Shown in pieces: positions 1-38,300 of a stretch of DNA of 38,300 nt. Position numbers and translations under genes: made by a program. Position 1 is the first letter of the stretch, and the number at the start of each line of letters is the position of its first letter. The DNA lies in the NCBI RefSeq assembly GCF_011320095.1, contig NZ_JAANOY010000019.1, positions 1 to 38,300 of the forward strand. Reading direction: 5' to 3'. The notes under the pieces were generated by a model. It saw only the letters and a program-made list of their open reading frames with translations. It ran no database searches and was not told the origin of the DNA. The stretch is from Cognatiluteimonas telluris (GTDB taxonomy: Bacteria; Pseudomonadota; Gammaproteobacteria; Xanthomonadales; Xanthomonadaceae).

Positions 1-807
1 GGCGTCGCGGCGGGCGGCATCGCGCGCGGCCTGCGCGGCGGCGGCCTTGCGCTGGGCTTCGCGCGCGGCGGCCGCGCGCAATTGCGCCAGCAGTTGTTCC
101 AGGCCCTTGGCGTCACGGCCGAGGGCTTTCTCGCGCCCGGCGCGATCGCGATAGCGCTGGTCCAGTTGCGCCACCGTCTGCGCGCGCGCCAGCCGATCGC
201 GTTGCAGCTGCTGCAGCTGCGCGCGTTGCTGGAGCTTGTCCGCCGCCAGCTGCGCGCGGGTGTCCTGGATCTCCTGCTCGACGGCATCGAGTTGCTGCAG
301 CTGCGCCGTCAACGCGGCAATGCGCTGGGCACGATCACGTTGCAGGTAGCGATGCAGGGTCAGCACGCGGTTGGCGTCGGCGACCCGGTCCTGCGCCAGC
401 AGCAGCTGCAGCGGCGTCGCATCGCCGACGGTATAGGCCGCGCGCAGCAACGCGGCCAGTTCGCGCCGCTGCGCGCCCAGGCTCGACTGCAACGTCGCAC
501 GCTGCTGTTGCAGCGCTTGCAACGACGCCTGCTGGCGCGCGAGCCGCTGCTCGGTATCGCTGAGTGCGCGGCTGGAATGGCCGAGTCGTTCGTCGGCCGC
601 GCGCAGCTGTTGCGAGGCGGTGCTGCGCTGGCCTTCGATCCGCCGGCGTTCGGCGGCGACGCTCTTCAGCTCGCGCTTGACCTGGTCGAGCTTGTGCTGC
701 GCATCGCGGCTGCTCTGCGCCGACGCGGCGGACGGGGCAACCAGCAGCACGGCCAGGACGACGTACGCCAGCCGTCGCAGCCGACGCATGCCGCAGCGTC
801 GGGTCAT
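1..807 (-). CDS. envC: Murein hydrolase activator EnvC (N-terminal part, runs off left edge)
   Basis: The 269 visible codons begin with a basic n-region, a hydrophobic stretch and an Ala-x-Ala site (APSAASAQ), so the protein is exported. The rest is a long Gln/Arg/Leu/Ala-rich coiled coil interrupted by a conserved-looking segment ([19 protein letters not shown]) typical of EnvC and related periplasmic activators. In this family a C-terminal degenerate LytM/M23 domain follows and activates amidases AmiA/AmiB at the septum; that part lies beyond the window. The start ATG overlaps the gpmI TGA as ATGA, so translation is probably coupled. The order gpmI-envC is common in proteobacteria. An in-frame ATG six codons downstream is an alternative start. 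The family call is good; activator versus active peptidase cannot be judged without the C-terminus. Confidence 0.85.
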
Positions 808-2366
808 GGGCAAAGCAGCGTGGTTCCGGTCATTTTGGCGGGCTTGGGCAGGCCCAGCAGGTCGAGCAGGGTCGGGGCGACGTCGCGCAGCGAGCCGCCT
901 TCGCGCAGGTGCACGTCGCGCGCGCCGACATAGACCAGCGGCACCGGGCCGACCGTGTGCGCGGTATGCGGCTGGCCGGTGGCCGGATCGCGCATGAGCT
1001 CCAGGTTGCCGTGGTCGGCGGTGACCAGCAGCGCGCCGCCGACCGCGACCACCGCGTCGCTGACCGCGCCGATCGCGACATCCACCGCTTCGGCGGCCTG
1101 GATCGCCGCCTGCAGGTTGCCGCTGTGGCCGACCATGTCGGGGTTGGCGATGTTGCAGACGATGGCATCGAAACGCTGCGCGTGGATCGCATCGACCAGT
1201 CTGGCGGTCAGCTCGGGCAGGCTCATTTCCGGCTGCAGGTCGTAGGTGGCGACCTTCGGGCTGGGAACGAGGACGCGGGTTTCACCGGCATGGGGCTGCT
1301 CGCGGCCGCCGCTGAAGAAAAAGGTGACGTGCGCGTACTTCTCGGTTTCGGCGATGCGCAGCTGGGTCAGTCCGTGCTCGGCGAGCAGTTCGCCGAAGGT
1401 ATGGCTGAGGTCGTCCGGCGCGAACGCGACCGGCGCCGGCAGCGTCTCGTCGTACTGGGTCAGGCAGACGAAGCGCGACAGCCGCGGCCGTCGCGAAACG
1501 AAGCCCTGGAAGTCCGGCGCGACGAAGGCTGCGGTCAATTGCCGCGCGCGGTCGGCGCGGAAGTTCATGAACACCACGGCGTCGCAATCGCGCACCGGCG
1601 TGCCATCGCCATCGCCGACCACCACCGTGGGTGCGACGAACTCGTCGGTCTCGCCGCGCGCATACGCCGCCACGAGCGCGGCATGCGCATCGGTGGTGCG
1701 GAATTCGGACCGTGCCTCGACGATCGCGTCCCACGCGCGTTGCACCCGGTCCCAGCGCTGGTCGCGGTCCATCGCGTAGTAGCGTCCGCTGACACTGGCG
1801 ATGTGGGCATTGCCCAGCGTGTCGCATTCGCGCTGCAGCGCCTCCAGGCTCGGCGCCGCCGACTGCGGCGCGGTATCGCGGCCGTCGAGGAAGGCATGCA
1901 CGGCGACCTTCGGCACGCCCGCGCGCCGCGCCAGCTGCAGCATCGCGAAGATGTGCCGCTCGTGGCTGTGCACGCCGCCGGGCGACAGCAGCCCCATCAC
2001 GTGCAGGGTGCCGCCATCGGCGATCACCGCGTCGCAGGCGCCGCGCAGGGCGGGATTGTCGAAGAAGCTGCCGTCCCCGATCGCGGCATCGATCCGGGTC
2101 AGGTCCTGGTAGACGATGCGGCCGGCACCGAGGTTCATGTGGCCGACTTCGGAGTTGCCCATCTGGCCGTCGGGCAGGCCGACGTGGCGGCCGGAAGTCT
2201 CGATCAGCGTGTGCGGGCGGGTGGCCAGCAACTGGCGCCAGTGCGGCAGCCGCGCCTGCGCCAGCGCGTTGTCCTGGCGCTCCTCGCGATGGCCCCAGCC
2301 GTCCAGGATGAGCAGCACCACGGGCTTGGGGCGCGCGGCGGTGGCGGAAGACGGGCTGCTGGGCAC
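804..2366 (-). CDS. gpmI: 2,3-bisphosphoglycerate-independent phosphoglycerate mutase
   Basis: This glycolytic enzyme interconverts 3- and 2-phosphoglycerate in the cytoplasm using two manganese ions and a phosphoserine intermediate. The 520-residue product has the iPGM signatures in order: DGWG near residue 22, the catalytic serine in [10 protein letters not shown] (Ser72), GGVHSH, the HAFLDGRD block, [22 protein letters not shown] and TADHGNLE. Length matches the family (about 510). The start is GTG: an in-frame TAG lies four codons upstream and no ATG occurs before the catalytic motif. No strong Shine-Dalgarno is visible. The first 12 residues (Ser/Ala/Pro-rich) precede the conserved core and are probably a non-conserved tail. 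The stop overlaps the envC start by four bases. Confidence 0.96.
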
Positions 2367-2397
2367 GCGGATGGCCTATGACTTCGGACAGGTCCGG

Positions 2398-2403
2398 ATT
2401 GTA
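2398..2403 (-). promoter_or_regulatory. Possible -10 element for gpmI
   Basis: TACAAT on the minus strand lies 31 to 36 bases before the gpmI GTG, giving a predicted start near 2391 and a leader of about 25 bases. No convincing -35 box is seen 16-18 bases upstream, so this is only a -10 match in a high-GC intergenic region (2367-2546). Confidence 0.4.
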
Positions 2404-2546
2404 GCCAAGGCGCGCAGGATGCCCGCCACGCGCCCTGCACGGCGATGCCCCGCCGGCCACGATCGCCGCGCGGTCGCCGCCGCGCTTAAACCGATACGGC
2501 CATCGCCGCATCCCTTCTTCGTCCCCGCATGCCAGAGGCCCACGCC

Positions 2547-3233
2547 ATGACCGGTTTCCGCCCCACCCTCCTCGCCCTCGCGCTTTGCCTGGCCACCTCC
2601 GCTGCGGTTGCCGGCAGCAACGACGCCGAATCCATCGACAAGGTCAACGGCAGCATCCAGGCCGTCGCCGGCCAGAGTTACGGCGACCTGTCGACGGTCA
2701 ACGGCAGCATCGAGATCGACTCGGGCGCCAGGACCGGGGATGCGGAAACCGTCAACGGCCACATCACCGTCGCCGACCACGTGCAGTGCGGCGACCTGAC
2801 CACGGTCAACGGCGGCATCCATGTCGACGCCAACGGCCAGGTCGGCGGCGGCATCGAGACCGTCAACGGCGGCATCTTCGTCGACCGGGGCGGCCGCGTG
2901 GCCAAGGACATCACCACCGTCAACGGCGCCATCGGGCTGGTGGCCACCGACCTCGCCGGCGGCATCGACACCGTCAACGGCGACGTCACCGTCGGCGTCG
3001 ACTCGCACGTGCACGGCGGGCTGCGGGTGGAGAAGCCGACCAGCAGCTGGCTGCCGATCAGCATCGGCAAGCGCACCCCGCCACGGATCGTGATTGGCCC
3101 GCGCGCGGTGGTCGACGGACCGCTGGTGTTCGAGCGCGAGGTCAGGCTCTACGTGCATTCCAGCGCGCGCATCGGCAAGGTCACCGGGGCCACCGCGATC
3201 GCCTTCAGCGGCGACCGCCCGCCGCAGGACTGA
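2547..3233 (+). CDS. Secreted VNG-repeat (beta-solenoid-like) protein
   Basis: The 228-residue product starts with a signal peptide (residues 1-22, cleavage after AAVA). It is followed by seven copies of a [TK]VNG[SHGAD]-[IV] motif whose Asn lies at residues 34, 52, 70, 88, 107, 126 and 144, a period of 18-19. Alternating hydrophobic residues and Gly/Asp turns suggest a right-handed parallel beta-solenoid with an asparagine ladder, related in style to polymer-forming or DUF4097-type adhesin-like proteins. The C-terminal 70 residues are less regular and beta-rich. I chose Met at 2547 over an ATG 18 bases upstream because AGAGG precedes it by about 9 bases and the signal peptide begins directly. 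Its location should be periplasm or outer surface. Function is unknown. It is divergent from gpmI. Confidence 0.85.
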   Translation: MTGFRPTLLALALCLATSAAVAGSNDAESIDKVNGSIQAVAGQSYGDLSTVNGSIEIDSGARTGDAETVNGHITVADHVQCGDLTTVNGGIHVDANGQVGGGIETVNGGIFVDRGGRVAKDITTVNGAIGLVATDLAGGIDTVNGDVTVGVDSHVHGGLRVEKPTSSWLPISIGKRTPPRIVIGPRAVVDGPLVFEREVRLYVHSSARIGKVTGATAIAFSGDRPPQD

Positions 3234-3250
3234 GCACGGGCTTGTGCGCA

Positions 3251-3277
3251 GCGCGTCACCTTCCGCGGGTGACGCGC
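3251..3277. terminator. Perfect inverted repeat after VNG-repeat gene
   Basis: GCGCGTCACC and GGTGACGCGC form a perfect 10-base stem with a 7-base loop, 17 bases after the stop of the VNG-repeat gene and 41 before the peptidase start. No T-tract follows, so it may be a terminator-like or mRNA-stabilising hairpin rather than a classical intrinsic terminator. Confidence 0.45.
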
Positions 3278-3318
3278 CGCGTAGACTCCGGGGTTCCGTT
3301 GCTTCGGGATCCCACGCG

Positions 3319-5052
<1,734 letters not shown>

Positions 5053-5062
5053 GCCACTCCTG

Positions 5063-5085
5063 GTAGGAACGGCTTCAGCCGCGAC
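5063..5085 (+). repeat. GTAG-headed REP-like palindrome
   Basis: Ten bases after the peptidase stop lies a GTAG tetranucleotide followed by a small palindrome, CGGC-TTCA-GCCG, then CGAC. This matches the layout of Xanthomonadaceae REP units (GTAG head plus GC-rich hairpin). The A at 5069 where a G would extend the stem suggests a slightly decayed copy. Confidence 0.6.
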
Positions 5086-5106
5086 TCGTCGTCCCGGCAA
5101 TCCACC

Positions 5107-5131
5107 GAACGGCGCCCTCGCGGCGCCGTTC
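5107..5131. terminator. Perfect 10-base stem-loop
   Basis: GAACGGCGCC, a 5-base loop and GGCGCCGTTC form a perfect stem between the peptidase and MAPEG genes. There is no T-run afterwards. It could terminate the peptidase message or be a second repeat unit next to the REP at 5063. Confidence 0.45.
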
Positions 5132-5197
5132 GCATGTCCGGCTTCCCAATCCCGCCCGTCGCATGCAAGCTGCCGCGACCCTCCTGGAGCCTCGCCC

Positions 5198-5587
5198 ATG
5201 TCGATTGCCTACTGGTGCATCCTGATCGCCGCGTTCCTGCCCTATGTCTGGGTGACGATCGCCAAGCAGTCGGGCCAGCGTTACGACAATCGCGATCCGC
5301 GCGGCTGGCAGGCACGCCAGGACAATCCGCGCAGCCAGCGCGCCAATGCGGCGCAGTTCAATGCCTTCGAAGCGTTCGCGCCGTTCGCCGCGGCGGTGCT
5401 GATGGCGCAGGCCGCGGGCGTGGATGCCGCCCGCATTTCGCAGCTGGCGATCGCATTCGTCGTCTTGCGCGTGCTGCACGGCGTGTTCTACATCCTCGGC
5501 ATCCACGCGTTGCGCAGCCTGGTGTGGTTCGGCGGCTTTGCGTGCGTGTTCTGGCTGATGGCGCAGGCGGCGCGGGCTATCGCCTGA
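5198..5587 (+). CDS. MAPEG family integral membrane protein
   Basis: The 129-residue product has four hydrophobic segments (about residues 3-21, 57-75, 78-98 and 104-128). It carries the MAPEG-style polar loop RYDNRDPRGW followed by RANAAQFNAFEAFAPFAAAV, with the Asn-Ala-x-Glu-x-Phe cluster of bacterial members. MAPEG proteins in eukaryotes are glutathione- or eicosanoid-linked membrane enzymes; bacterial ones mostly have unknown substrates. GGAG sits about 9 bases before the ATG. It is followed 16 bases later by the frameshifted gene at 5604, so the two may be co-transcribed. The family call rests on length, topology and the loop motif. Confidence 0.82.
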   Translation: MSIAYWCILIAAFLPYVWVTIAKQSGQRYDNRDPRGWQARQDNPRSQRANAAQFNAFEAFAPFAAAVLMAQAAGVDAARISQLAIAFVVLRVLHGVFYILGIHALRSLVWFGGFACVFWLMAQAARAIA

Positions 5588-5603
5588 CGCCTGTTTCCGC
5601 CGC

Positions 5604-6778
5604 ATGCGCAATCCAAAGCGACAAATCGCGCCCTGGGTGATTGCCGTGCTGTTGGCGATGGCCTGCGGGTCGCTCACCGAGCGCGTGACTGCCACCCATC
5701 TCGCGCCTGCAATCACGGCGTCGGCCTGGAAACCTGCCGCGCAGCGACGCGTGACCGCTTTGCGCCCGTTGCGTCCGGCGCCCGGGGTCGAGGATTCGGA
5801 CGTCGAGCCGCTTGTCGAGGCACAGCAGTTGCGTTGCGCGGACGCGTGGCGCGCCCGGCTGCGGCGACGGCGCGGGCAGATGGGTGTTCCGCGTACGCCG
5901 GACGATGCCTTCGAACATGCCCTGCTGACGATGCGGCTGTCGCTTTCGGCGCCGGAGGACGCCAGGCGCGAGTGACGGCAGCGCGCCAGCGCTGGCCTGC
6001 AAGCGTCGAACTGGCCTGGCTGGCGGCGATCCACTGTTCGGAAGGCGCGCAATGCACGGCAGCATGGCGCCACCTCGCGTTCCTCGAGCCCGACAACGCC
6101 GCGGTGTGGCTGCTGGCGATGGGGACCGCATTGCGCAAGCACGACCGGCCGGGTTACGAAGAAGCACTGCAGCGCGCCGCCGCCGCGCGCATCTTCGAGC
6201 CGCATCACGGCATGGTGTTCCTGCATGCGCGCGCGGCCATTGCGTCGTTGCCTATGCCGGCCAGCTGCCTGACTCCCCGCGCGCTTGCATCGATGCAAAA
6301 GAACTTCGGGCGGCCACCCACTGCCGCGGACTGGGCGGACTTCGACGCTGTCAATGCCGAATTCGCGTACGGCACCACCCCTGGTTACGGCGCGCTGAAG
6401 CCCTGCGGCGCGAGGTCCCACCCGTCCGGCACGGTGCGACACGACTGCATTGCCCTGCTGTCGCTGATTGCGACCGGCAATACGCTGTTTGACCAGAAAT
6501 TGGCCTGGCACATGTTGCTGGATCTCAGCCCCGGTGGCGCCGATGGCGTGCGTTATCGCGAACGCTGGCGACAGGTGTCATGGTTGACGCAGGAAATGTG
6601 GCTCCACCAGGGCATTCCCGCAGGCGAAATCACCCGGCAATGGACGCAGGGCGAAGTCGCCACGGTGCTGGCGCGCGCCATGGCGGAAGGGCATTGGCCG
6701 CCACCGCCGGGCTGGGAACCGGACGATGCGGCCGTCGTGCGTGCGCTGTCTGGCAGCGGGCCGCCGCCCGGACCCTAG
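5604..6778 (+). pseudogene. Exported hypothetical protein, interrupted by a one-base frameshift
   Basis: Two open segments look like one gene. The first (5604-5975) has an N-terminal hydrophobic segment (PWVIAVLLAMACG) and ends with a helical stretch ...SAPEDARRE and a TGA at 5973. The second continues in the -1 frame from about 5972 (TAARQRWPASVELAWLAAIHCSEG) to 6778, with TPR-like helical text (EPDNAAVWLLAMGTALRKHDRPGYEEALQRAAAA). Restoring one G after 5974 would turn the stop into TGG and fuse the frames into about 391 residues. No slippery heptamer is seen at the junction, so a deletion or a sequencing error is more likely than programmed frameshifting. Function is not recognised. The C-terminal part holds four cysteines and many tryptophans, consistent with an exported protein. 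Confidence 0.65.
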
Positions 6779-6832
6779 CCAACGCGTTGGCCGGCGATGG
6801 GCCGGCCTGGCGCTCGCCCCGCGCGCCGGGCC

Positions 6833-6854
6833 GTAGCCCGGGCAAGCGCAGCGC
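6833..6854 (+). repeat. REP unit, left member of an inverted pair
   Basis: A 22-base element starts with GTAGCCCGGGC and ends AAGCGCAGCGC. It is repeated in inverted orientation at 6966-6987 with one mismatch. The head-outward pair (GTAG...CTAC) sits in the convergent gap between the frameshifted gene and tyrS. Confidence 0.75.
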
Positions 6855-6965
6855 CGCCTGGGCTGTCGCAGGCGCGGGATTCGTGTGCGCTCCGCAGCGC
6901 GCCTGCTCGAGATCACGGTGAGCCTGGCGCGCAAGCAATGCTCCGGGATTGCAGCCGCCCCGGGT

Positions 6966-6987
6966 GCGCTGCGATTGCCCGGGCTAC
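6966..6987 (-). repeat. REP unit, right member of pair, overlapping the tyrS stop codon
   Basis: On the minus strand this reads GTAGCCCGGGC then AATCGCAGCGC, 21 of 22 bases identical to the plus-strand unit at 6833. Its GTAG head contains the TAG stop codon of tyrS (6986-6984). Together the pair can fold into a long cruciform or act as a bidirectional transcription barrier. Confidence 0.75.
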
Positions 6988-8252
6988 GGGGTCGCGGTGA
7001 CCAGCCGCACCCGGGCGAAGTTGCGCTTGCCGATCGCCAGGACGCCGGTGAAGCCGGGCAGGAACACGCGTTGCGCGTCCTCGACGATCTCGCCGTCGAT
7101 CCGCACCGAGCGCTCCTTGAGCTTGCGGTTGGCTTCCGAGTTGCTCGGCGTCAGGCCGGCGGCGGTCAGCAATGCGGCGATGCGCAGGCCTTCGGCCGGC
7201 ACCGCGACGTCGGTGAGCGGCAGCGTTGCGGTGTCGCCTTCGCCACGCACCGCGGCGTTCCAGCCGGCAACGGCGTTGTCCGCGGCCGCCTCGCCATGGA
7301 AGCGCGCCGCCAGTTCGCGCGCCAGGCGCAACTTGACGTCGCGCGGATTGCGGCCGGCATCGACCTGCGCGCGCAGCGTTGTCGCCTCGGCCGCGTCGAT
7401 GTCGAAACTGAGCAGCTCGATCCAGCGCCACATCAGCGCGTCGCCGATCTTCATCGTCTTGGTGACGATGTCGATCGCCGGCTCGTCGATGCCGATGTAG
7501 TTGCCCAGCGACTTGGACATCTTCTGCACGCCGTCCAGGCCTTCGAGCAGCGGCATCGTCAGCACGATCTGCGGCTTCTGGCCGAAGTGTTCCTGCAGCC
7601 CGCGTCCCATCAGCAGGTTGAACTTCTGGTCGGTGCCGCCGAGCTCGACGTCGGCCTGCAATGCGACCGAGTCGTAGCCCTGCACCAGCGGATACAAAAA
7701 CTCGTGCAGCGCGATCGACTGCTGCGCTGCATAGCGCTTGGCGAAGTCGTCGCGCTCGAGCATGCGCGCCACCGTGTGCTGCGCGGCCAGCCGCACCATG
7801 TCGGCGGCGGTCATGGCGTCGAACCATTCGGAGTTGAACCGCACCTCGGTACGCGCGCGGTCGAGCACCTTGAACACCTGCTCGGCGTAGGTGCGCGCGT
7901 TGGCGGCGATGTCCTCGCGGGTGAGCGGCCTGCGGGTGGCGTTCTTGCCGGTCGGGTCCCCGATCATCCCGGTGAAGTCGCCGATCAGGAAGATGACCTG
8001 GTGTCCGAGGTCCTGGAACTGGCGCAGCTTGTTGAGCAGCACCGTGTGGCCCAGGTGCAGGTCCGGCGCGGTCGGGTCGAAGCCGGCCTTGATCCGCAGC
8101 GGGCGGCCCCCGGCGCCCATTGAAGCTGCCAGCCGCGCCCGCAGTTCGTCGGGCTTGAGGATCTCGTCGGCCCCACGGCCGATGCGGGCGATGGCCTCGT
8201 CGATGACGGTGGGGTCCGGACTGCGGCCCTGGGCCGGGGTGAACGCTGGCAC
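6984..8252 (-). CDS. tyrS: Tyrosyl-tRNA synthetase
   Basis: This enzyme charges tRNA-Tyr with tyrosine. The 422-residue product is a class I synthetase: HLGH (residues 66-69) is the HIGH signature after GFDPTAPD, and KMSKS is intact at 244-248. [18 protein letters not shown] is the tyrosine/ATP pocket, and an S4 RNA-binding domain occupies about residues 355-420. HLGH and total length suggest the TyrZ-like subgroup rather than E. coli TyrS. The start is GTG with GGAA about 8 bases upstream; no in-frame ATG lies near. The stop codon lies inside a REP unit. It is transcribed divergently from the mepM-like gene. Confidence 0.96.
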
Positions 8253-8310
8253 GTGTCTGGTTCCTGCGGGCGGTCGCGCGCGTTGCGTGACCGTCGTCGT
8301 GAAGTTGACG

Positions 8311-8325
8311 TTAACCTCAAGTTAA
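8311..8325. promoter_or_regulatory. Short inverted repeat resembling a MerR/SoxR half-site
   Basis: TTAACCTCAAGTTAA lies between divergent tyrS and mepM. Its core ACCTCAAGTTAA equals the left half and centre of the enteric SoxR box, but the right half does not continue the dyad (3 of 7 matches). It may be an operator for an unknown regulator or chance. Confidence 0.2.
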
Positions 8326-8361
8326 ATGCGGGGCTGGGAAAAACCCAATGCGTTCAAGGGT

Positions 8362-8390
8362 TTGACGCGCACTTTTCGCGCCACTATGGT
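8362..8390 (+). promoter_or_regulatory. Sigma-70-type promoter of the mepM-like gene
   Basis: TTGACG (8362-8367), a 17-base spacer and TATGGT (8385-8390) form a well-spaced promoter. The predicted transcript starts near 8397, about 35 bases before the ATG at 8432. Confidence 0.7.
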
Positions 8391-8431
8391 ACCCGCTTGA
8401 CGTGCCCATCACGTCGGCGAGAGATCCCCCG

Positions 8432-9871
8432 ATGAGCCCATCGCAAGCAGATCGCAACGAGAGCAGCCAGACACGGCGTGCGCGCCTGGAGAAGCTACGC
8501 GAAGCCGTGCTGCACCGGAAGGTGCTGGCCAAGCGCCTGCCGGGCGCCTTCAACGGCCGCTGGACGCGACGGCACTGGGCGCACGCGAGCCTGTTCGCGA
8601 CCCTGGGCGCGCTGGTGGCCGCGATCGTCCCGGGCTTCTCGGTCCCGCTGCCGTCCCCGGCGCTGGCCCAGCGCACGACCATGGCGCTGGCGCTGCCGTC
8701 GCTGCCGCTGGCGCAGCTGCGCAGCCGGCCCGGCGACAGCTGGCAGCTGGTGACGGTGCAGTCGGGCCAGACCGCGGCGTCGATCTTCGACCAGTTCGAC
8801 ATTCCCGCCGCCACGTTGCACCGCCTGCTTGCGCAGCCGGCCGCCCGCGACGCCCTCACCCATCTCAAACCCGGTAGCGTCCTGGGCCTGGACCTGCCGG
8901 TCGGCGCGGACGGGCAACCCGGCGAACTGCGCACGCTGCGTTTCGATCGCGACCCCACCCATCGCGTCGAGCTGTCGCTGCAGGGCGACGAGGTGCAGGC
9001 ACACGTGATCGAGCGCCCGACCGAAGTGCGCACGGTGGTGCTCAGCGGCCAGGTCGGCCGCTCGCTCTACCACTCGGCACGCAAGCTCGGGCTGTCGGCG
9101 AAGAACATCAACACGCTCACCGACGACATCTTCAAGTACGACATCGACTTCAACGACGACGTCGGCGCCAACGACCGCTTCAGCGTCGTGGTCGACGAGA
9201 TGTGGCGCGACGGCGAGCTGGTCGGCACCGGTCCGGTGCAGGCGGCGACGTTCACCGTCGGCGGCAAGCTGTACTCGGGCTTCCGGTTCGAGCACGACGG
9301 CAAGGCCGAGTACTACAGCGCCGACGGCCGCCCGCTCAAGCGCAGCTTCATCCGCATGCCGATCCCCTACGCGCGGCTGACGTCGACCTTCGGCAAGCGC
9401 TACCACCCGATCCTGGGCCGCATGCGCATGCACGAGGGCGTGGACTTCGCCGCGTCCACCGGCACGCCGATCCAGGCCGCGGGCGACGCGCGCGTGCAGT
9501 TCGTCGGCTGGAAGGGCGGTTACGGCCGGGTGGTCATCCTCGACCACGGCCACGGTTACACCACCCTCTACGGCCACATGTCGCGCTTCGGCAAGGAGCA
9601 CGTCGGCCAGCGCATCGCGCAGGGCACCGTGATCGGCTACGTCGGCATGACCGGGCTGGCCACCGGCCCGCACCTGCATTACGAATTCCGCGTCAACGGC
9701 GTGCACCGCAATCCGCTGTCGATCACGATGCCGCCGCCCGAGCCGCTGCGCGGCCTGGCGCTGGCGCAGTTCCGCGCCCAGACCGGCACCGCGCTGGCGA
9801 AGATCCGCAAGGTCGAGGATGTGATCTATGCCGATGCGACGCCGGTGACCAAGGGCCGCAAGAAGGCCTGA
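8432..9871 (+). CDS. mepM: M23 family murein DD-endopeptidase, MepM-like
   Basis: MepM-type enzymes cleave D-Ala-mDAP cross-bridges to let new murein strands in. The 479-residue product has a basic N-terminus with one membrane anchor (about residues 48-70). An OapA/LysM-like region follows around 105-160 (LVTVQSGQTAASIFDQFDI). A second conserved block contains SLYHSARKLGLS and FKYDIDFNDDV. The C-terminal LytM domain has the zinc ligands His334 and Asp338 (HEGVD) and the HLH pair His414/His416, so it should be catalytically active, unlike EnvC. GCGAGAG lies upstream of the chosen ATG; an upstream in-frame ATG at 8402 lacks one. The gene has its own promoter and is followed by the hairpin mosaic before anmK. 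Confidence 0.92.
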   Translation: MSPSQADRNESSQTRRARLEKLREAVLHRKVLAKRLPGAFNGRWTRRHWAHASLFATLGALVAAIVPGFSVPLPSPALAQRTTMALALPSLPLAQLRSRPGDSWQLVTVQSGQTAASIFDQFDIPAATLHRLLAQPAARDALTHLKPGSVLGLDLPVGADGQPGELRTLRFDRDPTHRVELSLQGDEVQAHVIERPTEVRTVVLSGQVGRSLYHSARKLGLSAKNINTLTDDIFKYDIDFNDDVGANDRFSVVVDEMWRDGELVGTGPVQAATFTVGGKLYSGFRFEHDGKAEYYSADGRPLKRSFIRMPIPYARLTSTFGKRYHPILGRMRMHEGVDFAASTGTPIQAAGDARVQFVGWKGGYGRVVILDHGHGYTTLYGHMSRFGKEHVGQRIAQGTVIGYVGMTGLATGPHLHYEFRVNGVHRNPLSITMPPPEPLRGLALAQFRAQTGTALAKIRKVEDVIYADATPVTKGRKKA

Positions 9872-9946
9872 TCACGAACCCAACCCGGTGCGTGCGCTTC
9901 TGCTTTCCGGTTACAAGCCGGCGACGAAGGATGCAGACCCGGAGGG

Positions 9947-10002
9947 CGTCGCACAGGATGTGCGACGTTTTCCGACCGAGCCATGGATGGCGAGTCGGAA
10001 AA
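9947..10002. repeat. Two abutting perfect palindromes
   Basis: CGTCGCACA-GGA-TGTGCGACG (9947-9967) is followed without a gap by TTTTCCGAC (9968-9976), whose complement GTCGGAAAA lies at 9994-10002. The second hairpin has a 17-base loop. Confidence 0.75.
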
Positions 10003-10059
10003 TCACCTTGACACCCGCTAGGCGAGTGCGCCGTGATCGGGGAAGGCTGCTTTCTTTTG

Positions 10060-10095
10060 GTTACTTTTCTTTGCAGCCTTTCAAAGAAAAGTAAC
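10060..10095. repeat. 14-base-stem inverted repeat with A/T-rich arms
   Basis: GTTACTTTTCTTTG (10060-10073), an 8-base loop and its exact complement (10082-10095). An overlapping alternative pairing exists between AAGGCTGC (10043-10050) and GCAGCCTT (10073-10080). A small TCGCC-GAA-GGCGA hairpin follows at 10096-10108. No long T-run follows either arm. Confidence 0.75.
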
Positions 10096-10153
10096 TCGCC
10101 GAAGGCGAAAGCGGTTGATGTTTGCATTCCATCCCGAAACACAAAGACGCTGG

Positions 10154-10173
10154 ATCCCAGCTTTCGCTGGGAT
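10154..10173. repeat. Small hairpin repeat, ATCCCAGC-TTTC-GCTGGGAT
   Basis: This perfect 8-base stem is followed by GACG. A related unit at 10303-10317 (CCCGC-CTTC-GCGGG, then AATGACG) has the same loop style and tail, so the two look like members of one dispersed repeat family. Confidence 0.65.
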
Positions 10174-10272
10174 GACGGGCAGAACGATGGCTCACCGCTT
10201 GGCGGGGAAGACGAGCCAAAAACGATTGAAGACGAAGACGCTGGACGCGATGATGTCGCGACACCAGAGTCG

Positions 10273-10317
10273 CTGGATGGTCAGCCATCCAGCTGCCGAA
10301 ATCCCCGCCTTCGCGGG
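10273..10317. repeat. Hairpin pair upstream of anmK
   Basis: CTGGATGG-TCAG-CCATCCAG (10273-10292) is a perfect 8-base stem. CCCGC-CTTC-GCGGG (10304-10317) follows 11 bases later and ends about 28 bases before the anmK start, so it lies in the probable 5-prime leader. Confidence 0.65.
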
Positions 10318-10345
10318 AATGACGAGCGAAGGTAATCCGCGCACG

Positions 10346-11500
10346 ATGCCCAAGTTCGATCAGGAACACCTCTTTCTCGGCCTGATCTCCGGCACCAGCG
10401 CCGATGGCATCGATGCCGCGCTGGTGCGGTTTGCCGATGGCGGCGAACACGCGCGCTGCGCGCTTGTCGCCGGTCGCACCTCGCCCTGGGACGGCGCATT
10501 GCGCGCACGCCTGGTGGACCTGGGCCAGGGCGGCGACTGCACCTCGCTGGACGAATACGGCAGCCTGGACGTGCAGGTGGCGCACGCCTTCGCCGATGCC
10601 GCGTTGGCACTATTGAGCGAGAACGGCATCGCGCCGGGCGCGGTCCGCGCGATCGGCTCGCATGGCCAGACCGTGCGCCACCGGCCCGAGGCGGCCCATC
10701 CGTTCACGCTGCAGATCGGCGACGGCGACGTCATCGCCGAACGCACCGGCATCACCACGGTCGCCGATTTCCGCCGCCGCGACGTCGCCGCCGGTGGCCA
10801 TGGCGCGCCGTTGCTGCCGGCCTTGCACGCCGCACTGTTGTCCGCGCCCGGGGAGTCGCGCGCGGTGCTCAACCTGGGCGGGATCGCCAACCTGACGTTG
10901 CTGCCGCGTGCGGGGACCGGCGCGACGGCGATGGATCGCGCCGTGCGCGGCTTCGATACCGGGCCGGCCAACGCCCTGCTCGATGCCTGGTGCCTGCGCC
11001 ATACCGGTGCCGCGTTCGACGCCGACGGTGCGTTCGCCGCCAGCGGCCAGGTCGACGACGCCCTGCTCGCTGCGCTGCTGGACGAGTCGTGGTTCGCGCT
11101 GCCGCCGCCGAAGAGCACCGGCCGCGAGCAGTTCCACCTGCGATGGCTGCAGGCGCGCCTGGGCGACACCGCGCGCGCGCCGCAGGACGTGCAGGCGACG
11201 CTGCTCGAACTCACCGCCGCCAGTGTCGCCAACGCGTTGTTCGCGACCCAGCCGGATACCAACCGCGTGCTCGCCTGCGGCGGCGGCGTGCACAATCCGC
11301 AGCTGCTGGCGCGGATCGCCGCGCGCCTGCCGGGGGTGGTGGTCGAGTCGACCGCGCGCTACGGCGTGGATCCGGACTTCGTGGAGGCCATGGGCTTTGC
11401 CTGGCTGGCGCGGCAGACCCTCGCCGGCCGCGCGGGCAACCTGCCGGCGGTCACCGGCGCGCGTGGGCCGCGCATCCTCGGCGCGATCCACCTGGCCTGA
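10346..11500 (+). CDS. anmK: Anhydro-N-acetylmuramic acid kinase
   Basis: AnmK phosphorylates 1,6-anhydro-MurNAc from recycled murein to MurNAc-6-phosphate, which MurQ then converts toward GlcNAc-6-P. The 384-residue product carries the family motifs in order: [15 protein letters not shown] near the N-terminus (ATP loop), [52 protein letters not shown], and a C-terminal [11 protein letters not shown] and [17 protein letters not shown] chose the Met of MPKFDQEH because the frame upstream runs through the hairpin repeats. A copy of AmpG, the transporter that supplies its substrate, lies 0.4 kb away on the other strand. Confidence 0.95.
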
Positions 11501-11509
11501 GCGTGCGGG

Positions 11510-11818
11510 CTATTTCAGTTCGAAGTCGTCGCTGATCGACTGGTCGGGTTGCGCGGGTTCGGGCTTGGGCGGCACCGCGCGCCCGATCAGCGCGAAGCCC
11601 GGGTCGCTGGGCACCTGCTCCAGCGCCTGGATCGCCGCCTGCAGCACACTGGCCTCGTGGTCGGCCAGGCGCACCGCGCCATCGACTTCGCATTCGTGGA
11701 GGCCGCGCTCGAGGATGCGCATCAGCGTCCCGGGCATGTCCCAGCCGTGCGCGTCGGCCAGCCGCTGGATGCGCTCGGCCAGGATCGGATCGATGTCACG
11801 CAGCACGATGTCGGTCAT
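11510..11818 (-). CDS. Small ribbon-helix-helix-like protein
   Basis: The 102-residue product begins MTDIVLRDIDPILAERIQRL followed by a helical ADAHGWDMPGTLMRILERG. This beta-strand-helix-helix layout is like FitA/Arc-type RHH DNA-binding domains. The rest is an acidic helix (HEASVLQAAIQALEQV) and a Pro-rich, probably disordered tail ending DDFELK. GGAGG precedes the chosen ATG by about 9 bases. No toxin partner is adjacent, so I do not call a toxin-antitoxin pair. It is the last gene of the xthA-ampG run and ends 9 bases from the convergent anmK stop. Role unknown; an RHH regulator is an inference from fold-like pattern only. Confidence 0.7.
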   Translation of the reverse strand: MTDIVLRDIDPILAERIQRLADAHGWDMPGTLMRILERGLHECEVDGAVRLADHEASVLQAAIQALEQVPSDPGFALIGRAVPPKPEPAQPDQSISDDFELK

Positions 11819-11857
11819 CCGGCGGCCCTCCGGCGCCCGCATCTGCGGGGCGGCGGC

Positions 11858-11866
11858 AATCTAGCA
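11858..11866 (-). promoter_or_regulatory. Possible extended -10 promoter for RHH-like gene
   Basis: On the minus strand TGC directly precedes TAGATT, an extended -10 pattern, about 40 bases before the ATG at 11818. There is no -35 match, as is acceptable for extended -10 promoters. It would let the small gene be expressed apart from ampG. Confidence 0.35.
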
Positions 11867-11906
11867 CTGTCGCTGCATTGGCCCCGCATGGGATGCCCGG
11901 TCCGGC

Positions 11907-13265
11907 TCAAGCCGGCGCCGCCGCCAGCCGCTCGCGCCGCTCGTGCCGCAGCAGCCACAGCACCAGCACCAGCGACGGCAGCCCGATGACGGCGGTATAG
12001 ACGAAGAACGGCGGGTAGCCCCAGGCGTCCACGATCCGGCCCCACTGGCTGGCGATGGTCTTGGCCGGCAGGCTCCACAGGGTGCCGAACAGCGCGTACT
12101 GGGTCGCGGTGTAGGCGGTGTTGGTCAGCGACGACATGTAGGCGATGAACGCGGTGCCGGCGATGCCGTTGGCGACGTTGTCGGCGCTGACCGCGGTCGC
12201 CAGCCAGGCGATGCCGGGATGGATGCTGGCGATGTGCGCGTAGACGAGATTGGCGATCGTCAGCAGCACCCAGCCCACCAGCAGCGTGCGCGCGATGCCG
12301 TAGCGGCGGATCAGCAGGCCCGCGGCCAACGCGCCGACCATGGTCATGATCACGCCGTAGATCTTCGACACCAGCGCGATCTGGTCCAGGGTGAAGCCCA
12401 TGTCCAGGTAGAAGGTGTTGGCCGCCACGCCCATGGTCGTGTAGTTCAGGCGATAGGTGGCGATCAGCAGCAGGATGGGCAACCCCACGCGCAGGCCGTT
12501 GCGCGAGAAGAAATCCACGAACGGGCACACGATCGCGCCGATCAGCCACGCCACCGCATGCCGCAGCGGCGCCGGCCAGTGCCGGCTGCGCTCGAGGAAG
12601 GCAGTGACGCGCGCTTCCTGCGCCAGCGTCGCGCGATCGATGCGCGTCGTCGGCTCGGCGATCACGAACGTGGTGACGATGCCGACCGCCACGCAGCCGG
12701 CCATGATCAGGTAGGCCACGTGCCAGCCGTAACCGGCCGCCGAGGCCAGCGCGCCGGCGCCGGCGCAGATCAGCGCGACCTGGTAGCCGATCTGGTAGGC
12801 CGCCGCCATCGCGCCCTGCGATTCGACCGCCGCCGCCTCGATGCGATAGGCATCGATGGCGATGTCCTGGGTTGAAGACATCAACGCGGTGAACACCGCC
12901 AGCCAGGCGACGCGTTCGGCGTCGACCGACGGATCGGCCATCGCCATCAACACCAGCCCGGCGGCGATGCCGCACTGCGCCAGCAGCATCCAGCTGCGCC
13001 GGCGCCCGAGCCGCTGCAGCCCCGGCAGCGGCAGGCGGTCGACGATCGGCGACCAGAAATATTTCAGCGAATACGCAAGCCCCACCAGGCTGAAGTAACC
13101 GATCGTGGTGCGGTCGATGCCGGCCTGGCGCAGGCGGGCGGACAAAGTCGTCAGCACCAGCGGAAACGGCAGCCCGGACGAGAAGCCCAGGAACAGCATC
13201 GCGCGCACGCGCGGATCGGCGTAGACATCCAGCGATTTCCACCACGCACGCAACGCCGCGATCAT
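11907..13265 (-). CDS. ampG: AmpG-type muropeptide permease (MFS)
   Basis: AmpG imports GlcNAc-anhydroMurNAc peptides released by lytic transglycosylases into the cytoplasm for recycling. The 452-residue product has about twelve or more membrane segments. It shows the AmpG signatures near the N-terminus: FLGFSSGLPFPLVLTTLSARLRQAGI, then TTIGYFSLVGLAYSLKYFWSPIVDR and the MFS loop LGRRRSWML. STQDIAIDAYRIE in the fourth helix is also characteristic. The ATG overlaps the xthA stop as ATGA, implying translational coupling. Substrate assignment follows family knowledge and the nearby anmK; a related MFS permease for another solute cannot be excluded but is unlikely. Confidence 0.93.
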   Translation of the reverse strand: MIAALRAWWKSLDVYADPRVRAMLFLGFSSGLPFPLVLTTLSARLRQAGIDRTTIGYFSLVGLAYSLKYFWSPIVDRLPLPGLQRLGRRRSWMLLAQCGIAAGLVLMAMADPSVDAERVAWLAVFTALMSSTQDIAIDAYRIEAAAVESQGAMAAAYQIGYQVALICAGAGALASAAGYGWHVAYLIMAGCVAVGIVTTFVIAEPTTRIDRATLAQEARVTAFLERSRHWPAPLRHAVAWLIGAIVCPFVDFFSRNGLRVGLPILLLIATYRLNYTTMGVAANTFYLDMGFTLDQIALVSKIYGVIMTMVGALAAGLLIRRYGIARTLLVGWVLLTIANLVYAHIASIHPGIAWLATAVSADNVANGIAGTAFIAYMSSLTNTAYTATQYALFGTLWSLPAKTIASQWGRIVDAWGYPPFFVYTAVIGLPSLVLVLWLLRHERRERLAAAPA

Positions 13266-14077
13266 GCCGACCACCCCGGCAGCGCGTAGTCCACCCAGTA
13301 CGGCGCATGGTCGGAGAAGCGTGGCGAGGGCGCGATGCCGCAACCGGCCAGCCGCGCGCGCAGCGACGGGGTCGCCAGCTGGTAGTCGATGCGCCAGCCG
13401 ACGTCCTTCGCGCGCGCGGCGCCGCGGTTGCTCCACCAGGTGTAGTCCTGGCCTTCGGGATGCAACGCACGGTAGGTGTCGACCCAGCCATCGGCGCCAC
13501 CGTCGGCCTCTGCGCACAGGCCGTTGAGCCAGTCGCGCTCGGCCGGCAGGCAGCCGGAATTCTTCTGGTTGGATTTCCAGTTGCGGATGTCCAGCGCGCT
13601 GCGGACGATGTTCCAGTCCCCGCACAGGACGTAGTCGCGGCCGCTGCGGGCCCACTGCTCCAGGGTCGGCCTCAGCCAGTCCATCACCTCGAACTTGAAG
13701 CCCTGCCGCAGTTCGCCCGACGAGCCCGACGGCACGTACATCGACACCACGCTGAGATTGCCGAAGCGCGCCTCGATATAGCGGCCTTCCTCGTCGAACG
13801 CGTCCCAACCGAGCGCGGTGTGCACCGCGTCGGGCTCGCGGCGGGCGTAGATCGCGACGCCGCTGTAGCCCTTCTTGGTGCTCGCATCGCGGAACCAGGC
13901 CTTGTAGCCGTCGGGGCAGCAGCCGTTCTTCGCGCCAGCCTCGCCGCTGAGCTGGTGCTCCTGCGCCTTGGTCTCCTGCACGCACAGCACGTCCGCGTCC
14001 TGTCCTGCGAACCAGTCGAAGAAACCCTTGCTGGCGGCCGACCGCAGGCCATTGGCGTTGAAGGTGACGATGCGCAT
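13262..14077 (-). CDS. xthA: Exodeoxyribonuclease III
   Basis: This AP endonuclease/3-prime exonuclease of base-excision repair is 271 residues, the usual length. EEP-fold motifs are intact: FNANGLRS at the start, the metal Glu35 in VQETKAQE, GYSGVAIYAR, MYVPSG, CGDWNIVRSALDIRN, TWWSNRG with WRIDYQL, and SDHAPYWVDY with the catalytic His. The chosen ATG (MRIVTFN) gives the canonical N-terminus. It is divergent from the GNAT gene at 14144 and overlaps ampG by four bases; a shared message is likely though the functions are unrelated. Confidence 0.95.
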   Translation of the reverse strand: MRIVTFNANGLRSAASKGFFDWFAGQDADVLCVQETKAQEHQLSGEAGAKNGCCPDGYKAWFRDASTKKGYSGVAIYARREPDAVHTALGWDAFDEEGRYIEARFGNLSVVSMYVPSGSSGELRQGFKFEVMDWLRPTLEQWARSGRDYVLCGDWNIVRSALDIRNWKSNQKNSGCLPAERDWLNGLCAEADGGADGWVDTYRALHPEGQDYTWWSNRGAARAKDVGWRIDYQLATPSLRARLAGCGIAPSPRFSDHAPYWVDYALPGWSA

Positions 14078-14131
14078 GCGGATCCGGGCGGGAAGTCGGT
14101 TCGCCGGAAGCGTAGCGGATTGTGCGCAGGC

Positions 14132-14137
14132 TATGCT
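14132..14137 (+). promoter_or_regulatory. -10 element placing transcription at the GNAT start codon
   Basis: TATGCT ends 6 bases before the ATG at 14144, so transcription would begin at or next to the start codon and the message could be leaderless. The -35 region is weak. No Shine-Dalgarno is visible upstream of this ATG, consistent with the idea. Confidence 0.35.
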
Positions 14138-14143
14138 TTCGCG

Positions 14144-14695
14144 ATGTGCCCGTCGCCGCGTCTCCACGTCGTCCCGCTCACGCAGGCCTGGGCCGAACGG
14201 GTCGGTGCGCTCGAGGTGGGACCCGGCCAGGACGCCTACGTCGGCAGCCCGAGATTCAACGTCGTCAACACCCTGGCCGATCCGCGCAGCGAAGGCATGG
14301 TGGTCGTGCTCGGCGAGACTGCCATCGGCTCGTACCGGCTGGATTTCTCGCCCAACGCGATCACCGGGCAACGCTATGCAGCCGCGAGCGTGGGGCTGCG
14401 TGCGTTCCTCATCGACCGCCGTTACCAGGGACGTGGGCTCGGCGCGCGCGCCGCGCTGGCGATGTGCGAGGACCTGCCTTCGCGGCATCCGGATCGCCGC
14501 GTGCTGCTGCTCGCGGTGCACTGCCGCAACCGCGCCGCGGTCGCCACCTATCGCCACGCCGGCTTCATCGACACCGGTCGCTGCCTCGCCGGCGGTCGCG
14601 CCGGCCCGCAACACCTGATGCTGCGCGAGCTGCATCCACCGCGCGCGGCAGTCGCCGTCGCCGGAACGCACATGGGACAATGGGCGCATGGATGA
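14144..14695 (+). CDS. GNAT family N-acetyltransferase
   Basis: The 183-residue product has a GNAT fold. Acetyl-CoA binding motif A appears as VGLRAFLIDRRYQGRGLGARAAL, with the Q/RxxGxG/A pattern intact, followed by VHCRNRAAVATYRHAGFIDTGR, a typical motif B. The first 60 residues (LHVVPLTQAWAERV, then GSPRFNVVNTL) are the variable acceptor side, so the substrate is unknown. The 3-prime end overlaps the pyrE start by eight bases, so they probably share a message. The C-terminal ten residues (VAGTHMGQWAHG) are encoded in the region that holds the pyrE ribosome-binding area. Confidence 0.88.
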   Translation: MCPSPRLHVVPLTQAWAERVGALEVGPGQDAYVGSPRFNVVNTLADPRSEGMVVVLGETAIGSYRLDFSPNAITGQRYAAASVGLRAFLIDRRYQGRGLGARAALAMCEDLPSRHPDRRVLLLAVHCRNRAAVATYRHAGFIDTGRCLAGGRAGPQHLMLRELHPPRAAVAVAGTHMGQWAHG

Positions 14696-15362
14696 ATTCC
14701 GCGCCCGCTTCCTCGCCCTTGCGCTGCAGGCGCAGGCCCTGCGCTTTGGCGAGTTCACGCTCAAGTCCGGACGCGTCAGTCCGTATTTCTTCAATGCCGG
14801 GCGCTTCGATTCCGGCCTCGCGCTGGCGACGCTGGGCGACTGTTACGCCGATGCCATCGATGCGGCGGCCGCGCGCGCGGGCCTGGACTTCGACCTGCTG
14901 TTCGGCCCGGCGTACAAAGGCATCCCGCTGGCGACCGCGGTCGCCTGCAGCTATGCGCGCCGCGGTCGCGACCTGCCGCTGGCGTTCAACCGCAAGGAGG
15001 CCAAGGCCCATGGCGAAGGCGGCACGCTGATCGGTGCGCCACTGGACGGCAGGCGGGTGCTCATCGTCGACGACGTGATCACCGCCGGCACCGCGGTGCG
15101 CGAGGCGCTGGCGCTGATCACGCAGGCCGGCGGCACGCCGGTGGCGATCGCGATCGCGCTGGATCGCGAGGAAGTCGTCGACGCCGATGCCGCCGTGCGC
15201 GAATCGGCGGCGCAGGCGGTCGCGCGTGAATACGGGCTGGCCGTGGTGGCCGTCGCTGGCCTGTCGGACCTGCTTGCGTTTGCCGGGCAAAACGCGGAAC
15301 TTGTCGCCCAGCGCGAGCAGCTGCTCGCCTATCGCAGCCGCTACGGCTGCCAGGCCGCTTGA
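14688..15362 (+). CDS. pyrE: Orotate phosphoribosyltransferase
   Basis: PyrE joins orotate and PRPP to make OMP in pyrimidine synthesis. The 224-residue product begins in the standard way (FLALALQAQALRFGEFTLKSGRVSPYFFNAGRF). It contains LLFGPAYKGIPLATAVA and FNRKEAKAHGEGG (the flexible catalytic loop), and the PRPP-binding motif VLIVDDVITAGTA. The start lies within the end of the GNAT gene. Beta/gammaproteobacterial pyrE is often near xthA or crc; here xthA lies just across the divergent gap, which fits conserved synteny. Confidence 0.96.
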   Translation: MDEFRARFLALALQAQALRFGEFTLKSGRVSPYFFNAGRFDSGLALATLGDCYADAIDAAAARAGLDFDLLFGPAYKGIPLATAVACSYARRGRDLPLAFNRKEAKAHGEGGTLIGAPLDGRRVLIVDDVITAGTAVREALALITQAGGTPVAIAIALDREEVVDADAAVRESAAQAVAREYGLAVVAVAGLSDLLAFAGQNAELVAQREQLLAYRSRYGCQAA

Positions 15363-15477
15363 CGCGGGCGTGCGCCGCAGCCGGTTTTGCCGGCGCCCGC
15401 CGCAGTGTGGTTTCCATCGACAGGCATCACGAGCCGATGAACACCTTCGTCTCGATTGCAGAACAGGGGCTGCAGGC

Positions 15478-16164
15478 ATGACCACGATCCGTCGTACCGC
15501 GATTTCCGTCCTGGTGCTGTCCGCGCTGCTCGGCGCTGCGGCCAGCGCGGCGCCGCAGGAAAAAGGCAAGAAGCTCTACTGCTGGACCGACAGCAGCGGC
15601 CACAAGATCTGCGGCGACGCGCTGCCGCCGGAAGCCGCAGCCGCGGCGCGCACCGAGATCAGCGCCAACAGCGGGATGCAGACCGGTGCCGTCGCCCGCG
15701 CGATGACGCCCGAGGAGCGGGCCGCGGCCGCCGCCGCCGCCAACCAGGCCCAGGCGCTGGTGGACGCCGAGCTCGCCCGCCAGCGCCGCGACCTGGCGAT
15801 GGTCGAGTCCTACGGGACCGAAGCCGACCTTCGACGCGCGTTCGGCGAGCGCATCGGCCTGGTCGACGCCAACATCAAGGCCTCGCTGCTGGGGGTGGCC
15901 AACCTGCGCCTGAGCCTGGCCAGCCTGCTCAGCCAGGCCAGCGGCCTGGAGCTGGCCGGCAAGCCGGTTCCGCAGGCGCTGCTGGGCAGCATTCGCAACC
16001 AGCATGCGCAACTGGAGAAGCAGCAGAGCATCCTCGCCCAGCAGCAACACGACCGGGGCGCCCTGGACGGCGAACTCGCCGACGCGGTGGCGCGTTACCA
16101 GGCGCTCAAGCAGAAGCAGGCAGGCGACGTGGCGACCGCGCCCGCCACGACCTCGGGCGGCTGA
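15478..16164 (+). CDS. Exported DUF4124-like coiled-coil protein
   Basis: The 228-residue product has a signal peptide (residues 1-25, ending ASAAP). A short DUF4124-like module follows: KLYCWTDSSGHKICGDALPPEAA, with two cysteines that could pair in the periplasm. Then come Ala/Arg/Gln-rich helices (TPEERAAAAAAANQAQALVDAELARQRRDL) and a second helical region ending QYQ-like ARYQALKQKQ, probably a coiled coil. AGGGG sits upstream of the ATG. DUF4124 proteins are common periplasmic proteins of unknown function in Xanthomonadaceae. It is convergent with the thiolase gene. Confidence 0.82.
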   Translation: MTTIRRTAISVLVLSALLGAAASAAPQEKGKKLYCWTDSSGHKICGDALPPEAAAAARTEISANSGMQTGAVARAMTPEERAAAAAAANQAQALVDAELARQRRDLAMVESYGTEADLRRAFGERIGLVDANIKASLLGVANLRLSLASLLSQASGLELAGKPVPQALLGSIRNQHAQLEKQQSILAQQQHDRGALDGELADAVARYQALKQKQAGDVATAPATTSGG

Positions 16165-16166
16165 AG

Positions 16167-16184
16167 CGGCTGTCGGCGCAGCCG
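16167..16184. terminator. Short hairpin between convergent genes
   Basis: CGGCTG-TCGGCG-CAGCCG forms a perfect 6-base stem three bases after the DUF4124-like stop and 34 bases before the convergent thiolase stop. There is no T-run, so it is at most a weak bidirectional terminator. Confidence 0.35.
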
Positions 16185-16217
16185 GTGGTCGCCGTGCCTG
16201 GGCGCCACGCGCCGCGC

Positions 16218-17495
16218 TCAGCGCTCCAGGATCGCGACCACGCCCATCCCGCCGGCGGTGCAGATCGAGACCAGGCAGCGGCCGCCGCCGCGCTGGGCGA
16301 GTTCCTTCGCGGCCATCGCCACGATGCGCGCGCCGGTCGCCGCGAACGGATGGCCCGTCGCCAGCGACGATCCGTTGGGATTGATCTTCTGCGGATCGAT
16401 CCGCCCCAGCGGCGCCTCCAGCCCCAGCCGCGTGCGGCAGTAGTCGGCGCTCTCCCACGCGCGCAGCGTGCACAGCACCTGTGCGGCGAAGGCTTCGTGG
16501 ATTTCGTAGAGGTCGAAATCCTGCAGGGTCAATCCGTTGCGCGCGAGCATCTGCGGCACCGCGATGGTCGGCGCCATCAGCAGGCCTTCGCCATGCACGA
16601 AGTCGACCGCCGCGACCTGCGCGTCGCGCAGGTAGCACAGCGGCTCGTGCCCATGCGCGCGCGCCCAGTCCTCGCTCGCCAGCAGGCAGGCGGCGGCGCC
16701 GTCGGTCAATGGCGTCGAGTTGCCCGCGGTGAGGGTGCCGTGGCCGGAGGTCTTGTCGAAGGCCGGCTTGAGCGTGGCGAGCTTCTCCAGCGAAGTATCC
16801 GGGCGCAGCACGTTGTCGCGCGCCACGCCGCGGAACGGCACCACCAGGTCGTCGAGGAGGCCGCGCTCGTAGGCGGCGGCGAGCTTGTGGTGCGAACCGG
16901 CCGCCCACGCATCCTGCGCATCGCGCGCGATCGCCCAGTGCCGCGCCATGTCCTCGCAGTGGTCGCCCATCGACTTGCCGGTGCGCGGCTCGCTCACGCC
17001 CGGGAATTCAGGCTTGAGCTCGCGCAGGTGGAAGCCCTTGAAGGCTTCGAATTTCTGCCGCGTTGTCGTCGCGCGCGCCGCGTGCAGCAGGCGCCGGCGC
17101 AACGCCTGGCCGTAGACGATCGGCACGTCGGACGTGGTGTCCGAGCCGCCGCCGATGCCGGCGTCGATCTGCCCCAGCGCGATCTTGTTGCCGACCGTGA
17201 TGATCGAATCCAGCGAGGTGCCGCAGGCGCGCTGCAGGGTGATGCCCGGCGTCAGCGGCGACAGGCCCGAGGACAGCGTCGCCTCGCGGCCGAGGTTCCA
17301 GTCGCCGGGCAGCTTGATCACCGCCCCCATCGCCACTTCGCCCAGTTGCTGGCCATGCAGGTCGAACTTCTCCACCAGTGCGCCGAGCGTGCGCACCGAC
17401 ATGCCGAGGTTGCCGACATCGGCGTAGGCCGTGTTCTGGCGGCAGAAGGGAATGCGGACGCCGCCGAGGATGGCGACGGGACGGCCTTGCTGCAT
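16218..17495 (-). CDS. fadI: Acetyl-CoA C-acyltransferase (thiolase), FadI-like
   Basis: Thiolases cleave 3-ketoacyl-CoA in beta-oxidation or condense acetyl-CoA. The 425-residue product has the nucleophilic Cys91 (LQRACGTSLDS), EIHEAFAAQVL, NPNGSSLATGHPFAATG with His382, and the second catalytic Cys412 in SICTAGGMGVV. Length and the ACGTS variant fit the FadI/long-chain group better than the short biosynthetic PhaA/AtoB group, so fadI is a probable but not certain symbol. An excellent ribosome site (GAGGTGA) lies 3 bases before the ATG. No fadJ partner is in the window. It is divergent from the gene at 17596 across a 100-base region with a dyad. Confidence 0.88.
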   Translation of the reverse strand: MQQGRPVAILGGVRIPFCRQNTAYADVGNLGMSVRTLGALVEKFDLHGQQLGEVAMGAVIKLPGDWNLGREATLSSGLSPLTPGITLQRACGTSLDSIITVGNKIALGQIDAGIGGGSDTTSDVPIVYGQALRRRLLHAARATTTRQKFEAFKGFHLRELKPEFPGVSEPRTGKSMGDHCEDMARHWAIARDAQDAWAAGSHHKLAAAYERGLLDDLVVPFRGVARDNVLRPDTSLEKLATLKPAFDKTSGHGTLTAGNSTPLTDGAAACLLASEDWARAHGHEPLCYLRDAQVAAVDFVHGEGLLMAPTIAVPQMLARNGLTLQDFDLYEIHEAFAAQVLCTLRAWESADYCRTRLGLEAPLGRIDPQKINPNGSSLATGHPFAATGARIVAMAAKELAQRGGGRCLVSICTAGGMGVVAILER

Positions 17496-17541
17496 CGATC
17501 ACCTCGGGGCAGACCACTGGCGCGACGCGGGCGGCGAGCCG

Positions 17542-17569
17542 GTGACCCGTCGAACGCGACGGGCATAAT
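17542..17569 (+). promoter_or_regulatory. Promoter with embedded dyad, upstream of the 320-residue protein
   Basis: GTGACC (17542-17547), a 16-base spacer and CATAAT (17564-17569) form a plausible sigma-70 promoter with a start near 17576. The spacer is filled by a perfect dyad CCCGTCG-AACG-CGACGGG (17546-17563), placed where a repressor would block polymerase. The thiolase gene is divergent. Confidence 0.5.
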
Positions 17570-17595
17570 GTCGTTCGAAGTTTACGCCCGGCACG

Positions 17596-18558
17596 ATGCA
17601 GGGCCAATCACGGATGCACCGGATGCCGCTGCGGCCTGACATCGATGTGCCTGCCGGCGACCCCACCGCGGGCGAGGCGTCCTCGGGCGACATCCGGATC
17701 CTGGGCGCGCTGGCGCTGGAACTGGCCCCCGGCAGCGACGCCGCGCAGCCCTGGCTGCCGCAACAGGCGGCGGCGCAACTGGCGGCGGCGATCGCGCACG
17801 ACCTGGCCGGATTCCAGGGCGAGGCGATGCAGCTGGAGCTGGTCATCGTCGGCGCTCACTACGACGCGGTCGAACTGCTGCGCCCGGGTTGGCCGCTGCA
17901 CCACGAACTCGACCAGCTCGCCGCGCGCGCGCCACGCGCCCACGGCACGGGTGATGGCGAAGGCGGGCGGGTGATCGCGTTCGGCGCGCATGGCGGGCAG
18001 TTGCCGGGCACGCTGGCGCCCTCGCCCGAACATGCCGGCGGCCCGCTGCGGCTGGTGCCATGGCTGCTGGGCGGGCCCGCGGAGGTCGTCGCCACCGTCG
18101 GCGACGCCTTCGAACGCGACCTGCTCGAGCGCGGCATGGCTGGCGCCGGCACCGCCCTGCTGGCGCAGGAGCTGTTCGGACTCAAGGTCGAACACGCGCG
18201 CTACCTCACCCTGCACGACCTGGCCGCGATGATGGCGCTGCAGTACGAACACGGCGGCATCGCCGCGCTGTGGCCGGTGCTGGAAGCCGCGCTGCTGTCG
18301 CCCGGCAGCGAGCAGTGGCTCGACGCGCCGCCGGAACCGCTGCTGCACTACTGCGATGGCGAAGCGCGAATCGCGTTGTTCTCGCCGGCCGCGTGGCGCG
18401 CGCGCTATGCGTCCGAGGTCGCGGCGGACGATGCGCGGCTGGAGCGGCGCTTCGAACTGTTCCAGGCGCGGCAGCGGCAGTTCGCCGCCGTGCTCGGTGC
18501 CCACGGCGTGCCGGTCACCTTCGCCCATTGCGGCAACGCCGCTGCGCCGGACCTGTAG
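17596..18558 (+). CDS. Conserved-looking hypothetical protein, 320 residues
   Basis: I do not recognise this family. The product is acidic, Ala/Leu-rich and has no signal peptide or membrane segment, so it is probably cytoplasmic. It reads as a well-folded alpha/beta protein: LELVIVGAHYDAVELLRPGWPLHHEL near residue 85, RVIAFGAHGGQLPG around 130, LRLVPWLLGGPAEVVATVGDAFERDLLERGM in the middle, and a C-terminal helical region rich in Arg/Glu ending HGVPVTFAHCGN. The start is uncertain: Met1, Met7 or Met10 are possible and none has a strong ribosome site; Met1 lies about 20 bases after the predicted transcript start. The TAG stop forms part of a REP unit. Neighbouring GNAT is convergent. Confidence 0.75.
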   Translation: MQGQSRMHRMPLRPDIDVPAGDPTAGEASSGDIRILGALALELAPGSDAAQPWLPQQAAAQLAAAIAHDLAGFQGEAMQLELVIVGAHYDAVELLRPGWPLHHELDQLAARAPRAHGTGDGEGGRVIAFGAHGGQLPGTLAPSPEHAGGPLRLVPWLLGGPAEVVATVGDAFERDLLERGMAGAGTALLAQELFGLKVEHARYLTLHDLAAMMALQYEHGGIAALWPVLEAALLSPGSEQWLDAPPEPLLHYCDGEARIALFSPAAWRARYASEVAADDARLERRFELFQARQRQFAAVLGAHGVPVTFAHCGNAAAPDL

Positions 18559-18576
18559 GGCGGGTTTCAACCCGCC
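18555..18576 (+). repeat. GTAG-headed REP whose head is the stop codon
   Basis: GTAG at 18555-18558 includes the TAG of the preceding gene and is followed by the perfect palindrome GGCGGGTT-TC-AACCCGCC. This is the GTAG-plus-hairpin layout of Xanthomonadaceae REPs. Confidence 0.7.
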
Positions 18577-18615
18577 GACGCAGGTCGCGAGCCAGACCAA
18601 CCTTTGGCCGCAAGG

Positions 18616-18647
18616 TGAGGCTATGCGACGTTGGCGCCAACGCCTCA
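18616..18647. repeat. Nested palindrome at the convergent GNAT stop
   Basis: TGAGGC (18616-18621) and GCCTCA (18642-18647) flank a perfect 14-base palindrome CGTTGGCGCCAACG (18629-18642). The right arm contains the minus-strand TGA stop of the GNAT gene. With the REP at 18555 it fills the 86-base convergent gap and may stop transcription from both sides. Confidence 0.55.
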
Positions 18648-19145
18648 GGTATCGCGCGCGAACTCTGCTTCGAAGATCCGGTACCCCGCATCGACCATGC
18701 CCAACGCGGTATAGGTCTGCTGCGCGCGCTGGTTGTCGCGCTCGACATAAAGGCGCAGGCCGATCACATCCGGGGTCGCTCGCGCCAGTTGCTCGACGTG
18801 GCGGTAAAGCGCGCGGTACACGCCCTGGCGGCGATGTTCCGGCGCGACGTACACGCTCTGGATCCACCACCAGTCGCCATTGCGCCAATCGCTCCATTCG
18901 CGGGTGAACATCAACGTGCCGACCGCGCTGCCGATGGTTTCGCGGCCGGCGACCGGCAGGTCGTGCATGGCGATGAAGTAACGCGCCCGGGCGGCATCGG
19001 CGAGGCCGGCGGCGACACCCGCCTGCACCGTCGCCGGATCCAGGTGCTTGTGCTCGGTTTCCAGCGCCATCGCCGCCGCCCACTGCGCCAGCAGCCCGGC
19101 ATCGGCGGCCTGCGCCGGACGAATCCGATAGGCGCTCATGCGCAC
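18645..19145 (-). CDS. GNAT family N-acetyltransferase
   Basis: The 166-residue product (164 if Met3 is used) is a single-domain GNAT. The acetyl-CoA motif is clear: IQSVYVAPEHRRQGVYRALYRHV, followed by LRLYVERDNQRAQQTYTALGMVDAGYRIFEAEF. The tandem tryptophans SDWRNGDWWWIQ before motif A are typical of a subgroup found widely in proteobacteria; the substrate is not known. It begins 40 bases after sodC on the same strand, so the pair may be co-transcribed. It is unrelated in sequence detail to the GNAT at 14144. Confidence 0.88.
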   Translation of the reverse strand: MRMSAYRIRPAQAADAGLLAQWAAAMALETEHKHLDPATVQAGVAAGLADAARARYFIAMHDLPVAGRETIGSAVGTLMFTREWSDWRNGDWWWIQSVYVAPEHRRQGVYRALYRHVEQLARATPDVIGLRLYVERDNQRAQQTYTALGMVDAGYRIFEAEFARDT

Positions 19146-19185
19146 GACCCATGCGCGACATCGGCGTGCATCGCCGCCGTCACCG

Positions 19186-19749
19186 TCACTGCAGCCGGAT
19201 CACGCCGCAGGCCACGCGCGCGCCGGCGTTGCCGGACGGCTGCGAGCGGTAGTCGTCGGCGGCGGCATGCACGATGAACGCGCGCCCGGCGATGTCCTCC
19301 GGCCCGCCATCGCCCAGGCTCACGCCGGCCAGCTGGGTGTCGACGTGGGCCACACCATCCCAGCCGGCGGTGATGTTGTCGATGTCGCCGGCATGGTGGT
19401 GACGGCTGCCGGCGCGCCCGTGCGGCGCGGCGGTCGGATTGAAATGACCGCCGGCGCCGGAGGCATCGGCGGCGTTGCAGTCGCCGGTTTCGTGCACGTG
19501 GAAGCCGTGGCTGCTGCCCGGCGCCAGGCCGCCGATCTCACCGGTCACGCGCACCCCGCGCGCCGTCGATGCCAGTTGCAGGGTGCCGCTGACCAGGCTT
19601 CCCGACGCGGCGGTCAGGTGCGCCACCGCGCGATGCGCCGGCGCGCCGGGGACGGACGACGGCGCGCGGCCCGGGCCGGTGGCCACCGGGACCGAACTAC
19701 AGGCCGCCAGCACGAGGGCGAGCGGAACGGCGAGTGCGAGTGGGCGCAT
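19186..19749 (-). CDS. sodC: Cu/Zn superoxide dismutase, lipoprotein
   Basis: SodC dismutates superoxide in the periplasm. The 187-residue product has a lipobox (ALVLAAC), so it is probably tethered to a membrane. Metal ligands are present: HGFHVHETGDCN (two Cu His and the disulfide Cys), GGHFNPTAAPHG (bridging and Zn His), HHHAGDIDNI (Zn His and Asp), and the C-terminal FIVHAAADDY Cu His. The second disulfide Cys is in VACGVI. A strong AGGAGA ribosome site precedes the chosen ATG by about 6 bases. The frame stays open far upstream into ntrC but lacks signal features there. It follows ntrC after a 95-base gap. Confidence 0.95.
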   Translation of the reverse strand: MRPLALAVPLALVLAACSSVPVATGPGRAPSSVPGAPAHRAVAHLTAASGSLVSGTLQLASTARGVRVTGEIGGLAPGSSHGFHVHETGDCNAADASGAGGHFNPTAAPHGRAGSRHHHAGDIDNITAGWDGVAHVDTQLAGVSLGDGGPEDIAGRAFIVHAAADDYRSQPSGNAGARVACGVIRLQ

Positions 19750-19844
19750 GAACTTCTCCTGGGCCGGGGTGGACGGGAACGTTCGACGGTAGGCGGCGAC
19801 GACAGCGGCTTCAAGACCGGGGCGCGCGCGGGCGGCGCGGCCGC

Positions 19845-21307
<1,463 letters not shown>

Positions 21308-21311
<4 letters not shown>

Positions 21312-22450
21312 CGAACCGTATCCCTGTCGCCAGCGGCAACGCGCGCCACCGGCGTGGCTGCGGTCGCGCTGGCGTCACCGGCGTTGCCGTCGCTCATGCT
21401 GCCCTCGCTCGCGCCTGCGTCGGCGGGCCTGGCCTCGATCGGCAGCAGCAGCGTGAACACCGTGTGCCCCGGGCGCGAGCGGTAGGCCAGCGAGCCGCGG
21501 TGCTCGCGCGCCACCTGCTGCGCCAGCGCCAGGCCCAGCCCGCTGCCTTCGGCGCGACCGCTGACCAGCGGCAGGAAGATGCGCTCGCTCAGGTCCTCCG
21601 GCACGCCACGGCCGTCGTCGACGACCTCCAGCCGCAAGGCCAGCGCGTGGGCCTCGTCGCCGATGCGCACGCCGTGTTCGACGCGCGTGCGCAGGGTGAC
21701 GCTGGCAGCGCCGGCTTCCAGCGCGTTGCGCACCAGGTTCCACAGCGCCTGGGTCAATCGGTCGGCGTCGCCGACGAGTTCGGGCAGGCTGGGGTCGTAA
21801 TCGCGCGCCAGCCGCACCGACCAGCCGGCGTCGGTTTCGGCCAGCCGCAGTACGCGCTCGAGCACGGCGTGGATGTTCAGCGGCTCGAACGGCCGCGGCG
21901 GGGCCGGCGACAGCAGCCGGTCGAGCAGCGCGGTCAGCCGCTCGACTTCGGATTCGATCAGGCCGGTGAGCTCGCGCGCGTCGGCGTCGACCGCGCGCCG
22001 CGCCAGCAGCTGCGCCGCGCCCTTGAGCCCGGCCAGCGGATTGCGCAACTCGTGCGCCAATCCCTTCAGCGCCGCCGACAACGCCGATGGCAGCGCGAGC
22101 GCGGGGTCCTCGCCGGGGAATTCGTCGACCGGGTGGGCTTCCAGCCACCAGCCGTCGTCGCGGTGGGTGAGCGCGACATCGGCAAAGTGCGGCAGCTCGC
22201 TGCCCGGATAGGCCAGCGCCAGCCGGCGCACGCGGGTGAGCTCGCGCGGCGGGCGCGCCGCCAGCAGCTGGGCGAGGATGTCGCTGTCGTGCTCCAGCGC
22301 CGCCAGCGGCAGCCCCGGCAGCCTTCGCGCACTGACCCCGAGCCAGCGCGCGAAGGCCTGGTTGGCGCCGCGCAGCTGCCCGTCGGGGGCGGCCCAGGCC
22401 ACGGGCGTGGCCAGCAAATCCAGGGCGGCGAAGACGGGATCGGGCGGCAT
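21308..22450 (-). CDS. ntrB: Nitrogen regulation histidine kinase NtrB (GlnL)
   Basis: NtrB phosphorylates NtrC and, with PII, dephosphorylates it when nitrogen is plentiful. The 380-residue product has a PAS domain (about residues 8-110), the H-box AHELRNPLAGLKGAAQLL with phospho-acceptor His133, and a HATPase domain with N-box (LVRNALEAG), G1 (VVDDGRGVPE) and G2 (GSGLGLALAQQV). The C-terminal 30 residues are a low-complexity Ala/Asp tail. There is no Shine-Dalgarno; instead an NtrC-type dyad abuts the ATG, and a TAAGAT within it could place the transcript start at the start codon. It overlaps ntrC by ATGA. Confidence 0.95.
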
Positions 22451-22468
22451 TGCACCATCTTAGTGCAA
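22450..22468. promoter_or_regulatory. NtrC-type dyad touching the ntrB start codon
   Basis: TTGCAC-CATCTTA-GTGCAA is a dyad with the TGCAC-N7-GTGCA spacing of NtrC sites. It covers the 18 bases before the ntrB ATG, including its first base, and contains a minus-strand TAAGAT that could be a -10 element. Binding there would repress ntrBC, as NtrC does at the enteric glnL promoter. Confidence 0.55.
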
Positions 22469-23048
22469 GCGCCGCCGCGCGTGCCGACCGCGCGCCGCCC
22501 GCGGTGCAGGAGGGTTCCCGTGCCCGGGCCGGGGTCCGCATGCGCGCTGGCCGCGCCGTCGGTGCGTTGGCGAGGTTCGCCGATCACCGTGCACCTGGAC
22601 CGCAATGCACGTGGACCGCGAATGGATCCGCGTAGCCGCTGCGCGGCGAGGTCCAGCGAGTGGGGATTGCTCCGGCCGCGCTGCAAGGCGCGCTGATCGA
22701 GGACCGATCGAGGATCCATCGAAGATCGATCGAAGATCGCGATCGACGCGCGTGACCGCGAATCCGGTGGGTCGATGTCGGGTCGATGTCGGCTCGATCC
22801 TTCGCGTCCGTCGACAACGCGGTGACGCAGGAGATCCCGGCTCGCCGGTTTTCGCGTGGCAGCCGACGAGGCAACGTGCGTTCGACATCGGCGACCGCGA
22901 CGCGGCATGCAGGATGAAAAATTTTCACTGAACCGCTTGATTCCGGCACGAAACGCGCATCACGCTGAATGCGTCCGCGGTCACGCATCTCTCATTGACG
23001 CCTGCGCACCGTGGTCGGACCGGCGAACGGTCGGTGTCATTGGAGAAC
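22469..23048. other. Gene-free region with phased repeats between ntrB and a small protein gene
   Basis: I find no convincing gene in these 580 bases. Contents in order are a 16-base-period direct repeat (22590-22624, TGCAC then TGGACCGC), an 11-base-phased TCGA array (22695-22803), and an AT-rich near-palindrome TGAAAAATTTTCA (22915-22927). A GACCG-GCGAA-CGGTC dyad at 23018-23032 lies 17 bases before the small protein gene. It could carry operators or an unannotated RNA; nothing here proves either. Confidence 0.6.
22695..22803. repeat. 11-base-phased TCGA repeat array
   Basis: TCGA occurs at 22697, 22708, 22719 and 22730, exactly 11 apart, and again at 22772, 22783 and 22794, also 11 apart. 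Two units in each block are near-identical (ATCGAAGATCG twice; GTCGATGTCGG twice). The period equals one helical turn and is not a multiple of three, so it is not coding. Confidence 0.75.
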
Positions 23049-23252
23049 ATGCAGATGGGCAACAACAGCACGCGCGAAGGCGACAACCAGAATCGCCAGG
23101 ATGGCAGCAGCAAGGACGACAGCCAGGGCCGCAAGCAGGCCAGTGGCCAGAACCTCCAGGATGAGGCCAGCCAGAACCGCCCGCAGGCCAGCGGCCAGAC
23201 CCGCCAGGACGAGGGCAGCCAGCGTCGTCAGGACAGCAGCCAGGGCCGCTAG
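23049..23252 (+). CDS. Small disordered Gln/Ser/Asp/Arg-rich protein
   Basis: The 67-residue product contains almost no hydrophobic residues and should be fully disordered. It carries two 16-residue repeats starting QASGQNLQDEAS and QASGQTRQDEGS, within a general pattern of Gln-Asp and Ser-Gln-Gly-Arg steps. GGAG lies 5 bases before the ATG (11 before the second ATG at 23055). A strong terminator follows 45 bases after the stop, supporting a real transcript. Composition resembles hydrophilin or stress-protection peptides, but no family motif is recognised. It sits on the opposite strand between glnA and ntrBC. Function unknown. Confidence 0.7.
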   Translation: MQMGNNSTREGDNQNRQDGSSKDDSQGRKQASGQNLQDEASQNRPQASGQTRQDEGSQRRQDSSQGR

Positions 23253-23296
23253 CGCCGACGCATGACGCGCGATGGGCTCCATGCCGTCGCATGAAA

Positions 23297-23334
23297 AAGC
23301 CCGGGGAACAGGACGTTCCCCGGGCTTCTTTTTT
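23297..23334. terminator. Strong bidirectional Rho-independent terminator
   Basis: AAGCCCGGGGAAC (23297-23309), a 5-base loop and the exact complement (23315-23327) are followed by CTTTTTT. An A-run before the left arm (23294-23298) gives a T-run on the minus strand. It can end the small protein message and, 120 bases after its stop, the glnA message. Confidence 0.9.
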
Positions 23335-23424
23335 GCCGGCCTTCCGCCCCCGCCCGTCCGCCGCCAACGGCATCGGCAGGCGCGGGGACGGTTCCGGTTG
23401 CGATACGATCGCGGCGCGCGCGTC

Positions 23425-23441
23425 GGTGGCCCCGGGCCACC
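23425..23441. repeat. Palindrome just downstream of glnA
   Basis: GGTGGCCC-C-GGGCCACC lies 10 bases past the glnA stop. With one central base the practical hairpin is GGTGGC with a 5-base loop. No T-run; possibly a pause or 3-prime protection hairpin. Confidence 0.4.
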
Positions 23442-23450
23442 AGCCAAGCC

Positions 23451-24860
23451 TCAGATCGCGTAATACATCTGGTACTCCAGCGGATGCGTCGCCGCGCGGA
23501 ACGCGGTGACTTCCTTCATCTTCAAGCCGATGTAGGCATCGATGAAGTCGTCGCTGAACACACCGCCGGCCTTGAGGAACTCGCGATCCTTGTCCAGCGC
23601 TTCCAGCGCCTGGTCCAGCGAATGGCACACGGTCGGGATGTTCTTCTCTTCTTCCGGCGGCAGGTCATAGAGATCCTTGTCGCTCGGCGGACCCGGATCG
23701 ATCTGGTGCTTGATGCCATCGAGGCCGGCCATCATCAACGCGGCGAAAATCAGATACCCCGAGTTCATCGGATCCGGGAAACGGATCTCGATCCGGCGCG
23801 CCTTCGGATTGGACACGTACGGGATGCGGCACGACGCCGAGCGGTTCGACGCCGAGTACGCCAGCATCACCGGCGCCTCGAAGCCCGGCACCAGGCGCTT
23901 GTACGAATTGGTGGTCGAGTTGGCGAACGCATTGATTGCGCGCGCGTGCTTGAAGATGCCGCCGATGTACCACAGCGCCATCTGCGACAGGCCGCCGTAG
24001 CCGTCGCCGGTGAAGAGATTCGTGCCGCCCTTGGCGAGCGACTGGTGCACGTGCATGCCGCTGCCGTTGTCACCAACAATCGGCTTGGGCATGAAGGTCG
24101 CGGTCTTGCCGTTGCGGTGGGCGACGTTCTTGATGATGTACTTCATCGTCAACAGGTCGTCGGCCTTCTTGGTCAGCGTGCTGAACTTGGTGCCGATCTC
24201 GCACTGGCCGGCGTTGGCGACTTCGTGGTGGTGCACTTCGACCTCGATGCCGACGGCTTCGAGCGTCTTGCACATCTCGGCACGCAGGTCGTGCAGCGAA
24301 TCCAGCGGCGCGACCGGGAAGTAGCCGCCCTTCACGCCCGGGCGGTAGCCGGTGTTGCCGCCGGCGTACTCGCGACCCGAATTCCACGCCGCTTCCTCCG
24401 AATCGATGTGGAAGAAGGTGTGGCCCATCTCGTTGGCGTAGCGCACCGAGTCGAAGATGAAGAACTCGGGCTCCGGGCCGAAGAACGCCTGCTCGGCGAT
24501 GCCGCTGGACTTGAGGTAGGCCTCGGCGCGCCGGGCGACGCCGCGCGGATCGCGCGAGTACGCCTGCATCGTTGCCGGATCGAGGATGTCGCAGGTCAGC
24601 ACGATCGTCGGATCGGCGGTGAACGGATCCAGGAACGCCGTCGACGGATCGGGCAGCAGCACCATGTCGGACTGGTGGATGCCCTTCCAGCCGGCGATGG
24701 AGGAACCGTCGAACATCTTGCCGTCCTCGAACAGGCTGGCGTCGATGATCGACTTGGGGAAGGTCACGTGGTGCTGCACGCCGCGCATGTCGGCGAAGCG
24801 CAGGTCGACGAACTCGACCTTGTTGTCCTTGATCAGCTTTTCGACGGTGTCCAACGACAT
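23451..24860 (-). CDS. glnA: Glutamine synthetase type I
   Basis: GlnA makes glutamine from glutamate, ammonia and ATP as a dodecamer. The 469-residue product matches GSI-beta length and motifs: [61 protein letters not shown] and the adenylylation site with Tyr398 in DLYDLPPEE, so it is probably controlled by GlnE. GGAG lies about 10 bases before the ATG. Expression is predicted from a sigma-54 promoter with upstream NtrC sites. A protective 57-base leader is implied. The frame is open further upstream but without homology to the family. Confidence 0.98.
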
Positions 24861-24927
24861 GGGATGGGGCTCCGGGGTTCGGGCAATGGGAGGGCGGATC
24901 GATGCAACGGCATTCCGGGATGTGGTT

Positions 24928-24943
24928 AGCAAGGGGCATGCCA
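24928..24943 (-). promoter_or_regulatory. Sigma-54 (-24/-12) promoter of glnA
   Basis: On the minus strand TGGCATGCCCCTTGCT matches the consensus TGGCACG-N4-TTGCW with one change, and has the exact GG-N10-GC spacing. The transcript should start near 24917, 57 bases before the glnA ATG. Confidence 0.85.
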
Positions 24944-25005
24944 GCCTTGGTGGCGCCGTAAGCCCTTGATCCCTTTGCGCTCCGGCGGCGCGGAGACGGC
25001 AGATC

Positions 25006-25022
25006 TGCACCTGCTTTGTGCA
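25006..25022. promoter_or_regulatory. NtrC binding site 1 upstream of glnA
   Basis: TGCAC-CTGCTTT-GTGCA is a perfect dyad in both half-sites with the NtrC spacing. It is centred about 97 bases upstream of the predicted glnA transcript start. Confidence 0.75.
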
Positions 25023-25034
25023 GCAGCACCGGAA

Positions 25035-25051
25035 TGCACCAAGTTGGCGCA
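25035..25051. promoter_or_regulatory. NtrC binding site 2 upstream of glnA
   Basis: TGCAC-CAAGTTG-GCGCA differs from a perfect dyad by one base and contains GCACCA/TGG as in enteric sites. It is centred about 126 bases upstream of the glnA start and 29 bases from site 1, close to three helical turns, allowing cooperative binding. It overlaps the uppP -35 box. Confidence 0.7.
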
Positions 25052-25071
25052 GACGCGGGCTCGGCTATGCT
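25044..25071 (+). promoter_or_regulatory. Sigma-70-type promoter of uppP
   Basis: TTGGCG (25044-25049), a 16-base spacer and TATGCT (25066-25071). The predicted start is near 25078, 42 bases before the ATG. The -35 box lies inside NtrC site 2. Confidence 0.55.
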
Positions 25072-25119
25072 TCCACGCGGTTGCGATCCACACCTCCCGT
25101 TTCCCACGCCGGGCATCCC

Positions 25120-25929
25120 ATGAACCATCTCCTCGCCGACCTCCTGCTCGGCGTCATCGAAGGCATCACCGAATTCCTGCCGATCTCCAGCACCGGGCAC
25201 CTGCTCATTGCCGAGCGCTGGCTGGGCCATCGCAGCGACCTGTTCAACATCGCGATCCAGGCCGGCGCGATCCTGGCGGTGGTGCTGATCTACCGGCAGC
25301 GGCTGTGGCAGCTGCTGGTCGGCTTCCTGCGCGACCCGGCCAGCCGCGACTACGCATTCAAGCTGGCGCTGGCCTTCCTGGTCACCGCGGTGCTCGGCCT
25401 GGTGGTGAAGAAGCTCGGCTTCGAGCTGCCCGAGACCGTGACCCCGGTGGCGTGGGCACTGCTGCTGGGCGGGGTGTGGATGCTGGCCGCCGAATACTTC
25501 GCCGCACGCCGCGCGCAGGCGCTCGGCGAGCGCAGCGCAATCACCTGGACGGTGGCGGTGCTGGTCGGCATCGCGCAGGTCGTGGCGGGTGTCTTTCCCG
25601 GCACGTCGCGCTCGGCGGCGACGATCTTCGTGGCGCTGCTGTTTGGCACCACCAACCGGGTGGCGGCGACCGAGTTCGCATTCCTGGTCGGGATCCCGAC
25701 CATGTTCGCGGCGACCGCGTACGAGTTGCTGGATGTCTACAAGGCCGGCGGCATCGATGGCGAGGACTGGACGGGCCTGGGGATCGCCTTCGTCGCCGCG
25801 GCGGTCACCGCGTTCATCGCCGTGAAGTGGCTGCTGCGCTACATCCAGAGCCACCGGTTCACGGCGTTCGCGCTATATCGCATGGCGCTGGGCGCGGCGC
25901 TGTTGCTGCTGGTACCGCTGGGCAGCTGA
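25120..25929 (+). CDS. uppP: Undecaprenyl-diphosphatase (BacA/UppP)
   Basis: UppP removes a phosphate from undecaprenyl-PP to recycle the lipid carrier for murein and O-antigen synthesis; overexpression gives bacitracin resistance in this family. The 269-residue product is polytopic. It has both signature regions: EGITEFLPISSTGHL (residues 15-29) with the catalytic Glu and Ser, and GVFPGTSRSAATI with the catalytic Arg. The chosen Met begins directly before the first signature; the frame is open upstream into the regulatory region. No good ribosome site is seen. It is divergent from glnA and convergent with the autotransporter gene. Confidence 0.96.
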   Translation: MNHLLADLLLGVIEGITEFLPISSTGHLLIAERWLGHRSDLFNIAIQAGAILAVVLIYRQRLWQLLVGFLRDPASRDYAFKLALAFLVTAVLGLVVKKLGFELPETVTPVAWALLLGGVWMLAAEYFAARRAQALGERSAITWTVAVLVGIAQVVAGVFPGTSRSAATIFVALLFGTTNRVAATEFAFLVGIPTMFAATAYELLDVYKAGGIDGEDWTGLGIAFVAAAVTAFIAVKWLLRYIQSHRFTAFALYRMALGAALLLLVPLGS

Positions 25930-26056
25930 GGCGCCCGGGTACGGGAGCCTGCCGGGACGCCGCGTCGGCGACGCGTCCTGGTGCTTGATTCGCCCGCGCC
26001 GGTGGCGGTGACCGTTCGGCTTCGGCCACCGCTCGCCCGGCCGTGCCGGGGCGACG

Positions 26057-28198
26057 TCAACGCGCGTTCTGGAACGTCACCGAGAACGCGCGATCGTTGT
26101 CGTACAGCCCGCCGTACATGCCCAGGTACTGCAGGTTGATGGTCAGCAGCCGGGTCTTGAACACCACGCCCAGCTCGAGCACCTCGCGATTGCCGCCTTC
26201 GTCCTGCGGAGCGACGAAGTAGCGCGGCCCGTCGGCCTGGTCCACGTACTGCACCCAGGTGCCGCCCAGGTCGTGGAAATCGTGCAGCAACTCCACCCGC
26301 GCGCGCGGTTCGACCAATCCCCAGCGGGTCTTGTGCTGGAACTTGCCGCGTACGCCCAGGGTACGGGTCCGGGTGGCGATCGCCTCCTCGTCGTAGCGCA
26401 ACGCCTGGGTCGGATCGCCGTCCTCGGCGTAGCCGTCCAGGCGCGCCTGCGCCGCATCCAGGCGGCCATAGGCGGACAGCTGCCAGGTCTTGTGCTTCCA
26501 GCGGTAGCCGCTGGACCAGGACGAGAACGTCTGCTCACCGCCGCGCTCGCCATCGGCCAGGGTCGTCCCCTGCGGCAACGCGCGCAGCGTGTGCACGGTG
26601 ATGCGCTGGTGCCCTACCGTGCCGTCGAGGAAGAACGGCAGGTCCGGATGGAAGCTGCCGTAGCCGATGGCGCTGGTCGCGCGCGCGCCAAGGCGGCTGC
26701 CGCGGTCGCCGACACGGTCATGGCTGCGGTCGTAACCCAGCGCGCCGCCGAACGCGAAACGGCCGTTGGGCCGATAGTCGCCGCCGATGGTGAAGCCGTC
26801 GACCTGGAAGTCCTGCGCCGGCCCGTCGGCGTCCGCATCGCGGTCGCCGCCACGGGTGGTGCCGCTCACCCACCAGCCCCACAGGTCCGGGCCCAGGTCG
26901 TGCAGCGCGTCCAGCCGATCGTCGACGTGGCGGGTCTGGGTCTCGGCGAAGATCCGCACACTGGCGTCCACGCCCGTGGCCAGTCCGATCACGTCCGGAT
27001 CGGCGGTCGGGTCCGGGCGCGCGTCGACGACGAACAGGATGCTCGCCACCGGCGACGCGCCCCAGGTGTTGCTCAGGGTGTAATCGACCTGGACGTTGCC
27101 GAGGAAGCCCGGTGCGGGGGTGAACGTCAGCACCTGGTTGGCGTCGACGGTCGCGCTGCCGCCCGCGCCAACCGCCACCACCGCGGCCGAAGTGAACGGG
27201 CCGCCGCTGGCGCCGCTGGTCAGGTCCACCTGCACCGGGATGCCCATCTGGGTCGTGATCGTGCGCGAGGCCCCCGTGGGAAGCGGTCCGTTGGCGACGG
27301 TCAGGGTGTAGCCGCGGCTGCCGGTGAAGCCGTTGCCGTCGGTCGCGGTGACGGTGAAGGCCTGGACGCCGGGCCCGGTCGGAGTCCCGGACAGGTTGCC
27401 GTTGGTCGCCAGCGCCAGCCCGGCAGGCAGGCTCCCGCTGGTCACGGTGAAGCCGTAGGGGCCGGTGCCGCCGCTGGCGGACAGCAGCCGCGCGTAGGCC
27501 TTCCCCGCCTGGGCCGCGGGCAAGGTCGTCGGCGCCAGCACGATCGTCGGCGCGAGGATCGCGATCTTGTAGGTGTTCACGCCGGTGGAACCGAAGGCGT
27601 CGGTGGCGGTGATGGTGAAGTTGGCGCTGCCGACGGTGGTCGGCGTGCCGGTCAGCGCGCCGCCCGCGGCGAGCGTCACGCCGGCGGGAAGGCTGCCGGC
27701 ACTGACCGCGAAGGTGTAGGGGGCGGTGCCGCCGCTGGCGGTGACGAGCTGCGAATAGGCGGCGCCCGCCGTGGCGTTGGCGAGGGTGGCCGGCGACACG
27801 GTCACCAGCGGGGCGACGATGGCGACGGTATAGGGGCGCGAGCCCAGGCAGCCGGAAAAGTCGGTGGCGCTGACGGTGAAGTTGTAGCTGGCCGGCGTGG
27901 TCGGCGTGCCGCTGAGGGTGCCGTCGGCGGCGAGGGTCACGCCCGCCGGCAGCGCGCCGGCCGACACCACGAAGGTGCTCGGCGCCGGGCCGCTGGCCGT
28001 CATCGACTGCGCGTAGGGCACGCCGACGGTGCCGCCGGGAAGGACCGCCGGGCCGACCGTGTTGATGCATTGCGCCAGCACCTGCCCGGCGCACGCCAGC
28101 CACAGCACGAGCACCATCGGCCAGGCCATGGCGCGCGCGCCCCGCCGCGTGCGTGCCGTCTTCCGCGGCGCGCGCGCGCCCCTGCTGCGTCCATCCAT
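26057..28198 (-). CDS. Autotransporter with putative-Ig repeats and beta-barrel
   Basis: The 713-residue product has an extended signal peptide ending WLACAGQVLAQ (residues 1-43). Three He_PIG/putative-Ig repeats of about 87 residues follow (each with ASGGTxPYxF-like text, GSLPAGVTLA and GTPT, then TATD). Next is a Big_9/cadherin-like region (about 305-395). The C-terminal 270 residues alternate hydrophobic and polar (GGDYRPNGRFAFGGALGYD, AYGRLDAAQARLDGYAED) and form a type V autotransporter barrel ending TFQNAR. It should display the Ig array on the surface, as adhesins do. GGGGAA precedes the ATG. The last residue is Arg rather than the usual Phe, which is odd but seen in some barrels. Confidence 0.88.
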   Translation of the reverse strand: MDGRSRGARAPRKTARTRRGARAMAWPMVLVLWLACAGQVLAQCINTVGPAVLPGGTVGVPYAQSMTASGPAPSTFVVSAGALPAGVTLAADGTLSGTPTTPASYNFTVSATDFSGCLGSRPYTVAIVAPLVTVSPATLANATAGAAYSQLVTASGGTAPYTFAVSAGSLPAGVTLAAGGALTGTPTTVGSANFTITATDAFGSTGVNTYKIAILAPTIVLAPTTLPAAQAGKAYARLLSASGGTGPYGFTVTSGSLPAGLALATNGNLSGTPTGPGVQAFTVTATDGNGFTGSRGYTLTVANGPLPTGASRTITTQMGIPVQVDLTSGASGGPFTSAAVVAVGAGGSATVDANQVLTFTPAPGFLGNVQVDYTLSNTWGASPVASILFVVDARPDPTADPDVIGLATGVDASVRIFAETQTRHVDDRLDALHDLGPDLWGWWVSGTTRGGDRDADADGPAQDFQVDGFTIGGDYRPNGRFAFGGALGYDRSHDRVGDRGSRLGARATSAIGYGSFHPDLPFFLDGTVGHQRITVHTLRALPQGTTLADGERGGEQTFSSWSSGYRWKHKTWQLSAYGRLDAAQARLDGYAEDGDPTQALRYDEEAIATRTRTLGVRGKFQHKTRWGLVEPRARVELLHDFHDLGGTWVQYVDQADGPRYFVAPQDEGGNREVLELGVVFKTRLLTINLQYLGMYGGLYDNDRAFSVTFQNAR

Positions 28199-28268
28199 GA
28201 CCCGTTCCCCGATCGTTATTTCCCCATGGAGCTACAACGCCGGAGCGCCGCGTGGGCGGACATCGGCT

Positions 28269-28673
28269 TCAACCGCGCCAGCGACGCCATCCCAGCCAGG
28301 CCAGCAGCAGCGTCACGAGCCACGCCAGCACGATCACCGCGGCGGCGATCCGGCTCACCGGACGCGCGGCCGTCGCGGCGGCCTGCAGCCGCGCGTCGAT
28401 CAGGACCAGCGATGGCGCCCATCGGATCACCAGCGCCACGCCCAGCGGCACCAGCACCAGGTCGTCGAGGTAGCCCAGCACCGGGATGAAATCCGGGACC
28501 AGGTCGATCGGGCTCAGCGCGTAGGCCGCGACCGCAAGCGCAAGCAGCCGCACGCCCCATGGCAGGCGTGGATCGCGGGCGGCGTAATAGACCACCAGCG
28601 CATCGCGGCGCAAGGCATGCAGTCGCCGTCCCCACGCCTGGCGTATCCGCGCCAGCCGCTGGCGCAGGCGCAC
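28269..28673 (-). CDS. DUF1232 (YkvA) family membrane protein
   Basis: The product (134 residues from GTG) contains the DUF1232 core: YYAARDPRLPWGVRLLALAVAAYALSPIDLVPDFIPVLGYLDDL. A hydrophobic C-terminal segment (ISRIAAAVIVLAWLVTLLLAWLGWRRWRG-like) follows, probably a membrane anchor. DUF1232 proteins are widespread and of unknown function. The start is uncertain: the GTG at 28673 has no clear ribosome site, and a TTG nine or more codons later is possible. It follows the PEBP gene by 56 bases on the same strand, and precedes the autotransporter by 70 bases. A second, soluble DUF1232 protein is at 31431. Confidence 0.8.
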   Translation of the reverse strand: MRLRQRLARIRQAWGRRLHALRRDALVVYYAARDPRLPWGVRLLALAVAAYALSPIDLVPDFIPVLGYLDDLVLVPLGVALVIRWAPSLVLIDARLQAAATAARPVSRIAAAVIVLAWLVTLLLAWLGWRRWRG

Positions 28674-28729
28674 GCCGCGAAGCTGGTGCCCGGACCCCTG
28701 CTCCTTGGCGGTGCGCGGAGGTTCGCGGC

Positions 28730-29344
28730 TCAACCGCGCACGCCGGGATGCAGCGAGTAGGTGCCCATCACTGAGGCTTCGGTCAGTACGTGGCCGTGCA
28801 TCGCGGCGAACACGTCGCCGGCGTCGAAGCGCTCGGGCACGGGCAGCCGCGCGACATCCAGCGCGAACAGGCGGAAGAAGTAGCGGTGCAGGCGCAGGTC
28901 GTTGAAGGGGGGATAGGGGCCGTCGTAACCGAAGTAATCGCCACCCATGTCCGGATCGCCGGCGAACCAGCCGGTGTAGCCATTCAGGCCCTGGCGTGCA
29001 CCGGCCGGCCCGGAAGGCGCCTGCTTGCCGTGCGCGGTGACGCCGTCGCTGCAGCTTCCGGCGGCGATCGAACGCAGGTCGGCGCCCAGGTCGACCATCG
29101 CCCAGTGCACGAATTCGGTGCGCGGCTGGTCGACCGGGATTTCGATGTCGTCGCGCCCCACCGTCGATGGATCGGTGGGCGCATCGGTATCGATGCACAG
29201 CACCGCGAACGAACGCGTGCCGGCCGGGACGTCGTCCCAATGCAACTGCGGATTGCGGTTGCCGCCGAAACCACCGGGCGCGCCCAGCGCGAATTCGGCG
29301 GGAATGCGACCACGGTGCTCGAAACTCGCGCTGCCGATTTGCAT
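28730..29344 (-). CDS. YbhB/YbcL family PEBP (Raf kinase inhibitor-like) protein
   Basis: The 204-residue product has the bacterial PEBP core: HWDDVPAGTRSFAVLCIDTDAPT, FVHWAMVDLGADLRSI, GYDGPYPPFNDLRLHRYFFRLFALDV and MHGHVLTEASVMGTYS. The DTDAPT and GYDGPYPP blocks line the ligand pocket in this family. There is no signal peptide, so it is cytoplasmic. The physiological ligand is unknown. GGAGG lies 5 bases before the ATG. It is first in a probable operon with the DUF1232 gene, transcribed away from the YheT hydrolase cluster by 120 bases. Confidence 0.92.
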   Translation of the reverse strand: MQIGSASFEHRGRIPAEFALGAPGGFGGNRNPQLHWDDVPAGTRSFAVLCIDTDAPTDPSTVGRDDIEIPVDQPRTEFVHWAMVDLGADLRSIAAGSCSDGVTAHGKQAPSGPAGARQGLNGYTGWFAGDPDMGGDYFGYDGPYPPFNDLRLHRYFFRLFALDVARLPVPERFDAGDVFAAMHGHVLTEASVMGTYSLHPGVRG

Positions 29345-29464
29345 GTTTTCCTCCACTGTCGCCGGCCTGGTCGAGCCCTGTCTACGCGCTACGGCGTGCG
29401 ATCGGCGTGACCCGCGGCGCATCGCGCGCCGGCGGCCTGCGCCGATTGTAAGCAGGCGCGTCGC

Positions 29465-30529
29465 TTACGCCGTCGCCGCCTGCGCCAGCCGCCGCGCCAC
29501 CCATGCCTCGCCGTAACCGTCCATGCGCGCATTGAGCAGGAAGCCGCAATGGCCGCCATGGGCGGTCATCTGCAGCCGGGCATGCGGCGGCAGCACCAGC
29601 GCGTGGAAATCATCCAGCGGGATCACCGGGTCGTCCGCGGCCATCAGGATGTCGGCCGGCACCTGCAGCCCCGCCAGTCGCTCGCCGGCGATCGAGTAGC
29701 CGTCGAAGTATTCGTCGATGCTGCCGAAGCTGGTGTGGCGTTCGACCAGCCACTGGGTCAGCTCGCGCATGTGCAGCCGCAGGGTGCGGTCGTCGAAGTT
29801 GTGCCGCTGCGGGAACAGCGCGCGCTTGCGCTCCAGCGACTCGCGCCATTTGTTCTCGAAGTGGCGCAGGTACACCCGCCAGCCGCGCTCCATGTGGACC
29901 ATGGTGTGGGCCGGATCCAGCACCGGGCACACCGCCGCCACCCGAGCCAGCGCCAGGCCAGCCGCGGGCGCGCGCAACGCCAGCCGCAGCGCGAAGTTGC
30001 CGCCCAGCGAATAGCCCGCCGCCACCAGCGGCGTGCCCGGCGGCAGCATCCGCCGCGCGACATCGCAGGCGGCGTGCACCACCTCGTCGATGCGGTTGGA
30101 ATGGAACAGCGCTTCGTTGAGGTGATGGCTGTCGCCGTGGTCGCGGAAGTTGAGCCGGAACACTTCGAATCCCTGCCGCAGCAGGTGCGCGGCGGTCAGG
30201 CGCATGTAGCTCGACTCGGCGCTGCCTTCCCAGCCGTGCAGCAGCAGCGCCAGCCCGCGCGGCGCCACGCCCGGCACCGCGCTGTGCAGGCCATGCAGGC
30301 GCACGCCGTCGCCGCCGTCGACCAGGTGGCCGGTGGTGGTCGCGGCGGTCGCGGCCAGCAGTTCGGCGCCGCGACGCCGGCGCCAGGGACTGGACCCCAG
30401 CATCGTCTGCAGGTGTGGGCTGCGCAGCCATGCCGGCGACACGTACGGCAGGTCGCCGTCCGCCCCTGCGGCATGCCGCAGGGGCGCGTTCGATGCGGAA
30501 GACGCCGTCGCGGGTGGCTGGCTTCCCAT
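29465..30529 (-). CDS. YheT-like alpha/beta hydrolase
   Basis: The 354-residue product starts with a variable 25-residue tail, then YVSPAWLRSPHLQTMLGS, typical of YheT/ABHD1-3 proteins. The hydrolase core shows LLLHGWEGSAESSYMR (oxyanion turn), FRLNFRDHGDSHHLNEALFHS, the nucleophile Ser174 in GYSLGGNFALR, the acid in AADDPVIP and the His in HGGHCGF. This family handles lipids or esters; the substrate is not established. The ATG lies three bases after the stop of the acyltransferase, so they are surely co-transcribed, which supports a lipid-related role. No signal peptide. Confidence 0.9.
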   Translation of the reverse strand: MGSQPPATASSASNAPLRHAAGADGDLPYVSPAWLRSPHLQTMLGSSPWRRRRGAELLAATAATTTGHLVDGGDGVRLHGLHSAVPGVAPRGLALLLHGWEGSAESSYMRLTAAHLLRQGFEVFRLNFRDHGDSHHLNEALFHSNRIDEVVHAACDVARRMLPPGTPLVAAGYSLGGNFALRLALRAPAAGLALARVAAVCPVLDPAHTMVHMERGWRVYLRHFENKWRESLERKRALFPQRHNFDDRTLRLHMRELTQWLVERHTSFGSIDEYFDGYSIAGERLAGLQVPADILMAADDPVIPLDDFHALVLPPHARLQMTAHGGHCGFLLNARMDGYGEAWVARRLAQAATA

Positions 30530-30532
30530 TGC

Positions 30533-31345
30533 CTAGTCCGGCTGCGCCATGGCGGCGACGATGCGTTCGCGCGCGCACTCGGCGATGCCGCGGCGGCCTT
30601 CGACATCGCTGGCCAGGATCGGCGCGAGGAAGTGCACTTCCACCCGTCGTGCCGGCTCGCCGAGCAGGCGCAGGAAATTGCCGAGGAAATGTTCGCCCGG
30701 CTGGAATGCCACCCGCGCCTGCGCGTCGCCGCCGGGACCGTAGCGCAGCGCGACCGGTTGCACCGGGGCGCCCGACTCCACCGCCGCCAGGAAGATCCGC
30801 GCGTGGAAGGGCCCGACCTGGGTGCCGTCGCGGGTGCGGCCTTCGGGGAACACCCCCACCGAGTGCCCGCCACGCAGGCGCGCGAGCATCGCCTGCAGCA
30901 CGCCGCCCAGTGACTCGGTGTTGCCGCGCTGGTGGAAGATCGTCTGCGCGCGCGCGGCCATCCAGCCGACCACCGGCCAGCTGGCGATCTCGCGCTTGGC
31001 CACGAAGCCCATCATCTTCTGGCTGTGCAACAGCACGATGTCGGCCCAGGTGACGTGGTTGGCGACGAACATCGTCGCCACCTCCAGCGGCGCGCCGATG
31101 CGCACGATGCGGAAGCCGAACACCCGCAGCAGCCCGCGCGACCACGCCCGGATCAGGCGCTCCTCCAGCCGCATGCCGCCCACCTGCAGGCCGGCGGTCA
31201 GCGGCGTGATCAGCAGCACCGTCAGCGGCAGCATCACCAGCACGTGCCACAGCAGCCAGGGCACGCGCAGCGTGTAGCGCAGCGCGCGCGCGATGGCGCT
31301 GCCCGCCGCGGCACGGGCGACGGCGGGCTTGGACGGATCGGTCAT
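30533..31345 (-). CDS. 1-acyl-sn-glycerol-3-phosphate acyltransferase-like (PlsC family)
   Basis: The 270-residue product has an N-terminal membrane segment (WLLWHVLVMLPLTVLLITPL) and PlsC motifs: NHVTWAD (H-x4-D catalytic pair), VGWMAARAQTIFHQRGN, VGVFPEGRTRDG and VQPVALRYGPGG. It should acylate lysophosphatidate or a related lysolipid at the inner membrane. The chosen ATG has AGGA 6 bases upstream; an open frame of 50 further codons lacks homology. It precedes the YheT hydrolase by three bases. Whether it is the essential PlsC or a paralogue cannot be told. Confidence 0.87.
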   Translation of the reverse strand: MTDPSKPAVARAAAGSAIARALRYTLRVPWLLWHVLVMLPLTVLLITPLTAGLQVGGMRLEERLIRAWSRGLLRVFGFRIVRIGAPLEVATMFVANHVTWADIVLLHSQKMMGFVAKREIASWPVVGWMAARAQTIFHQRGNTESLGGVLQAMLARLRGGHSVGVFPEGRTRDGTQVGPFHARIFLAAVESGAPVQPVALRYGPGGDAQARVAFQPGEHFLGNFLRLLGEPARRVEVHFLAPILASDVEGRRGIAECARERIVAAMAQPD

Positions 31346-31430
31346 GGAGTCCTTGGGAACACGGCCATGGCGCGGCAGCGGCAGCCGCGATGACGGGCGG
31401 AGCGGGCGGCCGGCACGGGGCCGTGGCCGA

Positions 31431-32042
31431 TCAGCGGAAGGTGAACAGCCCCGGGCGCCAGGCGCGCGTGTAGGTCCGCGAGGACCCGTAGCCACTGGAC
31501 TTGCCGTAGCCCACGCCCATGTCGCGCTCGCGGCGCTCGTGCATGCGCTCGGTGAGTTCCTCGCGGCGTCCGGCGAGCCAGTCGGCGCGGCCGACCTTGT
31601 CCGCCTCCAGCCCGCGGCGCTGCGCCCCGTGCGCGCGGAAATCGCAGAAGTCGTCGTAGGCGTCGATCTCGTGCTTGAGCTCGCGCACCGACAACTCGAT
31701 CATCACCGCGTCGTCGAGGAAGCCCAGCACTTGCACGTGGTCGGGGATCACGTCCTCGGGATCGCAAAAGTACACCAGTGCCGACAGCACGCGGTCCTTG
31801 TCCTCCTCGCTCATCGCCCAGGCTTCGTCGCGCACCATCGCGATCATGTCGTCCAGGCGCAGCAGGCGCTCGAGGATGAAATCGGGGATCCGCACCTTCT
31901 GCGCATCGACCAGCAACTGCGCGGCGCAGTCGATGATTTCCTTCGCGCTCTTGCCCTCGGCCGCCTTCTTCGACTTGGCCATGGCCTCATGGAAATGCGC
32001 GAGGTCCTGGTCGTTGAGTTCGAAGTTGAGCGAGATCGACAT
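31431..32042 (-). CDS. DUF1232 protein with a GYG/SSGY C-terminal motif
   Basis: The 203-residue product is soluble and helical at first (residues 1-75), then has the DUF1232 core in a less hydrophobic form: ALVYFCDPEDVIPDHVQVLGFLDDAVMIELSV. A charged helix rich in Arg/Glu follows (residues 140-170). The last 33 residues carry ERDMGVGYGKSSGYG then SSRTYTRAW, ending LFTFR. That tail is shared almost exactly with the 71-residue protein at 32712 and has no counterpart in the DUF1232 protein at 28269. Function unknown. It lies 86 bases upstream of the acyltransferase on the same strand. Confidence 0.85.
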   Translation of the reverse strand: MSISLNFELNDQDLAHFHEAMAKSKKAAEGKSAKEIIDCAAQLLVDAQKVRIPDFILERLLRLDDMIAMVRDEAWAMSEEDKDRVLSALVYFCDPEDVIPDHVQVLGFLDDAVMIELSVRELKHEIDAYDDFCDFRAHGAQRRGLEADKVGRADWLAGRREELTERMHERRERDMGVGYGKSSGYGSSRTYTRAWRPGLFTFR

Positions 32043-32171
32043 GGCGGATCCGTGCGGTGGCGAGAGTGGAACGCGCAGACTAGGGGCGCGGGCGGCGGTG
32101 CGTCAATCGACGCCGGGGCCGGGCGTCAGCGCAGGACAACGAAGGCGGCGGCCCCCTTCGGCCACCATCGC

Positions 32172-32621
32172 TCACGGCGCGCGGCGCGCCACCACGGCCA
32201 GGGTCAGGCGCGAGATGCAGACCAGCCGCCCGGCGGCGTCCTCGATGCGGATCTCCCACACCTGGGTGCTGCGACCGACATGCAGCGGCCGGGCGGTCCC
32301 GGTCACGATGCCATCGCGGACCGCGGCCAGGTGGTTGGCGTTGATCTCCAGCCCGACGCACAACGCGTCGTCGTCGACGCACAGGTTGCCGGCGCTGCTG
32401 CCCAGCGTCTCGGCGAGCAGCACCGAGGCGCCGCCATGCAGCAGGCCGTATGGCTGGTGGGTGCGGGCATCGACCGGCATCGTGCCGCGCACGTAGTCCG
32501 GTCCGAGCTCGGTGAAGCGGATCCCCAGCTGCTCCATCGCGGTGCCGCGCGACAGCGCGTTGAGCGCCTCCAGCGTGGCGCTGCGGCGGAACAGGCGCGA
32601 ATGGCGGGCGGGCTCGGTCAT
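32172..32621 (-). CDS. Hotdog-fold thioesterase (YdiI/PaaI group)
   Basis: The 149-residue product matches acyl-CoA thioesterases of the hotdog fold. GLLHGGASVLLAETLGS contains His62-Gly-Gly and the catalytic Glu71 as in YdiI/MenI-type enzymes. VGLEINANHLAAVRDGIVTGTARPLHVGRSTQVWEI follows, typical of the fold. MenI hydrolyses 1,4-dihydroxy-2-naphthoyl-CoA, but paralogues act on other acyl- or aryl-CoAs, so the substrate is open. It sits between two genes that share the GYG/SSGY motif but lacks the motif itself. Confidence 0.9.
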   Translation of the reverse strand: MTEPARHSRLFRRSATLEALNALSRGTAMEQLGIRFTELGPDYVRGTMPVDARTHQPYGLLHGGASVLLAETLGSSAGNLCVDDDALCVGLEINANHLAAVRDGIVTGTARPLHVGRSTQVWEIRIEDAAGRLVCISRLTLAVVARRAP

Positions 32622-32711
32622 CGGGCCACGATACCGGACGCTCCGGCGACCGGCACGGCGGGGGTCATCGCAATGCCGGTCGCCTTCGCGGCCCGCCTTG
32701 GGCTCGGGGAC

Positions 32712-32927
32712 TCAGACGCAGCGGAAGCGGGGCTGGCCGTTCCAGGCACTGGCATAGCGGCGTGGGCTGGCGTAACCGCTGCTGCGGCCGTAGCCGATGC
32801 CGAAATCCCGCTCCACGTACTCGCGCCGGGCCAGTTCCGGCAGCGCCCGGGCGACTGGCGCCGGACGCGGGATCGAGGTCTGGAACGGCGAGCGGAACGG
32901 GAAGATCGAACGCGGCGGGGTGTTCAT
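32712..32927 (-). CDS. 71-residue protein with a C-terminal GYG/SSGY motif
   Basis: The first 35 residues are Pro/Arg-rich and probably disordered (IFPFRSPFQTSIPRPAPVAR). Residues 39-61 read ERDFGIGYGRSSGY then ASPRRYASAW, followed by a short basic end PRFRCV. This block aligns with the C-terminus of the DUF1232 protein at 31431 with 16 identities in 23 positions. A perfect-type AGGAGG ribosome site lies 6 bases before the ATG, and a dyad at 32960-32979 lies in the leader or promoter, so this is a real gene despite its size. No known family is recognised. Confidence 0.82.
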   Translation of the reverse strand: MNTPPRSIFPFRSPFQTSIPRPAPVARALPELARREYVERDFGIGYGRSSGYASPRRYASAWNGQPRFRCV

Positions 32928-32959
32928 GACAGCCTCCTGGGTGGCCTCGGTGACTCGGT

Positions 32960-32979
32960 GTGTTGGTAAAGTACAACAC
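32960..32979. promoter_or_regulatory. Operator-like dyad GTGTTG-N8-CAACAC
   Basis: A perfect 6-base inverted repeat around GTAAAGTA, 33 to 52 bases before the ATG of the 71-residue gene, in an unusually AT-rich patch. Its position is right for an operator overlapping a promoter, though no clear -10/-35 pair is seen. Confidence 0.45.
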
Positions 32980-33072
32980 CAAATCGACCTCGGCATGGGC
33001 CGGAAGTCACCCTCGTGGAAAAAGGGGTTCGCACCGTTGCGGCGCATCGCGTACGTCACGCGCAGGGGGTCT

Positions 33073-33110
33073 CAACCCGCCTTCCGCGGGTTGCGGGCCA
33101 GTCGCCCTAC
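33073..33110 (-). repeat. GTAG-headed REP-like element overlapping the phospholipase stop
   Basis: On the minus strand GTAG (33110-33107) holds the TAG stop of the phospholipase D gene and is followed by GGCGAC. A perfect 8-base hairpin CAACCCGC-CTTCC-GCGGGTTG lies at 33073-33093. Layout resembles the units at 6966 and 18555. Confidence 0.6.
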
Positions 33111-35086
33111 AGCACCGGTGCGAACCCCGCGCCGAAGGCGGTGAACATCCGTGTCATCAGGGTCTTGAAGCCGAGGTTGACCTCGGGGAAATCGCCGACG
33201 GGGCGGTAGCAGCGATGGAAGGCGTCATCCCCGGGCGGCAGCGGCGCGGGGCAGTCGGGGCCGGGCTGGAATTCGTAATCGGTGGCGTAGCGCACCGGCC
33301 ACAGGTCGAAGATCGGCATCCGCTCGGACAACTTCGCCAGCGAATACTCCAGTCCGGAGAACACCGGCGCCTTGGCCCGTGGCGCCGACACCCAGCTGTT
33401 GGCCGGCGAGGTGTCGCGGCGGATGCTGTCCGCCAGTTCGGCGGCGAACGCCGGGTCGTGCACCACCACCGCGCTCTCGGTGTTGTAGCGGTCCCCGCGC
33501 GGGTCGAAGTTGTGGGTGCCGACCACGCCCACGCGCTCGTCGACCACCAGCGACTTGGCATGCAGGCCGATGCGCACGCCGGCACGCTGCAGCGGAACCC
33601 GCTCCAGGTTGCGCCGACGCGCGGCGAGCGCGGCGTATTCGCTCTGCAGCGGGCGCCGGTAGTGGCCGACCACGGACCCCTGGTCGCGTTCGCGGCGCGC
33701 GCGACGGGCACGCACTTCGCGTTCGCGCGCCTGCGACAGGTCCTCGTCGCTCGGCAGCGCGATGGTCGGCAGCGCCGCGCCGGTCGCCGCCAGGTCGATC
33801 GGCGCATCGGCCGGGAACGGCTTGTACTCGTAGATCCAGAAGCCGAAGTCGCGCAGGTAGCGACGCTTGTACTTGTAGGCCAGCGCGTAGGTGATGAACG
33901 AGTCGGTCGATGCCAGGCTGTTGGTGGACACGATCACCCGCGGCGGCGAGGCGCGGCGGCGCATCTGCCGGAACAATTGCTGCGCCGGTTTCGACAGCAC
34001 CAGGTAGGGCGTCTGCAGCAGCACTTCGCTCCGTGCGCCGTCGATCAGCGCGCGCAGGCCTTCGGACGCGCGCGCCGGGCCCTGGTGGGACTCACTGTGC
34101 TTCTGCGGCAGGTCGGCCAGGTAATCGACCGCGCCCACCGCCAGCGCATGGTCGGTGAGCCGCGCGCGCACCAGGGCGTCGTCGTCGGCGTCGCGCGACA
34201 TCGCCGCCACCCGTTGCGGCTGCTCCGCCGGCGGATGCGACACTGCCGGCGGCGGGCCGTGCAGCAGGCGCCGGCCGACATCGGACAGCTGCTCGGCCGG
34301 ACGGCTGCGCACATTGGCCCAGAAGTCCTCGAAATTGCCGCCCATCGCCAGCGCGACCGGCCCGGCCACCAGCACGTCGCGATCGCGGAAGTCGTAGTCC
34401 GGCGACCAGTCGTAATAGTCGTCGGCATAGTTGCGCCCGCCGGCGATGCCGACCGCATCGTCGACCAGCAGCAGCTTGGTGTGCATGCGCTGGTTGAGCG
34501 CATGCCAGCAGCATGCCGACGCCAGCAGGTATTGCGGGTAGTTGATCCGCGCCCGGCCAAGCACCGGGTTGTAGATGCGGATGGAGAAGTTGGCGTGCGC
34601 GGTGGCGAGCGCGGCCAGGGTGTCGACGCGCTTGAGCGCGGACAGCTGGTCGATCAGCAGCCGCACGCGCACGCCGCGGCGCGCGGCCTTGAGCAGTTCG
34701 TCCAGCACCAGGTGGCCGGCGTCATCCTCGTCGAAGATGTAGGTCTGCAGGTCGATCGAGGTGGTCGCGCTGCGGATCAGCGCGATCCGCGCCAGCATCG
34801 CGTCCGGGCCGCGGTCGAGCAGCAGCACGTAATGGCGTGGCGCTTCGGCGCTGCTTTCGGCGAACGCGCGCGTCGCCAGCGCATGCAGCGACGATGGCTG
34901 CGCGCAGGCATCGGCGCGATCGCAGTCCAGCGCGGTGGAACGCGCGGCGGTGGCGACCGCCTCGGCGCGCGTGCGCTGCGCGGGCGAGAGCGTGGTGCAG
35001 GCGCTGGCGGCCAGCGCCAGCATCGCGACGGCGAGCAGGCGCCAGTGTCGCGGACGCGCCTGGAACAGAAATCGTCCCGCCGTCAT
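33107..35086 (-). CDS. Phospholipase D-family lipoprotein, ClsC-like
   Basis: The 659-residue product has a lipobox (LALAASAC, about residue 29), so it is envelope-anchored. It carries two HKD motifs: HTKLLLVDDAVGIAGGRN (about residue 202) and HAKSLVVDERVGVVGTHN (about 508), both with His, Lys and Asp intact. Such enzymes are cardiolipin synthases (ClsC-like) or phosphatidyl-transferring PLDs. The C-terminal 100 residues (YRPVGDFPEVNLGFKTLMTRM) are extra to the HKD core. Its ATG overlaps the YceI stop as ATGA. The stop codon lies in a REP-like unit. Activity is inferred from motifs; the phospholipid substrate is unknown. Confidence 0.88.
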   Translation of the reverse strand: MTAGRFLFQARPRHWRLLAVAMLALAASACTTLSPAQRTRAEAVATAARSTALDCDRADACAQPSSLHALATRAFAESSAEAPRHYVLLLDRGPDAMLARIALIRSATTSIDLQTYIFDEDDAGHLVLDELLKAARRGVRVRLLIDQLSALKRVDTLAALATAHANFSIRIYNPVLGRARINYPQYLLASACCWHALNQRMHTKLLLVDDAVGIAGGRNYADDYYDWSPDYDFRDRDVLVAGPVALAMGGNFEDFWANVRSRPAEQLSDVGRRLLHGPPPAVSHPPAEQPQRVAAMSRDADDDALVRARLTDHALAVGAVDYLADLPQKHSESHQGPARASEGLRALIDGARSEVLLQTPYLVLSKPAQQLFRQMRRRASPPRVIVSTNSLASTDSFITYALAYKYKRRYLRDFGFWIYEYKPFPADAPIDLAATGAALPTIALPSDEDLSQAREREVRARRARRERDQGSVVGHYRRPLQSEYAALAARRRNLERVPLQRAGVRIGLHAKSLVVDERVGVVGTHNFDPRGDRYNTESAVVVHDPAFAAELADSIRRDTSPANSWVSAPRAKAPVFSGLEYSLAKLSERMPIFDLWPVRYATDYEFQPGPDCPAPLPPGDDAFHRCYRPVGDFPEVNLGFKTLMTRMFTAFGAGFAPVL

Positions 35087-35679
35087 CCCTGGCCCCGCAC
35101 GCGCACCCGCAACGAGAACAGCACCCGATCGGACACCGCGAAGTTCCAGCGGTCCATGCCGAAGTCGCCGCGGTGGATGCTGCCGCTGGCGATGACGTCG
35201 CACTCGCGCGCCGGATGTTCGCAGCTGGCCGGAAGGATCGTGAACACCTCGCGCCGACGCACGTCGCGGATCGTCAGCATGCCCGGCAGCTCACCGCCGC
35301 TGCGCAGCAGCTGCGACGGATACGCGTCGGAAACGAAGTCGATGCGGGGGAAGCGTTCGGCATCGAAGAAGCCGCTGCCGCGGGTCAGCCGGGTGTAGGA
35401 CGGATGCCCGAGGATCTCCACCGTGCGCGTGGACAGCTGCAGGCGGACCTGGTGGCGGCCGTCGGGCAGTTCGTCGACCGTGCCGCGCGCATCGGGAAAG
35501 CTTCCCTGCAGCGCCTGGCCCCAGCGCGTGTGCAGGGTGAACCCGATCTGCGAGGCGACCGGGTCGATCTCCACCGCCAGCGCGCAGGCGGCGAGCAGCG
35601 CGATCGCCGTCCCTGCCGTCCATGTGCGCCATGCCTGCCGCGTGCAGCGCTGCCGTTGCGCCCGCGCCGCCGCGGTCAC
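35083..35679 (-). CDS. YceI family periplasmic lipid-binding protein
   Basis: The 198-residue product has a signal sequence (TWTAGTAIALLAACALAVE) and the YceI lipocalin-like fold: VASQIGFTLHTRWGQALQGSFPDARGTVD, EILGHPSYTRLTRGSGFFDAERFPRIDF, and a C-terminal FGMDRWNFAVSDRVLFSLRVRV. YceI proteins bind isoprenoid quinones or similar lipids in a beta-barrel. A lipid carrier next to a lipid-headgroup enzyme is a reasonable pair. The start is a GTG overlapping the sixA TGA as GTGA; the ATG alternatives upstream lie inside sixA. The stop overlaps the phospholipase start. GDFGMDRWNF near the end is the family hallmark. Confidence 0.87.
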   Translation of the reverse strand: MTAAARAQRQRCTRQAWRTWTAGTAIALLAACALAVEIDPVASQIGFTLHTRWGQALQGSFPDARGTVDELPDGRHQVRLQLSTRTVEILGHPSYTRLTRGSGFFDAERFPRIDFVSDAYPSQLLRSGGELPGMLTIRDVRRREVFTILPASCEHPARECDVIASGSIHRGDFGMDRWNFAVSDRVLFSLRVRVRGQG

Positions 35680-36152
35680 GGCCACCAGAACGAATGCAGG
35701 GTGGCGATGCCCGGCTCGATCGACGCCTGCGCCGGCAGGTGCAACACCACCACGCTGCCTGGCGGCATGCCGCGATGGTCGCCGGACTGGCCGCTGTGCA
35801 TGAGCGCGGCCAGTTCCTCCAGGCCCGGATTGTGGCCGACCAGCAACAGCCGGTCGGTGTCGCGGTGCTCGTCGGCCAGCGCAGCCAGGGTTCCCGGCGT
35901 CGCTTCGTAGATCCGCGGCTCCAGGCGCTGGTCGACATAACCGACGGTGGCCAGCACCGATTCCAGCGTCTCGCGGGTACGCCGCGAGGGCGAGCACAGC
36001 ACGCAGTCGGGCACCAGCTGGTGCTCGGCCAGCCAGCGGCCGGCGGCTTCCGCCTCGGCCAGGCCTTCGGGCGACAGCGGCCGGTCCATGTCCGCCTGGC
36101 CGGGACGGGCCGGCTCGGCATGGGCGTGGCGCAGCAGGATCAGTTCTCTCAT
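35676..36152 (-). CDS. sixA: SixA-like phosphohistidine phosphatase
   Basis: The 158-residue product is a small histidine phosphatase. LILLRHAHAEP contains the RHG/RHA motif with nucleophile His9; CSPSRRTRETLE follows, with LLLVGHNPGLEELAALM carrying the second catalytic His. SixA removes phosphate from the Hpt domain of ArcB in E. coli and from PTS protein NPr; the local target is unknown. It heads the sixA-yceI-pld operon. The ATG is preceded by an A/G-poor region, and 131 bases separate it from parA. Confidence 0.9.
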   Translation of the reverse strand: MRELILLRHAHAEPARPGQADMDRPLSPEGLAEAEAAGRWLAEHQLVPDCVLCSPSRRTRETLESVLATVGYVDQRLEPRIYEATPGTLAALADEHRDTDRLLLVGHNPGLEELAALMHSGQSGDHRGMPPGSVVVLHLPAQASIEPGIATLHSFWWP

Positions 36153-36283
36153 GGGGTCGCCGGTTCAGGGGTTCGGGAGGGGCGTCGCCGTGGCGGGCGC
36201 GAGTGCAGCATGCGAATCATGGGCACAGGTAACAGGCCTGGCTGGAACGTCGCGTGCATGGCGCAACGTCCGCCGTTGCCCGC

Positions 36284-36928
36284 CTAGTCCCGGCTTCCCG
36301 TCCTGCGCAGCCAGCGCAGCAGCGGCTGCCAGTCGTCCTGGTGCTCGCGCACCTGCGCGGAGTGGTAGTCGAACAGGCTCTTGCCCAACCCGACCAGCAG
36401 CGCATACGCCTGGCTGTCGCGCAGCTGCGCGACCAACGGGTAGGGCCACTGCTGCAACTGCTCCAGCGCCTGCTGCGAACCGGTGGTCCAGGGCTTGAGC
36501 TTGTTGCCGACCAGGCCGACCTTGAGCTCGCCGCGGCGCACGCGTGGATGTTTCGCAAGGCTGTCGAGAAAGCCCACGGTGGCCTCCATGTCCAGCACCG
36601 ACGGCAGCACCGGCACCACGACCGCGTCGGCGCGTTCCAGGAACGAGCCCAGGTCGGACGCCATCGCGCCGGCAGCGGCGTCGATGACCACCACGTCGGT
36701 GTCATCCGGCACCTGCCGGCGCCAACCCTTGCCACCGGCGCCGTCGATCGGCAGCACCGCGCTGTCCAGGCCGGCGCGGCGTTGCGCCCAGCGCGTGGAC
36801 GATCCCTGTGGGTCGGCGTCCACGAGCACCGTGCGCCTGCCATCCAGCGCGGCCTGCGCCGCGAGGTGGCTGGCCAGGGTAGTCTTGCCCACTCCGCCCT
36901 TGGAACTGGCCACCAGGATCGTCTTCAT
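36284..36928 (-). CDS. Orphan ParA/MinD-family ATPase
   Basis: The 214-residue product is a ParA-type ATPase with the deviant Walker A KGGVGKTT (Lys10 and Lys15), VDADPQGSSTRWAQ and Walker B-like VVVIDAAAG. There is no ParB, parS or MinE neighbour. Small orphan ParA proteins position other cargo such as carboxysomes, chemosensory arrays, flagella or conjugation machinery; the cargo here is not visible. The chosen ATG has GGGGAG 6 bases upstream; an ATG 12 bases further up is weaker. It is co-oriented with sixA and follows the ClpP-like gene by 99 bases. Confidence 0.9.
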   Translation of the reverse strand: MKTILVASSKGGVGKTTLASHLAAQAALDGRRTVLVDADPQGSSTRWAQRRAGLDSAVLPIDGAGGKGWRRQVPDDTDVVVIDAAAGAMASDLGSFLERADAVVVPVLPSVLDMEATVGFLDSLAKHPRVRRGELKVGLVGNKLKPWTTGSQQALEQLQQWPYPLVAQLRDSQAYALLVGLGKSLFDYHSAQVREHQDDWQPLLRWLRRTGSRD

Positions 36929-37027
36929 CAGGCTCCCCATGCATGCGCGGTCGGTCCGCGGAGCCTACACCGGATCAGCACGGCCACCACCAGCGGACCG
37001 CTGCGGCGGTGAGCGGCGGCGCAGCCG

Positions 37028-38188
37028 TCAGCGGCCGCCGCTGGTCGAGGACCGCGACTTGCCGGCGTGATGCGCCGGCTCCGCCGCCGGCATCCGCGAG
37101 TCCGCCACCACCGGCGGGGCCGGCATCGATTCGCCGATCCGCAATGCGTAGTACTTCATCGGGCTTTGCCCGTCGCATTTGGGATCCGGGAAGCCGAACT
37201 GCGGCTCCAGCTCCTGGCCGCAGGCCAGCTGCGCATCGGCCGCGTCGCCAGGCTTCATGCACTGCTTGTCGAAGGCGCGCATGAAGCCGTCCCGCCGGCG
37301 CACGAATTCCTCCCCGCACTCGCGCTTGAGCGTGATCCGGTCCAGATCGTCCTGGACCGCATTGGTGCCCGACAGCCCGAACTGCGCCAGCTCGGCTGGC
37401 GTGAGGATGCGCAGTTCGCGGTTGGGAATGGTCATCATCTGGTCGGCAAGGCTCGCGGCGACACCGTTGCGATACAGGTACTGGCGCACCTGTTCGGTGA
37501 TGTCCTGCAATTCGGCACTCAGTTCACGCCGGGTGGTGGCCCTGGACTGGTCGCGCATCAGGCGGTGGATCCCGACCTTGCCCGCGACCGAGCGGGTATC
37601 GCCGGCCGCAAGCACCAGCACGCAGGCGCTGTGGCAGATCGAGCGCTCGCGCACCCAGATCGCCCACTGCGCGGCGGCGATGGCGTCTCCGGCGCGGATG
37701 GCTTCCTCGACCTGGCCGCCGGTGGAGTCGATGTCCAGGATGCGCTCGTCGATGTCCATGCGGCGGGCGATCTCACCGACGCGCTCGACCAGCGCGGTGA
37801 AGCCCGGACCGATGCTGCCGTGGTAACGCAGGCGCACCCGTCCGGTGCCGTGGTCGGGGCCATCCCGGCAGGGGCCGAGGGTGTCCACCAGGGCCAGGAA
37901 ATCCAGCGACGTGACCGGCGTGCCATCGCCGTCGGCCGTGTAGTCGTAGCTGCAGCTCAGCCACGCCTTGCCTTCGAGCAGGCGCGCGGGCGGCCAGTGG
38001 GTGCCGGAGAGGTAATCGGCCGGCGGCGGTGCCGGGCGCTCCACGTCCGGATCGCGCCGCACGGGCGCGTCGCCCTGGTTGCCCAGGGTCACGACCTGGG
38101 TCGCCGGGGCCGGCGCCTGGGCACGCTGGCAACCCAGCGGCAGTACGCAAGCCAGGACCAGCAGCGCCCGCCAGCGCGTGCCTGCCAT
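37028..38188 (-). CDS. Periplasmic ClpP/crotonase-fold protein (COG3904-like)
   Basis: The 386-residue product has a signal-like start (WRALLVLACVLPLGCQ); the Cys has Pro-Leu-Gly before it, so the lipobox is imperfect and anchoring is uncertain. The middle has the ClpP-like pattern: DIDSTGGQVEEAIRAGDAIAA (oxyanion loop), then ERSICHSACVLVLAAGDTRSV with a nucleophile-like Ser and GKVGIHR with a His. The C-terminal third is Cys-rich (four Cys between residues 310 and 355). Similar proteins are annotated as hypothetical periplasmic proteins. The start of the chosen Met is supported by the signal; a GTG 66 bases upstream has none. Protease activity is plausible, not shown. Confidence 0.78.
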   Translation of the reverse strand: MAGTRWRALLVLACVLPLGCQRAQAPAPATQVVTLGNQGDAPVRRDPDVERPAPPPADYLSGTHWPPARLLEGKAWLSCSYDYTADGDGTPVTSLDFLALVDTLGPCRDGPDHGTGRVRLRYHGSIGPGFTALVERVGEIARRMDIDERILDIDSTGGQVEEAIRAGDAIAAAQWAIWVRERSICHSACVLVLAAGDTRSVAGKVGIHRLMRDQSRATTRRELSAELQDITEQVRQYLYRNGVAASLADQMMTIPNRELRILTPAELAQFGLSGTNAVQDDLDRITLKRECGEEFVRRRDGFMRAFDKQCMKPGDAADAQLACGQELEPQFGFPDPKCDGQSPMKYYALRIGESMPAPPVVADSRMPAAEPAHHAGKSRSSTSGGR

Positions 38189-38300
38189 CGCAGCGGCAAC
38201 GTGGCCACGACCCGCCCGCTGGGCTGGCGCGCCACCGCCCCCGGCGCGGCGCACGATGGCGCGCAGCGGCGCGGCAGGGTCCGGGGAGGCAGCCGCCGCA

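Follow-up and report, generated by a model that had tools for sequence, protein, structure and literature searches.

A C-terminal module conserved on two main carriers across one bacterial family, and a promoter type common to the small carrier's gene and an RND pump operon

Introduction

In Cognatiluteimonas telluris, a DUF1232 protein of 203 residues and a nearby protein of 71 residues end in closely similar blocks of amino acids. Both are encoded in the stretch of 38,300 nucleotides analysed here (contig NZ_JAANOY010000019.1, positions 1 to 38,300; hereafter the window). What could the same C-terminal block be doing on two otherwise different proteins? An earlier note, made from the window alone, had proposed a docking, sorting or degradation tag recognised by one partner, with the short protein as a carrier of the tag alone. 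Below, we follow the block through the family, examine the promoters of its carriers and weigh the explanations for it. The features of the locus are collected in Table 1.

Table 1. Features of the locus (window coordinates).
Feature	Position	Strand	Evidence
Acyltransferase gene, downstream	30533..31348	-	Below curated cut-offs; order conserved
DUF1232 protein gene, with the same module	31431..32042	-	PF06803, 34.3 bits against a Pfam gathering cut-off of 23; orthologues in 106/297 genomes
C-terminal module of the DUF1232 protein, residues E172-R203	31434..31529	-	Sequence comparison; low AlphaFold2 confidence
Separate promoter-like sequence of the DUF1232 gene, TTGACG-N18-TAGTCT	32077..32106	-	Window sequence; TTGAC kept in 15/16 upstream stretches read
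Hotdog-fold thioesterase gene, between both tail genes	32172..32621	-	TIGR00369; order conserved
Small tail protein gene, 71 residues	32712..32927	-	ATG at 32927 with AGGAGG ahead; module and promoter conserved in relatives
C-terminal module of the small protein, residues E39-V71	32715..32813	-	Sequence comparison
24-bp promoter element GGTGTTGTACTTTACCAACACACC, with -10-like hexamer	32957..32980	-	0 mismatches; strongly conserved in relatives
Upstream block TGACTTCCGGCCCATG	32994..33009	-	Sequence; conserved upstream of the element
Phospholipase-D / cardiolipin-synthase-like gene, upstream	33107..35089	-	Below curated cut-offs; order conserved

The shared block in the window

Compared at full length by BLASTP (one single comparison), the two proteins give a single segment (E 9e-11), in which residues 39-62 of the small protein are aligned without gaps to residues 172-195 of the DUF1232 protein. 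The 16 identities counted in the earlier note are recovered, over 24 aligned positions instead of 23, both open reading frames lie where it had placed them, and its remark that the two proteins have nothing else in common agrees with the lone segment. The codons differ at 8 of the 16 identical residues, as had also been noted, and the DUF1232 open reading frame at 28269 does end without the block (in LLLAWLGWRRWRG).

Long open frames are frequent in this DNA, so that a chance likeness between the ends of two GC-rich frames had to be considered; its probability is negligible, and four lines of evidence refute it. The Smith-Waterman score of the tail pair is 95, while 20,000 shuffles gave a mean of 23, a maximum of 57 and no score reaching 95. 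Among the 53,628 pairs of tails from the open reading frames of the window, non-genes included, the pair ranks first, with the runner-up at 67. When the 2.86-Mb genome was searched by tblastn with the small tail, no place other than these two was listed (E 6.9e-7 for the second). Finally, the block is conserved across the family, as shown below. The score is hence not that of random tails, nor is the motif confined to two proteins of one strain.

Taxonomic distribution of the module and its carriers

A scan of named genomes for the small protein returned 54 loci, whose titles belong to the Lysobacteraceae (Lysobacter, Luteimonas, Thermomonas, Arenimonas, Aquimonas, one Xanthomonas MAG and others), except for some MAGs placed only at a higher level and one record labelled Rhizobium. 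Since this first scan selects for the core peptide, whole genomes were then searched with a profile built from 32 tails, which matched 192 of the 297 family genomes (41 of 54 genera). In the sample of the order, 16 of 200 genomes had a match, 12 of them from the same family and four from two sister families, while among 369 genomes of the class nothing convincing was found beyond the order: besides the window's genome there was one match only (15 positions, E 5e-4, in a 40-residue frame), which we take as chance. As for a mobile origin, the small protein had no match among phage and plasmid records, and of the viral contigs 37 stretches fit the core pattern, none of which was confirmed. Judged from these sequences, the shared block dates far back and has been conserved as a C-terminal module within one bacterial family.

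One of its two main carriers belongs to the DUF1232 / YkvA family (PF06803), but the tail lies outside the Pfam domain (residues 85-115) and is missing from the DUF1232 paralogues read, among which only L191 has a weakly similar end (RYAQTGAIPSKFGVR). Orthologues of the DUF1232 protein were called at E 1e-40 or better, and all the best matches listed extend to model position 200 at least, except in G279, where the match ends at 189. The tail profile matches 103 of the 106 genomes with an orthologue, where the match may sit in the small gene; in the other three (G033, G073, G252), the tail is recognisable by eye. The promoter-like sequence ahead of the DUF1232 gene is conserved as TTGAC...TAGKCT, and is unlike the promoter of the small gene; among the upstream stretches read, L116 retains the -10-like part only, and L183 has this part changed.

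The second carrier has hardly any sequence besides the tail. Among 152 distinct small proteins, picked by the core pattern and with start codons partly of our choosing, the length is 45-102 residues (median 63, mostly 45-81), and GxGYG stands 26-34 residues before the stop (28 in 116 of them). Their N-terminal part is variable, their C-terminal part conserved, and two or three copies frequently occur in tandem. This is the reverse of the order in RiPP precursor peptides, which have a conserved N-terminal leader and a variable C-terminal core, and this identification was discarded. Pfam, NCBIfam and PHROGs hold no match for the small protein.

Several loci depart from this picture. Short tail proteins with longer N-terminal parts and no promoter element found alongside are encoded at L174 (543-818; G078:C13) and L175 (595-843; G129:C1), and perhaps form a third class of carriers. 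Further small open reading frames adjoin tandem copies (L041 3590, L046 3367, L051 3555), the one in L046 having a TRFRIA-like end only, without the GYG core. In G011, an intact element is followed by a tail apparently split over two frames, like a decayed copy (L144, G011:C13:130500-132000); the same genome has a second element with a tail gene at C16 (L143).

When the small gene is counted per genome through its promoter element (see below), 59 of the 297 genomes have both the element and a DUF1232 orthologue, 87 the element only, 47 the DUF1232 orthologue only and 104 neither; a tail match with neither of the two is found in three genomes (G066, G149, G166). Both carriers thus occur together in only 59 genomes, and the module does not need both. 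The idea of a tag with a small carrier stands in part: the block keeps a near-fixed distance to the stop on unrelated bodies, and a protein with little beyond its tail may fairly be called a "carrier of the tag alone". As small proteins occur in 87 genomes without the DUF1232 protein, however, they are not merely its shadow.

The separate occurrence of the carriers would also fit plain homology: either the end of a DUF1232 gene gave rise to the small genes or the opposite happened, and the two proteins now have separate roles. That the two genes adjoin in the window and in several relatives, and that the tails end in a carrier-specific manner (mostly W-R-P in the DUF1232 proteins, F-R-x-x in many of the small proteins), speaks for such a history. 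Yet both carriers have kept the same core over 41 genera. This is suggestive of a constraint acting on both, and we regard separate present roles as unlikely.

In many loci, the order is PLD-like gene, small gene(s), thioesterase, acyltransferase and a further gene that, judged from its sequence, probably encodes an alpha/beta hydrolase. The DUF1232 gene follows the thioesterase gene, as in the window, or occupies the place of the small gene. In several Thermomonas-, Arenimonas- and Aquimonas-like loci, the small gene lies elsewhere with the same element ahead of it, which weakens the lipid-enzyme neighbours as an explanatory context.

Selection, composition and predicted structure

The earlier note had read the differing codons as a sign of selection at the protein level, and substitution rates bear this out: for the small proteins, dN/dS is about 0.37 over the tail but 0.78 over the N-terminal part (673 pairs, 55-93% identity), where only the contrast between the two parts counts, since the pairs are non-independent and GC bias affects both. 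A comparison over all pairs (ratio 0.6) was saturated, and the closer pairs were taken instead.

AlphaFold2 models the DUF1232 protein with seven helices (mean pLDDT 75.8) and a tail mostly below 50 (residues 177-192 and 200-203), and the small protein with no secondary structure (mean pLDDT 66, pTM 0.16); low confidence with shallow alignments is weak evidence for disorder. The last 33 residues of the small proteins contain 17.7% Arg, 15.0% Gly, 11.6% Ser and 9.5% Tyr, with Lys at 0.2%. The module is predicted to be a disordered segment of about 30 residues, in which Arg, Tyr, Gly and Ser abound and Lys is almost absent. That exact residues are kept although no fold is predicted speaks for a binding segment.

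With such a composition, nucleic-acid binding or self-association is conceivable too: the tail could act through Arg, Tyr, Gly and Ser "stickers", a physical property being common to the two carriers and no common partner needed. The extra Gly-Phe-Gly units that lengthen some DUF1232 tails ahead of the GYG core (L242, L246, L248) would suit this explanation. Arg/Gly/Tyr-rich low-complexity segments are known from eukaryotic RNA-binding proteins, and the tail is like them in its composition and in its aromatic residues spaced between Gly and Ser. It differs from them in being one fixed motif instead of a repeat array. Moreover, exact residues at fixed places across the family go beyond what composition requires, so that stickers as the whole explanation seem improbable, if well worth keeping in mind.

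A degradation signal that shortens the life of both proteins would agree with the C-terminal position and the predicted disorder, and ssrA-type tags are likewise short C-terminal sequences on different bodies. Most C-terminal degrons, however, use the last residues, whereas those of the tail vary widely and its conserved core lies about 28 residues inside; in contrast to the ssrA tag, the module is also genome-encoded and has two main bodies. It is hard to see, besides, why a protein would consist of almost nothing but a degron, and a degron is therefore very unlikely.

No family model or solved structure was found for the tail, nor any paper on the peptide core in the openly licensed literature, in line with the remark that no described motif matches. 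Searching solved structures with the tail profile gave only a 10-residue match (E 0.17) to two malonate semialdehyde decarboxylase sequences, and one of the 32 tails had a Fis1 TPR match (E 0.17); both are taken as chance.

The promoter of the small gene

Ahead of the small gene, or of the first one in an array, stands a conserved promoter architecture: TGACTTCCGGCMCATG upstream, a spacer of slightly variable length, then GGTGTTGTANNNTACCARCACACC. With up to 2 mismatches, the 24-bp element is found in 151 of the 297 genomes, and a backward control gives 0. Over 114 distinct sites at this threshold, 11 of the 24 positions are invariant, partly through site selection, and a C at position 28, beyond the pattern, is kept in 112. 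Five genomes were set aside, as their site precedes an adaptor gene (G009, G086, G112, G171) or another open reading frame (G120); 145 of the remaining 146 have a tail-profile match, and the last (G169) has a diverged tail frame behind its element. With up to 5 mismatches, a tail frame lies within 700 nt at 116 of 122 distinct sites, a count biased by the many loci fetched for their tail.

Six sites have no tail frame (L092, L099, L145, L146, L158, L169). The last four precede adaptor genes, and the L092 site, with 5 mismatches, is taken as chance. At L099 (about 1500; G120:C51), an element with 2 mismatches precedes a tail-less frame with a signal-peptide-like start, which may be either a third target or chance. 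From L005 to L088, all eight loci without the element carry the DUF1232 tail gene only. In the four loci from other families, an element-like sequence is present in L133 and L136, and the pattern has no match in L134 and L135.

Several known identities were compared with this promoter. An RNA hairpin is not supported: among 36 distinct elements, 23 can form pair 6-15 and 30 can form pair 5-16, and no clear compensation is seen, the outer pairs varying too little to be informative. The upstream block of the small gene, GGTGA-N6-GCCCA/GCACA, partly resembles the CRP/Clp binding site (TGTGA-N6-TCACA); the block of the adaptor gene, CATGA-N6-GCGGA, does not, and the adaptor promoters thus appear to weaken a CRP/Clp reading. 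In the window sequence inspected by eye, TGACTT has no TCTCA-like hexamer at 16-17 nt, and so does not form a sigma-E promoter, for which the excerpted text of PMC4229105 gives the consensus -35 GAACTT and -10 TCTCA. No paper on the promoter sequences was found in the openly licensed literature, and none was recognised there on the tail, the small gene or the promoter.

A twin promoter at an RND pump operon

At face value, the element might seem unique to the tail gene, but the 2-mismatch sites at the adaptor gene of relatives overturn this view. In the window's genome, the operon in question comprises an adaptor gene followed by two permease genes (L241, about 5466-13369), with the promoter at G000:C34:75976-76015. 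The adaptor, an RND periplasmic adaptor lipoprotein, is above the cut-off of TIGR01730; the two permeases fit models of RND permeases, NF033617 being the best (E 9e-209 and 4e-170), though below its curated cut-off. In each of 24 chosen genomes, the adaptor has a single match at E 1e-8, and in all 24 a version of the architecture can be seen by eye upstream of it, typically TGACCTTCGGCGGATGG then GGTGATATACCTACATACAACACC; the promoters of L195, L197 and L207 are diverged, and that of L200 was read from the translation. Around the -10-like hexamer, GGTG-N16-CACC is kept in the small-gene and adaptor promoters alike.

A joint pattern, TGACNNNNGGCNNATN{10,20}GTGNTNTA, gave 22 hits in 14 of 17 genomes and 1 in the backward control. 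By their coordinates, 11 hits lie at the small gene, 11 at the adaptor gene and 0 elsewhere; as the pattern was written from these very promoters, the finding is that little else matched. Both genes bear the strict pattern in only 8 of the 17 genomes, and 3 have none. Across the family, it matches 196 of the 297 genomes, mostly once or twice and at most three times among the rows looked over, with 4 backward hits counted; these are pattern matches not assigned gene by gene, and the one at G057:C15 looks like chance. Genomes without a tail match (G006, G017, G029) do have the adaptor promoter, from which the pump may be the older target of this promoter type. No regulator was seen beside the pump operon among the frames of at least 150 residues in 15.5 kb.

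The operon has the build of SmeIJK of Stenotrophomonas maltophilia, an adaptor gene followed by two RND permease genes (excerpts of PMC4229105), and by this gene order it is a putative orthologue. SmeIJK is tied to envelope integrity and membrane damage in the same excerpts, which propose for it a sigma-E promoter (GAACCT / TCTTA) and report no small tail gene. The architecture found here is a different one.

Discussion

In this family, then, a C-terminal module is conserved on two main carriers, and one promoter type precedes both the small gene and the pump operon. This promoter and its twin are the strongest clue to function. In our best reading, the small gene would encode a carrier of an interaction module, and its expression would be regulated together with that of an envelope pump. 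To the full proposal, in which the shared block is a C-terminal interaction module, carried in addition by regulated mini-proteins, with a common regulator, a common partner and a pump-linked role in the envelope, we give a probability of about 40%.

The proposed sequence of events would run as follows. The helical DUF1232 protein, under its own promoter, carries the module, of which the mini-proteins, presumably regulated, consist almost entirely. One regulator would control both the small gene and the pump operon by binding GGTG-N16-CACC across the -10; it would probably be a dimer that contacts both arms and overlaps the -10, and an activator site would lie upstream. In both carriers, the module would bind the same partner or assembly, and the mini-proteins would supply more of the bare module at times when the pump is needed as well, thereby occupying or redirecting this partner during envelope maintenance. 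The envelope role is suggested by the two-permease SmeIJK pump of S. maltophilia (PMC4229105, in excerpt). Competition of the mini-proteins with the DUF1232 protein as a general mechanism is contradicted by their separate occurrence.

Conserved small proteins of unknown function are an already known kind. As far as our searches reach, a family of tail-only proteins that have their module in common with a DUF1232 protein and their promoter type in common with an RND pump is undescribed. What was an anonymous open reading frame of 71 residues can now be placed in a family whose module and promoter are defined, as is an operon of the same promoter type. The reader of the module, the regulator of the promoter and the pairing of an envelope-linked type of RND pump with tail-only proteins can now be tested jointly, and so distinctive a promoter could itself be used as bait for the regulator. 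It is possible, if rather doubtful, that one regulator has a very small regulon, made of a two-permease RND envelope pump and tail-only mini-proteins; the module would then be a new functional domain, and the mini-proteins new effectors of envelope maintenance, which would give the bare module to the partner of the DUF1232 protein.
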